Shown here in pieces: positions 1 to 64,000 of a stretch of DNA of 64,000 nt (within the stretch, counting starts at the first letter, position 1; every line of letters starts with the position of its first letter). A program made the position numbers and the translations under genes. The stretch covers positions 806,001 through 870,000 of the forward strand of contig NZ_FOZK01000002.1 of the NCBI RefSeq assembly GCF_900114435.1. The letters run 5' to 3'. The notes beneath the pieces are model-generated. The model saw only the letters and a list, made by a program, of their open reading frames with translations. It made no database searches and was not told where the DNA came from. The stretch is from Halomicrobium zhouii (GTDB taxonomy: Archaea > Halobacteriota > Halobacteria > Halobacteriales > Haloarculaceae).

Positions 1-189
1 TGATTTACAGTTGGGCCACGATGTCTTCATCCGGTCCCCCTCGTCGAGACGTTCTGGAGTTAGGTCACAGCCACATTTGCAGGTATACGGCCGTACTTCA
101 GTGCGTTTGAGGCCGTGTTCTTCAGATTTTCCAATGATGAAAACAACCTCATGCCGACTGGCTGGCTTGTGAAGAGTCTCAAAGAGCAT
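1..189 (-). CDS. Cys-rich zinc-binding-like protein, 3' end outside window
   Basis: A reading frame opens with ATG at 189 on the minus strand and stays open for 63 codons to the window edge, so the gene is partial at its C-terminus. The visible protein begins MLFETLHKPASRHEVVFIIG and contains a C-x-C-x-C cluster (YTCKCGCD, about residues 36-42) and another Cys near residue 61, which suggests a zinc-binding ribbon. The start lies 10 bases after the stop of the upstream gene at 200-445, so the two are probably cotranscribed. I do not recognise the family and infer no function. Confidence 0.5.
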   Translation of the reverse strand, partial: MLFETLHKPASRHEVVFIIGKSEEHGLKRTEVRPYTCKCGCDLTPERLDEGDRMKTSWPNCKS

Positions 190-199
190 ATCGATTGTA

Positions 200-445
200 C
201 TATTCTGTCTCCAAAACAGTTGGGGGCCAACACTCCTCGCAGTATTCTATCTCCTTATCGTCGAACTTTAACTTGGGGCGTATTTCGTCGTCTTCTGTTG
301 GCACACCGCATTCCGTTTCGTCTTGTTGTTCTCCATCTTCGTTGAATTCCGAGACCACAGCGTGGCAGATCCCTGGGGCACGTTCAAGCTCTACGGCGGA
401 ATGGCCTGAAAGGTCTCGGTCGAAACCAGGCGCACTGATTACCAT
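200..445 (-). CDS. small acidic hypothetical protein
   Basis: This 81-residue acidic protein starts at ATG 445 and ends with TAG at 200-202. The composition (many Asp and Glu, few Lys) is typical of haloarchaeal coding sequence and unlike the basic peptides of the overlapping plus-strand frames. A C-terminal CEEC motif may bind a metal. It lies directly upstream of the Cys-rich gene at 1-189 and downstream of the PIN-like gene, so it may belong to one minus-strand transcript. I recognise no family. Confidence 0.5.
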   Translation of the reverse strand: MVISAPGFDRDLSGHSAVELERAPGICHAVVSEFNEDGEQQDETECGVPTEDDEIRPKLKFDDKEIEYCEECWPPTVLETE

Positions 446-494
446 ACCCCGACAACATAGTCAATCAACAATAAACGCACCCCCCTTTGAGAAA

Positions 495-1256
495 CTACAA
501 CTGATCTAACGCATCGACAAAGTCGTCAAAGTCTGCATATACATCTAAATCATCTTCACCTTCAATTTCATCTGTTACCCGTTCAATGAGTTCGACATTT
601 CTCCATTTCTCTTCAATCAATAGCATCTCACACTCTGTGATTATTCCGTGAGCGCACACGGCTATATCAGCAATATCGTTGGTGTCGATCGTCTCATTTG
701 GTGCCATCAGTACTATTCGGTGAGCATAGATTATCTTCTTCACAAATTCGATAATATCTACGTCTCCCATCTGCAGTTCCATTATTCCGTCACCCCGTTC
801 TTTCGAATAAGATTCAAAAGCAATCGCCTTGAGGTCCTCAAATTCATAATTTTCAGCGATGTCTTTGAACTGATTAATGCCGACCTCATATTTCCCAGTC
901 GGTACCCAATCAGACAGGCGAAAAATCATCTGTAATGTCCCCACCGGGTCAGAAGGAACGGTTAGCTTTCGTAGGTCATATCGGAGACCAGCGTCCGGTA
1001 CCATATGGATGGGGTCTTCAGTAATATGATAAGACTGGCCATCAGGGGGCATAGGTGGGATATAGGTGTCTACAGTTTCGGCAATTAGCTCTGACATCTC
1101 GTCTTGCTCCCGACGCTTTACGAGGTCAACGAGGTTTCCAAAGGAAAATAGAACTTCAATCCCATCCTTGTTAGTCACAATTTCTCTAAACCTCCCAAAA
1201 TCTGTTGGATTGTTCTCCATTCGTATCCAGTACTTCGTATCCAATAGGATTCTCAT
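495..1256 (-). CDS. PIN-domain-like protein
   Basis: The protein has about 253 residues from the preferred start at 1256. Its N-terminus, MRILLDTKYWIRM, looks like the first strand and catalytic Asp of a PIN nuclease, and a C-terminal stretch (DTNDIADIAVCAH) resembles the distal acidic motif. PIN proteins usually cleave RNA and often act as toxins. An ATG further upstream at 1298 would add 14 residues, but a TATA-like box about 28 bases before 1256 fits a leaderless transcript from the shorter start. The gene is AT-richer than the core genome, suggesting transfer. It is nearly twice the length of VapC toxins and no obvious antitoxin is adjacent, so a toxin role is only possible. Confidence 0.65.
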   Translation of the reverse strand: MRILLDTKYWIRMENNPTDFGRFREIVTNKDGIEVLFSFGNLVDLVKRREQDEMSELIAETVDTYIPPMPPDGQSYHITEDPIHMVPDAGLRYDLRKLTVPSDPVGTLQMIFRLSDWVPTGKYEVGINQFKDIAENYEFEDLKAIAFESYSKERGDGIMELQMGDVDIIEFVKKIIYAHRIVLMAPNETIDTNDIADIAVCAHGIITECEMLLIEEKWRNVELIERVTDEIEGEDDLDVYADFDDFVDALDQL

Positions 1257-1281
1257 TGATGTTTTCTTGGCAATTACCAAG

Positions 1282-1287
1282 TATAAA
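1282..1287 (-). promoter_or_regulatory. TATA-like box for the PIN-like gene
   Basis: Read on the minus strand this is TTTATA, centred about 28 bases before the ATG at 1256. That is the usual spacing for archaeal leaderless transcripts, and it is the reason for preferring the shorter start. Confidence 0.45.
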
Positions 1288-1358
1288 CCCTCGTCCACAC
1301 GTGGATTGGGTGCTATCCGCTATAATAGTAGAAAAAGAGGTGTAGAAAGTGATTGGAC

Positions 1359-1544
1359 CTACTTACCGACCGTCACATAGGAAACTGGAATGGCATTCCG
1401 AGTGCGACCGGGCTTGTTCTCCCGTTCGTACCCGCAGTTTTCGCATGCTCCGCATGAGTACGTCGTTTTTGAATTTGTGCTCTTCTCAATGGAGGTGGAA
1501 GCGTTGCACTCAGGACAGCTTACCGTGATGGTAACGTCGAACAT
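1359..1544 (-). CDS. small zinc-ribbon protein
   Basis: This is a 61-residue protein with two Cys pairs: CPEC near residue 10 and CGACENC near residues 31-37. This is a compact zinc ribbon, a fold that usually binds nucleic acid or protein partners. It lies about 100 bases upstream of the PIN-like gene in the same orientation, so cotranscription is possible, though the PIN gene appears to have its own promoter. The family is not identified. Confidence 0.55.
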   Translation of the reverse strand: MFDVTITVSCPECNASTSIEKSTNSKTTYSCGACENCGYERENKPGRTRNAIPVSYVTVGK

Positions 1545-1764
1545 GCTCTCCTATCGAATTGGCTGAAACATAGGGGTATCGGGGGGAGGAGCGTTTTAGC
1601 CAGCATCTGAGGGTCCGTAGAACATTTCTTGTGAATGTGGGTTGTGGGACAATGTTTGGCGACACGAGGTGCGGGAACATTAGGCCGTCATACCGGTTTC
1701 GCACCGTTGTTTACTGAGATATTGGGGGTAGGTTTAATGCAGAAGTCTCCAGACTGCTGAGTAT

Positions 1765-2283
1765 ATGCTAAATGAGGTGCAGCGGTGGATTGACGACAGC
1801 CAATATGACAATTGGGAATGGTATTCTCTCATCATTGCAGCCAGTATCAGTGGTTGCATTTTCTTCGAAGTGTATTCTGTCACATCGGCCCTCAGGTCGC
1901 TAGATACCCAAATAGTGATGTCTGGATACACCTTCGGTGATTTTTTCATCGCATCACTGCAAGGTATTGTGATGGGATTTGTGGGCAAGCGCCTGTATAC
2001 ACATGGTAATAGCTATTCGAAGTTCATGACAGACGATTTCGCTACGAAAGAGATGACCTTCGTTGCCCGAATTGGAGTGATGACGGTGATCAGCATCATG
2101 GTCGGATTAGTGTTGCCAGATATGGTTAGTCAAAGTGCAGATTACGTCACCGTGCAGGTCGCTGGGACAGTTGTTGTAGCAGGTAATCTCTTGATTCATT
2201 CCGAAATCCGAAATTGGAATGTGATGAATGAAGCCCCCGTGCTTGCCGCAGGCAGTCTTCTGGCTGTCGCACCAATGCTCTGA
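1765..2283 (+). CDS. four-helix integral membrane protein, unknown
   Basis: The 172-residue protein has a hydrophilic N-terminus rich in Trp and Asp (residues 1-20), then about four or five hydrophobic segments (roughly residues 22-45, 57-75, 100-118, 125-145 and 155-172). It sits in the membrane and no catalytic motif is visible. A TTTAA element lies near 1730. The gene is AT-richer than the core genes and stands alone between minus-strand genes. I do not recognise the family. Confidence 0.65.
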   Translation: MLNEVQRWIDDSQYDNWEWYSLIIAASISGCIFFEVYSVTSALRSLDTQIVMSGYTFGDFFIASLQGIVMGFVGKRLYTHGNSYSKFMTDDFATKEMTFVARIGVMTVISIMVGLVLPDMVSQSADYVTVQVAGTVVVAGNLLIHSEIRNWNVMNEAPVLAAGSLLAVAPML

Positions 2284-2887
2284 CTTTGGCAAAATTATCA
2301 ATGGACTCGTTAATGCGGCCGATTGACGTGGGCTAAACCCATCCAATCCCAAATGGAGTCTTATCAGTGTTTCTGGCCTTTCTCTATGATTCCCATCCCG
2401 CACGATGTTACTGTAATTGGAACAGGGAGTATCCAACTGATGGTTTTTGGTCATAGTTGGGAGTAGTAGCTCACAGAAGTTGCGCCCGATTTCGGAGCTA
2501 TTGGTTCATTGATTCCTGTTCTCTATTATGTCCGATTGTATCGGGAAACGAGGGAACAAACCAAGGCGACATAGGCTAGCTACGCTCCAATTTTGGATAC
2601 TAAGTTCGACGGGAAAAGGAACGAATTTTTCTTGACTATTGCTAACCAATGTGAAGGAAATGCGAAGAACGCTCCGTTGAATCGGCAGAAACCGAAGTCC
2701 TCCATCCACCTACAGGAGAACACGCACGGTCGTGGCTGCGCGCGCAGCGAAAGAGAGGTCGAACGGAGTGAGTCCTCTGAGAGCGAACGGGGAACGCAGT
2801 GACCCGTGAGCAGCGAGCACGGAGCGGAGGGTGGGGAGGCGGGGCCTGGGTCGGTCTGGCACGAAAGAAAAAGACCGCACTAGTCGC
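2284..2887. other. gene-free stretch
   Basis: I find no convincing coding frame here. From about 2720 to 2830 the sequence is low-complexity GC-rich DNA with repeated GAGCGAACGG and GAACGGAGTGAG-like words, common in haloarchaeal intergenic DNA. The peptides in the open frames are basic or mixed and look like shadows. Confidence 0.5.
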
Positions 2888-3748
2888 CTACTCCCACCAC
2901 TGCCCACGTTCCGGGAAGTGCACTTCCGACCACCCGGTGAGCGCTATCGAGCAACGGCCCTGGTACCAGTTCTTCGCCGCCGCCCTGAATCGGACGCGTT
3001 CGCCCTCACGAACCATGGACTGGTCGGATTTTACCCAGGAGGTGAACTTGGTTCGTCCACTCTCGTCTTCGATCAGCCCGACCTGCCGAATTGCTGGGGA
3101 AGAGGGGTCCCACAACTGGGTAACGCGCCCCTCAACAGTCACCTCGCTGCGATCGACGTTCTCGATTTGGTCGATCGGCACGATGACACCAGCCTCGTCA
3201 CGAATCGACTCGATGACCTCGACGACTGCATCTATGACATCCATCCCGGCCGCGATTCGTTCGGCCAGCTTCCGTGATATCGCCGCTCTCGTCAGGCCAC
3301 CGTGTTCCTCCGCCAACCTCGCCGCCTGTTCGTTCACTGTCGAGAGTTCCGCCTGCGTGAGTTCCGCCCGGGGATCTCCCCGATCCGGGCCTGCCCACTG
3401 GTCCACGCCCGCTCGTCGTCGCTCGAACTCCCGCCGTTTTCTCGCACTGCCCTCCTTCACCATCTGTCGCGACCGCGCTTCCCGACTCGATTCCTGCCGA
3501 CTGTCCCACCGCTTGTGCGTTCGCTCTATCTCCCACTCCCGAGCTGCCAGCTTCTCTTCCGCCTCGAGTGTCAACCCCGTCCGTCCAGCGTCGGGGTGAT
3601 TCGTATCGACCTTTCCCTGTATCTCCTGTTCGACTGACCGCCGCAGCTCCGGCTCCTGACCAGCCGCTCGCTCGTGTCGCTGTTCGACCGCCTGTTCCTC
3701 GACCGATCCTTCATTACGGAGTAGGTGCTTACCTTTCATTGGATTCAC
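2888..3748 (-). CDS. single-stranded DNA-binding OB-fold protein
   Basis: The protein has 286 residues. The first half is a highly charged, probably coiled or disordered Arg/Glu-rich region. Residues about 130-185 are helical, and residues about 195-280 resemble an RPA-type OB fold (VTVEGRVTQLWD, then IRQVGLIEDESGRTKFTSWVK, ending with the typical RCSIALTGWSEVHF). OB proteins of this type bind single-stranded DNA and are common on haloarchaeal plasmids and islands. An in-frame ATG at 3739 is an alternative start. The long charged N-terminus is unusual next to chromosomal RPA subunits. Confidence 0.7.
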   Translation of the reverse strand: MNPMKGKHLLRNEGSVEEQAVEQRHERAAGQEPELRRSVEQEIQGKVDTNHPDAGRTGLTLEAEEKLAAREWEIERTHKRWDSRQESSREARSRQMVKEGSARKRREFERRRAGVDQWAGPDRGDPRAELTQAELSTVNEQAARLAEEHGGLTRAAISRKLAERIAAGMDVIDAVVEVIESIRDEAGVIVPIDQIENVDRSEVTVEGRVTQLWDPSSPAIRQVGLIEDESGRTKFTSWVKSDQSMVREGERVRFRAAAKNWYQGRCSIALTGWSEVHFPERGQWWE

Positions 3749-3830
3749 CAGAATCCGAAGGCGCTCTGCGCCACCACCGCGATGCTCCTACATCGCGGTT
3801 TTCCGACGTCGACGACCGACAGACACGTCT

Positions 3831-3882
3831 GCGCGTCTCGCTCGCGCCTTCGCGAGCGCCCCCGGGCGCGAGCGAGACGCGC
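3831..3882. repeat. 18-bp perfect inverted repeat
   Basis: Positions 3831-3848 (GCGCGTCTCGCTCGCGCC) are the exact reverse complement of 3865-3882, with a 16-base loop. It lies 80-130 bases upstream of the OB-fold gene. It could form a hairpin or cruciform or act as a binding site; the sequence does not say which. Confidence 0.6.
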
Positions 3883-4170
3883 TGTCGAGGCAGAACAAAC
3901 CAGCCACGCGCGCCGACCCACCCGGAGCGAGCGGCCAGCACACAAGCCGGTTTCGCGTCCGTCGACCGCAGGGAGACGCAACCGAAAGCGCGCTTGGTGC
4001 TGGCGCGAGGGCACATTCACTTTAGCCCGGAACGGGCGCGGGCGGTGCGGAGAGCGCCCGCACGCCCGGAATGGTCGGTCGCGAGCGACGCGGAGGGTGG
4101 CAGCGGCGAGCGGGGCGAGCCGATACCGACCCCAGCAAACCACGTGACTCAATGCCCAACAAACCACTAG

Positions 4171-4280
4171 GGTGGGACTGAAAGGGGCCGGGCGGTCGGC
4201 GACGGCAGGCGACGCAAGCACCGCAACGAAGTGAGGAGCGCAGCGAGCCTCCCGAGCCGACTGCCCGGGGGCTTTCGGGG
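4171..4280 (+). repeat. dispersed structured element, copy A
   Basis: This copy begins GGTGGGACTGAAAGGGGC and ends GGGGGCTTTCGGGG. Its core contains GCAAGCACCGCAACGAAGTG followed by AGGAGCGCAGCGAGC. An 11-bp stem with one G-T pair joins 4190-4200 to 4256-4266, and GAAAG (4180-4184) is complementary to CTTTC (4272-4276). Five further copies in this window share head, core and tail while the stem sequence changes. Confidence 0.75.
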
Positions 4281-4357
4281 TGGTAGCGATTCTATTCTAT
4301 AAGCAAGAACAGACGTCAACACCAACCTACGCGTAGAGGAAACCCAGACCCCTCCCG

Positions 4358-4906
4358 TCAGGTAGTCTCCTCGCCGTCCCGTACCCGACGCGCTTGCGCT
4401 ATCTGTCGTTCGATCCCCTCCACTAGAAAATCCTTTTCCACGTACCGGTACGCAGGCAGTAACGATCGCTGCCGACCGATACGGGGGAAGCCGTAGTCAC
4501 CCTGGGCGGCCGCCCTGGCACTCGACTGCCCATCCACGAGTGGTGGTTCGGCACCGTGGGAACTCGGGGAGTGGTCGACGACATCCAGGTCGGAAGCATC
4601 GATGGCACTCCTGAACCCGGGTGGGGCGTCGTCCACCGTCTCCACCCAGACGAGCGCCTCGTCGTAGCCGTCCGTCGGGAACGGAATCTCCTCCACGGCG
4701 TGGGCCCCACAGCGCAGGACGTCAGTCACCCACCCGTCCGGGGGGTCACTCATCTGCGCGAAGTTGGGCATATTGTCGACCCGGATGACGTCCATCAGGA
4801 TGGACCCGGCGGGATCGACGGGGACGTATGTCTCGTGTTTCAGGTCACAGGTCAGGTAGATCGGTTCCCCGTGGATGTCGCGGCGAATCTCGTCGGCCAG
4901 CGCCAT
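4358..4906 (-). CDS. conserved-looking hypothetical protein
   Basis: The acidic protein has 182 residues from the preferred ATG at 4906 (MALADEIRRDIHGEPIYLTC); a start four codons upstream is possible. The N-terminal part, with a central acidic region, looks globular, while residues about 115-150 are Ser/Ala-rich. No membrane segment or known motif is visible. It diverges from the hypothetical gene at 5084, with an AT-richer promoter region between them. Confidence 0.55.
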   Translation of the reverse strand: MALADEIRRDIHGEPIYLTCDLKHETYVPVDPAGSILMDVIRVDNMPNFAQMSDPPDGWVTDVLRCGAHAVEEIPFPTDGYDEALVWVETVDDAPPGFRSAIDASDLDVVDHSPSSHGAEPPLVDGQSSARAAAQGDYGFPRIGRQRSLLPAYRYVEKDFLVEGIERQIAQARRVRDGEETT

Positions 4907-5083
4907 AGGCACACGCACAACACGACTGTCCGTAACTAGGCAGGTGATATCTGCACACTCCTTAATTCAACTAAGAAGGAAACAAGAAAAAGTTGATACG
5001 CCCACCCCAAATCGACACACGTAGCGACGCCACACACGAACTCGTCGCGACCCAGGGTGGACAACAACGAGGTTCCAGTACAC

Positions 5084-6070
5084 ATGGCCGAAATCCAGAT
5101 AGCAGAGCGGTACAGCCTTCCGCGGGACGTCGCCGGACAACCAGACGACGAGGTCGAACCGCGTCTTGACGACGCGCTCTCGGAGTGTCTCCCCGACGAC
5201 CGACTGGTGGCGCGAAACCGCGCTCTCGATGTCGTCGTCTCCCTCCCCCGCCACTTCTACCCGAGCATCGACAAAGGCGGCGCGCAATACACGAACATCT
5301 CGATCAGCCCCATCGACCAGACAGTCGCCGACATGGCGGCCGCCCTCGACGCGGTCGAATCGATGCTCGACCCGCCAGCAGGGCTGAAAGCGTGTCACTA
5401 CGGCGTCCGCGCGGGGTCGATACAGCTCTCGTCGAACACACCGGGCCGGTTTCTCACCGATTTCGAGGACGTCGCGTCCATCGCACCGACGGTCGATAAG
5501 CGCCGTCCCGTTCTGACGCGCAACGCGACGAAGCCCGAAGTGATAGGGGCGTGCGTCTGGCCCACGAGCTATGGGACGTTCTACCTGCAGGCACAACGGC
5601 GGCACGGCAACACGACTGTGAACGTCCACTACGGCATCCTCGCCCACGGGATGCCACTCGATACGACGCCGATAGAAGAGTTCTTCGACGCACTCGCCGA
5701 CGGGGCCGCCCCGTCTCAGGCCCCTTGGCCGTACCGCCAGCTCACCCTCGCTGGTCTCAGATCGCTACCGATCACCGACGCCGAATCCATCGACGACGCT
5801 ATCGTCGCGGCCGAGTCTGACGTCATAATGAAACTCACACACGCCGGTGAGAACCCGGTGTACCAGTATCAACCCCCCGAGAACGCATTCTCCTGGCGGG
5901 CACGGGAGGAGATCTACGATCAGCTACGGGCGATCAGTACACTGGGCTACGAGACGAAGCAGATTGACCAGTCCGGGCCCTACGTCCTCGATACAATCCA
6001 CGCGCTGGATATGCCCGTGAATCACCTCTGTCTCGTGACGACCACACTCGATAGCAAGCCGGGAGCTTGA
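5084..6070 (+). CDS. hypothetical protein
   Basis: This is a 328-residue soluble acidic protein (start MAEIQIAERYSLP; an upstream GTG at 5057 would add nine residues). It has no signal peptide or membrane segment. The central part (about residues 50-200) looks like an alpha/beta domain, including VTRNATKPEVIGACVWP-like and GTFYLQAQRRHG stretches. I do not recognise the family. It faces away from the gene at 4358-4906, so the two may share a divergent regulatory region. Confidence 0.6.
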   Translation: MAEIQIAERYSLPRDVAGQPDDEVEPRLDDALSECLPDDRLVARNRALDVVVSLPRHFYPSIDKGGAQYTNISISPIDQTVADMAAALDAVESMLDPPAGLKACHYGVRAGSIQLSSNTPGRFLTDFEDVASIAPTVDKRRPVLTRNATKPEVIGACVWPTSYGTFYLQAQRRHGNTTVNVHYGILAHGMPLDTTPIEEFFDALADGAAPSQAPWPYRQLTLAGLRSLPITDAESIDDAIVAAESDVIMKLTHAGENPVYQYQPPENAFSWRAREEIYDQLRAISTLGYETKQIDQSGPYVLDTIHALDMPVNHLCLVTTTLDSKPGA

Positions 6071-6347
6071 CCCCTTGGTAACCACGGTGAACGGCCGGCT
6101 CGATTCGATTGTACGTTTCACTGGACGCCCGACGGTCGAGCCCAGGTCAAACACCGCGGAGAGGTGAAACCGGACGCAACAAGGTGACCGGGGATACCAC
6201 TCACCCGAACCCGGTCGTGGCTGCAGGTACAGGCGCCTGTTCTCTGGAGGCGACCAGATAGCGCGACTATGCCCCTGTACAGAAAGAACCGTAGCGGCAG
6301 GTGAGGTGATCCGAACGTTGAAGCCACGAACCAAGAGTTAGGATGGT

Positions 6348-7703
6348 ATGCAATCGGGGCGTACGCGGCGAACATTCATTCACGGGGTTGCGGTTTCGGT
6401 ACCTCTTCTCGCAGGGTGTACCTCTGAGGAAGGAGGGACACCAGAAGACGATACGATTCAAGATAGCGACGGGGACGGCGTGATCGATAGCGAAGACTAT
6501 GCCCCCACGGATCCCGACGTGCAGCGAAAGTCCGATCTGCAAGAGACAGCGACTGAAGCAGCTGACCGAGTGACGCCGACGCCAGCCACGTCGACGACGA
6601 CCCCCGAACGAACCAGTTCACCCGAACCAACGAGGTCGCCGACCCCGACGAACGATACGCCTGCAGGCAGTTCGAACACGGTGACCGTCTCAGAGCATCT
6701 GAGTGAACAGTCCAGACTCCACTCGTATTCTGCGACGGATGCCACAGTTGTCGTGACGTCGTACCCCGAGATCCCCCACGATCGTGTCCAAATTGTGGGC
6801 ATTACGTACGAGTACCCCCGTGGTGAGGGCGTAGCGTACGGCTCCAGTGATGCTATCGACACACCCAGGGACGGAGATTCGACGCGCGTCACGGTCTCGA
6901 TGACCGAAGGCGATGTCTCCCGTGGAGAACGGCTCCATCACCTGATCTTCGCCATGCCCGAGGACCAAGACCTCGAAAACGTCGACGGAGACGATCTAAC
7001 GTTCCTCTACGAAAGCGACCCGTTCCGGGTGAACTCGGACACGGGCGAGATCTCACGCGACCCACCGAGCCACGCCCAGGATGATGCCACGCAAGATGGG
7101 TTCGAGCGAAAATCTGTCGAGGGCGCGTATCGACTCCAGTTCGACGGGCAAACCCAGGGACAGCCGTGGCGAGTTGGCCTGTACATCTGGAAATCCGCGT
7201 ACAGTCAATCCGTGAACGAACCTCGGGGCCGAGGCTATAGTGAGTACGTTGCACTCGCTCAATCGAACGGGAACGCCGGAACGATCGCTGAAATCCTCGA
7301 CGAAGCTGCAGAAGCGAACTCGTTTACCGGGAAGCGAGCAAAAGTCGAGTTCGTCATCGACTGGGTCCAGAGTTTCCCGTACGTCACCGACGACGTCGAT
7401 ACCGGATACGACGATTACCCGAAGACGGTGACTGAAACCATGGTCGAGGTCCGTGGGGACTGTGAAGACACGTCGATTCTCCTCGCAGCCATTCTCCAGA
7501 CGGAGCCATTTAACTACGATATGGTGTTGATCCAGCCGCCCGAGCACATGGCTGCCGGGATCTACGGGAAAGACCAACCTGGCTATTACTGGGAGGCAGA
7601 TGGACGAGAGTACTACTACATTGAAACGACGGGCGAAGGCTGGGGGATCGGCGATCTCCCTGAAACGTACCAGGGTGAAAACGCAGTCGTGCATCAGGTG
7701 TAA
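6348..7703 (+). CDS. Tat-exported transglutaminase-like lipoprotein
   Basis: The protein has 451 residues. The N-terminus has a twin-Arg signal and a lipobox (TRRTFIHGV, then PLLAGC), so it should be exported by Tat and anchored by lipid outside the cell. Residues about 38-50 (DSDGDGVIDSEDYAPTD) match a thrombospondin type-3 calcium-binding loop. A Thr/Pro linker follows to about residue 115, then a beta-rich region. The C-terminal domain (about 325-445) is transglutaminase-like: GDCEDTS gives the Cys, PEHMAAG the His and YIETTGEG an acidic residue of a possible triad. The family includes peptidases and cross-linking enzymes; the substrate is unknown. It stands alone in the accessory region. 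Confidence 0.75.
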   Translation: MQSGRTRRTFIHGVAVSVPLLAGCTSEEGGTPEDDTIQDSDGDGVIDSEDYAPTDPDVQRKSDLQETATEAADRVTPTPATSTTTPERTSSPEPTRSPTPTNDTPAGSSNTVTVSEHLSEQSRLHSYSATDATVVVTSYPEIPHDRVQIVGITYEYPRGEGVAYGSSDAIDTPRDGDSTRVTVSMTEGDVSRGERLHHLIFAMPEDQDLENVDGDDLTFLYESDPFRVNSDTGEISRDPPSHAQDDATQDGFERKSVEGAYRLQFDGQTQGQPWRVGLYIWKSAYSQSVNEPRGRGYSEYVALAQSNGNAGTIAEILDEAAEANSFTGKRAKVEFVIDWVQSFPYVTDDVDTGYDDYPKTVTETMVEVRGDCEDTSILLAAILQTEPFNYDMVLIQPPEHMAAGIYGKDQPGYYWEADGREYYYIETTGEGWGIGDLPETYQGENAVVHQV

Positions 7704-7835
7704 CGCAGGTAGAATCCTCTCTTCCAATTCGGAATGGTTTGAAGCTGCTGTGCCTCTCGGCACCACTCCACAGTCGGGGAAACACGATCACGACCGTCGA
7801 ACGGGGCACTAGGCACGGCTCGTTACGCCGTCTGT

Positions 7836-8279
7836 TCTTCACGATCGGCCCTATAGCCCGGTAGAATGGTTCTTGCGGGTGTCTAGGACTGTGTGTGAAG
7901 AACGACATGCAACGTGGATGGGCACGAATGTGATATAGAAAATGCGCTGTACAGACAGTAAACTCCCTGTTTTCGGGCCGCTTGGCACTCACGGCAGGCC
8001 GAGACTTCGTGGTCAGTGCCATGCGCTCGGTGCCTCACAACCAAAATCGAAGGACGGCAGTCGTGTGTGAAGCTCGAATCCGTCTCAGACTGTGCTCGTG
8101 CCATCGCTCGAGTGGCCCACCGCTTCTCGTAAATTCCCCCTCTCACACCCATGTGGACCCCTTACAGGCCACTTGTGACGTGCACCTCGCGCTGCCGCCC
8201 TTCGTTTCTGCCCGCTCACACACGACCAGTGACTGCCCTTCATACTGTCTCTACCGGGCGAAAACGCCGATCGTGAAGA
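7836..8279. mobile_element. candidate MITE with 30-bp terminal inverted repeats
   Basis: Positions 7836-7865 and 8250-8279 are inverted repeats of each other, identical at 26 of 30 positions by eye: TCTTCACGATCGGC, a variable six bases, then GCCCGGTAGA. They bound 444 bp without a convincing gene. The size, the terminal inverted repeats and the lack of coding capacity fit a miniature inverted-repeat element. I see no clear target-site duplication, so the assignment is tentative. Confidence 0.45.
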
Positions 8280-8324
8280 TTCAGAGACGAACGAAGAATC
8301 CGTTTCTGGTGCGGAAAGACGACG

Positions 8325-8766
8325 TCAATTGCTCTGGGTTGCTGTGAGTCTGTGCAGTTGAAACGTGGGTAGGGGCCAGCGCCTGCGTGGCGATGTCTGA
8401 ACCGACCAGTTTTGTGATGGCCTGAACTTCGAATCTCCAAGGGCAGAATCGTCTTCAGTGATAATGCGCTCCAGAACAAGATCTGGGCCGGAAGTCGATG
8501 GACCCTGAAGAATGGAAATTCCACACTTGTCCGCTCGACTTGCTCCGTTCTCTTCGATAGCGTAATCTCCGCATCACCGTAGTCTGGAACGTGTACCGTG
8601 TCACCGACGATTTGCATCTCTTGCAGACACAACTCCGCGTCATTGAGCCCAGCAAGTGGGCCTCAGTATCGTTGTCTACAAGTTCGTCGACAGGGGCAAC
8701 TGCGTACCGTCCGTCGACGCATCTCTGATAGATAGTCCAGAGGTCGTATTCTCCACGGCCCGCCAT
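8325..8766 (-). pseudogene. frameshifted remnant of an unknown haloarchaeal protein
   Basis: The minus strand shows one protein-like sequence spread over three frames. It begins at ATG 8766 (MAGRGEYDLWTIYQRCVDGR), shifts frame near 8655 (continuing LNDAELCLQEMQIVGDTVHV), and shifts again near 8520 (continuing GISILQGPSTSGPDLVLERI) before a stop at 8325-8327. Each segment has haloarchaeal-type composition and the neighbouring frames do not. At least two indels are needed, so the gene is broken. It starts 45 bases from the candidate MITE. No family is recognised. Confidence 0.5.
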
Positions 8767-8954
8767 GATGGGCTAACATCTCTCGTTTGTCCGCTTCTAA
8801 CGTCACGAGTCGGCTCGTTTATACGTGACTCATTCCAATTTAGCCACAGACAGGGGAAAGAAAGTAGATTAGCCTTGTACGGACTGAAAGTGAAAGTAAA
8901 CGGGGAATGCCATTAATAAGATACAGTCGATGTATATGTGGGGATTGATGGAAT

Positions 8955-10784
8955 TCAACTATCGTACTGAATTGGAACCTTCTTTTCTGCGAGATAAGAT
9001 TTCATCTCACTTTCCATCCTTCTATGGACTTCATCGAAAACAACCCGATTTGAATGGTCAAATTCGAGCATAAATTGACTTCCCGCTCCTCTATAGGGTG
9101 TTCTGTAGGTATCTCCCTCATATTCAAAGACTCCCCCTTGGCCAGAACCCATCTCTTTGTAATTCTCCGGAATTTCTTCATCCGAAGCCCAGTGACATTT
9201 TACAGTAAGGCTTTGTTCCTTTCCTTCTAGCCAGTAGCGCCTAATACACGTGCTACGCAAATCTCTCAGATTATCGCGATCGACGACGACCAAGAGAAAG
9301 TTGGTTTGAGAGGGGATCAAAATCTCAGAAAGGGCTGGGAAGTTAGATTTTGCTAGGTTGTTATATTCTTTGTAATAGTTTGTGTAGTATGTTTGGATAT
9401 TCTCAAATATCGATTCGTCAGAGTAGAATTCGAGGATGTTGGAGACGTCACTTCCCGGATCCATCCGATCCCGGTCATTATATGGTTTTTCGATAAAGTC
9501 AACTGACGACTCTACTAATGCGTTAATCATCCTCTCCAACACCTCTTGTTCGTAATCCTCTGCTATGATCCGGTGAAGGGGTGGGTCAATTTCTGCTTCT
9601 TCTGTCCTCTGTTGGGCGATGTCGTGAGCATGATCATAACGGTCGTCTGACTCCCCCTCTAGGAAACCGTCTATAACAATATGAACATCACTAACATTGC
9701 GATCCTGGAAGATCCCCTTACTTTCCTCTGATAACCAAAACTGAAGATATCGGTAGTATCCCTCTCTAATTTCGTCAACGCTGTATCTTTCCTTTTCCTC
9801 AAGCCCGAGTAATGCTGAGAACCGACTAATGAAGGGATATATGTACTCTATCGCCAGAAACGGACAAGATGAGTAGTCAAAATTGTACTCATCAAACAAG
9901 TCGGGTACACGGTGATCCAATGCATTATATGCGAATCCCTTGGGGTCCCTTCTTAGTGGATTATCTGTTGGATTTCCAGACATCCGATTAGCTCCTAACT
10001 TGTGAATTTCGTCCCAATCTGAATCAATGTCCCTAATCTGCGCATCATTTTCATCATCCTCGATTGGATAAAGAGTATAACTCAACTCATCCTCTTCGTA
10101 AATTATATTTCCAAAACCAAATTTCCAGATTCTTGGATAGAGTTGTTCTTTAACGATCTCGAAGTCGGAATCCAGAAGAGAGTGGTATTTATCCAAGAAG
10201 GTATGGATATCGCGGAACTCAGGCCTCTGCTTTCCAATCGTGGGATTTGAACGACGCTTGAGTTTTTGGTATTTCTCTAAAATATCGTTCCGCTTCCTCG
10301 TCCGGTCTGCAATGTCTCTCCAATCTTCAACGTAGTCTTCTGTGCTATCTGAGATTACGTTCTCCACTGGAAAGTGGATAGTCTTATAGTCCTGATTATG
10401 GAGATCCTCATTCTCGAACCACTCTACAGTAATATTCTTCCAGTAGGCCCGCTCGTTCTGGACATCCACTGCTATAATTAGAAATGGTTCACCGCAGGCA
10501 TAGCAATAGGAGAGATGCCTTGTTTCCATTTGCTTTTTTGGCGTCTCTATATGGTCATCTGGGAGCTTTTTGACCTGAATGATTAACCGGCCTATTGGTG
10601 AATTATCCTCGTCAACCATTTCCAAAATTCCGTCATGGTTGGGGGCTTTATCGCGAGAATCGATAGACGACTTCACAGAATCCGCTAGGATGATATTTAA
10701 AACGTCAACAGCATCGTGCTCATGTTTATCTGATTCTGGATAGGGTGCCGGTTTAACCCTGTCATCCTCCCCTTCGTTAGCCAT
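8955..10784 (-). CDS. DUF4365-type nuclease-like protein, candidate defence gene
   Basis: This is a 609-residue protein. Residues about 22-120 resemble DUF4365, a PD-(D/E)XK-type fold: DGILEMVD (acidic strand), then GRLIIQVKKL, giving the Glu and Gln-x-Lys pattern, then ACGEPFLIIAVD. The remaining 480 residues are an uncharacterised helical region without membrane segments. DUF4365 domains occur in restriction-like and other anti-phage proteins, so a defence role is plausible but inferred. The gene is markedly AT-richer than the core genome, stands alone and looks horizontally acquired. A non-nuclease role in mobile DNA cannot be excluded. Confidence 0.65.
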   Translation of the reverse strand: MANEGEDDRVKPAPYPESDKHEHDAVDVLNIILADSVKSSIDSRDKAPNHDGILEMVDEDNSPIGRLIIQVKKLPDDHIETPKKQMETRHLSYCYACGEPFLIIAVDVQNERAYWKNITVEWFENEDLHNQDYKTIHFPVENVISDSTEDYVEDWRDIADRTRKRNDILEKYQKLKRRSNPTIGKQRPEFRDIHTFLDKYHSLLDSDFEIVKEQLYPRIWKFGFGNIIYEEDELSYTLYPIEDDENDAQIRDIDSDWDEIHKLGANRMSGNPTDNPLRRDPKGFAYNALDHRVPDLFDEYNFDYSSCPFLAIEYIYPFISRFSALLGLEEKERYSVDEIREGYYRYLQFWLSEESKGIFQDRNVSDVHIVIDGFLEGESDDRYDHAHDIAQQRTEEAEIDPPLHRIIAEDYEQEVLERMINALVESSVDFIEKPYNDRDRMDPGSDVSNILEFYSDESIFENIQTYYTNYYKEYNNLAKSNFPALSEILIPSQTNFLLVVVDRDNLRDLRSTCIRRYWLEGKEQSLTVKCHWASDEEIPENYKEMGSGQGGVFEYEGDTYRTPYRGAGSQFMLEFDHSNRVVFDEVHRRMESEMKSYLAEKKVPIQYDS

Positions 10785-11091
10785 ATCTACCGTTCATTTT
10801 CCCGCCGTAAGAATCTAATCTCAATGATGATGTTCAATTGATGGTTGGGAAACGAGATCAGGAGAACTTCTTCTCACTCCTATCCCAGGGGGTCGCGCGT
10901 CGAGGAATCGGCTCGCCGCGATATGCACACGAGCCAAGGGAGTCCGTGTGCATACTCGGGTCGGTGCGAGCGGCTGAGTGGGGGACGTCTGGCCGCGATG
11001 GGCATGTGCTACGGTGTTTCTTATAGGCTAACCCGGTTTGAGTTACCCAAGCTACCCCTGGTTTACGCTCCCGTGTGTACGAGTGCCCGGT

Positions 11092-11343
11092 ATGCGCATT
11101 CGCACTGACGGCAAGCACGCCCGCCGGGAAGACACCATCGAGCAGGCTGCCGACTTCTGGGGCTGTAACAAGACCACGGCACTCATGCAGTCCGCCGAAT
11201 TCGCCGTTCGCATCGACAGCGGAATCCGGAAGGTCCTCGTCCGCGAAGACTTGACACTCCGGCAAAAGCAGGAGATAGCCCAGACGTTGAGCGTCCCCAG
11301 CTACTACGAGATCGACGTTAAGGAAACGGTGGCGGTGGATTAG
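11092..11343 (+). CDS. DUF7692-like small protein
   Basis: The protein has 83 residues from ATG 11092 (MRIRTDGKHARREDTIEQAA). The segment DFWGCNKTTALMQSAEFAVR is characteristic of a family of small haloarchaeal proteins (DUF7692, by recollection) that look like helical DNA-binding proteins of plasmids and proviruses. An upstream start at 11038 would add a basic leader that does not fit the family. Function is unknown. Confidence 0.65.
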   Translation: MRIRTDGKHARREDTIEQAADFWGCNKTTALMQSAEFAVRIDSGIRKVLVREDLTLRQKQEIAQTLSVPSYYEIDVKETVAVD

Positions 11344-11457
11344 TAACAGGCTCTATCGGCTCTGTGGAAACCCTCTACAGGTGATGGGTCCTGAGCGGTG
11401 TGATGACTAGACAGCGCTTTTCCATCAACTGAGCGTGACCACTCTAACTGGAGTTGT

Positions 11458-11682
11458 TCACCCCAAAGTGGAAGCATCTCTTAATTTACCCCTCACTCGG
11501 AGAATTTCGATGGCAGTCACTAATGCTGCAACAAATGCTATCAATATTTCATAGAGTGGCGTGCGCGTATTGAGCATCTCTAAAATAGGGGGCGCTGCGC
11601 CGATAGCGAATATTGCCAACGGAAAAACTATTAGAACTTCTATGTTTACGTGTTTGAACCCTTCCTTGATGTCTGAGAGCAT
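11458..11682 (-). CDS. small two-helix membrane protein
   Basis: A 74-residue protein with two hydrophobic segments (about residues 14-34 and 44-62) and a short basic C-terminus (RVRGKLRDAS). The predicted location is the cell membrane. It is AT-richer than the core genome and has no partner gene in an obvious operon. I do not recognise it. Confidence 0.55.
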   Translation of the reverse strand: MLSDIKEGFKHVNIEVLIVFPLAIFAIGAAPPILEMLNTRTPLYEILIAFVAALVTAIEILRVRGKLRDASTLG

Positions 11683-11815
11683 GTACTAAACCAATAATCG
11701 CACTCCATATTAATTCACTATCTGGACACAAAGGGTCAGTATTTGTTCGCTGGATACACTCTCTCTATTCAGCAGGCCGTTTATGTCTCCTCCTAAGAGC
11801 TTAAACAGAGCCGCT

Positions 11816-12178
11816 CTATGCGTCCCTGACAGTTATTCCATGGAAGCACTCGGGATTGCTGCATAGCGCGTAGCTATCAAAAGGGAGCCGCCGCGCGATG
11901 GTGACGCGCTTGTACTCTTTCGTCTCCTCGCGCCCCAGGTGGTCAGTCCGGTAGGGCTGCCGGCCAGATCGGCATGCTGGCCGAATCGGTAACGGGTTCT
12001 TCGATTCGTCGCTTAGCTCACTGGGCGCCGGAGCTCGGTGGATTGCCGGGCCACTTGCCGCCCGCTCGACCAGGCCGTACTCCGGAAGCACGTCGAGAGG
12101 TACGCGGCTCTCGGCAATCTCGTAGTGCCGGGCCCCAGTGCCGCCGTTGTCCAGCAAGCAGTAATGTTTCGCGCCCAT
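11816..12178 (-). CDS. provirus-type hypothetical protein with C-terminal Cys pair
   Basis: The protein has 120 residues from ATG 12178 (MGAKHYCLLDNGGTGARHYE); an in-frame start at 12292 would add a Cys-rich 38-residue segment. The sequence ends with CSNPECF. The same C-x-N-P-E-C-F ending occurs in the small gene at 16051-16287, so the two probably share a zinc-binding C-terminal module. The central part (VPLDVLPEYGLVE) looks like a compact soluble domain. Similar small proteins occur in haloarchaeal proviral regions; function is unknown. Confidence 0.5.
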   Translation of the reverse strand: MGAKHYCLLDNGGTGARHYEIAESRVPLDVLPEYGLVERAASGPAIHRAPAPSELSDESKNPLPIRPACRSGRQPYRTDHLGREETKEYKRVTIARRLPFDSYALCSNPECFHGITVRDA

Positions 12179-12428
12179 GCTCAGATCACCGCCCTTGCAC
12201 TTCGCCGGTTGCTGCTCAAATTTCGTTGCACGACTGGAATACTCGCTTTCGCCGGGAAAAGAAAGGTAGCAGCGGTCTTGCGGACAGTTCATTATGAACG
12301 GAGGCGGTCGCTCATCATTAGGACGTGAGGCGTCGAATCGAGTGCAATGTCTCCTCGATTTGACCACTGTACGGCGGTCGGATTGCGCCGTTGCACGTTG
12401 CATCCCCCCTCCCGTACTCAATAGTACA

Positions 12429-12611
12429 TCAACCGCGGCAACTTTCAATTACGAATGCACGAATTAGGTGACTCCAAGCCTGAAAACGGGCTTCCTGATA
12501 TTCTGAAGAGTTGAAAGGGGATGATAGAGAGTATTCTAGTGAACGGATCTGGTTCTCATACCGACAGAAGGCGGTGTGACGTTCACGTTTATTCTCCCAC
12601 TCGTCGCCCAT
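12429..12611 (-). CDS. possible small hypothetical protein
   Basis: The 60-residue frame starts at ATG 12611 (MGDEWENKRERHTAFCRYEN) and is mainly helical and mixed-charge. It overlaps no better gene. Coding support is weak: short, without motif or recognised family. It is reported because the position upstream of the gene at 11816-12178 and the composition allow a real gene. Confidence 0.25.
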   Translation of the reverse strand: MGDEWENKRERHTAFCRYENQIRSLEYSLSSPFNSSEYQEARFQAWSHLIRAFVIESCRG

Positions 12612-12713
12612 GACGGCTGCTCGCCTGGTGGCGAGCGACTGCACTCCATGGGCTATGCCGGGAGAACAGGAGAGGAGTGTATATATAAGACGCGCGAATA
12701 GGTCGCCTCTCGA

Positions 12714-14039
12714 CTAATATGAGAGTGAAATTTCTTCTTCGTCGATCTCGGACCTCTGGAGAATTCGTAGTAATATCTGTGGATTATCGCCTATGAATTC
12801 TTCAATATCATTCCATCCCAACTGATCTTTTCTAGAACCAGTTCTGTATTTGAATACGCCATTTGCGCTGTAGAGTCTATCTTTCGCTGGTGGGACCCTA
12901 ACCCAAAGGATCTTGGTGTCGTCAATTTCCGGCCTATAGGTTTGGACTCGTAGACTTGGTTCGATAGTAGTTGTAACCCAATCTGTGATAATGTTCTCAA
13001 CATCATCGATATTTGAGACCCCGACAATCTCTCCACTATTTGATACGCCGACAAATAGCTCACCGCCGCCACTGTTAGCCAATGCAACGAGTTCCTGGGT
13101 AGTTGATTGATGGTCCAAATCGCCTTTCTTCAATTCAATATCGTCATCTTCAGACCGGTTGAGAAATCCTTTTGCTTTGTCTGTCAAGTCAGACAGAGTC
13201 TCACCGCCAGATTCTGGAATCGACTTTTCTGAGAAATAGTGAGCTCCCAAGAGAATCACCTCAATCTCATTTGGTCTTGGAGACGCGACTATATCCATTT
13301 CAGTAAAGGAAACCAATGTGTCCTTATGTACTTCTGTTAATACATCGTGTGCCTTGTTTCGGATATTCCGCGTGGCCTCAATATAATCGAGGCGTTCGCT
13401 CTCTGGTTCTCTTATTCGGTAGATTCCCGGAGATGCTGGAAGTGGATCTGAGAATTCATCATGTACCGCATACTCTTTAGACCAATTCAGTCCCATCCAT
13501 TCTGAACCCGTTACTTCATTCCAGTTGTCCCAAGATAAATTACTATAATCGATGTGCCGGTGTCTCAATCCATCCTCAATTCTTGAGCGTTCTTGAAGTT
13601 CTGCATTGGGCAAATCCCCGCTAAGATTTACTGTATTGCCAAAGTTCGCTATAGGTGAGTGTCCGGTAGTAGCGTGATATCTTGCCAGGCTTGCAGCCCA
13701 GACACCCTCAATATCTTCAATCGAGTCGTCCCCCATCTCGCTCCAAGACACAATAAATTCTGGACCGAGGGAGTTCCTCAGATCCCACAAAACAGGCCCT
13801 GCAGTGTGCATCTCTCTGCTGGGTCGTTCATCTGAACCGATTCCATACCCGAGATGCTGAATACGCTCCCGTAAGTCCCGACCCGTTAACGCGATCAAAT
13901 AGATTCCGTTTGTCCGAATATGAGACACCCGGTATATTCCTGGCTTCTTTGGTATCGGATCTAACTCGTCCGTGGGAAATAGCGGCACCCAGTCCGACCA
14001 GCCAATTTCTAGCTCAATTTGTGGTATTGTACCTACCAT
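12714..14039 (-). CDS. tandem GIY-YIG-like protein fused to an AlbA_2 domain
   Basis: The protein has 441 residues and appears to have three modules. Residues about 20-130 (PGIYRVSHIRTNGIYLIALT, then RDLRERIQ) and about 185-285 (PGIYRIREPESERLDYIEAT, then RNIRNKAH) each resemble the GIY...YIG core and the following basic helix of GIY-YIG nucleases. Residues about 295-420 resemble the AlbA_2 (Schlafen-type) domain: IELKKG, ELVALANSGGGELFVGVS, then FKYRTGSRKDQ. AlbA_2 domains bind nucleic acid or regulate it, and GIY-YIG domains cut DNA. The second repeat has lost the clear YIG motif, so one copy may be inactive. The gene is AT-rich and isolated; a defence role is inferred. Confidence 0.65.
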   Translation of the reverse strand: MVGTIPQIELEIGWSDWVPLFPTDELDPIPKKPGIYRVSHIRTNGIYLIALTGRDLRERIQHLGYGIGSDERPSREMHTAGPVLWDLRNSLGPEFIVSWSEMGDDSIEDIEGVWAASLARYHATTGHSPIANFGNTVNLSGDLPNAELQERSRIEDGLRHRHIDYSNLSWDNWNEVTGSEWMGLNWSKEYAVHDEFSDPLPASPGIYRIREPESERLDYIEATRNIRNKAHDVLTEVHKDTLVSFTEMDIVASPRPNEIEVILLGAHYFSEKSIPESGGETLSDLTDKAKGFLNRSEDDDIELKKGDLDHQSTTQELVALANSGGGELFVGVSNSGEIVGVSNIDDVENIITDWVTTTIEPSLRVQTYRPEIDDTKILWVRVPPAKDRLYSANGVFKYRTGSRKDQLGWNDIEEFIGDNPQILLRILQRSEIDEEEISLSY

Positions 14040-14342
14040 CCGGATATAATTAGATACAAAATGTATTGGTCACTGATAAATGTTGATGCTATCTCAGTAT
14101 TCCCCTCGGGCTTGTACGAAGATCCGAATTTAGAACTGCGGTGTATTTTGATGATGTGGCCTTAGCCACACCTCTAAAGCGGAATACAACCCACCGGGTT
14201 GGATTCGAAGCGGCCAGGCTCTTGGCTCAGTGACCAGCCCACGCTCCTCGAGATCGTCACCGTGGCTGGGACGGCGAAAAAGCGGCGAAAATGGCGGTGT
14301 TTTCGGGGTGTTGAACAGTGATGCCTCTGGCCAGGCCCGGCG

Positions 14343-15062
14343 CTACCCGGTGTTCAGGAACCGCCAAGCCTGGCCGACACTCCCGTCGGGGAACCGTACG
14401 GTTGCCTGCCGGAACCGTTCTTCTGGCAGTCCGGCATCTGTCCACACCCGGAATCCCTCGCGGAGTGACTCGCCGGCCTTCGTAACCGTCTTCGTCCCGT
14501 CAAAACGGAGCGTCATCTGTGCCTCTCGGGCGTCGTTCACGTCGACACCGTGGCGTGCGGCCCAGGCGATAAACGCGCTCATCGTCTCGCCCAGCCCACG
14601 CTCAGCGGCTTCTGCGGCCTTCGCAGTGGTCTCGACAGCCCGTCGGGTCGCATCGCGGGCCTCTTTCACCGCTTCATGCACCATCTCCGCGACGTACTCC
14701 GACCGGAGCTTCACGTCGGCGTACTCGCTGACGACGAGATCTTTCATCTCGCGGAGCGCACGGCGGACGCTTTCGACGTGGCGGCCGTACTGGTCCGCGA
14801 TATCGGCTGGCGACACTTCGCCCCCGTCAGTCACCAGCATCTCCAAAGAATCCCACTGCACCGGCGAGAGGCCGTCTGAGAGATGCCGCACGACCACACT
14901 CTCCTGTTGTTGCTCGACTCGCGTCAGGTACAGCGTCACCGGATCCGGTCCGGAGTGATCCACCTCAGGGCCGAAGTACGCATCCTCGACGAACGGTCCG
15001 CTACCGTTGCCCGGTGCGACATCGAGACCTGCATCGGCCAGATCGTCTCGACTGGCGGCAGG
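14343..15062 (-). pseudogene. C-terminal fragment of a DUF7845-like winged-helix protein
   Basis: The frame stays open from 15062, just after an in-frame TGA, to the stop at 14343. The sequence before any usual start (GPFVEDAYFGPEVDHSGPD) already looks like conserved protein, and only a GTG at 14963 could begin translation. The fragment has a winged helix (about 60 residues from LSDGLSPVQWDSLEMLVTDG) and a long helical region ending in QAWRFLNTG. It resembles, from memory, the C-terminal half of DUF7845 proteins of haloarchaeal proviruses, which are about twice as long. The N-terminal half is missing, apparently lost at a junction near 15060 with the overlapping gene. Confidence 0.5.
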
Positions 15063-15391
15063 TCACGAGGTTCGTCACGGCCTTCGAGGCGGTTCGGCCG
15101 CTCGCCGATCTCGTCCAGGTCTGCCTCGCGCTCGTCGAGCGCTTCGATGATTCCCGACCGTGGGCCACCATCGTCGCCACGATCTAGCCGGCGCTCCACG
15201 GCCTTCCAGGCCCGGACCACCTCGATGCGGTCGAGACTCTCGATGCGGTCGCGGACCATGCGAGACCGCCCGTCGACGTGCTTCGACCCGATCCCGAGGA
15301 TCTCCGCGTCGAGCCACCGCGCCGGGTCCTCGCCGAGCTGCTCGCGCAGCCCGGGGAACCGCTCGCGGTCGTGAGAGAGGTTCCTTCGCAT
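14936..15391 (-). CDS. provirus-associated hypothetical protein, probably altered C-terminus
   Basis: The frame encodes 151 residues from ATG 15391 (MRRNLSHDRERFPGLREQLG). Residues about 1-100 are acidic and helical (SRMVRDRIESLDRIEVVRAW) and match a small family found in haloarchaeal proviruses. The last 30 residues are basic and overlap the DUF7845-like frame, so the original C-terminus was probably replaced by recombination near 15060. Function is unknown. A TTG start at 15472 would add an Arg-rich leader and is less likely. Confidence 0.5.
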   Translation of the reverse strand: MRRNLSHDRERFPGLREQLGEDPARWLDAEILGIGSKHVDGRSRMVRDRIESLDRIEVVRAWKAVERRLDRGDDGGPRSGIIEALDEREADLDEIGERPNRLEGRDEPRDLPPVETIWPMQVSMSHRATVADRSSRMRTSALRWITPDRIR

Positions 15392-15529
15392 TAGTCGCCC
15401 TCCACGTCGGCGAAGGCCCGCTCGACTTCCCGCTGGGACTCCGTCGCGGGCTGGCGCTTCGACCAGTCCCAAGGGACAGCATCACCCGATTCTACGTCGT
15501 AGAGACGGGAGGCCCGGATGAACACTCAT

Positions 15530-16060
15530 CTATCCCTTACCGGGACCACCTCGACTGGCTTTCACTACGGTGAAATGACTATAGATAAACAGCTGGCAAC
15601 GAGTTTCGGAATATGGTCTCAGGCATAGTGATAAACTTGATCGACGTCGCCGTCGTCGCAGTTGGGGCCTATATCGGCACGACGATGGCTCTGCGTGGGT
15701 ACTTTGGCCGGGAATACCACGAATCTCGAATTGGTGAACGGATAGACGAGACGGGATCTTCCGACGATAGAAACGAGCAGTGAGTCGCGACAGAGCCCCT
15801 CGTGACGAGTCGATAGCCAGGGTTCCAGGCCGGGCCGCCTCTACTCGCTGAATCTCACGCTGCATTATCCACCTCCAACCGGTACGAGCGCGACGCAACA
15901 CGTTGCCCACAGTACCCGGTGCTCGCCCGGTTTTCCGGGCGTACTCTCGAACCCCGTAGCCATCTTGCTCGATAGCCAGGAAGACTTCGCGTTGCGCGCC
16001 GGAGAGCCCAGACAGGTCCTCCTCGAACTCGCAGAGGGTGGCCTGGTGCTTCACCGCCAC
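15530..16060 (-). CDS. sigma-70 region 4-like helix-turn-helix protein with aberrant C-terminus
   Basis: The first 60 residues (start GTG 16060 or 16054) form a region-4-like HTH: LSGLSGAQREVFLAIEQDGY, then GVREYARKTGRAPGTVGNVLRRAR. Such small regulators are frequent in haloarchaeal proviruses. After RRAR the frame becomes basic and runs to 15530, antisense to a convincing plus-strand gene. A one-base shift after RRAR would instead give a short ending, RLEVDNAA, with a stop at 15855-15857. So either the gene is frameshifted or the protein carries a non-native tail. The start overlaps the stop of the gene at 16051-16287, indicating coupling. Confidence 0.5.
   Translation of the reverse strand: MAVKHQATLCEFEEDLSGLSGAQREVFLAIEQDGYGVREYARKTGRAPGTVGNVLRRARTGWRWIMQREIQRVEAARPGTLAIDSSRGALSRLTARFYRRKIPSRLSVHQFEIRGIPGQSTHAEPSSCRYRPQLRRRRRRSSLSLCLRPYSETRCQLFIYSHFTVVKASRGGPGKG
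15613..15783 (+). CDS. 56-residue single-span membrane protein
   Basis: ATG 15613 to TGA 15781-15783 encodes 56 residues: a hydrophobic span at about residues 3-24 (VSGIVINLIDVAVVAVGAYI), then a charged tail ending SSDDRNEQ. The acidic tail and amphipathic layout are typical of a real haloarchaeal protein, whereas the overlapping minus frame is Arg-rich. The probable location is the membrane. It lies antisense to the extended tail of the sigma-like gene. The family is not recognised. Confidence 0.6.
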   Translation: MVSGIVINLIDVAVVAVGAYIGTTMALRGYFGREYHESRIGERIDETGSSDDRNEQ

Positions 16061-16287
16061 TCACCCCCGAAACACTCGGGATTTCCACACATCCCGTAGT
16101 GGCCGGCGTACGCGGCGACCGGGACGTCAGTCCATTCGGCGTCTTCCCGGTAGTCGGCCTCCGGACAGGCCGGCTGCACGTCGTCGCTGTCGGGGTCCTG
16201 CCGGTGGAGTGCCGTCGCGTACTGCGAGCGGTTCCGGACGGCGGTCTCGACGTCGACCCGCTGCTGTGGGCTGGCGGGCTGACTCAC
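16051..16287 (-). CDS. small zinc-binding-type provirus protein
   Basis: A 78-residue acidic protein that ends CGNPECFGGEWR; with the earlier Cys at VQPACPEADY this could form a zinc site. The C-x-N-P-E-C-F ending is shared with the gene at 11816-12178. The stop codon overlaps the start of the sigma-like HTH gene, so they form an operon. Similar gene pairs occur in haloarchaeal proviral regions. The molecular function is unknown. Confidence 0.6.
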   Translation of the reverse strand: MSQPASPQQRVDVETAVRNRSQYATALHRQDPDSDDVQPACPEADYREDAEWTDVPVAAYAGHYGMCGNPECFGGEWR

Positions 16288-16459
16288 GCTGACCCACCTC
16301 CGACTAATGCCGTCGCAAGACGTGGTGGGTGCGCGCTTGCTACCCTGTTCGGATTATCTTTTTGAGCCGGGGGCTCAGAATCGTTATGGCGCCGAGATTA
16401 GGTGGCTGGGGAGTTGAGCGGCCCGTTTCCGTCCGGCCAAAGGCCGTGTGGAATCGGGA

Positions 16460-16533
16460 TGGGCCAACGCGGATTTGAACCGCGAACCTCCCGGTTATCA
16501 GCCGAGCGCTCAACCTGATTGAGCTATTGGCCC
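16460..16533 (-). tRNA. tRNA-Ile (GAU)
   Basis: The reverse complement folds as a complete tRNA. The acceptor GGGCCAA pairs with TTGGCCC, the D arm is AGCTCAATCAGGTTGAGC, the anticodon loop is CTGATAA (anticodon GAT), and the T arm is GCGGTTCAAATCCGC. CCA is not encoded. Its 3' end faces the accessory region at lower coordinates, the side on which integrated elements usually lie. Confidence 0.93.
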
Positions 16534-16617
16534 GCTGAGCGCATCAGAATGTATCCGAGGGCTACTGTTAAGCGTTACTACTCCGGCCTCGAATGCGCCA
16601 CAGTACCACCCGACCGC

Positions 16618-17181
16618 TCACTCGTCACCTTTCTCCTCAAAGTCGATGTCGGTGGCGTTGTCGTGGTCGAATCCACTGCTCTCGCCGCCGCCAGCGCCGC
16701 CGGCGCCGTCGGGACCCGGTCGCCCCATCCCGCCGAAGCCCACGCGGTCGGTGTCGTCGTCGCCGGGGAACCCGCCGATGTAGACGTTCCCCGTCGCGAA
16801 CCCGCCGGACTTGGCGTCGATGTAGGGCGTGATGACCCACTTCTTCGCGGCGACGCGCACGGGCCAGCGCGTGAACGGGATGGCCAGCAACAGCGCCAGC
16901 GCGTCCGTCACGAGGCCGGGCGTGAGGAAGAACGCGCCCGCGGCGATGAGCAACCCGCCGTCGATAACCTCGTCGGTCGGGATCTCCCCCGTCGCCAGCT
17001 TGCGCTGTATCTCGCTGAGGGTGTGGCGCCCCTCGGCGCGGACGAGCAACATTCCCAGCAGCCCGGTCAGGACGACGATGAGGATAGTCACCGGCCAGCC
17101 CAGGAACTGCTGGCCCACCACTGCCAGCAGGACGACGTCGAGCAGCGGTATCAACAGCAACACCGCGATGACGCGCAGCAT
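16618..17181 (-). CDS. fxsA: FxsA family membrane protein
   Basis: The protein has 187 residues from ATG 17181 (MLRVIAVLLLIPLLDVVLLA); an upstream start at 17274 would add a basic segment that does not fit. It has about three membrane segments within residues 1-110, including GWPVTILIVVLTGLLGMLLV and the conserved DGGLLIAAGAFFLTPGLVTD. The tail is soluble and Gly/Asp-rich. FxsA proteins are integral membrane proteins of uncertain role; the bacterial one influences phage exclusion. The gene sits between tRNA-Ile and a dispersed element. Confidence 0.88.
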   Translation of the reverse strand: MLRVIAVLLLIPLLDVVLLAVVGQQFLGWPVTILIVVLTGLLGMLLVRAEGRHTLSEIQRKLATGEIPTDEVIDGGLLIAAGAFFLTPGLVTDALALLLAIPFTRWPVRVAAKKWVITPYIDAKSGGFATGNVYIGGFPGDDDTDRVGFGGMGRPGPDGAGGAGGGESSGFDHDNATDIDFEEKGDE

Positions 17182-17290
17182 ACCTCGTCTTGACGGTGAC
17201 GCCTCAAACCGTTTTCGTGCTAGGTGTGCCCATCGCTGGAATAAACGGTGGAGTTTCGCGAACCGTGAGTCCAACTAATGCTTCTAACAA

Positions 17291-17402
17291 CTCGAAAGCC
17301 CCCTCCCGCTCGGGTCGGGGGGCTTGTTGCGCTCCTCACTTCGTTGCGGTGCTTACTGCACCCGCCTTCCCCGAGCGGTCGGCCCCTTTCAGTCCCACCC
17401 AC
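17291..17402 (-). repeat. dispersed structured element, copy B
   Basis: Read on the minus strand it begins GGTGGGACTGAAAGGGGC, contains GTAAGCACCGCAACGAAGTG and AGGAGCGCAACAAGC, and ends GGGGGCTTTCGAG. A perfect 9-bp stem is formed by 17306-17314 and 17370-17378, a sequence different from the stems of the other copies. Its head faces copy C, 49 bases away. Confidence 0.75.
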
Positions 17403-17450
17403 CGGTTGTTCATCCAGCCGACTTCTAGTGGATCGTTCGTCATGCATCGC

Positions 17451-17561
17451 GGGTGGGGATGAAAGGGGCGAGAGGCTCCGCGAAGGCGGGCGACGTAAGC
17501 ACGTGAGCGCTAGCGAACGCGCGCAGCGAGCCCCTCGAGTGGAGCCTCTCGGGGCTTTCGA
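17451..17561 (+). repeat. dispersed structured element, copy C
   Basis: It begins GGTGGGGATGAAAGGGGC and ends GGGGCTTTCGAG. A perfect 11-bp stem joins 17469-17479 to 17541-17551. The core keeps GTAAGCAC and GCGCAGCGAGC, but the middle differs from copies A and B. It forms a divergent pair with copy B between fxsA and the P450 gene. Confidence 0.75.
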
Positions 17562-17616
17562 GTTGTTGCTGGACGTGATCGCAGTCCTCGTAGCTGTATC
17601 GTTCGTACTCTTCACA

Positions 17617-18996
17617 TCACCTCGCGCGAGGAATCACGTCGATACCATCGCTCGGCTGCAGGGTGATCTGCATCGAGAGGTCGAGCGGCGCCTCCGTCAC
17701 AGACTCGAACTCGAAGCGCTGGCAGAGCGTCGCCAGGATCAACCGGGCTTCCATCGTGGCGAATCGCATGCCGATACAGTGGCGCGGGCCGCCGCCGAAG
17801 GGGTAGTAGGCGTACTCCGGCAATTCCTCCTCCATCGACTCCGTCCAGCGCTCGGGACGGAACTGCTCGGGGTCGTCGTACCACCTGGAATCCCGGTGGA
17901 CGTTCCACTGGGGGAGCGAGAGTGTCGACCCCGCGGGAATCGTGTACCCGCCGAGTTCGACGTCGTTCGTCGGCTCGCGGAAGATGACGAACGCGGGCGG
18001 GTAGAGCCGCAGGGCCTCCTGGATGACCTGCTCCAGGTAGGGCAGGTCGGCCAGGTCCGCAGCCGTCGGCGTCCCACCGCCCAGCGCGTCCAGTTCCTCG
18101 TGGACGCGGGCCTGTTTCTCCGGGTTCGTCGCGAGCAAGAAAATCGCGTAGGTCAGCGTGAGCGCCGTCGTCTCGTGGCCGGCGAACAGGAAGGTCATCA
18201 GTTGCTCGCGCACGCGCTGGGGCTCCATGGTGGTCCCGTCCGGGTACTCTCGCTCCAGGAGCAGGGAGAGCAGGTCGTCGCGTTCCTCGTCTTCGGCCTG
18301 CCTCTCAGCGATAATCTCGTCCACCGCGTCGAAAAAGTCCTGGACCGCGCGCTTGCAGCGCAGGTTCGCGGGCGTGGGCACCCAGAGCGGGAGGTACGCC
18401 GAGAACCCCGAGGTGTCGAAGCGCTCGGCGATGGTCTCGCTGGCGTGGCCGATGGCGGTCTGCTTGTCGCGGACGTCGACGTCGAGGAGCGTCTTGGCCA
18501 ATACGTCGAGCGTGAGCCCCTTCAGCCGGTCGTCGATACGGACAGGCTCACCCGAGGGCAGGCTATCCGCGAACCCGCTGGCGTACTCGCCCATCATCGG
18601 CGCGTGGGTCTCGATGCGTTCGCGGTAGAACGCGGGCTGGATGAGGTTCCGGTCCCGCTGCCACTCCGCGCCGCTAGTCGAGATGAGCCCCGTCGGCGCG
18701 ATCGCGCCGATCGACTGCTCGACGACGGTCCCCTTGACGAAGTCGCGGTCGCGCTCGACGAGGACGGTCTGGATGTCGTCGGGATGGGTGAGCATGTAGC
18801 CGTTGGTGCCCGCGATGCGGTAGTGGACCACGTCGCTGTCGAACTCCTCCCGGCAGCGCTCGTAGAACGCGAAGGGGTCGCGGACGAACTGGAAGGTGTT
18901 ACCCGCCAGCGGCACCCCGTCGGGACCCGGCGGCGTCTCACCGGGCGCCCGCTCCACCCGTCGCTCGGCCTCGCCGTCGCCGTGGCTAGTAGCCAT
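17617..18996 (-). CDS. cytochrome P450
   Basis: At 459 residues this is full-length for a P450. Visible signatures are the I-helix AGHETTALTLTYAIF, the ExxR motif in QEALRLYPPAF, and the heme-binding loop FGGGPRHCIGMRFA with the Cys thiolate ligand. P450s insert one oxygen atom into organic substrates using electrons from ferredoxin or similar; the substrate cannot be read from the sequence. There is no signal peptide. It is divergent from the DUF255 gene at 19139, and no ferredoxin gene is adjacent. Confidence 0.95.
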   Translation of the reverse strand: MATSHGDGEAERRVERAPGETPPGPDGVPLAGNTFQFVRDPFAFYERCREEFDSDVVHYRIAGTNGYMLTHPDDIQTVLVERDRDFVKGTVVEQSIGAIAPTGLISTSGAEWQRDRNLIQPAFYRERIETHAPMMGEYASGFADSLPSGEPVRIDDRLKGLTLDVLAKTLLDVDVRDKQTAIGHASETIAERFDTSGFSAYLPLWVPTPANLRCKRAVQDFFDAVDEIIAERQAEDEERDDLLSLLLEREYPDGTTMEPQRVREQLMTFLFAGHETTALTLTYAIFLLATNPEKQARVHEELDALGGGTPTAADLADLPYLEQVIQEALRLYPPAFVIFREPTNDVELGGYTIPAGSTLSLPQWNVHRDSRWYDDPEQFRPERWTESMEEELPEYAYYPFGGGPRHCIGMRFATMEARLILATLCQRFEFESVTEAPLDLSMQITLQPSDGIDVIPRAR

Positions 18997-19138
18997 CGTT
19001 CGAGGGTTGGCCCGCCGGTCACAAGTCCGTTCCCCCGCGCTGGTGAGGGCCGTTTATGCGATATCCGCCGTTGGTCGTCCCGGACGCCTCGTCGCCGGAG
19101 AGTGCAAGGTACTTTCCGTCCTCTCACGTAGCGCGAGT

Positions 19139-20773
19139 ATGGACGAGTTCGCTGCGGACACGAAGGTCGAGTGGCGCGAGTGGGGCCCCGCGGCGTTCGA
19201 GGACGCCGCCGAGGCCGGCAAGCCCCTGCTCCTGGCGCTGACCGTGCCGTGGAGTTCGGAGTGTCGCGAGATGGACCGGCGGACCTACGGCGAACCGCGC
19301 ATCGCCGCCAACGTCAACGACGGTTTCGTCCCGGTCCGGGTCGACGCCGACCGCCACCCGCGCGTCCGCGAGCGATACAACATGGGCGGCTTCCCGTCGA
19401 CGGTGTTCCTCACGCCAGACGGCAAGGTGCTCTCCGGGGCGACCTACCTCGGCCCGGACGGCTTCCGGGACATCCTCGACGGCGTGCGCGAGACGTGGGA
19501 CGCGAAGGGGGAGGCTGCCGGCTCGGTCCCCCGCTCGGTCGGGGCCGGCGTCCCGCCCGCGGGTGAGGTCACCCCCCGAATCGAGGAGCACATGGTCGAA
19601 CAGTTGCTGGGCGCCTACGACGAGGAGTTCGGTGGCTGGGGCAGCGACGTCAAGTTCCCGATGGCCCGCACCGTCGAGTTCGCCCTCGTCCGCGCACGCG
19701 ACCAGGCCACCCGCACGCTGGAAGCCATCCGGACCCACCTCCGGGACACCTACGACGGCGGCTTCTACCGCTTCGCCGCCAACCGCGACTGGTCGGATGC
19801 CCGTAGCGAGAAACTGCTCGACGAGAACGCGGCCATCCTGCGAGCGTTCGCCCACGCCTACCGCTACACCGGCGAGGAGGCCTACCGCGAGACGGCCGAG
19901 GGAACCCTCGACTACCTGACGACGACGCTGTGGAATGGCGAGGCTGAGGCCTTCGCCGGCAGCCAGGCCGGCGACAGTTCCTACACGCAGCTCCAGGCGA
20001 CCGAGCGGGAAGACGCCGACGCGCCCCACGTCGACGACACCGTCTTCGCGGACCGCAACGGCGTCGCCGTCGACGCGCTCTGCACTTACGTCGCTTACAC
20101 CGACGACGAGCGCGCACAGCGGTACGCCGAGCGCGCCCGCGACCACGTGGTCGAACAGCTGGTCGACGACGACGGCGCGGTGATCCACTACGCCGACCCG
20201 GACGCAGGCGACGTCGGCGAGCGCGGCCTGCTGCTCGACCAGGCCCGCGTGCTCCAGGGGCTGACGACGTCGTGGCAGGTGCTGGGCGAGGGCGGCCCCG
20301 CCACCGCCGTCGCGGACTGGACCGTGGACGAACTCCAGGCCGAGAACGGCGCGTTCCGCGACGGGCCGGTGACGGGCGCGGGTCTGCTCTCCGAGCCCCA
20401 GTATCCCCTCGACGCCACCGTCGAACTCGCCGACGCGCTGGCGGACCTGGCCGAGCTCACCGGCGACGAGGAGTACCGAACCGCTGCCGAGGAGGCCATC
20501 GCCGCCTTCGCCGGCGCGGCCGACCGGATGGGCGTCGAGGTGGCGGCGTACGCGAGCGTCGCGTCCCGACTGCTGGAACCGGCGAGCGTCCGCGTCGGCG
20601 CACTGGCGGGGAGCGACCTCCACCGCGCCGCGCTCCGACTCGCCGACCACGAGTCAGTCGTGGTGCCCGACGCAGCAAATCTAGACGACGTGGCCGAGCA
20701 GCGCGTCGACGGCGAGGTGACCGGCACGGCCGAGTCGCCGGCCGAACTCGAAGCGCTCCTGACCGGCGAGTGA
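19139..20773 (+). CDS. DUF255/thioredoxin-like protein with helical barrel
   Basis: The protein has 544 residues from ATG 19139. The N-terminal 120 residues are thioredoxin-like (KPLLLALTVPWSSECREMD, then GGFPSTVFLTPDGKVL). The rest resembles the alpha/alpha barrel of the YyaL/SSP411 family (GGFYRFAANRDWSDARSEKL, LLDENAAILRAFAHAYRYT). In the usual family the first domain carries CHWCHVM; here it is WSSECREM, leaving one Cys, so thiol redox activity is doubtful. It is shorter than the approximately 700-residue canonical members. Upstream in-frame starts lie antisense to the P450 gene and are unlikely. Confidence 0.8.
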   Translation: MDEFAADTKVEWREWGPAAFEDAAEAGKPLLLALTVPWSSECREMDRRTYGEPRIAANVNDGFVPVRVDADRHPRVRERYNMGGFPSTVFLTPDGKVLSGATYLGPDGFRDILDGVRETWDAKGEAAGSVPRSVGAGVPPAGEVTPRIEEHMVEQLLGAYDEEFGGWGSDVKFPMARTVEFALVRARDQATRTLEAIRTHLRDTYDGGFYRFAANRDWSDARSEKLLDENAAILRAFAHAYRYTGEEAYRETAEGTLDYLTTTLWNGEAEAFAGSQAGDSSYTQLQATEREDADAPHVDDTVFADRNGVAVDALCTYVAYTDDERAQRYAERARDHVVEQLVDDDGAVIHYADPDAGDVGERGLLLDQARVLQGLTTSWQVLGEGGPATAVADWTVDELQAENGAFRDGPVTGAGLLSEPQYPLDATVELADALADLAELTGDEEYRTAAEEAIAAFAGAADRMGVEVAAYASVASRLLEPASVRVGALAGSDLHRAALRLADHESVVVPDAANLDDVAEQRVDGEVTGTAESPAELEALLTGE

Positions 20774-20855
20774 GCCGTGTCCTCCGCGAGGTCGGCAACT
20801 GACAACCCGGTCAAACCGGCGGTGCGTTTTTGGATGGGGACCGAGAACGACTGGT

Positions 20856-21659
20856 ATGCCCAACCTGCGCGACCTCGGCCTCTCGGAGTACGAAGCCCGC
20901 GCGTTTCGATCGCTGCTCGACACTGGCCCGACAACGGCCAAGGAGTTGTCACGCGCGAGCGACGTCCCGATGGGACGCATCTACGACGTGCTCAACAGCC
21001 TGGAGACGCTGAACCTCGTCCGGAGTCAGGCCGCCAGCCGGCCGAAGAAGTTCGTCGCCGTCGAACCGGAGACCGCCCTCGACAGGCTGCTGGAGGACCG
21101 TAAGCGCCAGCTCGAGGAGAAGGCCAGCCAGTACGAGTCCATCGTCGACGAACTCGCCGACCAGATGGAATCGGCCGACCCCGTCGACGAGCCGTTCTGG
21201 ACGGCCGCCGTCGGCCCGGAGGAGACCGTCGACCTGCTCGTCGAGCGTCTGGCGGCCGCCGACGACCGCATCGTGATGGTCGGCTCGGTCCCCTCCCAGC
21301 AGTTCGACGTCACCGAGGCCGCCGACCGTATCGTCGACGAGATCGAACGCGCCCTCGAACGCGGCGTCGAGGTGTTCATGTTGCTCCCGCCGGCGTTCTA
21401 CGAGCACATCCCGACCGAGCGGGGGCGCGATTACCAGCGCCGCCTCCAGAACTACGACCGGTTCAACTACCGGGCCAGCGACGAGATAACGTCGACGTTC
21501 GAGTTAATCGACGACGTCGAGGTCTGTATCGAGGTGCCCCACCCGATGGGCGGGTCGACGTTCGCGATGATCGACCTGAAGGACCCCGAGTTCGCCGACG
21601 AGGTGTACGAGGAGTTCCGGCCACAGTGGGACGGAGCGCGGCGGGTCTCGGGAGCCTAA
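20856..21659 (+). CDS. TrmB family transcriptional regulator
   Basis: The 267-residue protein has an N-terminal winged helix (LGLSEYEARAFRSLLDTGPT, then KELSRASDVPMGRIYDVLNS), a coiled-coil linker around residues 75-110 and a C-terminal TrmB/phospholipase-D-like domain. TrmB regulators bind promoters of sugar or central metabolism genes in archaea. It follows the DUF255 gene by about 80 bases but probably has its own promoter. The effector and targets are unknown. Confidence 0.88.
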   Translation: MPNLRDLGLSEYEARAFRSLLDTGPTTAKELSRASDVPMGRIYDVLNSLETLNLVRSQAASRPKKFVAVEPETALDRLLEDRKRQLEEKASQYESIVDELADQMESADPVDEPFWTAAVGPEETVDLLVERLAAADDRIVMVGSVPSQQFDVTEAADRIVDEIERALERGVEVFMLLPPAFYEHIPTERGRDYQRRLQNYDRFNYRASDEITSTFELIDDVEVCIEVPHPMGGSTFAMIDLKDPEFADEVYEEFRPQWDGARRVSGA

Positions 21660-21726
21660 ACTCAGTTGACACGCTCTTTCGCCCGAATCGTCCCGCTTAT
21701 CCACGTTCGGAAGTGACGCTCCGACA

Positions 21727-22455
21727 ATGGAGTGTCGGCAGTGCGCGTCGTCGCTGGACCGACCGGGCGACTACTGCCTGGTCTGCCGGACGGCCAACGC
21801 CGACACCGTGGTCCTCGAACTCGAGAGGGACCGGGCGACTGTCACTGCCCTCCTCGACGAGGACGTCGTCGGCGCCCGGACGATAACGACGACGCCGGAG
21901 GACGAAGACGACGGTGAGTCGAACGTCGTCGAACTCCGGAACTTCGCGGGACTGATCGCCGACGAGGTCCGCCGTAAGCGCCCGGAGGAGGTGTACGTCA
22001 CCGGCGACCGCGACGTCGTCGCCGCGGTCCGGTCACAGCTTCACTACCCCTTCTACCGCGTCGAGGCCGAGAACCCGGTCGAGCACGTCGTCGAACGCCG
22101 CGGCGAACCGGCCCTGGAAGTCGTCGAGGCTTCCCTCTCCGAGAAGCTCGGTGGCTCGCACTCGACGCTCGTTGGCGGCCGCGCTGGCAAGCGCGCCCTC
22201 GAAACCGTCGCCGCCCACCCGCACGTGAAGAAGGTCATCCCCGGCCCCATCGACGCCGGCGGGTCGGGGTCCCGAACTGGCGTCCGGGCCAAGGCGACCC
22301 GCGCCGACCAGCACGGCAACGTCCGCCTGCTCATCCGCGACGGCTCCTCCGTCCAGGAGAACCGCATCGTCACGACCGCCGGCGACCGCGAACTCGGCGA
22401 GCGCGTCCGCGCCGACCTCAACGACGCCCTCCAGGAGACTGAGCTTCAGGAGTGA
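21727..22455 (+). CDS. DUF2103 zinc-ribbon protein
   Basis: The protein has 242 residues. An N-terminal zinc ribbon (MECRQCASSLDRPGDYCLVC) is followed by an alpha/beta region, and the DUF2103 domain lies at about residues 135-225 (GGSHSTLVGGRAGKRALETV, HPHVKKVIPGPIDAGGSGSR). DUF2103 is a conserved archaeal domain of unknown function, possibly nucleic-acid binding given the zinc ribbon and basic motifs. It precedes dispersed element copy D. Confidence 0.85.
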   Translation: MECRQCASSLDRPGDYCLVCRTANADTVVLELERDRATVTALLDEDVVGARTITTTPEDEDDGESNVVELRNFAGLIADEVRRKRPEEVYVTGDRDVVAAVRSQLHYPFYRVEAENPVEHVVERRGEPALEVVEASLSEKLGGSHSTLVGGRAGKRALETVAAHPHVKKVIPGPIDAGGSGSRTGVRAKATRADQHGNVRLLIRDGSSVQENRIVTTAGDRELGERVRADLNDALQETELQE

Positions 22456-22482
22456 GCGTCTCGACGGACTGGTCAACCGAAT

Positions 22483-22583
22483 GGGTGGGACTGAAAGGGG
22501 CGGTCCGTTGCGCGAACCCCGGCGACGTAAGCACCGGAAGGAGCGCAGCGAGCCGCGGGAGCGCAACGGGCCGGGGCTTTCGA
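22483..22583 (+). repeat. dispersed structured element, copy D
   Basis: It begins GGTGGGACTGAAAGGGGC and ends GGGGCTTTCGAG. A 12-bp stem with one wobble joins 22502-22513 to 22561-22572. The core GACGTAAGCACCG, then GGAGCGCAGCGAGC, is conserved but shorter than in copies A and B. It lies between DUF2103 and the ribosomal protein gene. Confidence 0.75.
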
Positions 22584-22688
22584 GTTATTTTCTTCGTCTC
22601 TCCTGCTGTCGTCTTCGACTCACTTCCACGTCTCTCCTAGCCGCAACTCAACAGGTTTATTTGGCCGCTGTGCCGATTAGTCGATACT

Positions 22689-22967
22689 ATGGCCAGTAAC
22701 AAGGGACGGACCGGCAGCGCCGGTCGCTTCGGCGCCCGCTACGGGCGCGTCGCCCGCCGCCGGGTCGCCGACATCGAGTCCGACATGAACGACGACCACG
22801 CGTGCCCCGAGTGCGGGAAGGACCGCGTCGACCGCCAGGGCACGGGTATCTGGGAGTGCGGCTACTGCGGCTACAAGTACACCGGTGGCACGTACCGACC
22901 GCAGACCCCCGGCGGGAAGACCGTTCGCCGGTCCATCCGCGCGGCGCTCGCCGACGACGAGGAATAA
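22689..22967 (+). CDS. rpl37ae: 50S ribosomal protein L37ae
   Basis: The 92-residue protein is full-length for archaeal L37Ae (eL43). The N-terminus is basic ([20 protein letters not shown]) and the zinc finger has the pairs CPEC and CGYC at residues about 39-59. It is a structural component of the large ribosomal subunit. A TTTAT box about 30 bases upstream suggests a near-leaderless transcript. It overlaps rpoP by one base and heads a housekeeping operon with rpoP and pcc1. Confidence 0.97.
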
Positions 22968-23101
22968 TGAGCTACAAGTGTTCCCGCTGCAAGCGCGACG
23001 TGACGCTCGACGAGTACGGCGGCGTCCGCTGTCCGTACTGCGGCCACCGCGTGCTGCTGAAGGAGCGCTCGCGCGACGTCAAGGAAGTCGAAGTCAAGTA
23101 G
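22967..23101 (+). CDS. rpoP: DNA-directed RNA polymerase subunit P
   Basis: The protein has 44 residues starting [20 protein letters not shown], with a CPYC pair giving the four-Cys zinc ribbon of RpoP (eukaryotic Rpb12/RPABC4). It is a small subunit of the archaeal RNA polymerase. The start overlaps the stop of the L37ae gene in TAATG, so translation is probably coupled. Confidence 0.96.
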
Positions 23102-23116
23102 TCCGGGGGCGGTAGC

Positions 23117-23365
23117 GTGGACCACGAGGCGATTCTCTCCTTCGAATACGACGACGGCGAGCGGGCGCGCCGGGTCGAGCGGAGCGTCCGGCCGGAAGTC
23201 GGCGACATCGACGGCGACCGCACGACGGCGACGCTCGACCGGGACGGCGCCGTCGTGAGCGTGCGAGTCGCGGCGGCCGACCTCGTCGCGCTCCGGGCGG
23301 GCGTCAACACCTGGTCGACGCTGGTGGGCGTGGCCGAGCGGGCTGGTGCGGCCGATATTCCGTAG
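23117..23365 (+). CDS. pcc1: KEOPS complex subunit Pcc1
   Basis: The 82-residue protein starts at GTG 23117 (read as Met), 15 bases after rpoP. It has the small alpha/beta fold of Pcc1, with the typical ending of two helices (AADLVALRAGVNTWSTLVGV). Pcc1 is the dimerising subunit of KEOPS, which makes the t6A modification of tRNAs. The L37ae-RpoP-Pcc1 order is usual in haloarchaea and supports the call. Confidence 0.9.
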   Translation: MDHEAILSFEYDDGERARRVERSVRPEVGDIDGDRTTATLDRDGAVVSVRVAAADLVALRAGVNTWSTLVGVAERAGAADIP

Positions 23366-23484
23366 TCGCAGCCGAGCGAGCCCGTCGACGCACTCGTTCC
23401 CGTCGACGCACTGGTTCTGGGGCCGGGTCGACGTGGGGCGTGGCGGCGAACTATTATACTGCTGTAACTCCGGGTGTCACGTAG

Positions 23485-23535
23485 ATGAACAGATCGTGGG
23501 GGGACGACCACGGCGAGGACGCCGACGTATGGTGA
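23485..23535 (+). CDS. possible 16-residue leader ORF
   Basis: ATG 23485 begins a 16-codon frame (MNRSWGDDHGEDADVW) whose TGA at 23533-23535 lies just inside the next gene's start (ATG 23529). A TATTATA box at 23452-23458 is placed so that transcription would begin close to this ATG, making the mini-ORF the first thing translated. It may couple or attenuate translation of the regulator; no homology is known. Confidence 0.3.
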   Translation: MNRSWGDDHGEDADVW

Positions 23536-25886
23536 GTGAGCTCGAAGCGGACTACCGGGTGGTGCAGGGCGAGGCGGCGACGAGACTCCTCTACGTCGAC
23601 GCCGACGAGGAGACGATGGCGACGGTCGCCAGGTACGTCGAAGGGGAGTACTCCGACGTCGAGCTCGTCGGGACGACGGACGCCGGGGCCGCGGTCGACA
23701 CGCTCCGGTCCGCCGGGTGGGGCTGTCTCGTCGTCGGCGGTGACCTCCCGGCCGCCGACCGAAGCGCACTGGTCGAGGCGGCGTCGTGCCCCATCGTCTC
23801 CTTCACGAGGGCCGGTCGGGACGCGGACACCGACCCGGTCGTCGCGGCGGCGACGATGGTCCTGGAGAAGGGGACCGACGAGCGGATTCTGGCGATGCTC
23901 GTCGACAAGGCCCGACAGTTCGCCGGGGCGGGACCGGACGGGGACGACGAATCGCTCGCGCGGACGCTCACCCGGCTGGGGGACGCCGACGAGGACATCG
24001 CGTGTTTCGTCGTCGACGACGGCGACCTCGCCTGGGCCAGCCGCCCCTTCGAGACGACGTTTCCGGTCGCTGCGGCGGACGTTCCGGACGGGGACTTCGA
24101 CGACCGGCTCGCCGCGGTGTTCGGGGATGTCCCGGACCCCGGTACGTCGCTGGTGACAGTCGAGACAGACGACGCGGGCTCGGCCAGTGCGGGCTCGGAC
24201 GACGAGGGTCCAGTGCTGCGCTACTATCGATACGCCAGCCACCGGATCCCGGACGAGCGCCGGCTGGACGTGTTCGAGGACGTGACCGACAGGGTCGAGC
24301 GCGAGACTCGCTCGGGGCTGTACGAGCTCCTCGTCGAGCAGGCCCGCGACGGGCTCTACGTCTTCGACGCCGACGGCGTCGTCGTGTTCACCAACGAGGC
24401 CTTCGCCTCGATGCTCGGCTACGACCCCGAGGACCTGATCGGGAAACACGCCGCGGAGATATTCGCGGAGGGTGAACTGCACGCGGCCCAGCGGGACATC
24501 AAGAACGTGGTCGACTCCGAGGACACCGGCGGCGCGGGGGACCGGACGTTCCTCGACTGTCACGGCGACCCGGTTCCGGTGTCGGTCAACTACACCGTCC
24601 TGGCCGGCGACGAGACGGACTTCGACGGGTTCGTCTGCGTCGCGCGCGACGTCACCGAACGTCGAAAGCGCGAACGAGAACTCGCGGAGCGACGCGACGA
24701 ACTGGCGCGCATCAACCGCGCCGACGCGCTCGTCCAGAACGTCGTCCGGGAACTGGGGCAGGTCTCCTCGCGCGACGAACTCGAACAGGCAGTGTGTGAG
24801 TGCTTCCTCGAGGTCGACGGCGTGACCCTGGCGTGGGTCGGCAATCGTGAGGGTGCCAGCGACCGCATCGTTCCGGGCACCGTCGTGGGCGAGCCCAGGC
24901 AGTACCTCCACGACTTGCTGGCGTCGGCGTCCGTGGATGGGGCGACGGGCGGTCCGGCGATGCGCGCTGTCCGGACGGGCGACGTCAAGCTGGCCGCGGA
25001 CCTCCGGGACGGCGACCGGGAGGACGTCTGGCGTTCGCTGGCGCTGTCCCACGACCTCTACTCGCTGGCGACGATCCCGCTGATCCACGGCGAAACCGTC
25101 CACGGCGTCCTCGCCGTCTACGGCGACCGACCGGAGGCCTTCGGCGACGCGCTGACCGACCGGTTCCACCTGCTCGGTGATACCATCGGGTTCGCGATGA
25201 CGGCCGTCCAGAACAGGCGATTGCTCGAGGAGGACGTCACCGTCGAACTGGAGTTCCGGGCCGACAGTGACGAGGCGCGCCTCGTCTGGCTGGCACAGGC
25301 CTGTGACTGTCGGCTGGAGATCGTCGGATCGGTCGACCTCGGCGAGGACGTGCTCCAGTATCTCGCCGTCGACGGGGCCTCGGTCGAGGCGGTCGCGGAC
25401 GCCGCGGTCGAGAGCGACGCCGTCACCGGCGCCCGCGTCATCCGGGCCGAAGGGTCCGACGCGGGCGTGGTCGAACTCCGGACGCCCTGGTCGCTACGCT
25501 CGGCACTCTCGGAAGTCGGGGCCCGGCTGGAGGCCGCCGTGATAACCCCCGCATCCACTCGAATCGTCGTCGAAGCGCCCAGCGACGCCGACGTCAGGGC
25601 CATCCACGAGGCCGTCCGTCGGTCGAACCCGGGCGCGACGCTCGTCACCAAGACCGAGGGTGATCGCTCCAGGCTCGACGGCCGGGAGGGAATCGGCGTG
25701 ACGGAGTCTCTCACCGACCGCCAGCAGGAGGTCCTCCAGGCGGCATACCTGGCGGGCTACTACGCCTGGCCTCGAGATACGACCGCGGAGGAACTGGCCG
25801 AGTCGCTCGGCATCGCCTCGCCGACGCTCCACCAGCACCTCCGGCGCGCCGAGCGCAACATCCTGGATGCACTCTTTGGCGAGTAA
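23529..25886 (+). CDS. Bat-like sensor regulator (PAS, GAF, HTH_10)
   Basis: This 785-residue protein has ATG 23529 as its start. Domains in order: receiver-like but degenerate (about 20-130), a variable region, PAS (about 265-385, GLYVFDADGVVVFTNEAFAS), a short coiled coil, GAF (about 415-560), a Bat-type regulatory domain (about 575-700) and a C-terminal HTH_10 (LTDRQQEVLQAAYLAGYYAW, then EELAESLGIASPTLHQHLRR). The protein is cytoplasmic. Bacterio-opsin activator relatives sense oxygen, light or redox and control transcription, but the ligand and targets here are unknown. The phospho-acceptor site of the receiver-like domain is not clear. Confidence 0.88.
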   Translation: MVSELEADYRVVQGEAATRLLYVDADEETMATVARYVEGEYSDVELVGTTDAGAAVDTLRSAGWGCLVVGGDLPAADRSALVEAASCPIVSFTRAGRDADTDPVVAAATMVLEKGTDERILAMLVDKARQFAGAGPDGDDESLARTLTRLGDADEDIACFVVDDGDLAWASRPFETTFPVAAADVPDGDFDDRLAAVFGDVPDPGTSLVTVETDDAGSASAGSDDEGPVLRYYRYASHRIPDERRLDVFEDVTDRVERETRSGLYELLVEQARDGLYVFDADGVVVFTNEAFASMLGYDPEDLIGKHAAEIFAEGELHAAQRDIKNVVDSEDTGGAGDRTFLDCHGDPVPVSVNYTVLAGDETDFDGFVCVARDVTERRKRERELAERRDELARINRADALVQNVVRELGQVSSRDELEQAVCECFLEVDGVTLAWVGNREGASDRIVPGTVVGEPRQYLHDLLASASVDGATGGPAMRAVRTGDVKLAADLRDGDREDVWRSLALSHDLYSLATIPLIHGETVHGVLAVYGDRPEAFGDALTDRFHLLGDTIGFAMTAVQNRRLLEEDVTVELEFRADSDEARLVWLAQACDCRLEIVGSVDLGEDVLQYLAVDGASVEAVADAAVESDAVTGARVIRAEGSDAGVVELRTPWSLRSALSEVGARLEAAVITPASTRIVVEAPSDADVRAIHEAVRRSNPGATLVTKTEGDRSRLDGREGIGVTESLTDRQQEVLQAAYLAGYYAWPRDTTAEELAESLGIASPTLHQHLRRAERNILDALFGE

Positions 25887-25948
25887 AACCTAGGTGGCTA
25901 GGCGTATTCTTGATAGTTACCACGCGGGTATAGATCAGACGCGAACCA

Positions 25949-26347
25949 ATGACCGAACAGTCCCCGTCTGGCCCGGAAAGCGAGGACTGGCGCGGCATGA
26001 CCCCGTGTGACCGTGGTCTCACCGCGCCGATGGTCGACGACGTATTCGGGTTGCTGGCCGACTGGCGACGCCGGACTGTCTGTCGATACTTCGTGACGAC
26101 CGGGTCGAACTCCGTCCACGTCGATACGCTCGCCGCCGCAGTCGCGCGGCGCGTCAGCGACGACGAGATCGACGCCTCCGAAACGCGCGAACAAGCAATC
26201 CGAGAGTCCCTCGTCCACGACCACCTCCCCCGAATGGACGAGGCCGGCGTCCTGGACTTCGACGTCCGCAGCGAGTCGGTCTGCTACTGGGGGAACCCGA
26301 CGCTGGAGAAGTGGGCCGAACACGCCGAGGCCGTCACCGACCGGTAG
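25949..26347 (+). CDS. DUF7344-like HTH protein
   Basis: This 132-residue acidic protein has the pattern [20 protein letters not shown], then [11 protein letters not shown], a later helix ending [14 protein letters not shown], and [10 protein letters not shown]. This matches haloarchaeal winged-helix proteins of the DUF7344 type, probably DNA-binding transcription factors. It follows the Bat-like gene by 62 bases in the same direction. The target is unknown. Confidence 0.8.
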
Positions 26348-26508
26348 CGTCCCACACTCCGCCCGCCGTCCGTCCCCGCGCCCGTCCCGCACCCTGTCCG
26401 TCCCCGCGCCCGTCCACTCCGTCTCCCGCTGGCGCTCGTCTTCCACCCCCGGGCCGAGTATGGGTGACAAAGCAATGGTTTTTCAGTGAGGGACTCAACC
26501 CTCCGACC

Positions 26509-26898
26509 ATGCAGGGTAATCTGCCGCCGGAAGCACAGGAGAAACTCGAGGAACTGCAGGACCTTCAGGAGACGGCACAGCAGGTCGCCGCCCAGAAGCA
26601 GCAGGCCGAGACGTCGCTGCAGGAGTCCGAGACCGCACTGAACGAACTCGACGACATCGACGAGGACGCCACCATGTACCGCGAGGTCGGCGAGCTGCTC
26701 GTCAAGACCGACTACGCCGAGGCCCAGGAAGACCTCGAGGAGAAGGTCGACAGCCTGGAAGTCCGCACCGAGACGCTCCAGAAGCAGGAGGACCGCGTCC
26801 GCGAGCAGTTCGAGGACCTCCAGAGCGAGCTCCAGCAGATGCTCGGCGGCGGTGGCGGCCCCGGCGGCGCACCGGGCCCGGGCGCCGGCGGCGCGTAA
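26509..26898 (+). CDS. pfdB: prefoldin subunit beta
   Basis: The 129-residue protein from ATG 26509 has two long coiled-coil helices flanking a short hairpin ([20 protein letters not shown]), which is diagnostic of prefoldin beta (GimC). The C-terminus is a Gly/Pro-rich tail. Prefoldin is a hexameric co-chaperone that passes unfolded proteins to the thermosome. The DUF3194 gene follows with only the stop codon between them, the usual neighbour order. Confidence 0.95.
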
Positions 26899-27189
26899 AT
26901 GCCGACCGACGGTGAGACGACGGAGAGTTCGACCGACGGCGGGGACGCCCCGGCCGACGGTCCCACCGACGAGGACGTTGTCGAGGTCGCGTCGGGCGCC
27001 GCCGAGGGGGTCGTCCTCTCGCGGTACTCGAAGAGCGAGCTCGACGACTACGACGTGACCGTCACGTTCGACGACGGCGTGCTGGAAGTGGACGTCTACG
27101 TCCACGCGCCCGACGCGCGCGCCGACGAAGACCAGGTCGCCGAGGACGCCGCGCTGGCGGCCCAGTCGGCCGTCGACGACCTCTTCTAG
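26899..27189 (+). CDS. DUF3194 domain protein
   Basis: The 96-residue acidic protein begins immediately after the prefoldin beta stop. The DUF3194 core is at about residues 25-95 (DDYDVTVTFDDGVLEVDVYV). The family is archaeal, small, of unknown function and nearly always beside prefoldin beta, which suggests a related proteostasis role. The N-terminal 25 residues are a disordered acidic extension. Confidence 0.85.
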   Translation: MPTDGETTESSTDGGDAPADGPTDEDVVEVASGAAEGVVLSRYSKSELDDYDVTVTFDDGVLEVDVYVHAPDARADEDQVAEDAALAAQSAVDDLF

Positions 27190-27250
27190 GCCGTTCCGGC
27201 CGCTTTTGCGATACAGTTCCAGTAGCTGTGGGTGTCGACGTCGCGGTCAC

Positions 27251-27508
27251 CTAGAAGTCGGTCCGGTCACTGGCGAAGCCGGTGCGGAACGCGATCCACG
27301 TCAGCACGCTCATGAAGAGGATCGGCGGGAGGATCATGAAGCCCCAGAGCGGGTCCAGTCCCCAGAAGAGCAAGAGGACGAGGTCGGCGAGACCGATGAA
27401 GAGGAACGGTGAGACGAACAGCAGCGCCTGCTTGCGAGAGATCCCGCTTTCGTCCTCCCGGTCGTCGAGCAGATCTCTGGTCTCGACGGCCTTCCCGGTG
27501 TCTTCCAT
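27251..27508 (-). CDS. small two-helix membrane protein
   Basis: The 85-residue protein has an acidic cytosolic N-terminus (about 25 residues) followed by two membrane segments (LLFVSPFLFIGLADLVLLLF and PLWGFMILPPILFMSVLTWI). It is conserved-looking and typical of small haloarchaeal membrane proteins of unknown function. It converges with the DUF3194 gene. Confidence 0.7.
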   Translation of the reverse strand: MEDTGKAVETRDLLDDREDESGISRKQALLFVSPFLFIGLADLVLLLFWGLDPLWGFMILPPILFMSVLTWIAFRTGFASDRTDF

Positions 27509-27731
27509 GGGCGAAAAATTGGGTCCCGACAGGCAAAAACGACCCGTTTTGCTATCGTTCTAGCGGCTGGACGCGCGTCCGAACTGGTCTCTCGCCCGTT
27601 TCCGCTGCGCTCTCTGTGGAACACAGCAGTTCAGCTACTCACGAACGGCCTCACCAGTCCGCACTCGGAGACACTCACACCATCAACACAACATCGACAG
27701 CCAAAAAATCAGGTGGCGGGGACCAGCGCCG

Positions 27732-27887
27732 TCACTGACGGGACGAACGCGCTTCGCGGACGTCGTTGCCGTCCCGGAGCTTGTCCTCGCAATACGGGCA
27801 GACCCGCGGCCCGTCGTGTCCTTCGGGCGTGAACACCCGAACGTACTGCTCGGTGACGAACGACTCACAGTTCTGACAGTGCGGCAT
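27732..27887 (-). CDS. DUF7563-like small zinc-finger protein
   Basis: The 51-residue protein runs from ATG 27887 to TGA 27732-27734 and contains CQNC and CPYC pairs (MPHCQNCESFVTEQYVRVFT, then RVCPYCEDKL). This is the zinc-finger pattern of a family of tiny haloarchaeal proteins (DUF7563, by recollection). It probably binds zinc; its partner is unknown. Confidence 0.75.
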   Translation of the reverse strand: MPHCQNCESFVTEQYVRVFTPEGHDGPRVCPYCEDKLRDGNDVREARSSRQ

Positions 27888-28027
27888 TCACAGAGACACT
27901 TACTCAAATACGTATAGGCTTTTTGTTCGCGGGGTGAGTCATGATACATACCAGTCAGCTACCTATAGCCGTCGACCGAATACACGTAGAACTCCGGGTC
28001 GATCCTGGGGATCGACGAAGAAAGAAT

Positions 28028-30487
28028 TCAGCGTTCGTCCCAGAATCGGTCGATCTGTTCGGCGAGGAATTCGGGGGTCATCCGGGTGAACTCCGCGCGT
28101 TCTTCCTCGGGGAGGAAGGGGTACACCGAGTGGCGCGCGCCGGGGCAGTACCGGCGGCCGACGAACGCGCGGACGCCCACTTCGTCGGTGCCTCTGATGA
28201 CGCGGCCGATGGCCTGGCGGGCGCGTCGGACCGCGGGCACGGTCAGGGCGTACTCGAAGGCGTCGTCCTCGCCGAAGACGTCGCCGTAGGCACGCTGAAC
28301 GGCGCGGACGCGGGGGGAGCCGATGTTGACGAGCGGGACGCCGACGACGGCGCAGGTCGAGAGCTTCGCGCCGTCGTAGTCGACGCCCTCGGTGAGGGTG
28401 CCCCTGGTACTCGTGACGAGCACCTTGTCGCCGCCGCGGAAGAACTGCTGCTTGCGGCGGTCGGTCTCCTCGTTGCTGGAGGACTCGTCGACGAGGACGG
28501 GCTTGGTGACGGCGTCTTCCAGGTACGCGCCGGCCCACCGGGCCTCGCGGTAGTTCGGCATCGAGATCATCACGTTGCCCGGCGAGCGGGCGAGCGCCCG
28601 CAGCGCGTGGGCGTACTCGTCGCGCGTCGGGTTCCACCCCTCACCGAGCGGGCGCATGTCCTCGGGGTCGCCGCGGTTTCGCGCGGTGAAAGGGCGGCAG
28701 TCGACGAGCCACGAGGCTCGGTTCTCCTCCGGGAACGTCAGCCCGTAGGTGCGATCGTAGACGGGCCGCGAGTCCCGGTCCTTGCCGCCCTCTTCGAGAA
28801 ACGTCAATCCGGAGACGTGGGCGAACACGTCCAGCGGCTCCAGTGTCGCGCTCATCAGCACGCCCCCGCCTAACTCGTCGAAGATGTCCCGGAGCGCGCG
28901 GGCGGGCATGCAGTTGTACAGCAACAGGCCCGGCGTGTACATCTGTTCGTAGTCGGCGTCGACGTGGCGCTCGTCGGCGGGCGCGTGTTCGAGTTCGATC
29001 TCCCGGAGGAAACTCGCGTGGTCGCGCTCCCACCAGTTGCCCATGATGGCGCCGACGGCGGCACAGACTGGCTGGCGCGTCTCGCCGAGTTCGTCGAGGA
29101 CGTCCTCGACCGCCGCGCCGACCTTCGAGAGCGTCCGCCACAGGCTCCCCTCGTAGCCCATCTCCTCGGCCCACGCAGTGAGGTCGTCCTGTCCGGGCTC
29201 TTCCGGGTCGCGAAGCGGGATCTCCTGTTCCCGCTCGGGCAGCGTCGATGGGTCCGCGCGCCAGCCCTCGGCCTCGCCGTCGAGGTACTCCCGGACGCGC
29301 ATGTCGAGCCAGTCGATCAGGTCGTCGTAGAATTCGCGGGCGTCCTTGACGGCGTCGAGGGGGACCTCCCGGACCGAGAGGACCTCCTCGACCTGCTGTT
29401 TGTGGTCCTGGGTCTGCTGTGCGCGCTGGATCAGGTGGTTACAGTCGTTGCGCGCCCGCACGAGCGTCTGCTTGCCGACCCTGTCCGAGAGCAGGTCGCG
29501 GACCCGCTCCTCCAGCCGGTGGGCCTCGTCGACGATCACGAACGTCTGGTCGTCGAGGATGGACGCGAGCAGCGGGCGCGTCTTCGGGTCGAAGAGGTGG
29601 TTGTAGTTCCCGACGACGACGTCGGCCTCCTCGAGCATGACGTTCATCACGCGATGCGGACAGGTCCCGCGCTCGACGGACTCCGGGAGGTAGTCGTCGA
29701 TGGTGACGACGCGCTGGCGGCCGGCGTCGAAGTCGATCGGCGAGCCCTTGTTGCGGGCGTACCAGTCGGCCTCGAACGGGCAGTACAGCGGCGGGTCGTC
29801 GCTCTCGGCCAGTTCTTCGGGCGCGCTCGGCTGGGACTTGCGATAGGGCGAGGTCGCGTTCGCCGTCGCCAGGCTGTCGTCGCCGAAGCTCTGCTGGGCC
29901 TGGGCCTCTGGCCGAGCGGCCTTCGCCAGGTCGCTCGCGATCTCGGGGTCCCACCACTGATCGTCGTCGACTTCGGCCTCGATGGCCGCGCTGGCCGCCG
30001 CCGACTCCGTCGCGTTGCTGTCGGCCTCCACGAGTCGGGCGGTGTCCTCCCGCAGGTCCTCACAGCGGTCGTGCGTGCTCGCGTCGTCGGGGAACAGCCC
30101 CTCCCGGCCGTAGGGACACAGATCCGGTTTCCCCACGAGTGAGATGCCGTCCATCGGCTCGTCCATGTGCGCGTTCATCGCCCGCAGGTCCTCGACGAAC
30201 TGCTGGAGCTGTTGCTTGACCGGCGTCACGACGACGACCCGTTCGTACAGGTCGGTGTCGCGAACGAGGGAGGTTGCCGCGGTCAGCGCAGCCATCGTCT
30301 TCCCCGTCCCGCAGGGCCCCTCCATCGCCAGGTACCCCTTCGACTTGCCCGCCCGGATCGCCTGCTCGACGGCGTCGGCCTGGTTCGCGTACGGCTCCTC
30401 GAACGCGAAGTACTCCCGCCAGGTGGCCTCCCCCTCGGCCGCTGGGTCCCCCTCGGCGTCTCCCTCCTGGGCCGCGCCGTCACTCAT
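28028..30487 (-). CDS. DinG/XPD-type ATP-dependent DNA helicase
   Basis: This 819-residue protein starts at ATG 30487; upstream in-frame codons lie in non-coding repeat DNA. It has Walker A MEGPCGTGKT, the DEAH box VDEAHR, and the C-terminal motifs VTSTRGTLTEGVDYDG and RRARQAIGRVIRG of superfamily 2 Rad3/XPD helicases. Cysteines at DLCPYG, DRCEDL, LYCPFE and GTCPHR likely bind a 4Fe-4S cluster. Such helicases unwind DNA 5' to 3' in repair. It is a monocistronic-looking core gene. Confidence 0.93.
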   Translation of the reverse strand: MSDGAAQEGDAEGDPAAEGEATWREYFAFEEPYANQADAVEQAIRAGKSKGYLAMEGPCGTGKTMAALTAATSLVRDTDLYERVVVVTPVKQQLQQFVEDLRAMNAHMDEPMDGISLVGKPDLCPYGREGLFPDDASTHDRCEDLREDTARLVEADSNATESAAASAAIEAEVDDDQWWDPEIASDLAKAARPEAQAQQSFGDDSLATANATSPYRKSQPSAPEELAESDDPPLYCPFEADWYARNKGSPIDFDAGRQRVVTIDDYLPESVERGTCPHRVMNVMLEEADVVVGNYNHLFDPKTRPLLASILDDQTFVIVDEAHRLEERVRDLLSDRVGKQTLVRARNDCNHLIQRAQQTQDHKQQVEEVLSVREVPLDAVKDAREFYDDLIDWLDMRVREYLDGEAEGWRADPSTLPEREQEIPLRDPEEPGQDDLTAWAEEMGYEGSLWRTLSKVGAAVEDVLDELGETRQPVCAAVGAIMGNWWERDHASFLREIELEHAPADERHVDADYEQMYTPGLLLYNCMPARALRDIFDELGGGVLMSATLEPLDVFAHVSGLTFLEEGGKDRDSRPVYDRTYGLTFPEENRASWLVDCRPFTARNRGDPEDMRPLGEGWNPTRDEYAHALRALARSPGNVMISMPNYREARWAGAYLEDAVTKPVLVDESSSNEETDRRKQQFFRGGDKVLVTSTRGTLTEGVDYDGAKLSTCAVVGVPLVNIGSPRVRAVQRAYGDVFGEDDAFEYALTVPAVRRARQAIGRVIRGTDEVGVRAFVGRRYCPGARHSVYPFLPEEERAEFTRMTPEFLAEQIDRFWDER

Positions 30488-30586
30488 TGGACAGGGGTTG
30501 ATCGTCACCGGATTTGAACCTCCGGAATTCTGGCTCGGAGTTGTGTGGTGTTCTTTCGTACACAGGAGTACCGAGAACGGGACGTA

Positions 30587-30695
30587 GAAAGCCCTCGGCG
30601 CGCTCCGGTCCCGCGGGCCCACTGCGCTCCTCACTGCGTTGCGGTGCTTATGGGCCCGAGGTTCCCGGACCCCGCCTCGCCCTTTCATTCCTCCA
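30587..30695 (-). repeat. dispersed structured element, copy E
   Basis: On the minus strand it begins GGAGGAATGAAAGGGCG, keeps TAAGCACCGCAACGCAGTGA and GGAGCGCAG, and ends GAGGGCTTTCT. Its stem is weaker than in copies A-D (GGCG/CGCC and GGTCC/GGACC with an internal loop). Its head faces copy F. Confidence 0.65.
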
Positions 30696-30727
30696 GGCAC
30701 ACCACCGCAGCCCTGCCCTCCCCCTGG

Positions 30728-30845
30728 TCGCGCGATGAAACGCGCTCCCGGCCGTGTGGTGCGGTCAGGAAGCGTGTCGCGACGCGGACGCGGCGCGACC
30801 GGGGAGGTTTGGTGGTTTTAATCGCGAGCGCGTTTCATCGCGCGA
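30728..30845. repeat. 19-bp perfect inverted repeat between element copies E and F
   Basis: Positions 30728-30746 (TCGCGCGATGAAACGCGCT) are the exact reverse complement of 30827-30845. The 80-base loop holds no gene. It sits midway between the two inward-facing heads of elements E and F, so the whole 30587-30967 region is a composite palindromic structure. Confidence 0.65.
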
Positions 30846-30859
30846 GCGATGCTGGTCCT

Positions 30860-30967
30860 GGTGGATTGAAAGGGCGAGGTGCGGTCGACGAAGCACGGTG
30901 AAGTAAGCACGCGAGCGAAGCGAGCGCGCGCAACGAGCCGCGCGAGTCGAGCGGGCCGAGGGCTTTC
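30860..30967 (+). repeat. dispersed structured element, copy F
   Basis: It begins GGTGGATTGAAAGGGCG and ends GAGGGCTTTCC. It keeps AAGTAAGCACGCGAGCG and CGCGCAACGAGC. An imperfect stem (10 of 12 positions pair, including one wobble) is possible between GGTGCGGTCGAC and GTCGAGCGGGCC. It is oriented head-to-head with copy E. Confidence 0.65.
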
Positions 30968-31155
30968 CTCTGTTTGCGGTATCGGTACCGACTCAAAGCG
31001 ATCCATCGACGGCTTTCGACGTGTGTGTGGAGACTGATCAATTCCTTCGTCCACCCCTATTCCCCGCAACAACCCACCGAATCAATCATCGGCGGAAGAC
31101 GGGCGTCAGACGCCATGGCGGTAGCCTTTTGACCGAGACGGGCCAACGACGGGCC

Positions 31156-31317
31156 ATGACAGCCACCGGATCGACGCCGGACCGCGAGGAGATAACCGTC
31201 CGGTTCTCGGAGGGAGTGCTCGACCGGATGGACGAGTCGTGCCGGGCACAGGGCATCGCGACCCGGAGCGAGTTCGTCAGCGAAGCGCTCGACGACCTCG
31301 TCGAGCAGGAAGGATAG
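31156..31317 (+). CDS. ribbon-helix-helix DNA-binding protein
   Basis: The 53-residue protein runs from ATG 31156. The pattern EEITVRFSEGVLDRMDESCR, then GIATRSEFVSEALDDLVEQE, is a CopG/Arc ribbon-helix-helix fold, a dimeric DNA-binding repressor type. It converges with the CoA-transferase gene mct. No adjacent toxin is visible, so it is more likely a stand-alone regulator than an antitoxin. Confidence 0.75.
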   Translation: MTATGSTPDREEITVRFSEGVLDRMDESCRAQGIATRSEFVSEALDDLVEQEG

Positions 31318-31340
31318 CGTCCTCGACCGCACACCAGGTC

Positions 31341-32531
31341 TCAGTCGTCGCTCTCTGCGGTCCGTCGCCCCTCGGCCTCTGACGCGTCGTCGCCGAGGAT
31401 CTCCGCTCGATGCTCGTCGAGCAGCGGGGCGCGGCCGCCGGGCGCGGTCTCGGTCTCGCTCATCTTGATCGGCGAGCCGGCGATGGTCACGTCCCGGCCG
31501 GCGCCGGGCTGTTCGACGTCGACGAGCATGTCCCGGTCCTCGACGTGGGAATCCTCGAAGATGTCGGCGGTATCCTGCACCGGTGCGGCGGGGACCTGCC
31601 CCTCCAGCGCGTCCACGACGTCGGCCGTCGCCAGGTCCCGGGTCCAGTCGGCGATGGCCGACCTGAGTGACTCCCGCTCGGCCATCCGGGACGCGGCGTC
31701 CGGATAGTCCGCGGCCAGGTCCGCCCGGTCCATCGCCTCGCAGAGGCCGCGCCAGTGGCCGTCGGAGAACGCGGCGATGACGACGTACCCGTCCGCACAC
31801 TCGAAGGCGTCGTAGGGGAACAGCGTCGGGTGCGAGTTGCCCTGGCGCGAGGGCGCGTCGCCGGTGTAGGAGTACTGGTAGACGGCGCGCTCCGTCATCG
31901 AGACCATGGCGTCGTACATCGCGGTGTCGACGTACTGGCCCTCGCCGGTGCGGTCGCGGTGGTGGATCGCGGCCAGGATGCCGACGGCCGAGAGCGCGGC
32001 CGTGAACAGGTCGCCGATGCCGGGGCCGACCTTCGTCGGCGGGCCGTCTTCCTGGCCGGTGATCTCCATGACGCCGCCGAGGGCCTGGGCGATGAGGTCG
32101 AAGGATGGCTGGCCCTGCCGGTCGGTCTCGCCGGTCCGCGGGTCGCCGAAGCCACGGATGGAGGCGTAGACGAGCTCCGGATTCCGCTCGCGCAGGGTCT
32201 CGTAGGAGAGATCGAAGCGCTCCATCGTCCCCGCGCGGTAGTTCTCGACGACGACGTCGGCCTCCTCGACGAGCGAGAGAAAGGCCTCGCGGTCCTCCAC
32301 GTCGCCGAGGTCGAGTTCCAGCGAGCGCTTGCCGCGGTTGACGCTCTGGAAGTAGCCGCCGTAGGGCTCGTCGCTGCTTTCGGCGTAGGGCGGGTTCGGC
32401 CGGATGAGGTCGCCGCCGGGGCGCTCTATCTTCACCACGTCCGCGCCCATGTCCGCGAGCAACATCGTGCAGTACGGGCCGGCCAGCACCTGGGTCAGGT
32501 CGAGCACCCGGAGGTCCGATAGGGCTCCCAT
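31341..32531 (-). CDS. mct: succinyl-CoA:mesaconate CoA-transferase (class III)
   Basis: The protein has 396 residues from ATG 32531. It is a class III (CaiB/BaiF) CoA-transferase: the N-terminus is LSDLRVLDLTQVLAGPYCTM, then GADVVKIERPGGD and NRGKRSLELDL, with a candidate catalytic Asp in QPSFDLIAQALGG. In the methylaspartate cycle Mct activates mesaconate to mesaconyl-CoA using succinyl-CoA. The assignment rests on adjacency to glmS-glmE-mal-mch; other CoA-transferases of this class look alike. It is divergent from glmS. Confidence 0.88.
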   Translation of the reverse strand: MGALSDLRVLDLTQVLAGPYCTMLLADMGADVVKIERPGGDLIRPNPPYAESSDEPYGGYFQSVNRGKRSLELDLGDVEDREAFLSLVEEADVVVENYRAGTMERFDLSYETLRERNPELVYASIRGFGDPRTGETDRQGQPSFDLIAQALGGVMEITGQEDGPPTKVGPGIGDLFTAALSAVGILAAIHHRDRTGEGQYVDTAMYDAMVSMTERAVYQYSYTGDAPSRQGNSHPTLFPYDAFECADGYVVIAAFSDGHWRGLCEAMDRADLAADYPDAASRMAERESLRSAIADWTRDLATADVVDALEGQVPAAPVQDTADIFEDSHVEDRDMLVDVEQPGAGRDVTIAGSPIKMSETETAPGGRAPLLDEHRAEILGDDASEAEGRRTAESDD

Positions 32532-32651
32532 GCTCTCGGCCAGTGACCGGGCCCACATCAATCTTGGTGATAAATCATTATAATCTCCTTAAGGTGTATT
32601 ATCATGAAAAATCATTACGTTTATTGTGGGTGCCCCACCACGAGGTAGTAC
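32532..32651. promoter_or_regulatory. bidirectional promoter region of mct and glmS
   Basis: This AT-rich spacer lies between the divergent cycle genes. TTTATT at 32620-32625, about 30 bases before the glmS ATG, is a likely TATA box. On the other strand TTATAA- and TTTATC-like words near 32567-32585 could serve mct. Shared regulation of both arms is plausible. Confidence 0.45.
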
Positions 32652-33092
32652 ATGCCCGAAACGGTCATCCTCGGCGTGATAGGATCCGACGCGCACGTCG
32701 TCGGGATCACGATCCTCGAACAGGCGCTGTCGGCCGCCGGATTCGAGGTCGAGAATCTCGGCGTCCAGAGCTCGCAGGAGGAGTTCGTCGAAGCGGCGAA
32801 AGCCGAGGACGCGGGGGCTGTACTCGTCTCTTCGCTGTACGGGCACGCGCGCCAGGACTGCGAGGGCTTCCACGAGCGACTCGAGGAGGCTGGACTCGAC
32901 GTCCTCACCTACGTCGGCGGCAACCTTTCGGTCGGCCAGGACGACTTCGAGTCGACGCGCGAGCGCTTCCGCGAGATGGGGTTCGACCGGGTCTTCGACG
33001 CGGAGACGGACCCGGAGGAGGCCATCGCCTCGCTCCGGCGGGACCTCCAGCTGACGACGACCGAGCCCGAGGCGGTCAGGGTCGATAGCTGA
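32652..33092 (+). CDS. glmS: methylaspartate mutase, small (B12-binding) subunit
   Basis: The 146-residue protein has the cobalamin-binding D-x-H-x-x-G motif at residues 13-18 (SDAHVVGITILEQAL) and the later GGNLSVG loop. It is the coenzyme-B12-binding subunit of glutamate mutase, which converts L-glutamate to 3-methylaspartate together with GlmE, encoded two bases downstream. This is the entry step of the methylaspartate branch. The length is normal for the family. Confidence 0.95.
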   Translation: MPETVILGVIGSDAHVVGITILEQALSAAGFEVENLGVQSSQEEFVEAAKAEDAGAVLVSSLYGHARQDCEGFHERLEEAGLDVLTYVGGNLSVGQDDFESTRERFREMGFDRVFDAETDPEEAIASLRRDLQLTTTEPEAVRVDS

Positions 33093-33094
33093 CC

Positions 33095-34558
33095 ATGCTC
33101 ACCGACACGCGGCTCGCCTCCGACGAGCTACAGCGCATCGCCAACGAGTTGCGCGACAACTGGCACACGGGTCGCGAGGTCGACTTCGAGGAGGCCATCG
33201 CCTTCCACGAGTCCCTCCCGCACTCGAAGGAGTTCGCCACCGTGCTGGAGTCGGCCGACGCGCCGCTCCTCCAGCCCAGGGCCGGCGTCCCCTGTCTGGA
33301 AGAACAGATCGAACTCCTGCGATACCTCCAGGACGAGGGCGGCGCTGATCTCCTCCCCACCACCATCGACTCGTACACGCGCGACAACGAGTACGAGAAA
33401 GCCGAGGAGGGGCTGGCCGCCTCGCGCAACAGCCCGGACAACGAACTCAACGGCTTTCCCGCGGTCAACCACGGCGTCGAGGACTGCCGGCGACTCGTCC
33501 GGGCGCTCGACGCCCCCATCGAGGTGCGCCACGGGACTCCCGACGCGCGCCTGCTGGCGATGGTGACGCTCGCCGGCGGGTTCCAGAGTTTCGAGGGCGG
33601 GCCGATCTCGTACAACATCCCCTACACCAAGGAGCACAGCCTGGCCGAGACCATCGAACACTGGCAGTTCGTGGACCGGCTCTGCGGCGCCTACACGGAA
33701 CGCGGCGTCACCATAAATCGCGAGCCGTTCGGCCCGCTGACCGGGACGCTCGTCCCGCCCTCGATCGCCATCGCCGTGATGCTCGTCGAGGGACTGCTCG
33801 CGGCCACCCAGGGCGTTCGCTCGCTCACGCTGGGGTACGGCCAGGTCGGCAACCTCGTTCAGGACGTCGCCGCGCTGCGGGCGCTTCGCTCGCTCGGCGA
33901 AGAGTACCTCCCGGACGATGTGACAGTCACCACCGTCTTCCACGAGTGGATGGGCGGGTTCCCGCCGGACGAGGCCCGCGCCAGCGGCGTCATCGGCCTC
34001 GGCGGCGCGACGGCGGCAGTCGCCAGACCGGACAAAGTCATCACCAAGTCCCCCCAGGAGTTCCAGGGCGTCCCGACGAAGGAGGCCAACGCCTCGGGCC
34101 TCCGCACCACCAGACAGCTGATCGACATGCTCATCGAACAGGACATCGACCTCGGCGGCATCGACGACGAACAGGACCTCATCGAACGCACGACGCACGC
34201 GCTGATGGACGCCGTCTTCGACGCGGGCGAGGGCGACGTCGTCCAGGGCGTGCTCAACGCCTTCGACTCGGGGGCGCTCGACGTGCCGTTCGCGCCGAGC
34301 GACGCCGCGAAGGGGGCGGTCCTCCCCGCCAGAGACGACGACGGGCGCGTCCGCATCTTCGAGTTCGGCGACCTCGCGCTCCCGGACGACATCAAGCAGA
34401 TCCACGCCTCGCGACTCGGCGAGCGCGCCCGCACGGAGGGCCGCGACGAGTCGTTCAGGATGGTCGCCGACGACGTCGACGCCATCAGCGACGGGAAGCT
34501 CATCGGCCGTCCGACCGGTGATTCCGACCTCGCCGGAGGTGTCGGCGATGCGGATTGA
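33095..34558 (+). CDS. glmE: methylaspartate mutase, large (E) subunit
   Basis: This 487-residue protein starts at ATG 33095, two bases after glmS, and is the normal length for the catalytic TIM-barrel subunit. Features include RAGVPCLEEQIELLRYLQDE, the HGVEDCRRLVRALD stretch and GGFQSFEGGPISYNIPYTKE around the substrate pocket. With GlmS it carries out the adenosylcobalamin-dependent carbon-skeleton rearrangement of glutamate. It overlaps the start of mal by 11 bases. Confidence 0.95.
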   Translation: MLTDTRLASDELQRIANELRDNWHTGREVDFEEAIAFHESLPHSKEFATVLESADAPLLQPRAGVPCLEEQIELLRYLQDEGGADLLPTTIDSYTRDNEYEKAEEGLAASRNSPDNELNGFPAVNHGVEDCRRLVRALDAPIEVRHGTPDARLLAMVTLAGGFQSFEGGPISYNIPYTKEHSLAETIEHWQFVDRLCGAYTERGVTINREPFGPLTGTLVPPSIAIAVMLVEGLLAATQGVRSLTLGYGQVGNLVQDVAALRALRSLGEEYLPDDVTVTTVFHEWMGGFPPDEARASGVIGLGGATAAVARPDKVITKSPQEFQGVPTKEANASGLRTTRQLIDMLIEQDIDLGGIDDEQDLIERTTHALMDAVFDAGEGDVVQGVLNAFDSGALDVPFAPSDAAKGAVLPARDDDGRVRIFEFGDLALPDDIKQIHASRLGERARTEGRDESFRMVADDVDAISDGKLIGRPTGDSDLAGGVGDAD

Positions 34559-35819
34559 GGACGTCCGCGCGATCCCCGGCGTCTCCGGGTTCTTCTTCGA
34601 CGACCAGCGGGCCATCAAACAGGGGGCGACCCAGGACGGCTTCGACTACGAGGGCGACCCCGTGACGCCCGGCTTCGAGCGCGTCCGCGAGGCGGGCGAG
34701 TGCCTCATCGTCGAACTGGAACTCACTGATGGAACGGTCGCCAGGGGGGACTGCGCCGCGGTGCAGTACTCCGGCGCCGGCGGGCGCGACCCGCTGTTCC
34801 GCGCCGCGGAGTACGTACCCGTCGTCGAGGGCCCGGTCGCCGACGCACTCGTCGGCCGGGACGCGACGGCGTTCGGGGGGAACGCGACCGTCGTCGAATC
34901 GCTGGATCCAGCGAAAACCGACGGCGACCGCCTGCACACTGCGGTCCGCTACGGCGTCTCGCAGGCGCTGCTGAACGCCGCCGCGCGGGCCTCCCACCGG
35001 ACGCCGACGGACGTGCTCGCCGAGGCGTACGGCACCGTCCCGGCCGACGAACCGGTCCCGGTGTTCGGGCAGTCCGGCGACGAGCGGTACGCCAACGCCG
35101 AGAAGATGATCCTCAAGGGAGTCCCGGTGCTTCCCCACGGCCTGTTCAACTCGGTCGAGAAGGTGGGCGATGACGGCGAAACGCTGGTCGAGTACCTCGA
35201 CTGGCTCGCCGAGCGGGCCACCGAGCGCGGCGAAGCGTACGACCCGCGCTTCCACGTCGACGTCTACGGCGTCCTCGGCGAGGTGTTCGGCCCGCCGTAC
35301 GACCGCGAGGAAGTGGTCTCCTACTTCGAGGAGTTACGCGCGGCAGCGTCTCCCTATCCACTCCAGGTCGAGGGGCCGATGGACGCAGAGGGGCGCGCCG
35401 AACAGATCCACGCGATGGCGGAGCTCCGGGAGGGGCTGGCCAGCGCTGGCGTGGACGTCGACCTGGTTGCCGACGAGTGGTGCAACACGCTCGACGACGT
35501 CCAGGCGTTCGTCGACACCGGCGCCGCCGACGTCGTCCAGGTGAAGGCGCCCGACCTCGGTGGCATCCAGCGCTCGGCGGAGGCCGTCCGCTACTGCGAG
35601 GGGACCGACACCCGGGCCTACCTCGGCGGCACCTGCAACGAGACGGTCACCTCCGCACGGGCCTGCGCCCACGTCGCGCTGGCGACGAACGCCGCCCAGG
35701 TCCTGGCCAAGCCCGGGATGGGCTTCGACGAGGGGTTCATGGTCGTCACCAACGAGATGCGACGGACCATCGCCCGTCGAGAAGCCGACGCAGCCACGGA
35801 GGTGACCGCCGATGACTGA
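34548..35819 (+). CDS. mal: methylaspartate ammonia-lyase
   Basis: The protein has 423 residues. ATG 34548 is chosen because a GGAGGT Shine-Dalgarno sequence lies at 34535-34540, seven bases upstream; the frame is also open further up inside glmE. It is an enolase-superfamily barrel: the segment VDLVADEWCNTLDDVQAFVD holds acidic metal ligands and VQVKAPDLGGIQ the catalytic Lys. It removes ammonia from 3-methylaspartate to give mesaconate. The pathway position between glmE and mch confirms the call. Confidence 0.95.
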   Translation: MRIEDVRAIPGVSGFFFDDQRAIKQGATQDGFDYEGDPVTPGFERVREAGECLIVELELTDGTVARGDCAAVQYSGAGGRDPLFRAAEYVPVVEGPVADALVGRDATAFGGNATVVESLDPAKTDGDRLHTAVRYGVSQALLNAAARASHRTPTDVLAEAYGTVPADEPVPVFGQSGDERYANAEKMILKGVPVLPHGLFNSVEKVGDDGETLVEYLDWLAERATERGEAYDPRFHVDVYGVLGEVFGPPYDREEVVSYFEELRAAASPYPLQVEGPMDAEGRAEQIHAMAELREGLASAGVDVDLVADEWCNTLDDVQAFVDTGAADVVQVKAPDLGGIQRSAEAVRYCEGTDTRAYLGGTCNETVTSARACAHVALATNAAQVLAKPGMGFDEGFMVVTNEMRRTIARREADAATEVTADD

Positions 35820-36894
35820 CGGGGACGGCGCCGACTGGACCGACGCGGAGACGTTCGCCGCCGCCCTCGACCGCGCCGAGACGCGCGAGAAGGGCCACTT
35901 CTTCGAGTTCTTCGCGGAGGGCGACGAGATCGAACACGACCCCGGCATCCGACTCGCCCGGGCCGGCAACGAGCAGTGGCTGAGCCAGACGCTCAACCAC
36001 GACCCGGCGTACTGGCGGACCGACGTCGCCGCGGAACGCGGGTTCGAGGAACCGCCCATCCACCCCGACTACCTGCTCGCGTGCGTGATGGGCCCCTCCG
36101 TCGAGGACCTCTCGGAGAAGGGCGGCTACTTCCTCGGCCGGACGAACGTCCGCTATCACGAAACGGTCTACCCCGGCACCGAGGTCCACGTCCTCTCGAC
36201 CGTCGTGGACACGCGGACCTCCTCCTCGCGGCCCGACTACGGCATCGTCACCTGGCAGACCGAGGGGTACGACGCCGACACCGGGGACGTGCTCGTCAGC
36301 TACGAGCGGACGAACATGATTCCGAGAAGAGAACAGGTGGCGACCGACGGCGGTTCCACCGAACGGAGCGACACGTACACCGCCTCCGACGTTCCCGACC
36401 TCCCGGAGACGTTCGTCACCCCGGACGGCGGCTACCTGGAGGACTTCCGGGCCGCGCTGGACCGCGCCGAGGACGAAGACGCCGCCGTCGCCTACCGCCA
36501 CGAGCGCGGGCGGACGATGGACGATACGCTGGTCGCGGGGCTCCCACTGGCGACGCTGAACACCGCCCGCCAGCACCACAACCGCGACGAGATGGCTGAC
36601 TCGCCCTCGGGCGACGTCGTCGCCTACGGCGACGTCACCCGCTCGATAGCGCTGGCCCACGCCCGCTCGGACGAGGCGACGTACCGCGAGCGGCGCTTCG
36701 AGAACGAGCGCTTCCACGACTTCGTGACGCTAGGGGACACCGTCTACGGATTCACGCGCGTGCTCGACGCCGACAGACCGGTGGCCGACGCCGAGGCGGG
36801 CGCCGTCACGTTCCAGCACGTCGCCTTCAACCAGGAGAACACGCCCGTCTACTCAGGCGAGCGGACGGCGCTCGTCCGCTGCCGACCGGAGTGA
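35812..36894 (+). CDS. mch: mesaconyl-CoA hydratase
   Basis: The 360-residue protein overlaps mal by eight bases, with GGAGGTG just upstream of the start. It contains two MaoC-like hot-dog halves: residues about 20-170 (GHFFEFFAEGDEIEHDPG, then GRTNVRYHETVYPGTEVHVL) and about 230-355 (SIALAHARSD, FVTLGDTVYGFTRVLD). It hydrates mesaconyl-CoA to beta-methylmalyl-CoA. Fusion of two hot-dog domains is normal for this enzyme. Confidence 0.92.
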   Translation: MTDGDGADWTDAETFAAALDRAETREKGHFFEFFAEGDEIEHDPGIRLARAGNEQWLSQTLNHDPAYWRTDVAAERGFEEPPIHPDYLLACVMGPSVEDLSEKGGYFLGRTNVRYHETVYPGTEVHVLSTVVDTRTSSSRPDYGIVTWQTEGYDADTGDVLVSYERTNMIPRREQVATDGGSTERSDTYTASDVPDLPETFVTPDGGYLEDFRAALDRAEDEDAAVAYRHERGRTMDDTLVAGLPLATLNTARQHHNRDEMADSPSGDVVAYGDVTRSIALAHARSDEATYRERRFENERFHDFVTLGDTVYGFTRVLDADRPVADAEAGAVTFQHVAFNQENTPVYSGERTALVRCRPE

Positions 36895-36940
36895 CCGCCC
36901 AGAGAACAGACGACCGAGACCGAACCACGACACATCATCC

Positions 36941-37981
36941 ATGACACGACTCTGCCGCACGTTCCAGACCGCACCGGCCGCCGTCCCGAAGGAGGACAGC
37001 GCGAAGTACCTGAAATCCGGCCTGACCGCCGAGGGGTTCCAGTCGCCCGACTGGCTGGTCCCGGACATCGAGGACGGGACGGCGCCGAACATGAAGGCCG
37101 AGGCCGTCGAGAACGTCGCCGACCTCGTGCCCGAGCACGCGCCCGACTTCGGCGGTGAGATATGGCCACGCGTCGAGTGGAGCTACGCCGATTCGGGATT
37201 CAGGGAGCGCGGGAGCGACCAGATCAGGACCCTCGTCGACGAGGCGGGCGACCACATCGACGGCGTCGTCGTGCCGAAGGTCGGTCGCCTCGCGGACGTC
37301 GAGCGGGCGCTGTCGGCCGTCGCCGACGCCGAGCGGGAGTTCGGCCACGACGACGGGAGCATCGGCCTCTCGATCATCGTCGAGACCGCCCGCGCCTGGT
37401 CTGACCTGCGTGAGATCGCCATGCTCGGCGAGGACGGCCGTCTCACTGGCCTGATCTTCGGCCCCGTCGACTACACCGCGGAACTCGGCGGCCGGGCGAT
37501 GGACGGCGAGCGCCCCCGCTGGGACGCGATGCTCGAACACCTCTCGAACGAGGCCAGCGCCAGCGACCTGGTCTGCGTCGGCGGCCCGTTCGACCGCCTC
37601 TTCCACGAGCGCGCCGGCGTCACGTACTTCAACGCGCCGGGGTACGCCGACCAGGTGACCTACGAGGCGAAGATCGGCATCGACGGCTCGTGGTCGCTCC
37701 ACCCCAAGCAGACGGTCCAGGCCAACCGGATCCACATGCCCACGAGCGAGGAACTCGAACGCGACGTCTCGAAGATAGAGCGGTTCAACGACGCGAAGGC
37801 CGAGGGGACCGGCGCCGTCGTGCTGGACGGCCAGATGGTCGACGAGGCGACGTTCAAGAACTTCGCCAACACTGTCGAGGACGTCCGGGCCATCGACGAC
37901 GCCCACCCACAGCAGACGAGCGAGTTCTACGACGACGAGTTGCTGGAGCGAGCGCGAGAGCTCGACGTCGGGTTCGCGTGA
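36941..37981 (+). CDS. beta-methylmalyl-CoA lyase, CitE/HpcH family
   Basis: This is a 346-residue HpcH/HpaI aldolase (CitE-like) barrel. Visible parts are PDIEDGTAPNMKAEAVENVA near the N-terminus, HIDGVVVPKVGRLADVERAL, the acidic metal-site stretch LTGLIFGPVDYTAELG, and the C-terminal GIDGSWSLHPKQTVQANRIH. In this context it splits beta-methylmalyl-CoA to propionyl-CoA and glyoxylate, closing the cluster. Paralogues act on malyl-CoA, so specificity is inferred from position. It lies 46 bases after mch. Confidence 0.9.
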   Translation: MTRLCRTFQTAPAAVPKEDSAKYLKSGLTAEGFQSPDWLVPDIEDGTAPNMKAEAVENVADLVPEHAPDFGGEIWPRVEWSYADSGFRERGSDQIRTLVDEAGDHIDGVVVPKVGRLADVERALSAVADAEREFGHDDGSIGLSIIVETARAWSDLREIAMLGEDGRLTGLIFGPVDYTAELGGRAMDGERPRWDAMLEHLSNEASASDLVCVGGPFDRLFHERAGVTYFNAPGYADQVTYEAKIGIDGSWSLHPKQTVQANRIHMPTSEELERDVSKIERFNDAKAEGTGAVVLDGQMVDEATFKNFANTVEDVRAIDDAHPQQTSEFYDDELLERARELDVGFA

Positions 37982-37994
37982 GGCAATCGCGGAT

Positions 37995-38321
37995 CTAGTC
38001 TCCGAACGGTGGCATCGACGCGCTCGATGGTCCGTCGCCGCCGGCATCGTCGTTCGAGCCGTCTCCGTCTCCCGCCGAGTCGTCGTCACTGCCGTCGTCT
38101 CCGGTCTCCGGTGTTCTCCCGGGGAGTTCGTCTCGGTCGTCGATCTCCTCTAGCGCACTCAGGGCAAGATACAGCGCGCTGCCGAACATCGCGGCACCAC
38201 CGACGACGTTCCCGCCGTCGGGATACTCGATGGATGCGAGTTCGACGGCGATGGCGCCGAGGACGATCAACACGAATGCAGTACACCGTCGAATCGTCCG
38301 GCGAAGGAGGGCGTCGGACAT
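37995..38321 (-). CDS. two-helix membrane protein with acidic tail
   Basis: The 108-residue protein has two membrane spans (about residues 14-30 and 37-55) and a long Asp/Gly-rich, probably disordered C-terminus that ends SSASMPPFGD. It converges with the lyase gene. Function and family are unknown. Composition is typical of haloarchaeal proteins, which supports coding. Confidence 0.6.
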   Translation of the reverse strand: MSDALLRRTIRRCTAFVLIVLGAIAVELASIEYPDGGNVVGGAAMFGSALYLALSALEEIDDRDELPGRTPETGDDGSDDDSAGDGDGSNDDAGGDGPSSASMPPFGD

Positions 38322-38427
38322 ACCGATCCGTGCCCCAGGCCGGACCGAATAACTTCCGGCTGTGGCGTCCCGTCGGTACCCTGGCGGGCCAGAGAATACT
38401 TATCACCTGTCTGAACGAAGGGCCAGT

Positions 38428-38967
38428 ATGCAAACCATCGTCGCCGGCACCCAGATAGACGCGCCGCGCGCCGACGTGTTCGCCTTCTTCGAGCACATGA
38501 ACGACCGTCGCTACCGCGCCTGGCACCCCGAGGCCCACCGGGACTTCCGGTACGTCAGCGGCGACCGCATCGAGACCGGCACGGTCGCGCACTTCGAGGA
38601 GGTCGTCGGCGGCGACGACCACTCCCTCGACGCCGAGTACACGGCCGTGGTGCCCGACCACGTCATCGAGTTCCGCCTGACCCATCCGGTGTGGCGGCTG
38701 TTCCTCCGGCGGGTGCGCCTGGAATTCCGCGACTCCGGGCGCGGGAGCCACTTCGTCCAGAAACTGTTCCTCCGGTCGGGGCCGATTTCGGCCCACTCGG
38801 CGCGGATCCAGGACGAACTCGCTGTCGTCAAGCAGCACATGGACGAGGAGGGCGAGAATCTACGCGATATCGTCGAGAACGACCGCGTCGACGCCATCGA
38901 TGCGGGGTCGGACCCGGCCGCAGTCGGGGAGCCGTCGGCGCAGAGGCTAAACGTCCAGACACCTTAG
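38428..38967 (+). CDS. SRPBCC-like (START superfamily) protein
   Basis: This 179-residue protein starts at ATG 38428. The beginning (MQTIVAGTQIDAPRADVFAF, then FEHMNDRRYRAWHPEAHRDF) and the overall strand pattern fit the SRPBCC helix-grip fold, a hydrophobic ligand-binding module. The last 60 residues are an acidic helix (SARIQDELAVVKQHMDEEGE). The ligand is unknown and the protein is likely cytoplasmic. The next gene starts 12 bases downstream. Confidence 0.75.
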   Translation: MQTIVAGTQIDAPRADVFAFFEHMNDRRYRAWHPEAHRDFRYVSGDRIETGTVAHFEEVVGGDDHSLDAEYTAVVPDHVIEFRLTHPVWRLFLRRVRLEFRDSGRGSHFVQKLFLRSGPISAHSARIQDELAVVKQHMDEEGENLRDIVENDRVDAIDAGSDPAAVGEPSAQRLNVQTP

Positions 38968-38979
38968 AAAAATTGAACT

Positions 38980-39366
38980 ATGGATCAGCTCGAACTCGGC
39001 AAGGCGACGATCGTATACGAGGACCAGAACGGCGACGTCGTCGAGGACACCGTCGACAACGAGATGGTCGTCTACGCACGCGACCACTGGATGCTCAAGT
39101 CCGGCACCGACGACGACGGCAACGACCTGATGAGCCAGATTCCCCGCGACCGGGTGGTGCGCGTCGACAGGAACGTCGAGAAGTTCGAGGACCAGGCCCA
39201 GACGGTTCGTCGACGCGTCGTGTCGTTCGCCGACGAGCTCCGCGAGAAACTCCCCGTGGACGTCGGCGAGGGGATGGGCGGCGGGCCGCGCCGGGGCAGG
39301 GACCGTCACGAGCCCCAGAGCCAGACGATTCCCGTCGAAGAGGGCGACGAAGGCGAGGGCCGATAG
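38980..39366 (+). CDS. hypothetical haloarchaeal protein
   Basis: The 128-residue protein begins MDQLELGKATIVYEDQNGDV and has a beta-rich first half followed by a helix (VRRRVVSFADELREKLPVDV) and a low-complexity charged tail. It sits 12 bases after the SRPBCC-like gene, so the two probably form an operon. I recognise no family or motif. Confidence 0.7.
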   Translation: MDQLELGKATIVYEDQNGDVVEDTVDNEMVVYARDHWMLKSGTDDDGNDLMSQIPRDRVVRVDRNVEKFEDQAQTVRRRVVSFADELREKLPVDVGEGMGGGPRRGRDRHEPQSQTIPVEEGDEGEGR

Positions 39367-39444
39367 GCACCGTTTCGGTCGGCTCGTGTCGTCCGATACC
39401 CCCTGGCGAGCGCTCGCCGGTGGCGCCCCGCGTCGGGTTCCTCC

Positions 39445-40464
39445 TCACGTGAGCTGGACGAGCGCGTACGTACCGATCGAGAACGCGTACAGCGGGATCA
39501 GGTACTCCAGCACGCGGCCGGGGAGCACGCGAACGAGATAGGGCGCAGCGATGGCGGCGAGGAACGCGCCGGTGAACAGCGACGGGAACAGGCCGTAGCT
39601 GATGGGAAACCCGGCGAGGAACAGGCCCACGTACGTGAGCGCGCCGACCACCGAGACCAGCCCCTCCGACAGGGACGTGATCGCGGTCGCGGTCTTCTCG
39701 AAGACGCCTGCGTAGATCTGCCCGAGCGTCGCGACGGGGCCGTAGCCCCCGCCCGAGACGCCCTTGTTGAGTCCCGCGAGTAGTGCGAACCCGGCGAGCC
39801 TGCGCGGGCGATACGTCAGCTGTCTGGGCAGGAACTGCCGGAGGAGCCCGAAGACGCCCATCGCGATGACGAGCAGGGCGACGTAGATCTCGATGGCGCG
39901 CTCCGGTATCTCGACCAGGAGGTACGCGAAGCCGATGGAGGCGAGCGTCCCGACGACGCCGAAGCCGGCCAACAGCAACACGGCCTTGGTGGCGTCCGAG
40001 AGCGGGCGGCTGACCGAGAACGTCACGTTCTCGAACTCGTGGTGGAGCGCGCCGGCGAGCAGTCCGGTGACGGTCTCCGTGATGAACAGTACCGGGACGA
40101 CTTCCAGCGGGGTGTAGCCGAACGATAGCAACAGCGGCGTCAGGGACGTCCCGAATCCCATTCCCGAGGCGGAGTCCAGCGTCTCGAAGACGAACCCGGC
40201 GAGGAAGACGCCGGGGACGAACAGCGACGGAGCGACCTGTATGACGTTTCGCCCGTCACTGATCATGGAGACGCCCACGAGGAGCGTCGCGAGGTAGCCG
40301 AGTACGAGCAGCACCACTCGTCGGCGGGTCCTGCGCCGGAGGGCGATTCGCTGGCCGATCGGCTTCGCGTCGAGTCGGCGCGCCTCCTCGCCGATCGCCG
40401 GCTCGGTGTAGTCGATGGGCTCCGTGTACGGGATCTCGGGGTCGGGGAAGTCTGGTATCGACAT
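39445..40464 (-). CDS. TauE/SafE family sulfite/anion exporter
   Basis: A 339-residue protein with a cytosolic N-terminus of about 50 residues and eight or more membrane spans. The sequence GMGFGTSLTPLLLSFGYTPL with a Gly-rich repeat, then LFITETVTGLLAGALHHEFE, and the second-half GLNKGVSGGGYGPVATLGQI are diagnostic of TauE/SafE (DUF81) permeases, which export sulfite, sulfonates or related anions. Substrate is unknown. The likely operator is described at 40480-40495. Confidence 0.9.
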   Translation of the reverse strand: MSIPDFPDPEIPYTEPIDYTEPAIGEEARRLDAKPIGQRIALRRRTRRRVVLLVLGYLATLLVGVSMISDGRNVIQVAPSLFVPGVFLAGFVFETLDSASGMGFGTSLTPLLLSFGYTPLEVVPVLFITETVTGLLAGALHHEFENVTFSVSRPLSDATKAVLLLAGFGVVGTLASIGFAYLLVEIPERAIEIYVALLVIAMGVFGLLRQFLPRQLTYRPRRLAGFALLAGLNKGVSGGGYGPVATLGQIYAGVFEKTATAITSLSEGLVSVVGALTYVGLFLAGFPISYGLFPSLFTGAFLAAIAAPYLVRVLPGRVLEYLIPLYAFSIGTYALVQLT

Positions 40465-40479
40465 CTCGTTTGGCGGGTG

Positions 40480-40495
40480 CGTATCGAACGATACG
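40480..40495. promoter_or_regulatory. palindromic operator candidate upstream of TauE/SafE gene
   Basis: CGTATCGAACGATACG is an inverted repeat of 7-bp arms around AA. It lies 16-31 bases upstream of the permease start codon, where a regulator could block the basal machinery. No binding protein is identified. Confidence 0.4.
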
Positions 40496-40893
40496 TCGCG
40501 GTGTCGACATTGTTCATTTCAGCCTTTCGCCGCGTTGGATCGGGCTAGCGTCTCGAAGCGGGAGCCATCGAGTGACGCGTCATCGGGGGCTTCGATGTCT
40601 CGGCGTGGCCCTCCGACATTCCAGTCGATCGGGGCGGATCACGCGACGTAGCCGTTAGCGCGGCCCGGCGGGGGCAATGCGACGCGAATGAATCGAGCAT
40701 ACTTCTGAGCAAACGAGGCATAACTGAAGCGGCGACGTGACCGGGTGTACGCCGTCCGTGGCGGCGACGGCGTCGACGCGGCCGGTCTTTGCAGTCGGTC
40801 GCTATCGTCTGCTTACCCGCAGTCGATTCCCACGAAGGCTCGGCCGTACCTGGCGAACGAACTGATCGCTTATAGTGTCATGTTTCTAACCAA
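40496..40893. other. gene-free stretch
   Basis: Nearly 400 bases between divergent genes contain no convincing frame on either strand. Besides promoter signals at the right end (CTTATA at 40869-40874, upstream of the DHH gene), I see nothing specific. Confidence 0.5.
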
Positions 40894-40899
40894 ATGTGC

Positions 40900-42060
40900 A
40901 TGAGGCTCGCTACCGCACTCGCGGACTATCTCACCGACAAGAGCTTCGTCGCGGTGATCTGTCACAGGGAACCGGATCCTGACTGCCTCGCGAGCGCGGT
41001 GGCGTTCGGGACTATCGCCCACTGGTGTGGCGCCGAAACGGTCGAGTACTTCGACGGCACACGGATATCTCGGCCACAGAACCTGGCGCTCATCGCCCAT
41101 CTCGACGTGAACCTCCGCCCGGTTTCGGAGCTGACTCCCGCCGAACCGGACGTGCTCGCGCTCGTCGACCACGCCGTCCCGGGCGTTCACGACGGACTTA
41201 CCCGGGATACGCAGGTCGACGTCATCCTCGATCACCACGAACACGACCGACCCGTGACGGCCGACTTCGTCGACGTCCGCCCGGAGTACGGTGCCACGGC
41301 AACCTTGTTCGTCGAGTACCTCCGAGAACTCGGCGTCCCGGTCTCGGCGCGACTGGCGTCGGCGCTCCTGTTCGCTCTCCATCGCGAACGGCTGGATCAG
41401 GTCCGTCACCCGACGCGACACGACTACCTCGCCGCCGCCGCGATGCTCCCGCTCAGCGACCCCGCCACGATCGACCACCTCTATCGCGCGGGCATGAAAC
41501 CGACGACCATCGACGCGATCGCGACGGCGATCCGGAACCGCCGCACCGTCGGCTCGTGTCTGGTCTCGTGGGTCGGGCCGATACCGGACCGCGAGGCGCT
41601 CCCCCAGACGGCGGAGTACCTGTTGAACCTGCAGTCGGTCGACACGGTGCTCGCTCTCGGCGTGGTCGACGACGAGGTCCACCTCAGTGCACGCACCGTC
41701 GATCAGCGCGTCAACCTGGCGACCGTCTTGCCGAGCGTCATCGGCACCGCGGGAAGCGGGGGTGGTCACCGAGACATGGCCGGCGGCGTTATCCCCGCTG
41801 CCCGGCTCGACACGTCCGCGCGGGACGGCGGGGACGCCGCCCCGCCGGCCGTCGACGACCTCGGGTCGCGGTTCTGTACGACTGTCGAGCGAGCGAAATC
41901 TGCCGGCGTCGTGGCGGAGCCGGGGCCCCCGGTTCAGGTCGTTGATACGGCCGTCGAGGCTCGTAGCGACGGATCGAACGCGCTCCCGGACGCGGTGTCG
42001 GCCGGCGTCTCGGACGACGCGGTCTCCCCACGGGGAACGCCCAGTGACGTCCACCAGTGA
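40900..42060 (+). CDS. DHH family phosphoesterase
   Basis: The 386-residue protein from ATG 40900 (ATG 40894 is also possible; the CTTATA box about 28 bases upstream favours 40900 if leaderless) has the DHH-DHHA1 architecture. Metal-site motifs are CHREPDPDCLASA (about 20-32), LVDHAVPG, DHHEHD (about 111-116) and GGGHRDMAGG near residue 290. Relatives hydrolyse nanoRNA, cyclic dinucleotides or phosphate esters; the substrate is not evident. It overlaps the UspA gene by 17 bases, so they are cotranscribed. Confidence 0.85.
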   Translation: MRLATALADYLTDKSFVAVICHREPDPDCLASAVAFGTIAHWCGAETVEYFDGTRISRPQNLALIAHLDVNLRPVSELTPAEPDVLALVDHAVPGVHDGLTRDTQVDVILDHHEHDRPVTADFVDVRPEYGATATLFVEYLRELGVPVSARLASALLFALHRERLDQVRHPTRHDYLAAAAMLPLSDPATIDHLYRAGMKPTTIDAIATAIRNRRTVGSCLVSWVGPIPDREALPQTAEYLLNLQSVDTVLALGVVDDEVHLSARTVDQRVNLATVLPSVIGTAGSGGGHRDMAGGVIPAARLDTSARDGGDAAPPAVDDLGSRFCTTVERAKSAGVVAEPGPPVQVVDTAVEARSDGSNALPDAVSAGVSDDAVSPRGTPSDVHQ

Positions 42061-42520
42061 ACTCGCGGGCACGGCGGCGCCCGCGTTCTCGGATCTGCTC
42101 CTGCCGACAGACGGCACCAAGCGGATGACGAGGGTGGTCGACCTCGCGATCGACGTCGCCTCGCAGTTCGGTGCTCGTCTCCACGTGCTCTACGTGGTCG
42201 ACGCCGAACGGGGCCGTTTCACGGGGTCGAATGCCCGTCAGAAACCGTTCCAGTGGGGCGACGTCGTCACCGGCGACGTGGCCGAGCTGGCGCGCTACCG
42301 CGGGGTCGAGCCCGTGACGGTGATTCGGGAAGGCGTCCCCCACGAAGTGATCCTCGACTACGCGCGCGAGGCAGCGGTCGACCTCATCGTCGTCGGCATC
42401 GATAGGCCCCGTACAGTCGTCGGCTACGCCGCAGACCTGCTCGGTCACACCCCCATGGGAACGACGTCCAGCCACGTCATCTACAGGGCCCAGGTTCCAG
42501 TCCTCTCCGTCCGCGTGTGA
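42044..42520 (+). CDS. universal stress protein (UspA family)
   Basis: This 158-residue protein starts at GTG 42044, inside the end of the DHH gene. It has a UspA fold: FSDLLLPTDGTKRMTRVVDL at the first strand, FGARLHVLYVVDAERG, DYAREAAVDLIVVGIDRPRT, ending with the usual VIYRAQVPVLSVRV. The ATP-binding G-2x-G-9x-G-S/T motif is altered (GHTPMGTTSSHVIYRA). It likely acts in stress responses together with the DHH phosphoesterase. Confidence 0.82.
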   Translation: MTSTSELAGTAAPAFSDLLLPTDGTKRMTRVVDLAIDVASQFGARLHVLYVVDAERGRFTGSNARQKPFQWGDVVTGDVAELARYRGVEPVTVIREGVPHEVILDYAREAAVDLIVVGIDRPRTVVGYAADLLGHTPMGTTSSHVIYRAQVPVLSVRV

Positions 42521-42881
42521 GAGTTTCCTGCGGCCTACCGGCACCGCGTCAGTGCCGACCACACGAGTCCGCGCCACGGCGATGCGCGGTCGCGCTAGCC
42601 ACGACGTCATCGCTGTCTCGCCGGTCTGACCGACCCGCAACGACCAGACGGACGGGTCGGGGCGACACCCGGTTTCCGGCGCCCTCACGCGATGTCGTCC
42701 CAGAGGCTGCTACCGCTGGCAGCCGACCGCGAGCCGGCGACGCCGGGACGACGGTAAGCCCACGTGGTGCACGCGATGGACGGCGTTAGTGCGATGCAGT
42801 CGGCGGGCGACGTCGCGGTGCGCTCGGCTTACCGCTCGCAAGGAATCTATAACAAAGTCGCCCGACGGCGTAGCGATCCAC
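42521..42881. other. gene-free stretch
   Basis: About 360 bases without a supported gene. The open frames are Arg-rich shadows. Promoter-like AT bases (TCTATAACAAAG near 42848) precede the HdeD gene. No repeats are seen. Confidence 0.5.
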
Positions 42882-43490
42882 ATGGAAGAATCGACAGTGT
42901 ACGGTTCGCGGACCGACGGTGAATCGATGCCCGGACTGGAGACCAGCTGGCGGTCGCTCGAAGTCGGTGGGATACTCATCGTCCTCCTCGGACTGTTGGC
43001 CGTGGTGTTCCCGCTCGTGGCAGGCGTCTCGATCTCGCTCGTGCTCGGCGGCTTGCTCGTCGTCGGGGGCCTCGTCCACGTCGCACACGCCTTCCGGGCG
43101 CGCGGATGGGCCGGATTCGCGGGACAGGTCCTGCTCGCCGTGGTGTACGTCTTCGCCGGTATCTCGCTGCTCGCGAACCCGCTGCTCGGCCTGACCACGC
43201 TGACGCTGTTGCTGATCGCCTACCTCCTGATCTCGGGACTCGTCGAGGTCGGGGTCGGGCTGCGACTGCGCGGCCAGCCGCGGTGGACCCTTCTCCTCGC
43301 CAGCGGGCTCCTCTCGGTGGCCCTGGGCGTGATACTGATCGCCGGGTTCCCGTCGACGGCGGCGTGGGTCGTCGGGCTGTACGTCGGGATCAACCTGATC
43401 GCCACCGGCGTCTCGATGGTGCTGATGGGACGGCAGGTTCAGCGCGAGGTGACGGCCGTCGGCGGCGCCAGCGGTGGCGTCGCTCAGTGA
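42882..43490 (+). CDS. HdeD family membrane protein
   Basis: The 202-residue protein from ATG 42882 has six membrane segments in three pairs (LEVGGILIVLLGLLAVVFPL, ISLVLGGLLVVGGLVHVAHA, GQVLLAVVYVFAGISLLANP and so on), the duplicated pattern of HdeD/DUF308 proteins. The bacterial member is linked to acid-stress resistance; the archaeal function is unknown. A membrane location is clear. Confidence 0.85.
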   Translation: MEESTVYGSRTDGESMPGLETSWRSLEVGGILIVLLGLLAVVFPLVAGVSISLVLGGLLVVGGLVHVAHAFRARGWAGFAGQVLLAVVYVFAGISLLANPLLGLTTLTLLLIAYLLISGLVEVGVGLRLRGQPRWTLLLASGLLSVALGVILIAGFPSTAAWVVGLYVGINLIATGVSMVLMGRQVQREVTAVGGASGGVAQ

Positions 43491-43584
43491 CGGTCTAGTA
43501 ACCGCTCGTTTTTCGACCCGACGGCGGGTCGCCGCTCGCGGCCGACGACGGACGGCCACCGGTGCTGACTGCCGACCGACGCCG

Positions 43585-43977
43585 TCACGCCATCACCCAG
43601 TTCGCGACGGAGACGTTCGGATCGGTCGTGCCCGCGGGACAGACGAGCGTCGCCTGGCGACGCGTCGAGGCCGGCACGTAGGTGAGCTGGACGCTCGGCG
43701 GCGGCCTCGCGCAGTCCGCCTCGACGGTCACGGAGACCAGTCCGACGTCGCCCGGGTTCCTGAGCCGAACGGAGACGGCCACCTCGTCGTTCGGCATCGT
43801 GTCGGTCCCAACGACGGTGGCGCTCGGCGCGACGCCGCTCGGCGTCGCAGCCATCTGCGCCGCGCCGTAGGCGACCAGCGACAGCGTGAACAGGATGCTG
43901 ACGGCCATCACCACCTTCTGTGTCGTCGACGTCTCTCCCTCGTCGGAGCTCCCGCCGGTGCGGTCGCCCCCATCCAT
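43585..43977 (-). CDS. TIGR02588 family protein
   Basis: The 130-residue protein has a short cytosolic N-terminus, one membrane span (VVMAVSILFTLSLVAYGAAQ) and an exterior beta-rich domain (DEVAVSVRLRNPGDVGLVSV, TRRQATLVCPAG). The initiation codon directly follows the stop of the TIGR02587 gene. The two families are almost always paired. Function is unknown; the exported domain resembles a membrane-tethered beta-sandwich. Confidence 0.8.
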   Translation of the reverse strand: MDGGDRTGGSSDEGETSTTQKVVMAVSILFTLSLVAYGAAQMAATPSGVAPSATVVGTDTMPNDEVAVSVRLRNPGDVGLVSVTVEADCARPPPSVQLTYVPASTRRQATLVCPAGTTDPNVSVANWVMA

Positions 43978-44811
43978 TCAGACCACCACCTGCGCCGCTG
44001 CGCCACCGAGCGACGCCGGAAAGGCCAGGACCACCGTCTCCTGGTAGACCAGCGCGAGGGTCGCGTTCGTGAAGTGCCCGAACGCGGTGAGCAGGAGGAA
44101 CGCCGTCGTCGCACCGACGGCGTAGGCCAGGAACGCGGTACCGAGTTCCAGCCGCCAATTGTCGGCTGCACGCCCCCGCTGTCCCCGGAAATCGAGTTCG
44201 AACAGGAACAGGTAGACCAGCGCGACGGTGACGACGACCAGCGTGAGGTGGTGGGCCCAGCCCATGTGCGCGGCGATGAGTTCCATCTCCTGGGTCGGTG
44301 CGATGGCGGCCGAGATGAAGAGGGCCCCGACGACGAACAGCGCGACGTTCTGAGGGAACTCCATCTCCTTCTCGGCGGCCTCGTCGCTCGTGGTTCCGAA
44401 CAGGCGGTTCGCCATCGCCGCACCGAACCCGAGGGGGACGACTTCGATCAGCCCGAGGCGGACCGCGAGGTCCGGTGACGACCCGAGGTCGACGATACCC
44501 AGTAACAGGAGGGTGGCGTACGAGGCGACGAAGCTCTGGAGGAGTATCTGCGTGACCGCCAGCGCGACCTGGGACGCCGACCCGGGGCGTTCGTTCGCCT
44601 CCCCGTTCGCCTCGTGGAACCCGACGAATCGGGTGACGACGACCACGCCGGACAGGCCGACGAGGGCGAACCCGAGGAGGTACGGCATCGGCAGCGTCCA
44701 GCCGAGCCACCACGTCTCCATCGTGTAGTGGAACGTCAACCCGACGACGAGCAGCGCGCCCATCACCCCGCGAATCTGGTCGCGAAGCACCGCGATCGCG
44801 CGTCCGTTCAT
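43978..44811 (-). CDS. TIGR02587 family membrane protein
   Basis: This is a 277-residue integral membrane protein with about eight spans, including LRDQIRGVMGALLVVGLTFH at the N-terminus and LLQSFVASYATLLLLGIVDL. The E-MEFPQNVALF loop and C-terminal EAQVVV-type ending fit TIGR02587. It is directly followed by the TIGR02588 partner. The pair occurs in diverse microbes without known function; transport or a membrane complex is inferred. Confidence 0.82.
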   Translation of the reverse strand: MNGRAIAVLRDQIRGVMGALLVVGLTFHYTMETWWLGWTLPMPYLLGFALVGLSGVVVVTRFVGFHEANGEANERPGSASQVALAVTQILLQSFVASYATLLLLGIVDLGSSPDLAVRLGLIEVVPLGFGAAMANRLFGTTSDEAAEKEMEFPQNVALFVVGALFISAAIAPTQEMELIAAHMGWAHHLTLVVVTVALVYLFLFELDFRGQRGRAADNWRLELGTAFLAYAVGATTAFLLLTAFGHFTNATLALVYQETVVLAFPASLGGAAAQVVV

Positions 44812-44979
44812 CTGACGGGCGACGGACCGGTTGTTCGGTCGGTGCGTCGTCGGGACGTCGGCGCGTTCCTCGTGACCACGTTCGGAACACCTGTTAGATA
44901 ATTGTCCTACTCGATGAAAACCGTTCGGTACGCGTTCGCCGGGTATCGTCGCGCTTCTCGGACGACAGCGCCGCCTGGA

Positions 44980-46095
44980 TCAGAAGTACTCGACGAGCCG
45001 CTCGGCGGCCTCGTCCACCGTCGGCGTCACGAGCGCGAAGCGGATCCACTCCCGGCGCGACTCGCCGAAGGCCTCGCCGGGCATCCCGGCGACGCCGGCC
45101 TCGTCGACCAGTTCGAAGACGTTCTCGAAGGTGCCCGGGAACCCCTCGAAGCGGCCCATCACGTAGAACCCGCCTTCGGGGCGGTCGTACTCGGCGCCGA
45201 CCGCGTCGAGGGCCTCACAGAACGTGTCGATTCGACCCTGGAGTCGGTCCCTGTTCTCCGCGTAGTAGTCCGGTCCGGTCGTCTCCAGTGCCCTGTAAAC
45301 GGCGTACTGGGCCGGCCGCGACCCGGTCACGTTGACGATCATGTGACGAGTGCGGGCCCGCTCCAGCAGTTCGCCGGTCGGCCCGTCCGCCGGCGGGAAG
45401 ACGGCGTAGCCCACCCGGAAGCCCGTGATGGCCATCGACTTCGAGAAGGCGTTCGTCGCGACGACGTTGGGCGAGTCGAACTGCAGCGCCGAGGCGAACC
45501 GGCCGGTGTAGTCGAAGTGGTCGTACACCTCGTCGCTGATCAGCAGCGCGTCGTTCTCCTCGGCGATGGCGACGAACTCGGCCATCGCCGCCTCGTCGTA
45601 CACCGCACCGGTGGGGTTGTTGGGCGAGTTGACGACGACGACCGCCGTCTCCTCGCTCGCGGCCTCGCGCACCCGCTCGGGGGTCAGGTGGCCATCGTCG
45701 TCGACCGGGACGAAGCCGACGTCGGCCCCGACGAAGTTCGCCCGCCCAGCGTAGTAGGGGTAGACCGGGTCCGCAAGCAGTATCTCGTCGCCGGAGAAGC
45801 GTTCGAGTCCGCCGACCATCGCGAGGTGGTTCGCCTCGCCAGCGCCGTTGGTGACGACGATGCAGTCGCGGTCGACGCCGCGTCGCTCGGCGATCTCGGT
45901 CCGTAACTCCGGCAGTCCGGCGCTCGCGGTGTACTGGAACTCGTCGGCGCCCAGGTCGGCGTACTCGCGGAGTCCCTCACGTAGCCCCTCCGGCGGGTCC
46001 CAGTCGGGACTCCCCGACACCATGTCGACGACGTCCCGGTCGGCGCGCCGCGCGTACTGGATGACGCGGTAGAACTGCGGCGTCTCGTAGTCCAT
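44980..46095 (-). CDS. class I/II pyridoxal-phosphate aminotransferase
   Basis: The protein has 371 residues from ATG 46095; a further upstream ATG (46173) would add a proline-rich leader. It has the fold-type I signatures GAGEANHLAMVGGL (PLP phosphate), VVVNSPNNPTGAVYDEA, ISDEVYDHFDYTG and NAFSKSMAITGFRVGY with the PLP Lys in SKS. It transfers an amino group between an amino acid and a 2-oxo acid; the substrate is not evident. It lies upstream of nothing obviously in the same pathway. Confidence 0.9.
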   Translation of the reverse strand: MDYETPQFYRVIQYARRADRDVVDMVSGSPDWDPPEGLREGLREYADLGADEFQYTASAGLPELRTEIAERRGVDRDCIVVTNGAGEANHLAMVGGLERFSGDEILLADPVYPYYAGRANFVGADVGFVPVDDDGHLTPERVREAASEETAVVVVNSPNNPTGAVYDEAAMAEFVAIAEENDALLISDEVYDHFDYTGRFASALQFDSPNVVATNAFSKSMAITGFRVGYAVFPPADGPTGELLERARTRHMIVNVTGSRPAQYAVYRALETTGPDYYAENRDRLQGRIDTFCEALDAVGAEYDRPEGGFYVMGRFEGFPGTFENVFELVDEAGVAGMPGEAFGESRREWIRFALVTPTVDEAAERLVEYF

Positions 46096-46185
46096 GTCTC
46101 CCGGGTCGGGACAGTCGGTCTTCGGTGTTGCGGTGGCCCACACGCCTCGGCCATCCGGTGGCCGAACGTACACGTCCGGGCGGGG

Positions 46186-46452
46186 CTAGCGACTGAAGAC
46201 GACGACGTCGTTGTCCTGAATCGCGACCGTGTAGCCGCAGTACTCGAACGCGACGGTGCCGACGCGCTCCTCACGGAAGATCTGGTCGAGTGCGTCGGGG
46301 TCGACAGCGTCGTAGAGGGGCGGGAGGTCGCCCGGATCCGTCTCTTCGGCGTCGGCGACCGCTTCCGCGACCGCCACGCTCGGGAGCACGTCCTGAATCG
46401 ACACGACGGTGGTGATTTCAGCGCGTTCGTCGGGACTCACTTTCGACTCCAT
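46186..46452 (-). CDS. HalOD1 output domain protein
   Basis: The 88-residue protein consists of a HalOD1 domain: VVSIQDVLPSVAVAEAVADA, then DLPPLYDAVDPDALDQIFRE and VAFEYCGYTVAIQDNDVVVF. HalOD1 is a small haloarchaeal signalling output domain, often with receiver domains but also alone as here. The signalling partner is unknown. It is about 90 bases upstream of the aminotransferase in the same orientation. Confidence 0.85.
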   Translation of the reverse strand: MESKVSPDERAEITTVVSIQDVLPSVAVAEAVADAEETDPGDLPPLYDAVDPDALDQIFREERVGTVAFEYCGYTVAIQDNDVVVFSR

Positions 46453-46722
46453 GGTGTCCTCGCGGGAAAAGACCGGATATCGTTCACCTTCGTTTAAACG
46501 GCGACGTCGGCGATATCTAGGGCCGGGTAGAAGTTCACTGAGATGGCGGTACAGCGGCCGAATCGGTCGTTATCAATTCCAAAAACGACTTCCGTGAACG
46601 GTAGTCCGCCGTATCCGGTGGTTCGTCGGCGGTCGGGCTGGGAGTGGCCCCTCGACGGCGGCCGGACCGAAACCGGGCACGGTTGGATCGAACTTTTGGC
46701 GCTGCCAGTCCAGTCTTCGGGC

Positions 46723-46884
46723 ATGAGCGAGTCCGAGGCGACGATCGAGGAGCGCGTGGGTGAGGTGTTGCGGGAGCGCGGGGAGACGGTCGCCGTCGCA
46801 GAATCGTGTACTGGATGCCCGAGAGGATCGCTCCTGGCAGACGTCTTTCATGGGAAACATCTGTCCTTATATCAGCGGGATTGA
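46723..46884 (+). pseudogene. truncated 5' copy of cinA
   Basis: ATG 46723 begins a protein closely matching the N-terminus of CinA at 48007 (MSESEATIEERVGEVLRERG, then ETVAVAESCTG). Similarity ends after about 31 residues at 46815, and the last 22 residues (ending HGKHLSLYQRD) are foreign. The promoter region from 46683 is also shared. The full family needs about 160 residues, so this copy is not functional. The two copies differ at roughly 23 of 133 positions. Confidence 0.75.
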
Positions 46885-47028
46885 GATATCTAAGAGTATC
46901 TCGATGGTCTTGAGCAAAACGTAACCGAGAACGAGCACTTGGAACGCTTGAATCATCCAGTTCACTAGCTTATTGTCGGTTCTATTAGCGCCACTGACAT
47001 CTCCGAATCGGAGGTCATCGTCTGTCAT
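46867..47028 (-). CDS. 53-residue single-span membrane protein of the Mrr cassette
   Basis: ATG 47028 to TAA 46867-46869 encodes 53 residues: an acidic, polar N-terminus (MTDDDLRFGDVSGANRTDNK) and one membrane span at about residues 24-45 (WMIQAFQVLVLGYVLLKTIE). The start overlaps the nuclease stop in an ATGA arrangement, so it is the last gene of the cassette operon. Its role with the nuclease is unknown. Confidence 0.6.
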   Translation of the reverse strand: MTDDDLRFGDVSGANRTDNKLVNWMIQAFQVLVLGYVLLKTIEILLDISIPLI

Positions 47029-47480
47029 TGTTGCTTCGTTTTGGGTTTGCCGTCAGCGTACCATTGCAGGATCTCATGCGCATCGTATTTGTGGACAATA
47101 CGGACAAGATCGTCTCCGTCAATACAGTTCACATCAAGTCGCTCCGCTAGTTCCTCTGCTGATCGAGTAAAGGAGCTCGTGGTAACGATGGTAACGCCGT
47201 TCACATCGCTCCACTGCTGACGGAGGGCGGAATATTGCTGGACATTATCGCTTGAAACCTTGTTTCCCTCTGCGTATCGTTTGCACTGGACAGCTGTCTT
47301 TCCGCCACCAGTAGGAGGCTGTCCAATTACGTCAAGACCTTTGTCAGGGCCGGCGTCCATCACCTCAGTCGTCCACCCTTGACGCTCTTGCCACACATCT
47401 GCGATGAACTGTTCGAAGTGTCTTGGGGGGAGAGCCCGAAGCGTTGCTAGTATCTCAGATGAGGCCAAAGTCACCACCAC
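47025..47480 (-). CDS. Mrr-type restriction endonuclease
   Basis: This 151-residue protein has the core of a Mrr-cat PD-(D/E)XK nuclease: FEQFIADVWQERQGWTTEVM, GPDKGLDVIGQ (catalytic Asp) and KTAVQCKRY (the Gln-x-Lys motif), then VTIVTTSSFTRSAEELAERL. Mrr enzymes cleave foreign, often modified DNA. The short length is typical of the catalytic domain alone. It overlaps the HTH gene upstream by 26 bases and the membrane gene downstream by four. A defence function is inferred. Confidence 0.82.
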   Translation of the reverse strand: MVVTLASSEILATLRALPPRHFEQFIADVWQERQGWTTEVMDAGPDKGLDVIGQPPTGGGKTAVQCKRYAEGNKVSSDNVQQYSALRQQWSDVNGVTIVTTSSFTRSAEELAERLDVNCIDGDDLVRIVHKYDAHEILQWYADGKPKTKQQ

Positions 47481-47643
47481 TCTTGTTCCAATCCGGGCGA
47501 TATTCGTTGAGTGTTTCCTTGACGTAACTCTCCGAACAATCGCAATTGGCCGCGATCTGTTTTGGATTAGTTGTCATTATGTCATACTGCTCAAGGATAC
47601 AATCTTGTAACTTGGTCGTGTCGCCGTCTCTACCGCCTAACAT
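47455..47643 (-). CDS. small HTH protein of the Mrr cassette
   Basis: The 62-residue protein starts at ATG 47643. The segment NPKQIAANCDCSESYVKETL is a helix-turn-helix that could bind DNA. Its 3' end overlaps the start of the nuclease gene by 26 bases, so it is the first gene of a three-gene operon. It may regulate the operon or guide the nuclease; neither can be read from sequence. Confidence 0.65.
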   Translation of the reverse strand: MLGGRDGDTTKLQDCILEQYDIMTTNPKQIAANCDCSESYVKETLNEYRPDWNKSGGDFGLI

Positions 47644-47789
47644 GGAATGGTCCTAGGTACATGCTAACAAAAATGTATTGGGTAGATAAGCAATCGATCC
47701 ACACCGCCCAGTAGAGATATGTGACATTACCCTTTTGAGATGGGGTTCAAAGCGTCACCAATTCGGCCGTCCTTTCCATCTTTCCACAA

Positions 47790-47935
47790 CTACTCATGAT
47801 GGTGGATATCCACCTCAGGAGGTTTGAAGGGATCATCGTTATAGGCTTGAAGGAAATCGGGCTACCAGCACGTTCACCGCCGGCTGTGACATGGTGATCC
47901 GGGTGGTCGTTGGCAGTCGGGTAGAGAGCGATCGG
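47790..47935 (-). pseudogene. degraded C-terminal gene fragment
   Basis: Two minus-strand frames together give a protein-like end: NDHPDHHVTAGGERAGSPIS, then after a one-base shift AYNDDPFKPPEVDIHHHE and a TAG stop at 47790-47792. The split needs one missing base. It is probably the remains of a gene at the cassette edge; the family is not recognised. Confidence 0.35.
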
Positions 47936-48006
47936 CCTTCCGACGGAGCTCCTGATCCGGACAACATTGGATCGAACTTTTGGCGCTGCCAGTCTACCGT
48001 CCGGAC

Positions 48007-48516
48007 ATGAGCGAGTCAGAAGCGCCGGCCGAGGAACGAGTGGGCGAGGCGCTCCGCGAGCGCGGCGAGACGGTCGCCGTGGCCGAGTCGTGTACGGGGG
48101 GGCTCATCGGGTCGCTCTTGACCGACGTCCCGGGGTCGAGCGACTACTTCGACCGGTCGGTGGCGACCTACTCCTACGACGCCAAACGGGACGTGCTCGC
48201 GGTTTCCCGGGAGGCTCTCGACGGCCACGGCGCGGTGAGCGAACCAGTGGCCAGGGAGATGGCGCGGGCGGTTCGGGACACTGCGGATACGACGTGGGGC
48301 GTGGCGACGACGGGTGTCGCCGGGCCCACCGGCGGCAGCGAGGAGACGCCGGTCGGGACGGCCTACATCGGCGTGGCGTACGCGGCGCCGTGGGGGACGG
48401 GCGACTCCGAAACGACCGTCGAGCGCTACGAGTTCGACGGCGACAGGCAGACGGTCAAGCAACGGGTCGCCGAGCAGGCGCTGTCGGACCTGCTCGACGC
48501 CGTCGAAGCCCGGTGA
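48007..48516 (+). CDS. cinA: CinA C-terminal domain protein (NMN deamidase family)
   Basis: A 169-residue protein from ATG 48007 with the CinA/PncC fold: VAVAESCTGGLIGSLLTDVP, then SYDAKRDVLAVSREALDGHG, VSEPVAREMARAVRDTADTT and TGVAGPTGGSEETPVGTAYI. Family members deamidate nicotinamide mononucleotide in pyridine-nucleotide recycling. This copy is complete, in contrast to the truncated copy at 46723. Confidence 0.88.
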   Translation: MSESEAPAEERVGEALRERGETVAVAESCTGGLIGSLLTDVPGSSDYFDRSVATYSYDAKRDVLAVSREALDGHGAVSEPVAREMARAVRDTADTTWGVATTGVAGPTGGSEETPVGTAYIGVAYAAPWGTGDSETTVERYEFDGDRQTVKQRVAEQALSDLLDAVEAR

Positions 48517-48546
48517 CGCCGTCGTTCGACCGCAAACCAGTGGCGC

Positions 48547-49308
48547 TCAGTACACCTTCACGTCGTCGAACCGGCCGCCGTAGGCGACGTGGTCCGGGTG
48601 GGTGGCCGCAGTGCCCTGGAGCATGACGCGGTCGAACTTCGACCACGTGTTCTCGTAGCCGAGGTGGCAAAACTCCAGCCCGCAGCGGAGCGCGTGGAGC
48701 GGGCCGTTCCGGTGGAAGAGACGCCGTGGTTCGCCGTCGCGCAGGGCGCCGACGAACGCCGTCTCGTCGGTCAGCGGTCGGTCGAAACTGACCCACGCCT
48801 CGCCGACGGTCCCCCGGAGGTGGGCGTACGACGACGTGAACGTCGGGAGGCCGATCGACCGCGCCAGCTCTCGTGCGCGTTCGTTGTGGTGGGGCAGGTG
48901 CTTGGGGTTGTACACCTCGAGGCCGTGGATGCGGTCCTCGTACCGGCGGATCTGGTCCTCGGTGAGGCTCACCGTGAGAAACTCCGGGTGGGGGACCAGC
49001 ACCGCGGCGTCCTGCCGGTCGAGTTCCGCCATCGTCCCCTCGAGCGTGAGAAAGTCCGGAACGGGGTCGTCGAGGCCGAGCGCGAGGACGTGCCGGCGCT
49101 GTTGCCAGCTACCGGTGAACAGCTCCCGGGCCGGGACCACCGTCAACTCGTCGTCGGAGAAGCGCTCGGCGCGCTCCCGGACGTCGGGTAGCCGCGTGAA
49201 GTGCGGCGCGTAGACGAGCGCGTCCAGGCCACGCGCCTTGGCGCGCCGGACGACGGCCTCGTCCAGGACCTTCACGTGCATGTCGACCGCGAACCCCTCG
49301 TCAGTCAC
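48547..49308 (-). CDS. PHP domain phosphoesterase-like protein
   Basis: The protein has about 253 residues from GTG 49308 (VTDEGFAVDMHVKVLDEAVV). It resembles the PHP fold: DMHVKVLDEAVVRRAKARGL, LDALVYAPHFTRLPDVRE, ELFTGSWQQRRHVLALGLDD and the later AAVLVPHPEFLTVSLTEDQI and GLPTFTSSYAHLRGTVGEAW. The first His pair is reduced to DMHVK. PHP proteins hydrolyse phosphates using metals; the substrate is unknown. An upstream start at 49368 is possible but weaker. Confidence 0.75.
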   Translation of the reverse strand: MTDEGFAVDMHVKVLDEAVVRRAKARGLDALVYAPHFTRLPDVRERAERFSDDELTVVPARELFTGSWQQRRHVLALGLDDPVPDFLTLEGTMAELDRQDAAVLVPHPEFLTVSLTEDQIRRYEDRIHGLEVYNPKHLPHHNERARELARSIGLPTFTSSYAHLRGTVGEAWVSFDRPLTDETAFVGALRDGEPRRLFHRNGPLHALRCGLEFCHLGYENTWSKFDRVMLQGTAATHPDHVAYGGRFDDVKVY

Positions 49309-49595
49309 GCCCACACGTACTGCCAGCCCGGTGTTATGGATTTCTATGCGCCGTCGGCCCGCTACCACAGACTGTTGTCAGTCGAGAGGACTATAATGGT
49401 AACAATTCTGTCTCTATCGGAGAATCGAGAGGGGCGGTCACGTCACGGGGTTTGGGCCGGGAAGATATTAAATAATTGGAGCGTTTGTAGGATTTTTATC
49501 GCTATCAGTGCTACATCTGGTAGCGTTCGGCCCGGACGACGCGCCTCCGTGCGCGGATGACATCCCGGCCCGAATAGCTGCGGTTGTCTCAGCCC

Positions 49596-50162
49596 ATGAT
49601 TGGATACTACGCATTCTGCCACAGGAGTGGCGCACCGCTCTCCGAGCCAACTCACTACGACGAGGACGGACGTGCCTGGCGGTCGGTGCTCTCCGGCGAC
49701 GGCGACGACGACGATAGACGGGTCGGTGAGCTAACCAACGGGGCGGTCCGTTCCACGCGGCAGGCGCTCGTCACGTACTTTCGCAGGACGCACCGCCGTC
49801 ACTGCGAGTTCGACGCGGAACTGTACAGGCGGGCGGCGCTCGCCATCTCGCGGCTCAAACGCGCTGCAACTGGCGAGCAGGCGGCCGACCGGTACGTCTG
49901 GTACGCCCTCCAGCACCGGTTCGACGAACTCGGCTACGACGTCCAGTGGATGCACGCCCACGCGGGACTCCGCTGTCCAGGCTGTCACGGTCGGCTGAAG
50001 TTCGACGACGACCACGACGGCGTCGTCCACGCCGAGTGCGGCACGAACTGTGACGGCACGACCGACGACCAGATGGCGCGGATCCGTGAGACCGTCGCGT
50101 CGCTGTACACGGCGGCCTTCGACGGATCCGCCGCCCACCCCGAGGAGGTACTCCAGTTCTGA
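49596..50162 (+). CDS. zinc-ribbon-containing hypothetical protein
   Basis: The 188-residue protein starts at ATG 49596 (MIGYYAFCHRSGAPLSEPTH) or four codons upstream. A helical middle region is followed by a zinc ribbon around residues 120-150 (CPGCHGRLKFDDDHDG, then HAECGTNCDG). An AT-rich promoter area with GATATTAAATAATT lies at about 49465-49480. It is acidic and soluble. Function is unknown. Confidence 0.65.
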   Translation: MIGYYAFCHRSGAPLSEPTHYDEDGRAWRSVLSGDGDDDDRRVGELTNGAVRSTRQALVTYFRRTHRRHCEFDAELYRRAALAISRLKRAATGEQAADRYVWYALQHRFDELGYDVQWMHAHAGLRCPGCHGRLKFDDDHDGVVHAECGTNCDGTTDDQMARIRETVASLYTAAFDGSAAHPEEVLQF

Positions 50163-50233
50163 TGGATAGGAGTCGCCTGGTTCGTCCGGCCGACGTCCAG
50201 CAACTGCCCCGTTACGGGAGTGAGTAACGAGGG

Positions 50234-51301
50234 ATGGCACGACAGGACTTGCGCGTCGTCGAGGTCCTCACGCTCACCCGGACCGCCCGGGAGGAGGTCG
50301 TGGGGGTCCTCGAAGCCAACGAACTGGAGTACGTCCTCACCGACGAGAGCGGCGGGGACTCCGAGATGGCGACCATCTCGTTTCCCCTCCCGACACAGAC
50401 CGTCGAACACATCCAGACGAGACTGGAGGAACTCGACATCGACGACGAGCTGTACACCATCGTCATCGACCCCGAAGCGGTCGTCTCCGACCGCTTCGGC
50501 GAGTCCGACGACCCCTACGACGAGGTCCGGGGACTCGGCTACCAGGGTATCTCCCGGAGTGAACTGATATCGACGGCGACGGACATGGTCCCCGACCGGA
50601 CGATCTACCTGCTGATGACCGCCATCAGCGCCGTCGTCGCGACGGCGGGCGTCCTGCTGAACTCCCTGTCGGTGCTCGTCGGATCGATGGTCATCGCTCC
50701 GCTGATCGGGCCGCTGATGGCGACGAGCGTCTCGACGGTGCTCGACGAGCCGAATCTGTACCGACGCAGTGTTCGATATCAGATCCAGGGCGGTGCGGTG
50801 GCGCTGGCGAGCGCCATCGGCTTCGCCACCATCGTGAAGTTCACCGACCTGGTCGATGCGGGGTTCAACGTCAGTCACCTGCTCCAGGTGAGCAGCCACA
50901 CCGCCCCGAACTTCCTGCTCGTCGTCGTGGCACTGGGCGCGGGCTTCGCCGGTGCGCTGAGCCTCTCGACGAGCGGGACCATCGACCTCGTCGGCGTGAT
51001 GATCGCCGCCGCCGTGATGCCGCCCATCGGCGTCGTCGGCGTCGGCGTCGCGTGGGTGAGTCCCTCCGCGGTCGTCGGCGGCGTCGCCGTCGTCCTCATG
51101 AACGTGTTCTCGATGACGCTGGCGGCGATTATCAGCCTCTGGTACCTCGGCTATCACCCCGAGAGTATGGCCGACGTCCGGCGGGCCCGCGGGACGATGC
51201 TCGTCCGGATCTCGACGCTGGGCTGTGCCATCGTCGCGCTCGTCATCCTGCTCGCGCGGGTGACCAACAGCGGTCTGACCGAGGCGATTCCGCTGCTATG
51301 A
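50234..51301 (+). CDS. DUF389 (TIGR00341) membrane protein
   Basis: This 355-residue protein has a soluble ferredoxin-like N-terminus of about 110 residues and then about six membrane spans. The motif LLNSLSVLVGSMVIAPLIGP with later ALSLSTSGTIDLVGVMIAAA is characteristic of DUF389/TIGR00341. Family function is unknown; transport is often suggested. Its stop codon overlaps the start of the next membrane protein gene in ATGA, so the two are translationally coupled. Confidence 0.88.
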   Translation: MARQDLRVVEVLTLTRTAREEVVGVLEANELEYVLTDESGGDSEMATISFPLPTQTVEHIQTRLEELDIDDELYTIVIDPEAVVSDRFGESDDPYDEVRGLGYQGISRSELISTATDMVPDRTIYLLMTAISAVVATAGVLLNSLSVLVGSMVIAPLIGPLMATSVSTVLDEPNLYRRSVRYQIQGGAVALASAIGFATIVKFTDLVDAGFNVSHLLQVSSHTAPNFLLVVVALGAGFAGALSLSTSGTIDLVGVMIAAAVMPPIGVVGVGVAWVSPSAVVGGVAVVLMNVFSMTLAAIISLWYLGYHPESMADVRRARGTMLVRISTLGCAIVALVILLARVTNSGLTEAIPLL

Positions 51302-52461
51302 CCCGCGATACACGCCCCGACGAGGGCACGGACGAGACGTCGGCGGCCGGCTTCCAGCGGGTTCTCGTCGACGCGATGGCCTCGACCGGTACGGTGCTGT
51401 TCCTCGTGGCTCGCCTCCTGTTCGTCACCGGCCGGTTCGTCGCCGTCGGCGTCGCCATCGCCGGCGCGACGGTCGCGGACGACGGCGTCCAGGCGTCGAT
51501 TCGCCGCTGGTTCCTGCTCGACGGCAATCGCTGGGTCATCGCCGGCGGGATTACCGCGTTCGCCTTCGTCGGCACGTTCCTGCTGTCGGCGACTGGTTTC
51601 GTCGGCGTCGAAGAAGGCGGCTTCGTGACCACCATGTTCAGCGCGTTCATCTCCGGGCTGTTCTCGTTAGTCCCCATCGTCGTGTCCGTCAACCAGCTGA
51701 CTGTCTCGCGGGTCGTCGGATCGATCTCGGAGATACAGGAGCAGATGGAGAGCGCGCGCGGGTTCCAGCGACAGGTCGCGTCGATGAGCGTCGAGACCGA
51801 CGTCGTCTCGACCAAGCCGGCCCCGTTCCTGGGGGCGGTGATCTCCCTGCTACGAAACCGCGCCGAGGGGCTCCAGCAGGCCGTCGACGACGGGTCGGCG
51901 GCCATGCAGACGGCCGTCGACGAGTACGTCGCGGTCCTCCAGACCCAGGCCGGCCACGTCGAAGAGCGGTTCGACGGTGACCGGCAGCGGCTCGGCGACC
52001 TGCTGGTGCCCATGATGGGCGACAACTACCCGCAGAACGTCCAGGACGCGCGCCGCATCGAATCCTCCTACGCGGACGAACTGTCAGACCACGCCTGCGA
52101 ACTGCTGCAGGACCTGCAGGACCTCTCGACGACGCTGGACCTGCTCCGGCAGTACTACAAGGCGATGTACATCCAGCAGGAGCTCTCCCGGCTCTCCCGG
52201 TGGATCGGCTACACCGGCATCGGCGCGTTCTTCGTGTCCATCGTGGTCGTGATGGGCTTCGCCCAGGGACAACCCTTCGCCGGCTGGCCGCTCCTGCTTG
52301 ACCTCTCCGTCAGCTTCGCTCTGGCCTCTGTCGTCCTCCCCTTCGCCGTGTTGCTCTCCTTCGTCGTGAAGATCGCGACGATCACCGCGCGGACGGCCGC
52401 GCCCGGTCCGTTCACGCCGCTGCGGGAGACGCCCGCCTACGCCAGGCACCGGAACGACTGA
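51298..52461 (+). CDS. integral membrane protein with cytosolic coiled-coil middle
   Basis: The 387-residue protein from ATG 51298 (overlapping the DUF389 gene) has about three N-terminal membrane spans (residues about 30-140), a soluble middle of about 150 residues rich in Glu/Arg and partly coiled-coil (EIQEQMESARGFQRQVASMS), and two or more C-terminal spans. It resembles a family of haloarchaeal membrane proteins of unknown function. Tight coupling to DUF389 suggests they work together. Confidence 0.75.
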   Translation: MTRDTRPDEGTDETSAAGFQRVLVDAMASTGTVLFLVARLLFVTGRFVAVGVAIAGATVADDGVQASIRRWFLLDGNRWVIAGGITAFAFVGTFLLSATGFVGVEEGGFVTTMFSAFISGLFSLVPIVVSVNQLTVSRVVGSISEIQEQMESARGFQRQVASMSVETDVVSTKPAPFLGAVISLLRNRAEGLQQAVDDGSAAMQTAVDEYVAVLQTQAGHVEERFDGDRQRLGDLLVPMMGDNYPQNVQDARRIESSYADELSDHACELLQDLQDLSTTLDLLRQYYKAMYIQQELSRLSRWIGYTGIGAFFVSIVVVMGFAQGQPFAGWPLLLDLSVSFALASVVLPFAVLLSFVVKIATITARTAAPGPFTPLRETPAYARHRND

Positions 52462-52512
52462 CCGTTCGCCGACCGACGACCGACCGCTCGCTTTCCCCGG
52501 CGTTTCGAATCC

Positions 52513-53304
52513 ATGCAACTCGACCACTCGCAGTCCCTCGACCGACTGGAACGACGACTGGACAGTGTACAGATCCCCCCGGTCACGCTCGGGGTGCTCG
52601 CCGTCACGCTCTCGCTGTGGGTCGCCCTGCTCGCCGGCTGGGTACCCATGCCCACGCCCGCGGACCTCCCCATGTCCGCGCCGGGCGCGATGGAGCGAGC
52701 CGCCCTCCACGGCGGTGCCATCGGCGCCTATATCGTGATGTGGGCCGTGATGATGGCGGCGATGATGTTCCCGGCGATGCTCCCGTTCGCCCGCCGGTAC
52801 GACAGCGCGATGGGGGGCGACTGGCCGGCGCGTGCGGCGGCGCTGGCGACCTTTTTCACGACCTACGGGCTGGTGTGGGCGGCCACCGGGGTCGTCCCGC
52901 TCGCAGTGGACGCTGTCGTGGACGTCCACGCGCTGGTCCAGCGCGCACCAGACGTCACCTACGGCGGGACGCTCCTGTTCGCCGGCTGGTACCAGCTCTC
53001 CGGGTTCAAGGGCGCGGCCCTGGACGACTGCTGTGACCGCGTCACCGTCGACAGCCCGGGTCTCCGGAAAGCGGTGCGCCTGGGCCTGCGCCACGGCCGG
53101 AACTGCGTCCTGGCCACCTGGCACCTGTTCGCGCTCGTGGTGCTGGTCGGGTCGATGAACGTCGTCTGGATGCTGGGACTGACCGGCGTCCTCGTCACCG
53201 AACGGTTCCCGGTCTGCGGCCGAGAGATATCCCGGTCCGTCGGCGTCCTCGCCGCGGTCGCCGGCGTCCTCGTCCTCCTGCCGGTCCCCGTCCCGTTCCT
53301 ATGA
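52513..53304 (+). CDS. DUF2182 membrane protein
   Basis: The 263-residue protein has about seven membrane spans. The motif MWAVMMAAMMFPAMLPFARR is diagnostic of DUF2182, predicted to be a metal-binding integral membrane family; it continues LLFAGWYQLSGFKGAALDDC and ends with RHGRNCVLATWHLFALVVLV. The Met-rich helix suggests copper handling. It is coupled to the propeller lipoprotein gene by an ATGA overlap, so the two likely act together at the membrane. Confidence 0.85.
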   Translation: MQLDHSQSLDRLERRLDSVQIPPVTLGVLAVTLSLWVALLAGWVPMPTPADLPMSAPGAMERAALHGGAIGAYIVMWAVMMAAMMFPAMLPFARRYDSAMGGDWPARAAALATFFTTYGLVWAATGVVPLAVDAVVDVHALVQRAPDVTYGGTLLFAGWYQLSGFKGAALDDCCDRVTVDSPGLRKAVRLGLRHGRNCVLATWHLFALVVLVGSMNVVWMLGLTGVLVTERFPVCGREISRSVGVLAAVAGVLVLLPVPVPFL

Positions 53305-54281
53305 CGGGGAGCGAATCCTCGGCGACTCGACGCCGGTTTCTCGCCGCGAGCGCCGCCGCCGCGGCCGTCGGCCTCGCGGGCTGTGGCTCCGACGACCAGA
53401 CCAGGTACGGCTGGAACGACGTCGAGACGCCCACGCGGAAGGGACTGACGGACGCCGCGATGACGACCGACGGCCCCTACGCCGTCGGGGAGAGCGGCCT
53501 CGTCCTCACCCGGCGCGGCGACGAGTGGCAGACGGTCGTCCAGAACGGGCCCGACGGCTCGAACAACGGGCTCTCGGGCGTCGACGTCACCGACGACGGC
53601 CGGAAGCTCTGGATCTGTGGATCCAGCGGCGCGCTCGGCCGGTACGACGTCGTCGCGGGCGAGCTGACCGACTTCACCGCACCGAGACAGAAGACGAGTA
53701 GCTGGACCGACGTGGCCGTCGACGGCAGCGGCGGTTCGGAACAGGTGTACGTCGTCAACAGCTCGGGGGAACTGCTCCCCGGTCGCTGGGGCGGCCAGCG
53801 GATGAACTGGGCCGAGGTCACCAAGCCCACCGGCGGCGAGAGCGCCGCGGCCGTCGATACGGCTGCCGGCGTCGTCTACGTCACCGACACCGGTGGTGGC
53901 GTCTACCGACACGACGAGAACTCCGGGGACGGCTGGACGGCCGCGGGCGTCCGTGGCGTCGACGCCTCGCTCCGGGACGTGGCGGCAGTCGACGGCGACC
54001 TCGTCGACGTCGCTGCCGACGACGGCTCCATCTACGTCTACAACGGCTACAACTGGCTCCAGTTGCGCGCGGGCGAGCACCCGCTCCACGCCGTCGACCG
54101 GGACCGCCACCGCGGCCTGGCCGTCGGGAACGACGGGAGCGCCCACGCCATCCAGGAGAACAACTGGCAGACCGAGTCCACGCCGACGACGAAGACGCTC
54201 CAGGGCTGCGCCCTCGGGAACGAGTCTCACTCCGACGTCGCGGTGGGCAACGACGGGACGATACTCGAGCGGTTCGGCTGA
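53301..54281 (+). CDS. Tat-exported propeller-like lipoprotein
   Basis: The 326-residue protein has a twin-Arg signal (TRRRFLAASAAAAAVGLAGC) with a lipobox Cys near residue 28, so it is exported and lipid-anchored. The remainder consists of repeating beta blades with a shared pattern (GPYAVGESGLVLTRRGDEWQ, LSGVDVTDDGRKLWICGSSG, GVVYVTDTGGGVYRHDE, GLAVGNDGSAHAIQE), resembling YCF48/BNR-type propellers. It is homologous to the non-exported protein at 60599. Function unknown; possibly a scaffold outside the membrane. Confidence 0.78.
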   Translation: MTGSESSATRRRFLAASAAAAAVGLAGCGSDDQTRYGWNDVETPTRKGLTDAAMTTDGPYAVGESGLVLTRRGDEWQTVVQNGPDGSNNGLSGVDVTDDGRKLWICGSSGALGRYDVVAGELTDFTAPRQKTSSWTDVAVDGSGGSEQVYVVNSSGELLPGRWGGQRMNWAEVTKPTGGESAAAVDTAAGVVYVTDTGGGVYRHDENSGDGWTAAGVRGVDASLRDVAAVDGDLVDVAADDGSIYVYNGYNWLQLRAGEHPLHAVDRDRHRGLAVGNDGSAHAIQENNWQTESTPTTKTLQGCALGNESHSDVAVGNDGTILERFG

Positions 54282-54346
54282 GCCAGACCGTCCATCGAAC
54301 TGGCAAGTTTTGCCTATTTATTCGTCCCCCTCCCGTACAGCGGTTG

Positions 54347-54550
54347 ATGTCGGAGTTCATACTCGAAGTGGACGGCATGACGTGCATCAACTGCGAACAG
54401 CTCGTCGAAGACGAAGTCGCGGACCTGTGTTCCGTCGACGGCGTGTCGGCGAACGCGACGAAAGGTTGCGTCCGGGTCGAAGGCTCGCCCAGCGCCGTGC
54501 GTTCGGTGCAGGAGGCCATCGACGACCTCGGATTCGACGTCGAACAGTAG
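54347..54550 (+). CDS. heavy-metal-associated (HMA) domain protein
   Basis: This 67-residue protein is a single HMA domain with the metal motif GMTCINC (about residues 10-16), followed by SVDGVSANATKGCVRVEGSP. Such proteins carry Cu(I) or similar ions, as CopZ does. A TATTTA box at 54315-54320, about 30 bases upstream, supports a near-leaderless start at ATG 54347. It precedes the permease gene and may deliver metal to it. Confidence 0.85.
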   Translation: MSEFILEVDGMTCINCEQLVEDEVADLCSVDGVSANATKGCVRVEGSPSAVRSVQEAIDDLGFDVEQ

Positions 54551-54656
54551 CGAGACCGGCGGACCCTCTCTCGCGACGGGCAGGTCGACCTCCTCTCCGT
54601 CGCACGTTTTCGGCCGCCCACGGCGGCCACCAAACCCGCAGACCACTACGAGATTC

Positions 54657-56219
54657 ATGTATATCGACACCCTGGCACGCGCAGTCGAACTCGTCGCGGA
54701 GATGACCTGGGACACCTGGTGGGCGCTGGTGCTCGGCCTGACCATCTCCGGCGCCGTCGAGGTGTTCGTCGGCGAGGAACAGTTGACCGGCCTGCTGGGC
54801 GGCGACGGCTGGCGCGAGGCGTCGCTCGGTGCGGCCTTCGGCGTCGCCTCCTCCAGCTGCTCGTACTCGGCGGTCGGGACGACGAAGACCCTGTTCAAGA
54901 AGGGCGCCTCGGGGGCGGCCTCCCTCGGCGCGTTCATGTTCGCGAGCACCGACCTCGTCGTCGAACTCGGCCTCGTGCTGTGGGTGCTGCTCGGCTGGCA
55001 GTTCGTCGTCGGGGAGTACCTCGGTGGCGTCGTCGCCGTGGCCGTCATGGTGCTCCTCTTTCGCCACGTCATTCCCGAGTCGTGGGTCGAGGCCGCCCGC
55101 GAGCACGTCCGCACGCACGACGAGTCGGTCTGTGCCACCTGCGACATGACAGTCGAGCCCGGCGCCGACCCGGACGAGATCGTCGTCGAGGACGTCGACG
55201 GCCGCACCGAGTACTTCTGTTGCTCGGGCTGTCTGCAGGTGTACCGCTCGACGGGGGACGGCGGCGCCCTCTTCTCCCGGGCCGGCTGGACGAGCGCGGC
55301 CAGCGCGACGATGAAGGACTGGGAGATGATCGGCCGGGACCTCGTCCTCGGATTCGTGATCGCCGGCGTCGTCGGCGCGGCCGTCCCCGAGACCTGGTGG
55401 ACGGCGCTGTTCGGCACCCAGGGGACGTTCGAGGGCGTCGTCATCAACGCCACCATCGCCGTCCTCATCGGCGTCCTGACGTTCATGTGCTCGGTCGGCA
55501 ACGTCCCCTTCGCGCTGGTGCTGTGGCGCAACGGGCTCCCCTTCGGCGGCGTGCTGGCGTTCATCTACGCCGACCTCATCATCCCGCCGCTCGTCAATCT
55601 CTACCGGCGGTACTACGGGACCCGGATGGCCGCGACGCTGTTCGTCTCGCTGTTCTTCGCGGCCGTCGTCGCCGGCGTCGTCGTCCACTACCTCGTCACC
55701 TGGGCCGGCATCGTCCCCTCCCAGGGCGTCGTCGGCGGCACCATCTCGAACGAGTACACGACCGTCCTCAACCTCGTGTTCACACCGGTGTTCGCGGGGC
55801 AGGTCCTGGCGACGTACGGCCTCGACGCCGTCGAGGAGAAACTGCGTGACTGGGCCGGCGAGGTGTACTACGCCCTGCTGCTCGCGTGGGTCGGGCTCTC
55901 GATGGGTTTCCTCGCCGTCGCCGGTGCCCTCTACTGGCTCCGGGACCGGCTCTCCTCGCTGCACGCGTCGCTCACGACCGCCGACGCGGGCGACGACGAC
56001 CTCGACCGGGACGCCGAACAGTCGACACCTCGCCGGCGGGCGGAGTACTACGCCTGGCTAGTCGTCCTCGGGTTCTCGCAGGTCGTCCGGACCGCCTGGC
56101 GAGCGGCGGTCGGACTCGGGGACGCCGTCCAGCGCCTCGGCGCGGGCGCGTGGTCGCTGGGTCGCACCGTGGCGACGGCCATCCGCCGGACCTGGATCCA
56201 CGTGCGGTCGTGGCGATGA
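54657..56219 (+). CDS. permease with internal YHS-like metal-binding domain
   Basis: The 520-residue protein has two permease halves, each about four membrane spans (first half with AFGVASSSCSYSAVGTTKTL, second with LTFMCSVGNVPFALVLWRNG), as in DUF318/ArsP-like permeases. Between them, about residues 155-200, sits a Cys-rich YHS-like domain (VCATCDMTVEPGADPDEIVV, then RTEYFCCSGCLQVYRS). This suggests efflux of copper, zinc or arsenical ions. It overlaps the next gene by four bases. The C-terminus carries an additional span and basic tail. Confidence 0.82.
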   Translation: MYIDTLARAVELVAEMTWDTWWALVLGLTISGAVEVFVGEEQLTGLLGGDGWREASLGAAFGVASSSCSYSAVGTTKTLFKKGASGAASLGAFMFASTDLVVELGLVLWVLLGWQFVVGEYLGGVVAVAVMVLLFRHVIPESWVEAAREHVRTHDESVCATCDMTVEPGADPDEIVVEDVDGRTEYFCCSGCLQVYRSTGDGGALFSRAGWTSAASATMKDWEMIGRDLVLGFVIAGVVGAAVPETWWTALFGTQGTFEGVVINATIAVLIGVLTFMCSVGNVPFALVLWRNGLPFGGVLAFIYADLIIPPLVNLYRRYYGTRMAATLFVSLFFAAVVAGVVVHYLVTWAGIVPSQGVVGGTISNEYTTVLNLVFTPVFAGQVLATYGLDAVEEKLRDWAGEVYYALLLAWVGLSMGFLAVAGALYWLRDRLSSLHASLTTADAGDDDLDRDAEQSTPRRRAEYYAWLVVLGFSQVVRTAWRAAVGLGDAVQRLGAGAWSLGRTVATAIRRTWIHVRSWR

Positions 56220-57697
56220 CGGACGGACCGGACCGCGACGCCGGCGACCCGGCCGACTCCCCGCCCGCCGACTCCCCGCCCGCCGACTCCCCGCCCGCCG
56301 ACCCCCCGCCCGCCGCCGAGCCCACCACCCGCTCCGCTGACGGCGTCCCGGTCTCGGACCTCGAGACGGCGGGCCCCCTGCCGACTCCCGGCATCGGCGA
56401 CGACGACGGTCCGGTGCTCCCGGCCCGTCCCGACGGAAGTGACGACGGCGGAGATGGAACGCGGAGTGCGTCGAACCTCGTCGCCGTTCTGGCGTCGACG
56501 GCGGGCTTCGAAGCGACGGTGTGGGTCCTCGTGCGCTACGTCCCCGAGTACCTCCAGACGCTGGGCGTCGGGGCGCCGCTGATCGGCGCCCTCGGTACCC
56601 TCTGGCTGCTCGGTCGCCGGCTCGGAACCGGCGGGTCCTCCCCGCGGCGGTGGCGGGTCGTCGCCGGTGCACTCGCCGCCGCCGTCGGTCTCTCGCTGTG
56701 GGCACTCGTTCCGGAACTGGCCGCCGGCTCCGCGGTCACGGCCTCGCTGGTCGTCGCGGCGGGCGGCGTCGGCGTCGCGGCGTGGGCCCGTTTCGGCCCG
56801 GACCGGAGCGTCGGTCGGTGGTCCCTGGCGGACTGGAACGACACCGCGAGCCCGGATCGGTCGGGCTGGGCCGTCGCCGCGCTGACGGTCGCGGTCGTGA
56901 TCTTCGCCCTCGCGCGGTCGTTCGAGGCGGGCTACCGCGTCTCGCTGACGCTGACCGCCGCGCTGGGCGTCACCGTCGCGGCTCTGTGGGCTACCGGCGG
57001 GTTCGACGGCTCCGGTTCCGTCCCCGCTCCGTCCGGCGGCGAGTCGCCGGTCCGCTCGCGGGAGCGCCCCTCGCTGGGCCGCGACGTCTCCCGGTTCGGG
57101 CTGACGATGGTCTCGCTGTTCGTCGTCGTCGCCGTCACGACCGTCCTCGACGTGGACCTCGTCCTGTTCGGCCGTCGCCTCTCCCCGGCGGCGACGTTCG
57201 GGCTCTTCCTCGTCGCGGAACTGGCGACCGCGGCAGTTGTCGCACGCGTCGGCCCGCGCGTCGTCGACGTCGTCGGCGCCCGCGCGGCGACGGTGTACGC
57301 GAGCGTCGTCGTCGCCGCCTTCCCGCTCGTCCTCGTCACCGTGCCGGCCACGCCGCTGGTCGTCGGTGCCGTCTTCGCGGTCTACGGGACGCGGTCGGTC
57401 GGTCGCGTGGCGCGGTCCCGCACCGAACCTCGGGGAGAGGCGACCGGGACCGACACCGCCCGGTCCGACCTGCCCGTTCGGGAGGTCGAACGGCCGGATG
57501 GTCCCCACTCGACCGGTCGAACCGCCGGCGAGGGGCGCACACTGAGCGACCGACGCGCCCTCGCGGTCGCGACCGCGCCGCTACTGGGCGGCGTCCTCTA
57601 CGCGGTCGACCCGGTCCTCGCGTTCGGCGTGGCGACCGCGGTCGGTGCCGTCGGCGCCTGGGAGACGGTCCGGCGCGGGTGGACGCGGACCGGGTGA
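56216..57697 (+). CDS. multi-spanning membrane protein (MFS-like), unknown
   Basis: The 493-residue protein starts within the ATGA of the permease stop. The first 85 residues are Pro/Asp/Gly-rich and disordered, including a tandem DSPPA repeat. About ten or more hydrophobic spans follow, in a 12-helix-like arrangement with large Ala/Val content and a central hydrophilic loop. It may be a divergent major-facilitator or other transporter; no motif confirms this. Its position between the permease and the oxidase gene suggests a common membrane process. Confidence 0.6.
   Translation: MTDGPDRDAGDPADSPPADSPPADSPPADPPPAAEPTTRSADGVPVSDLETAGPLPTPGIGDDDGPVLPARPDGSDDGGDGTRSASNLVAVLASTAGFEATVWVLVRYVPEYLQTLGVGAPLIGALGTLWLLGRRLGTGGSSPRRWRVVAGALAAAVGLSLWALVPELAAGSAVTASLVVAAGGVGVAAWARFGPDRSVGRWSLADWNDTASPDRSGWAVAALTVAVVIFALARSFEAGYRVSLTLTAALGVTVAALWATGGFDGSGSVPAPSGGESPVRSRERPSLGRDVSRFGLTMVSLFVVVAVTTVLDVDLVLFGRRLSPAATFGLFLVAELATAAVVARVGPRVVDVVGARAATVYASVVVAAFPLVLVTVPATPLVVGAVFAVYGTRSVGRVARSRTEPRGEATGTDTARSDLPVREVERPDGPHSTGRTAGEGRTLSDRRALAVATAPLLGGVLYAVDPVLAFGVATAVGAVGAWETVRRGWTRTG
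56255..56314 (+). repeat. 15-base tandem repeat coding DSPPA units
   Basis: Three exact units of GACTCCCCGCCCGCC (56255-56299) and a fourth with one altered base (56300-56314) lie in the 5' part of the membrane protein gene and encode DSPPA, DSPPA, DSPPA, DPPPA. Copy number could vary by slippage without shifting the frame. Confidence 0.8.
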
Positions 57698-57775
57698 CTC
57701 CGTCGGCGGCCGAGCAGCCGATTCCTGCCGAGAGAGGGGCCGGCGAACCGGACGAGGTGAATCCCAACGAACCCG

Positions 57776-59392
57776 ATGTCAGACCCATCACGACCCACGA
57801 AACCCACCGGCCTTCGCAGGTGGCTCACGACCGTCGACCACCGCGACGTCGGGCGGCTTTACATAGCGCTCGCGGCGGTCGCGGGCGCGTGGGGCGGCCT
57901 CGACGCCATGGCGGTCCGGACGGAACTCGTCACGCCGGGGACTGGCGTCTGGGGGGCACAGACCTACGACGCCTTCTTCACGACCCACGGGCTGACGATG
58001 CTGTTCTTCTTCGCGACGCCGCTGGCGTTCGGGCTGGCGAACGTCGTCGTGCCGCTGCTCATCGGCGCCGACGAGATGTCCTTTCCGCGGGTCAACGCCC
58101 TGGCCTTCTGGCTGTTGCCGCCGGCCTTGCTCCTCGTACGTGCGGGCACTATCGGCCAGTTGCTCGGCATCTCGTGGCTCGCGCCGCCGGCGACGGGGTG
58201 GACGATGTACCCGCCGATGAGCGCGGAACAGGCGGGCGTCGGCCTCGACTTCGCGCTGATCGGGCTCCACCTGAGCGGCGTGTCGACGGTGGCCGGTGCG
58301 ATCAATCTGGTGGTGACCATCGTCGCCGAGCGGGGCGACGCGACGCCGTGGCACCGGCTGGACATCTTCACGTGGTCGATGCTCACGACGGCTGGGCTCG
58401 TCCTGTTCGCCTTCCCAGTCCTCGGGAGCGCCGTCGTGATGCTCCTGCTCGACCGGAACGCGGGGACGACCTACTTCGCCGTCGAGGGCGGCGGTCCGCT
58501 GCTGTGGCAACACCTCTTCTGGTTCTTCGGCCACCCGGAGGTGTACATCCTCGTCCTGCCCGCGATGGGCGTCGTGAGCCTGCTGTTGCCGCGCTTCGCG
58601 GGTCGGAAGCTGTTCGGCTTCCGCTACGTGGTCTACTCGACGCTGGCCATCGGCGTCCTGAGCTTCGGCGTCTGGGGGCACCACATGTTCGCGACGGGCA
58701 TCGACCCCAGGCTTCGGGCCTCCTTCGTGGCCGTCTCGCTGGCCATCGCCGTCCCGAGCGCGGTCAAGACGTTCAACTGGATCGCGACGCTGTGGAACGG
58801 CCGGGTCCGGCTCACCGTCCCGATGCTGTTCTGCCTCGGCGCGGTCGGGACGTTCGTCCTCGGCGGCGTGACGGGGGTGTTCCTCGCCGCCGCGCCCGTC
58901 GACCAGTTGCTCCACGGCACCTACTACGTCGTCGGGCACTTCCACCTCGTCCTGGTCGGGATGATCGTCTCGGCCCTCTTCGCGGCGACGTACTACTGGT
59001 TCCCGCTGGTGACGGGGCGGCTGTACGACGTCCGGCTGGGCCGCGTCCACTTCTGGCTCACGCTGGGCGGGACGCTGACCGCGTTCGTCCCGATGCTACT
59101 GATGGGCCAGCTGGGACTTCCGCGCCGGATGGCGACGTACCCCGAGGCGTTCGTCCCGCTCCAGACGGCCGCGACGGTCGGCGCGTACGTCCTCGGGATC
59201 GGACAGGTGGTCTGGCTATGGAACGTAGGCAGTGCGTTGTGGCAGGGTGACCGGGTCGAGGCCGCCGACGTCGGTCCCGGTCACCGCGGCGTCGGTGCGA
59301 CTCCCGAGTGGACGGCGCTGGATTCCCCCGACGCGGAACCGGACGACCGTCGCGGGGACGCGGCGTCGTGGGACCGACGGCGCGAACGCTGA
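57776..59392 (+). CDS. heme-copper oxidase subunit I (cytochrome c oxidase, aa3 type A)
   Basis: The 538-residue protein has 12 membrane spans and all six metal-binding His: H71 (THGLTM), H253 with E255 and cross-link Tyr Y257 (FFGHPEVYI), H302-H303 (GHHMF), and H388 and H390 (GHFHLV). A K-channel Lys is at 331 (VPSAVKTFNW) and D-channel residues Asp99 and Asn107 are present, so it should reduce oxygen and pump protons as type A1. A hydrophilic C-terminal tail of about 55 residues follows. No subunit II or III gene lies nearby, which is unusual. Confidence 0.93.
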   Translation: MSDPSRPTKPTGLRRWLTTVDHRDVGRLYIALAAVAGAWGGLDAMAVRTELVTPGTGVWGAQTYDAFFTTHGLTMLFFFATPLAFGLANVVVPLLIGADEMSFPRVNALAFWLLPPALLLVRAGTIGQLLGISWLAPPATGWTMYPPMSAEQAGVGLDFALIGLHLSGVSTVAGAINLVVTIVAERGDATPWHRLDIFTWSMLTTAGLVLFAFPVLGSAVVMLLLDRNAGTTYFAVEGGGPLLWQHLFWFFGHPEVYILVLPAMGVVSLLLPRFAGRKLFGFRYVVYSTLAIGVLSFGVWGHHMFATGIDPRLRASFVAVSLAIAVPSAVKTFNWIATLWNGRVRLTVPMLFCLGAVGTFVLGGVTGVFLAAAPVDQLLHGTYYVVGHFHLVLVGMIVSALFAATYYWFPLVTGRLYDVRLGRVHFWLTLGGTLTAFVPMLLMGQLGLPRRMATYPEAFVPLQTAATVGAYVLGIGQVVWLWNVGSALWQGDRVEAADVGPGHRGVGATPEWTALDSPDAEPDDRRGDAASWDRRRER

Positions 59393-59513
59393 CGGCACGG
59401 CGTCGTGGCCCAGCGAACCGCGGTCGCCGTCCCGGTCGCGTCAGGTATTCAGGCCGCCGCCGGGTTCGATTCCCGGGCGCGACAGTGGCGGGATTCCCCG
59501 CCAGTATCGACGC

Positions 59514-59921
59514 ATGAACGACGAAACGGGCGAGAAAGCACGTATCGGCATACAGCCAACCAAGTGTCCCGACGACCTGCGAGCGATCCTCGACGTGACT
59601 GGCTTCCAGCGGGACCTCCTCCTCACCGTGGCCTGCGCCGGGAACTCGTACCCGTGTGGTCAGGCGGTCCACACGGCTCTGGAGACCGTCTGGGGGAAGG
59701 AAGTCAACGAGAGCCGGGTCTACCAGAACCTCAGCGAACTGAAGGGCAACGACCTGATAACGAGCTATCCCATCGACGGGCGGACCAAGGGATACCGAGT
59801 GACGGACAGGGGGCGTTCGCTCGTCTGTGCGTACTGTTCGTGGGCGATGGCCTGCCTCTCGGAGGCCACTGACGGGGAATCGGATGCCGACCCCTGTTCG
59901 GAGTTCGAGACGGAGCCCTAG
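59514..59921 (+). CDS. PadR-like winged-helix regulator
   Basis: The 135-residue protein from ATG 59514 has a PadR-type winged helix: TGFQRDLLLTVACAGNSYPC, VWGKEVNESRVYQNLSELKG and DLITSYPIDGRTKGYRVTDR. A C-terminal Cys cluster (VCAYCSWAMACL) may bind a metal, giving a metal- or redox-responsive regulator. It follows the oxidase gene by about 120 bases and may control it. Confidence 0.82.
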   Translation: MNDETGEKARIGIQPTKCPDDLRAILDVTGFQRDLLLTVACAGNSYPCGQAVHTALETVWGKEVNESRVYQNLSELKGNDLITSYPIDGRTKGYRVTDRGRSLVCAYCSWAMACLSEATDGESDADPCSEFETEP

Positions 59922-60002
59922 GCCGACGACAGCGTCGAGAGCGACGGCACCAGTCGATCGCGGACGTCCCCGGAGACGGGACGGTACTTCTGAACCGACA
60001 AT

Positions 60003-60257
60003 ATGACGAGAAACTCCTGGAACCGACCGACCGAGCGCGCACAGATCGATCGGCAGACGACCACGTCGGTCCGCGGGGACCGGCGCGGGCCCGCTGTGGA
60101 CCGAACCGACGAAACACGAGTTCCGGCCGAACCGCTGGATGATCCGAGCGAACGACCGGGTGGACCGAACGACCGACTGAGCGAGTCCGCCGACGACGTG
60201 GTGCTCCGGGCCAGCGACGAGGCCGACCGCGTCGCGCGGGACGAGCACACCCGGTGA
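60003..60257 (+). CDS. small charged hypothetical protein
   Basis: The 84-residue frame begins MTRNSWNRPTERAQIDRQTT and is rich in Asp, Arg and Pro, probably disordered. It ends eight bases before the next membrane gene. Acidic composition supports coding, but no domain is visible. Confidence is limited by length and simplicity. Confidence 0.4.
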   Translation: MTRNSWNRPTERAQIDRQTTTSVRGDRRGPAVDRTDETRVPAEPLDDPSERPGGPNDRLSESADDVVLRASDEADRVARDEHTR

Positions 60258-60264
60258 ACGGGCC

Positions 60265-60591
60265 GTGTTCGTCATCCACCTCGTCGCCGGATTCGTCGGT
60301 GCGTTCCTGCTGTTCGGCCCGGCGATTTACACGGGATTACAGCTCCTGCCCGGGGAGCCGGCAGTCGAGTACCCGGTCGCCGCCGCGACGGCGCTCGTCG
60401 GCGTGCTGGTCGCCGGGCTGGTCGACGGACTGCTCGGCTGGCTCCCGGTCGTCGGCGTCGTCCTCGCGCCGCTGGCCTGGAGTGCCGTCGTACGACGATT
60501 CGGCCGCGCTTCGTGGCCAGCGAGCGTCGCCGTCGGCTTCGCCACCTGGGCGCTCTCACGGCTCCTCTACGCCGGGCTCTCCGGACTATAA
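60265..60591 (+). CDS. small membrane protein
   Basis: The 108-residue protein starts at GTG 60265 and has about three spans (VIHLVAGFVGAFLLFGPAIY, VAAATALVGVLVAGLVDGLL and LPVVGVVLAPLAWSAVV). It is the first gene of a tight trio with the propeller gene starting eight bases downstream. Function unknown. Confidence 0.65.
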   Translation: MFVIHLVAGFVGAFLLFGPAIYTGLQLLPGEPAVEYPVAAATALVGVLVAGLVDGLLGWLPVVGVVLAPLAWSAVVRRFGRASWPASVAVGFATWALSRLLYAGLSGL

Positions 60592-60598
60592 CGACCTC

Positions 60599-61897
60599 AT
60601 GAAAGCATTTGACTCACTACAGACGACGATCGATAGCCTCACGAACGAAGCGAAACGCCGGACGGACGACGTCGATACCGGGACGCCGAGTTCCGCGCCC
60701 GGGTCCGCAGCGAGCGACGACCCTGACGCGGCGTCGACCGGCCGAGACGACGACTCATCGACCGACCGCGAGTCGGCCGACCGCGGCTCGTCGAACGACT
60801 CGCGAACACCGCCGTCGGACGATTCCAGAACGCCGCCGTCCGACGGCGACAGACCGACGGCGTCTGGCTCGGGCGACGACGGCGAGGCGGGGACGGCCGA
60901 CGGAACCTGGCGCGTCGTCGACACCGACGTCGAGAAGACGATGTACGACGTCACCCGGACGGCGAACGGCGTCTACGCCGTCGGCGACAGCGGGACCGTC
61001 GCCAGCCGCGGGGCCGGGGGCGAGTGGACTGTCGCCATCCCGAGCGGTCCGGCGGTCAAGCGCAACACGCTGACCGGCGTCGACGTCACCGACGACGGCG
61101 AGCGGATCTGGTTCGCGGGAGGTAGCGGCGCCATCGGGATGTACGACACGACCACCGGTCGCAAGTACGACTACTCGGCGCCCATGGAGATGACGAGTAC
61201 CTGGGAAGCGATCGGGATCGCCGGCGAGCGCGGCGACGAACGCCTCTTCCTCGCGAACGGCTCGGGCGAGGTACTCGAGGCCACGGTCGACGATGACGGC
61301 TGTCCCGCGTTCGGCGACCCGGTCAAACCGGGAAGCGGGTCCACCATCCCCGCGCTGACTGTCCGCGACGACGTCACGTACGCCGTCGACACGAGCGGGA
61401 ACGTCTTCGAGCGACGGGACGGCGAGTGGGCGACCGTCGGCATCGAGAACGCCCAGATCAACTTCACCGACGTCGACGTCGGTCCCGACGGAAGCGTGCT
61501 CGTCACGGGCGGGGGCGGCATCGTCTATCGCTACGACGCGACCTGCGGGAACTGGACGCCGGTCGCCGTCGGCACGGTCGTCCTCCGCGGGATCGACCGG
61601 TGTGAAGGGCGCCTCGCCGTCGTCGGCGACGGCGGGCACGCCTACGAACGCAGACCTCGCGAGGGCTGGACCGGCGTCGAGACGGGCGTCGAGGCGACCC
61701 TGCACGGGATCGCACTCGGCGAGACGGACGTCGCCGTCGGCGAGGGCGGCGTCATCGTCGAGCGCGAGGCCGGCAGCCGGGCCGACGGTGCGGCTGAGGA
61801 CCGGACCGGTGCAGAGACCAGCGGCCGGGCGGAGACAGACTCGAACGTAGTGGTCGGTCCACGCTCCCTCGACAGCGACCCCGGAGGTGACTCGTGA
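60599..61897 (+). CDS. propeller-like protein without signal peptide
   Basis: The 432-residue protein from ATG 60599 has a Ser/Asp/Thr-rich disordered N-terminus of about 105 residues, then repeating beta blades that parallel the exported protein at 53301 (NGVYAVGDSGTVASRGAGGE, LTGVDVTDDGERIWFAGGSG, PALTVRDDVTYAVDTSGNVF). Similarity extends over roughly 300 residues. There is no Tat or Sec signal, so it should stay in the cytoplasm. It overlaps the next gene by four bases. Function unknown; scaffold or ligand binding is possible. Confidence 0.72.
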   Translation: MKAFDSLQTTIDSLTNEAKRRTDDVDTGTPSSAPGSAASDDPDAASTGRDDDSSTDRESADRGSSNDSRTPPSDDSRTPPSDGDRPTASGSGDDGEAGTADGTWRVVDTDVEKTMYDVTRTANGVYAVGDSGTVASRGAGGEWTVAIPSGPAVKRNTLTGVDVTDDGERIWFAGGSGAIGMYDTTTGRKYDYSAPMEMTSTWEAIGIAGERGDERLFLANGSGEVLEATVDDDGCPAFGDPVKPGSGSTIPALTVRDDVTYAVDTSGNVFERRDGEWATVGIENAQINFTDVDVGPDGSVLVTGGGGIVYRYDATCGNWTPVAVGTVVLRGIDRCEGRLAVVGDGGHAYERRPREGWTGVETGVEATLHGIALGETDVAVGEGGVIVEREAGSRADGAAEDRTGAETSGRAETDSNVVVGPRSLDSDPGGDS

Positions 61898-62208
61898 GCG
61901 TCGACGTCGCGACGGCGCTGTTCCAGATGGTGGCGCTGGCGGTGCCACCCATCGCCGTCCTGATCCAGATGCTGCGCAAGTCAGAGAACCTCCCCTGGCG
62001 GTACCGGAAGTGGAGTTTCGGGCTGGCGATTCTGAGCGTCGTCTCCTTCATCGCCACGGGCACGCTGGTCGCCGCGTATCTGATCATCCACACCGGTCCA
62101 CCCCTCCTCCTGCAGGCCGGTCTCGCGCTCGCCATCCTGGGACTCGTCCCCTTCTCGCTGTTCACCGGCATCCTCTACAAGGAACACAAGTCCGAGCACG
62201 GGCCCTAG
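61894..62208 (+). CDS. small three-helix membrane protein
   Basis: This 104-residue protein starts at GTG 61894, overlapping the propeller stop in GTGA, with a GGAGGTGA Shine-Dalgarno at 61883-61890. Three membrane segments (ALFQMVALAVPPIAVLIQML, FGLAILSVVSFIATGTLVAA and LAILGLVPFSLFTGILY) are separated by short loops. It is probably a small membrane partner of the propeller protein. The family is not recognised. Confidence 0.7.
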   Translation: MSVDVATALFQMVALAVPPIAVLIQMLRKSENLPWRYRKWSFGLAILSVVSFIATGTLVAAYLIIHTGPPLLLQAGLALAILGLVPFSLFTGILYKEHKSEHGP

Positions 62209-62279
62209 CCCGGTCCACCCGGTGAACGGCGAGCGGCGGGGATGAACGTTTTTAACCTCCGGTCGCATGCGTTTCCACA

Positions 62280-62585
62280 ATGCCACGCTGGGAGTGCGCC
62301 ATCGAAGCCGACGGCGAAGTGTTCGACCGGGTCGAGGACCTCATCGTCCACCAGTCGACGAAACACGACCGCATCGAGTGCGAGGTCTGCGGTGCCGTAC
62401 TCCCCGATGGCTTCTTCGCCATCCGCCACGCCTTCGACGAACACAGCAGGGCCGAGTACGTCCGCGCCTACGACGCCGACGCCTCCGAGGTCCGTCGCCG
62501 GGAGAAGGTCAAGGAACGCATCGAGGCCGCGGCGGACATCCGCGAGGTCATCGACCGGCTCGAAGGCGGCGACGGCTCGATCTGA
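62280..62585 (+). CDS. DUF7565-like zinc-finger protein
   Basis: The 101-residue protein begins MPRWECAIEADGEVFDRVED and contains a C2H2-like arrangement (HQSTKHDRIECEVCGAVLPD, then HAFDEHSRAEYVRAYD). The remaining helix is charged. This matches small haloarchaeal zinc-finger proteins (DUF7565, by recollection), possibly DNA-binding regulators. A TTTTTAA promoter element lies about 30 bases upstream. Confidence 0.78.
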   Translation: MPRWECAIEADGEVFDRVEDLIVHQSTKHDRIECEVCGAVLPDGFFAIRHAFDEHSRAEYVRAYDADASEVRRREKVKERIEAAADIREVIDRLEGGDGSI

Positions 62586-62671
62586 CCCGCTTCCCCGGCG
62601 CTCTCGACGCGAATCCGACTCGCTCGGCCGGTCGTTTTTCAATACACACGCTATCCGGTTACTAACACTGG

Positions 62672-64000
62672 TCAGCCCCCCTGACCGTCGGTCCCGACCG
62701 TCACGCTCGTCGTCGCTTCGACGGGCAGGCCGTCCTCGTCTATCCACAGCAGCTTCGCCGTCTCGGTGTCGGCCCCGAACCCCGCAGCGTCGACGTCGAA
62801 CTGGAGCGACGCCGTCCCGCTCCCGTCGGACGGCGTCTCGGTCGCCGTCCCAGTTTCCGTCTCGCTCGCGGTTTCCGTGGGCGTCTCGGTGGCCGTCGCG
62901 TTCTCCGTCGCCGTTCCGCTGTCCGTCGCCGTCTCGCTGTCCGTCGTGGTTTCGCCGGCCGTCGTCGTCTCGGTCGACTGGTCCGTTTCCGTCGCGCCGT
63001 CGCCCCCGGTCGCCGTCTGGGTCGCAGTCGCGGTATCCGTCTCGGTCTCGGTCGTATCGCCGTGTCCATCCTCGTCACCGTCGTCGCGGTCCGTTCGCCC
63101 GTCGTCCCACCACCAGATCCAGCCGACCTCGTCGTCGTCGCCGCTGTCGCCGCCACCGCTGCCATCGCCACCGTCGCCGCCGTTGCCGTCACCGCCGTCG
63201 TCGTCTTCCCACCACCACGACCAGCCGTCGTCGTCCCATCCGTGTGTTCCGAACACGCTCGCCTGGCTCCCCATCTCGTCGTGTCCGTCCGTCCACCAGG
63301 TCCACGGTGGGTAGTGGTCGTCGCCGCCGCCGCCGTGCCCGCCCCCGTCGTGGCCGTCGGTACCGTCCCGTTCGTCAGTGCCATCACCATCTGGCGACTG
63401 CTCCTCGGTACCTTCCTGGTCCCTGGAACCGTCTCCGTCGCCGACCGAATCCGGCGCGGCGCCGCCGCCCCGGTTGACTGCTTCGATCGGTCCGAACCGG
63501 ATCCGTCTGGCCGCCGCGGGGTCGAGCGACGCCTCCCCGTCTGCGGTGACCGTGACGTCGACCGTCCCCGCTGTCGTGTCGATCGTGCCGGTCGACGCGT
63601 CGCCGTCCACGGACTTGACTTCCAGCGTCGCCTCGGTGGCGTTCGCCGGCGGCAGCGACCGGAGCGTCAGTGGCGGGACGAGGTAGTTCCCCCGCCGGAG
63701 GGCCGTGATGAACGCCAGGAACCCGTCGTCCTCGACGTCGATGTCGACGGCGTCGTGGTTTATCGCGTCCTCGCCGTCGTTCGGGATCGATTCGTCGGCG
63801 GAGAACTCGACGCCGTTCATCGCCTGTCGGACGTACACCATGTAGCCGTTGAACCGCATCAGCGCCAGGAAGTGCAGCCCCGACTTCCCGATATCGGCCG
63901 TGTTGAAGTCCCGTCGCAGGATCGTCGTGTCGTGACCGCCGTCCGACTCGCCGTCCGTATCGCGCCTGGAGAGGTCGAAGCGCGCGCGGGCGAGTTTCTG
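62672..64000 (-). CDS. large low-complexity protein with Dyp/DUF7405-like N-terminus, partial
   Basis: The frame is open from the window edge (64000) to 62672; the true start is outside. The visible N-terminal part (TTILRRDFNTADIGKSGLHF, then FNGYMVYVRQAMNGVEFSAD) resembles the DUF7405 group related to Dyp peroxidases, by recollection. Then follow a beta-rich region, an unusual Trp-rich stretch (WTWWTDG, WSWWWED and WIWWWDD), a Thr/Glu-rich repetitive linker of about 90 residues, and a C-terminal beta domain. It may be secreted or surface-associated. Function is uncertain. Confidence 0.6.
   Translation of the reverse strand, partial: QKLARARFDLSRRDTDGESDGGHDTTILRRDFNTADIGKSGLHFLALMRFNGYMVYVRQAMNGVEFSADESIPNDGEDAINHDAVDIDVEDDGFLAFITALRRGNYLVPPLTLRSLPPANATEATLEVKSVDGDASTGTIDTTAGTVDVTVTADGEASLDPAAARRIRFGPIEAVNRGGGAAPDSVGDGDGSRDQEGTEEQSPDGDGTDERDGTDGHDGGGHGGGGDDHYPPWTWWTDGHDEMGSQASVFGTHGWDDDGWSWWWEDDDGGDGNGGDGGDGSGGGDSGDDDEVGWIWWWDDGRTDRDDGDEDGHGDTTETETDTATATQTATGGDGATETDQSTETTTAGETTTDSETATDSGTATENATATETPTETASETETGTATETPSDGSGTASLQFDVDAAGFGADTETAKLLWIDEDGLPVEATTSVTVGTDGQGG

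Follow-up and report, generated by a model that had tools for sequence, protein, structure and literature searches.

The cinA gene of Halomicrobium zhouii (genome 4.25 Mb) has received a new promoter and its first 30 codons from a small foreign segment, leaving its native start on the far side of an insert that holds three overlapping genes. Within the window, meaning the whole 64,000-nucleotide stretch of DNA analyzed, we give somewhat better than an even chance to the following explanation as a whole: a circular segment of ∼1.28 kb entered cinA through a single exchange, and it would represent a relic or satellite resembling a cis-mobilizable element (CIME), with probable provirus-borne defense cargo. 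That cargo, a helix-turn-helix (HTH) protein, an Mrr-type nuclease, and a small membrane protein, is a conserved and uncatalogued unit carried by haloarchaeal virus-like elements.

Structure of the cinA Locus

The start of cinA lies in a direct repeat (46673-46845 and 47957-48129; 78% identity over 173 nt, spacing 1284). In the block 46683-46811 versus 47967-48095, 107 of 129 positions are identical; 11 of the 16 coding mismatches, among 22 in all, fall at third codon positions, and the longest runs common to both starts measure 28 bp (in the promoter region), 14, 12, and 8 bp. The left copy (46683..46811, plus strand) holds the promoter region, an ATG at 46723, and codons 1-30 of the native start, cut off from the gene body. 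The right copy (47967..48095, plus strand) holds a foreign cinA promoter and codons 1-30, with an ATG at 48007, and restores the gene: its coding part (48007-48095) runs on into the native body (48096..48516, plus strand) to give an intact chimeric gene of 169 codons, the product of which belongs to the CinA C-terminal (PncC amidase) family (Pfam CinA, E = 2.1e-55). An 8-bp block, TCGTGTAC, closes both copies, at 46804..46811 on the left (plus strand; an attL-like junction) and at 48088-48095 on the right.

The insert is AT-rich (GC 0.45-0.55, surroundings 0.65-0.73) and contains three overlapping open reading frames, all on the minus strand. The first (47455..47643) encodes the small HTH protein of 62 aa, found at all six loci of the trio, with the conserved residues CDCS..Y..TLNE; the second (47025..47480) begins with GTG and encodes the Mrr-type nuclease of 151 aa (Pfam Mrr_cat; conserved D50, Q65, C66, and K67); and the third (46867..47028) encodes a protein of 53 aa with an N-terminal DDDLRFGDV motif and one hydrophobic, presumably membrane-spanning, stretch. 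An earlier sequence-only reading had described a cinA start present twice with its promoter, and an AT-rich insert with overlapping HTH, Mrr, and 53-residue membrane frames, and both descriptions are borne out here. Between the HTH start and the cinA-like sequence is a foreign non-coding spacer (47644..47896) that matches neither G006, the nearest related genome, nor any of the other trio loci.

The homology to cinA extends past the 129-base block on both sides, further than that reading had drawn it. Ahead of the right copy, 47897..47966 (plus strand) aligns locally with the cinA upstream region of G006 at a score reached by 0 of 2000 shuffles (3 of 2000 shuffles were as good when it was aligned with the upstream region of the left copy), and is a foreign, diverged upstream region brought by the insert. 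Behind the left copy, 46812..46847 (plus strand) resembles cinA codons 31-42 in exact register, with 22 of 36 positions identical and a chance probability of about 1.6e-5 judged from the rest of the window. If circularized, the carried pieces would form one diverged stretch of cinA from about -110 to codon 42, in which the foreign tail at 46812 would directly follow 48095. The part that restores the gene has diverged as coding sequence does and looks selected, whereas the non-restoring part has decayed, a division that would be expected of repeated integration cycles.

An Empty Site and the Origin of Each Copy

G006, which is of the same genus as Halomicrobium zhouii and the nearest of 59 related genomes, lacks the insert: 45800-46844 and 47897-50000 align to one continuous locus at 93-94% identity, overlapping over the cinA start, and the left flank with the left copy is contiguous there with the right flank and the cinA body. 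It is the only close genome with such an empty site, which the sequence-only reading had named as the thing to look for among relatives; the opposite finding, a duplication fixed in the close relatives, did not materialize, six congeners being without it. Left of the insert, as far as about 46811, each 100 bases differ from G006 by 1-13%; on the right side, 50-base bins differ by 12-40% until about 48150, after which the divergence is mostly 4-10% over the rest of cinA and about 2% downstream.

Site by site, the 129-base block differs from the empty site at 13 positions in the left copy and at 20 in the right. Up to the end of TCGTGTAC, there are 14 sites where only the left copy agrees with G006 and 7 where only the right copy does; past it (46812-46847), the balance flips to about 10 versus 2 in favor of the right copy. 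The block resembles an att core in being identical at both ends and in marking the switch of origin. On this pattern, the left copy is native up to TCGTGTAC and foreign after it, and the right copy foreign before it and native after; because the pattern reverses at the block, we infer one reciprocal exchange, which left the full-length chimeric cinA. Contrary to this explanation, the simple two-part pattern is broken by an unexplained cluster of five sites in codons 4-8 (46730-46745 versus 48014-48029), where the foreign start, not the native remnant, agrees with G006; changes private to the stranded remnant, or gene conversion over a short tract, could account for the cluster. The upstream regions of the other congeners do not align, and the source was therefore probably a near relative of Halomicrobium zhouii and G006.

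The trio in Other Genomes and Its Carriers

Searches by tblastn and profiles recovered the same trio, with order and overlaps kept, in five more genomes: Haloarcula amylovorans (G064), Halomicroarcula rubra (G080), Halosimplex carlsbadense (G127), G071, and G154. The search for the trio elsewhere that had been suggested from the sequence alone thus found it recurring as a unit, and the contrary outcome, three genes that never meet again, did not arise. The identities for these five loci are 68-76% for Mrr, 48-70% for the HTH protein, and 30-51% for the membrane protein, and at none of them does the trio adjoin cinA. The nine residues DDDLRFGDV near the N-terminus are identical in all six membrane proteins, and among 391 genomes of the class this family occurs only alongside the tight Mrr, plus one HTH-plus-membrane locus in G419. 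Estimates of dN/dS are 0.03-0.13 for most estimable HTH and Mrr pairs (0.25 for the HTH pair G071-G127) and 0.19-0.34 for the membrane protein, with some pairs saturated. Phage records held no close relative of the Mrr protein, its plasmid relatives were all below 60% identity (best about 43%), and a scan of genome contigs returned only records of the already known trio loci plus one weak unrelated match.

In Halosimplex carlsbadense, the trio lies at the edge of an element of ∼15.8 kb (L067:9512 to L133:5406) that also contains a D5-type primase, two tyrosine integrases, and a protein 27% identical to one from a Halorubrum spindle-shaped virus. Congeners share its left flank to about L067:9511, inside a conserved 111-aa gene, the last ∼28 codons of which have been swapped for a diverged version still ending in DPDDRRYQF; the native gene end is found 15.8 kb away at L133:5407-5521, and the element ends share the core ACGACGAGTA. 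By these features, the element is a case of target-gene end restoration, at the 3′ end. In Halomicroarcula rubra, the trio is inside an element of ∼30 kb (L065:3482 to G080:C32:192379), which has tRNA-Pro at one boundary and a 19-bp copy of the tRNA-Pro 3′ end at the other. The element encodes a protein with 31% identity to a His1 virus protein and also a cytosine DNA methyltransferase.

The trio of G064 and G071 is accompanied by a complete, inverted alkA-like gene of foreign origin that shares about 46% identity with the native family. The native alkA is disrupted in both genomes and persists as decayed pieces on both sides in G064 and as a 3′ piece in G071. These alkA loci, in two Haloarcula-group genomes, give a second example in which the replacement for a disrupted gene was carried in. 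The coordinates for this case, in which the carried gene is that of an alkA-like DNA glycosylase, are L064:9199-9290 and 11494-11685, and L063:10590-10725 and 8793-9401. In G154, the trio occupies a variable stretch of 5.1 kb beside a conserved gene read from its C-terminus as EF-2, and no clear att repeat was found at this locus. A sequence of ∼140 bp upstream of the trio in G154 (L066:8903-9039) is present many times across its genus and resembles a MITE or a small dispersed repeat.

Mode of Arrival at cinA

We propose that a foreign segment of ∼1.28 kb, most likely a circle at the time, recombined with cinA in a single reciprocal event at codons 28-30, within TCGTGTAC. The empty site and the switch of origin show that the segment brought with it a promoter and the first 30 codons from a related cinA, so that the gene was rebuilt as a chimera and the native start was stranded beyond the insert. 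The empty site, the reciprocal switch at the 8-bp block, and the in-register tail form the pattern that a circle would give. Such a layout suggests a site-specific integrative element with a target-gene end carried in its attP, and the cargo is one operon for an HTH regulator, an Mrr nuclease, and a small membrane protein. No recombinase frame is present in 46812-47966, and the Halomicrobium zhouii genome has only five integrase-like matches, none of them near cinA; since the insert holds no recombinase, it is most likely a satellite of a virus-like integrative element or a CIME-like relic of one, moved by an integrase that acted in trans or was later lost. The cinA locus and the Halosimplex carlsbadense element share a layout of restored gene end, about 190-250 bp, HTH>Mrr>TM, and stranded native end. 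In Halosimplex carlsbadense the rest of the element, with the integrases, lies between the trio and the stranded end, and all of this is missing at cinA, which favors a relic or satellite (the CIME situation). An exact match to the cinA promoter block was absent from viral contigs, and a plasmid search for the block returned only an ordinary cinA.

When the cinA start was surveyed across the class (391 genomes), a truncated duplicate was recognized only in Halomicrobium zhouii; other double cinA matches (five genomes of genus g21, G029, and G044), part of which were inspected, look like paralogues or fragmented assembly. Relatives of a site-specific integrative element or CIME usually, though not necessarily, use its target too. 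For want of a second case, cinA is not a common target, and a family of cinA-specific elements was rejected. The sequence-only reading, in which an element brings its own cinA 5′ end and replaces the native start, is upheld in part: the site pattern against G006 bears out the foreign promoter and start and the stranding of the native one, but a dedicated cinA-targeting element gains no support from an insert free of integrase or from the 391 class genomes, which gave no other cinA fragment. Quite unlikely, in our estimate, is the most far-reaching version, a minimal, recombinase-free archaeal element of ∼1.3 kb that uses a helper integrase, has the 5′ end of a housekeeping gene as its specific integration site, supplies the promoter and first 30 codons that rebuild this gene, and disseminates a new antiviral nuclease of three proteins with a link to the membrane.

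The main rival to integration of a circle is homologous import from an unsampled congener that has the trio ahead of its cinA. Its DNA would have recombined within cinA on the right, while the join on the left would be illegitimate, as in homology-facilitated illegitimate recombination. An insert that lacks an integrase fits this, as does a foreign cinA start closer to Halomicrobium zhouii and G006 than to other congeners (the upstream regions being unalignable), and the trio with an inverted foreign alkA in G071 and G064 is not a product of simple att exchange. However, both junctions fall at one and the same position in cinA and the left one is followed by an in-register foreign tail, which a random join would give only by coincidence, and an 8-bp identical block in 83%-identical sequence makes a poor substrate for homologous exchange. 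No donor genome for the import was found, and we hold this route to be rather doubtful. Tandem duplication of the cinA start with later capture of the trio is highly improbable: it would yield two directly oriented copies, as seen, but the copies differ at 22 of 129 positions with the left nearer to G006 than the right, the sequence upstream of the right copy is itself diverged, and the empty site has a single copy. Plain tandem duplication was rejected on the empty site and the origin switch together, in line with the case already made against it from the divergence of the copies.

Relation to Known Integrative Elements

Integration of a circle into cinA can be compared with several described systems. 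CIMEs are cis-mobilizable elements that have kept attL and attR and lost their integration and transfer genes (PMC5704250); the cinA insert is likewise bounded by att-like junctions around a restored gene and has no recombinase of its own, but it is archaeal and only about 1.28 kb long, and any accretion or mobilization by a relative would be hypothetical. Integrated mobile genetic elements of Thaumarchaeota that target protein genes do so in 3′-distal regions in 14 of 14 cases (PMC6563490). They too integrate within a coding gene, resupply the gene end, and use a short att, whereas the cinA insert resupplies a 5′ end with its promoter. The sequence-only reading was right that target-restoring integration has precedents at tRNA genes and at gene ends, and 5′-end targeting of protein genes is known as well, in streptococci, where integrative and conjugative elements target the 5′ ends of rbgA, ftsK, and ebfC and sometimes replace the promoter, leaving the N-terminus unchanged (PMC4701971). 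These share with the cinA insert a 5′-end target and a target-gene promoter that may be replaced, but they are conjugative and encode their own tyrosine integrase, and the cinA case involves about 30 foreign codons. Given the 3′ targets in Thaumarchaeota and the N-terminus kept in streptococci, replacement of a promoter and ∼30 codons in an archaeon would be an unusual variant, and the cinA locus offers a directly testable instance of 5′-end target-gene restoration in this domain. The defense hotspots of P2/P4 proviruses and satellites (PMC9122126) are similar in placing small, variable, defense-like cargo on integrated virus-like elements; the trio differs in being haloarchaeal, outside the known systems, and a candidate for defense only.

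Predicted Function of the trio

The Mrr protein matches Pfam Mrr_cat (PF04471) at E = 1.1e-21 (77.5 bits versus a cut-off of 21) and has the catalytic D..QxK pattern, with D50, Q65, and K67 invariant in all six proteins. The folds nearest to its model (pLDDT 86) are MspJI and AspBHI, and CRISPR ancillary nucleases are also similar. MspJI and AspBHI are endonucleases that cut modified DNA. The predicted trio nuclease shares with them the Mrr_cat core and, in its model, among solved structures, the closest fold, but at 151 aa it has no recognition domain and is linked instead to a separate HTH protein and a small membrane protein. Modeling of the HTH protein gave a small helical fold, for which a fold search returned no significant match, and a search by sequence found no solved relative of either the Mrr or the HTH protein. 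PADLOC had no system model covering the trio and returned only Mrr-domain matches to larger defense-family proteins, with none for the HTH or membrane protein.

The likeliest function of the trio is that of a small defense unit on virus-like elements, directed against competitors, with the HTH protein as regulator or DNA-binding subunit. The HTH protein probably controls or guides a modification-dependent nuclease core that the third protein holds at the membrane; if the trio blocks viruses, it would be a new small defense system of proviruses. A less probable but serious alternative is a unit for element maintenance or superinfection regulation, or one of toxin-antitoxin type with an HTH repressor, a nuclease toxin, and a membrane partner. 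Carriage by virus-like elements, a short overlapping operon headed by a small HTH gene, and a related HTH and membrane pair without the nuclease (L079) are compatible with that alternative; against it are the kinship of the fold to modification-dependent restriction enzymes, the invariant core D, Q, and K, and the pairing of the HTH with longer, membrane-fused Mrr proteins in other haloarchaea.

Variants of the arrangement were seen at several loci. The pair lacking the nuclease lies at L079:1432-1888. At L045 and L049, the HTH gene adjoins Mrr proteins with a hydrophobic, presumably membrane-spanning, end of their own, and at L094 an HTH protein with a hydrophobic end is found near an Mrr protein that is likewise hydrophobic-ended; these combinations of HTH with hydrophobic-ended Mrr suggest that the third protein of the trio may act as a membrane anchor.
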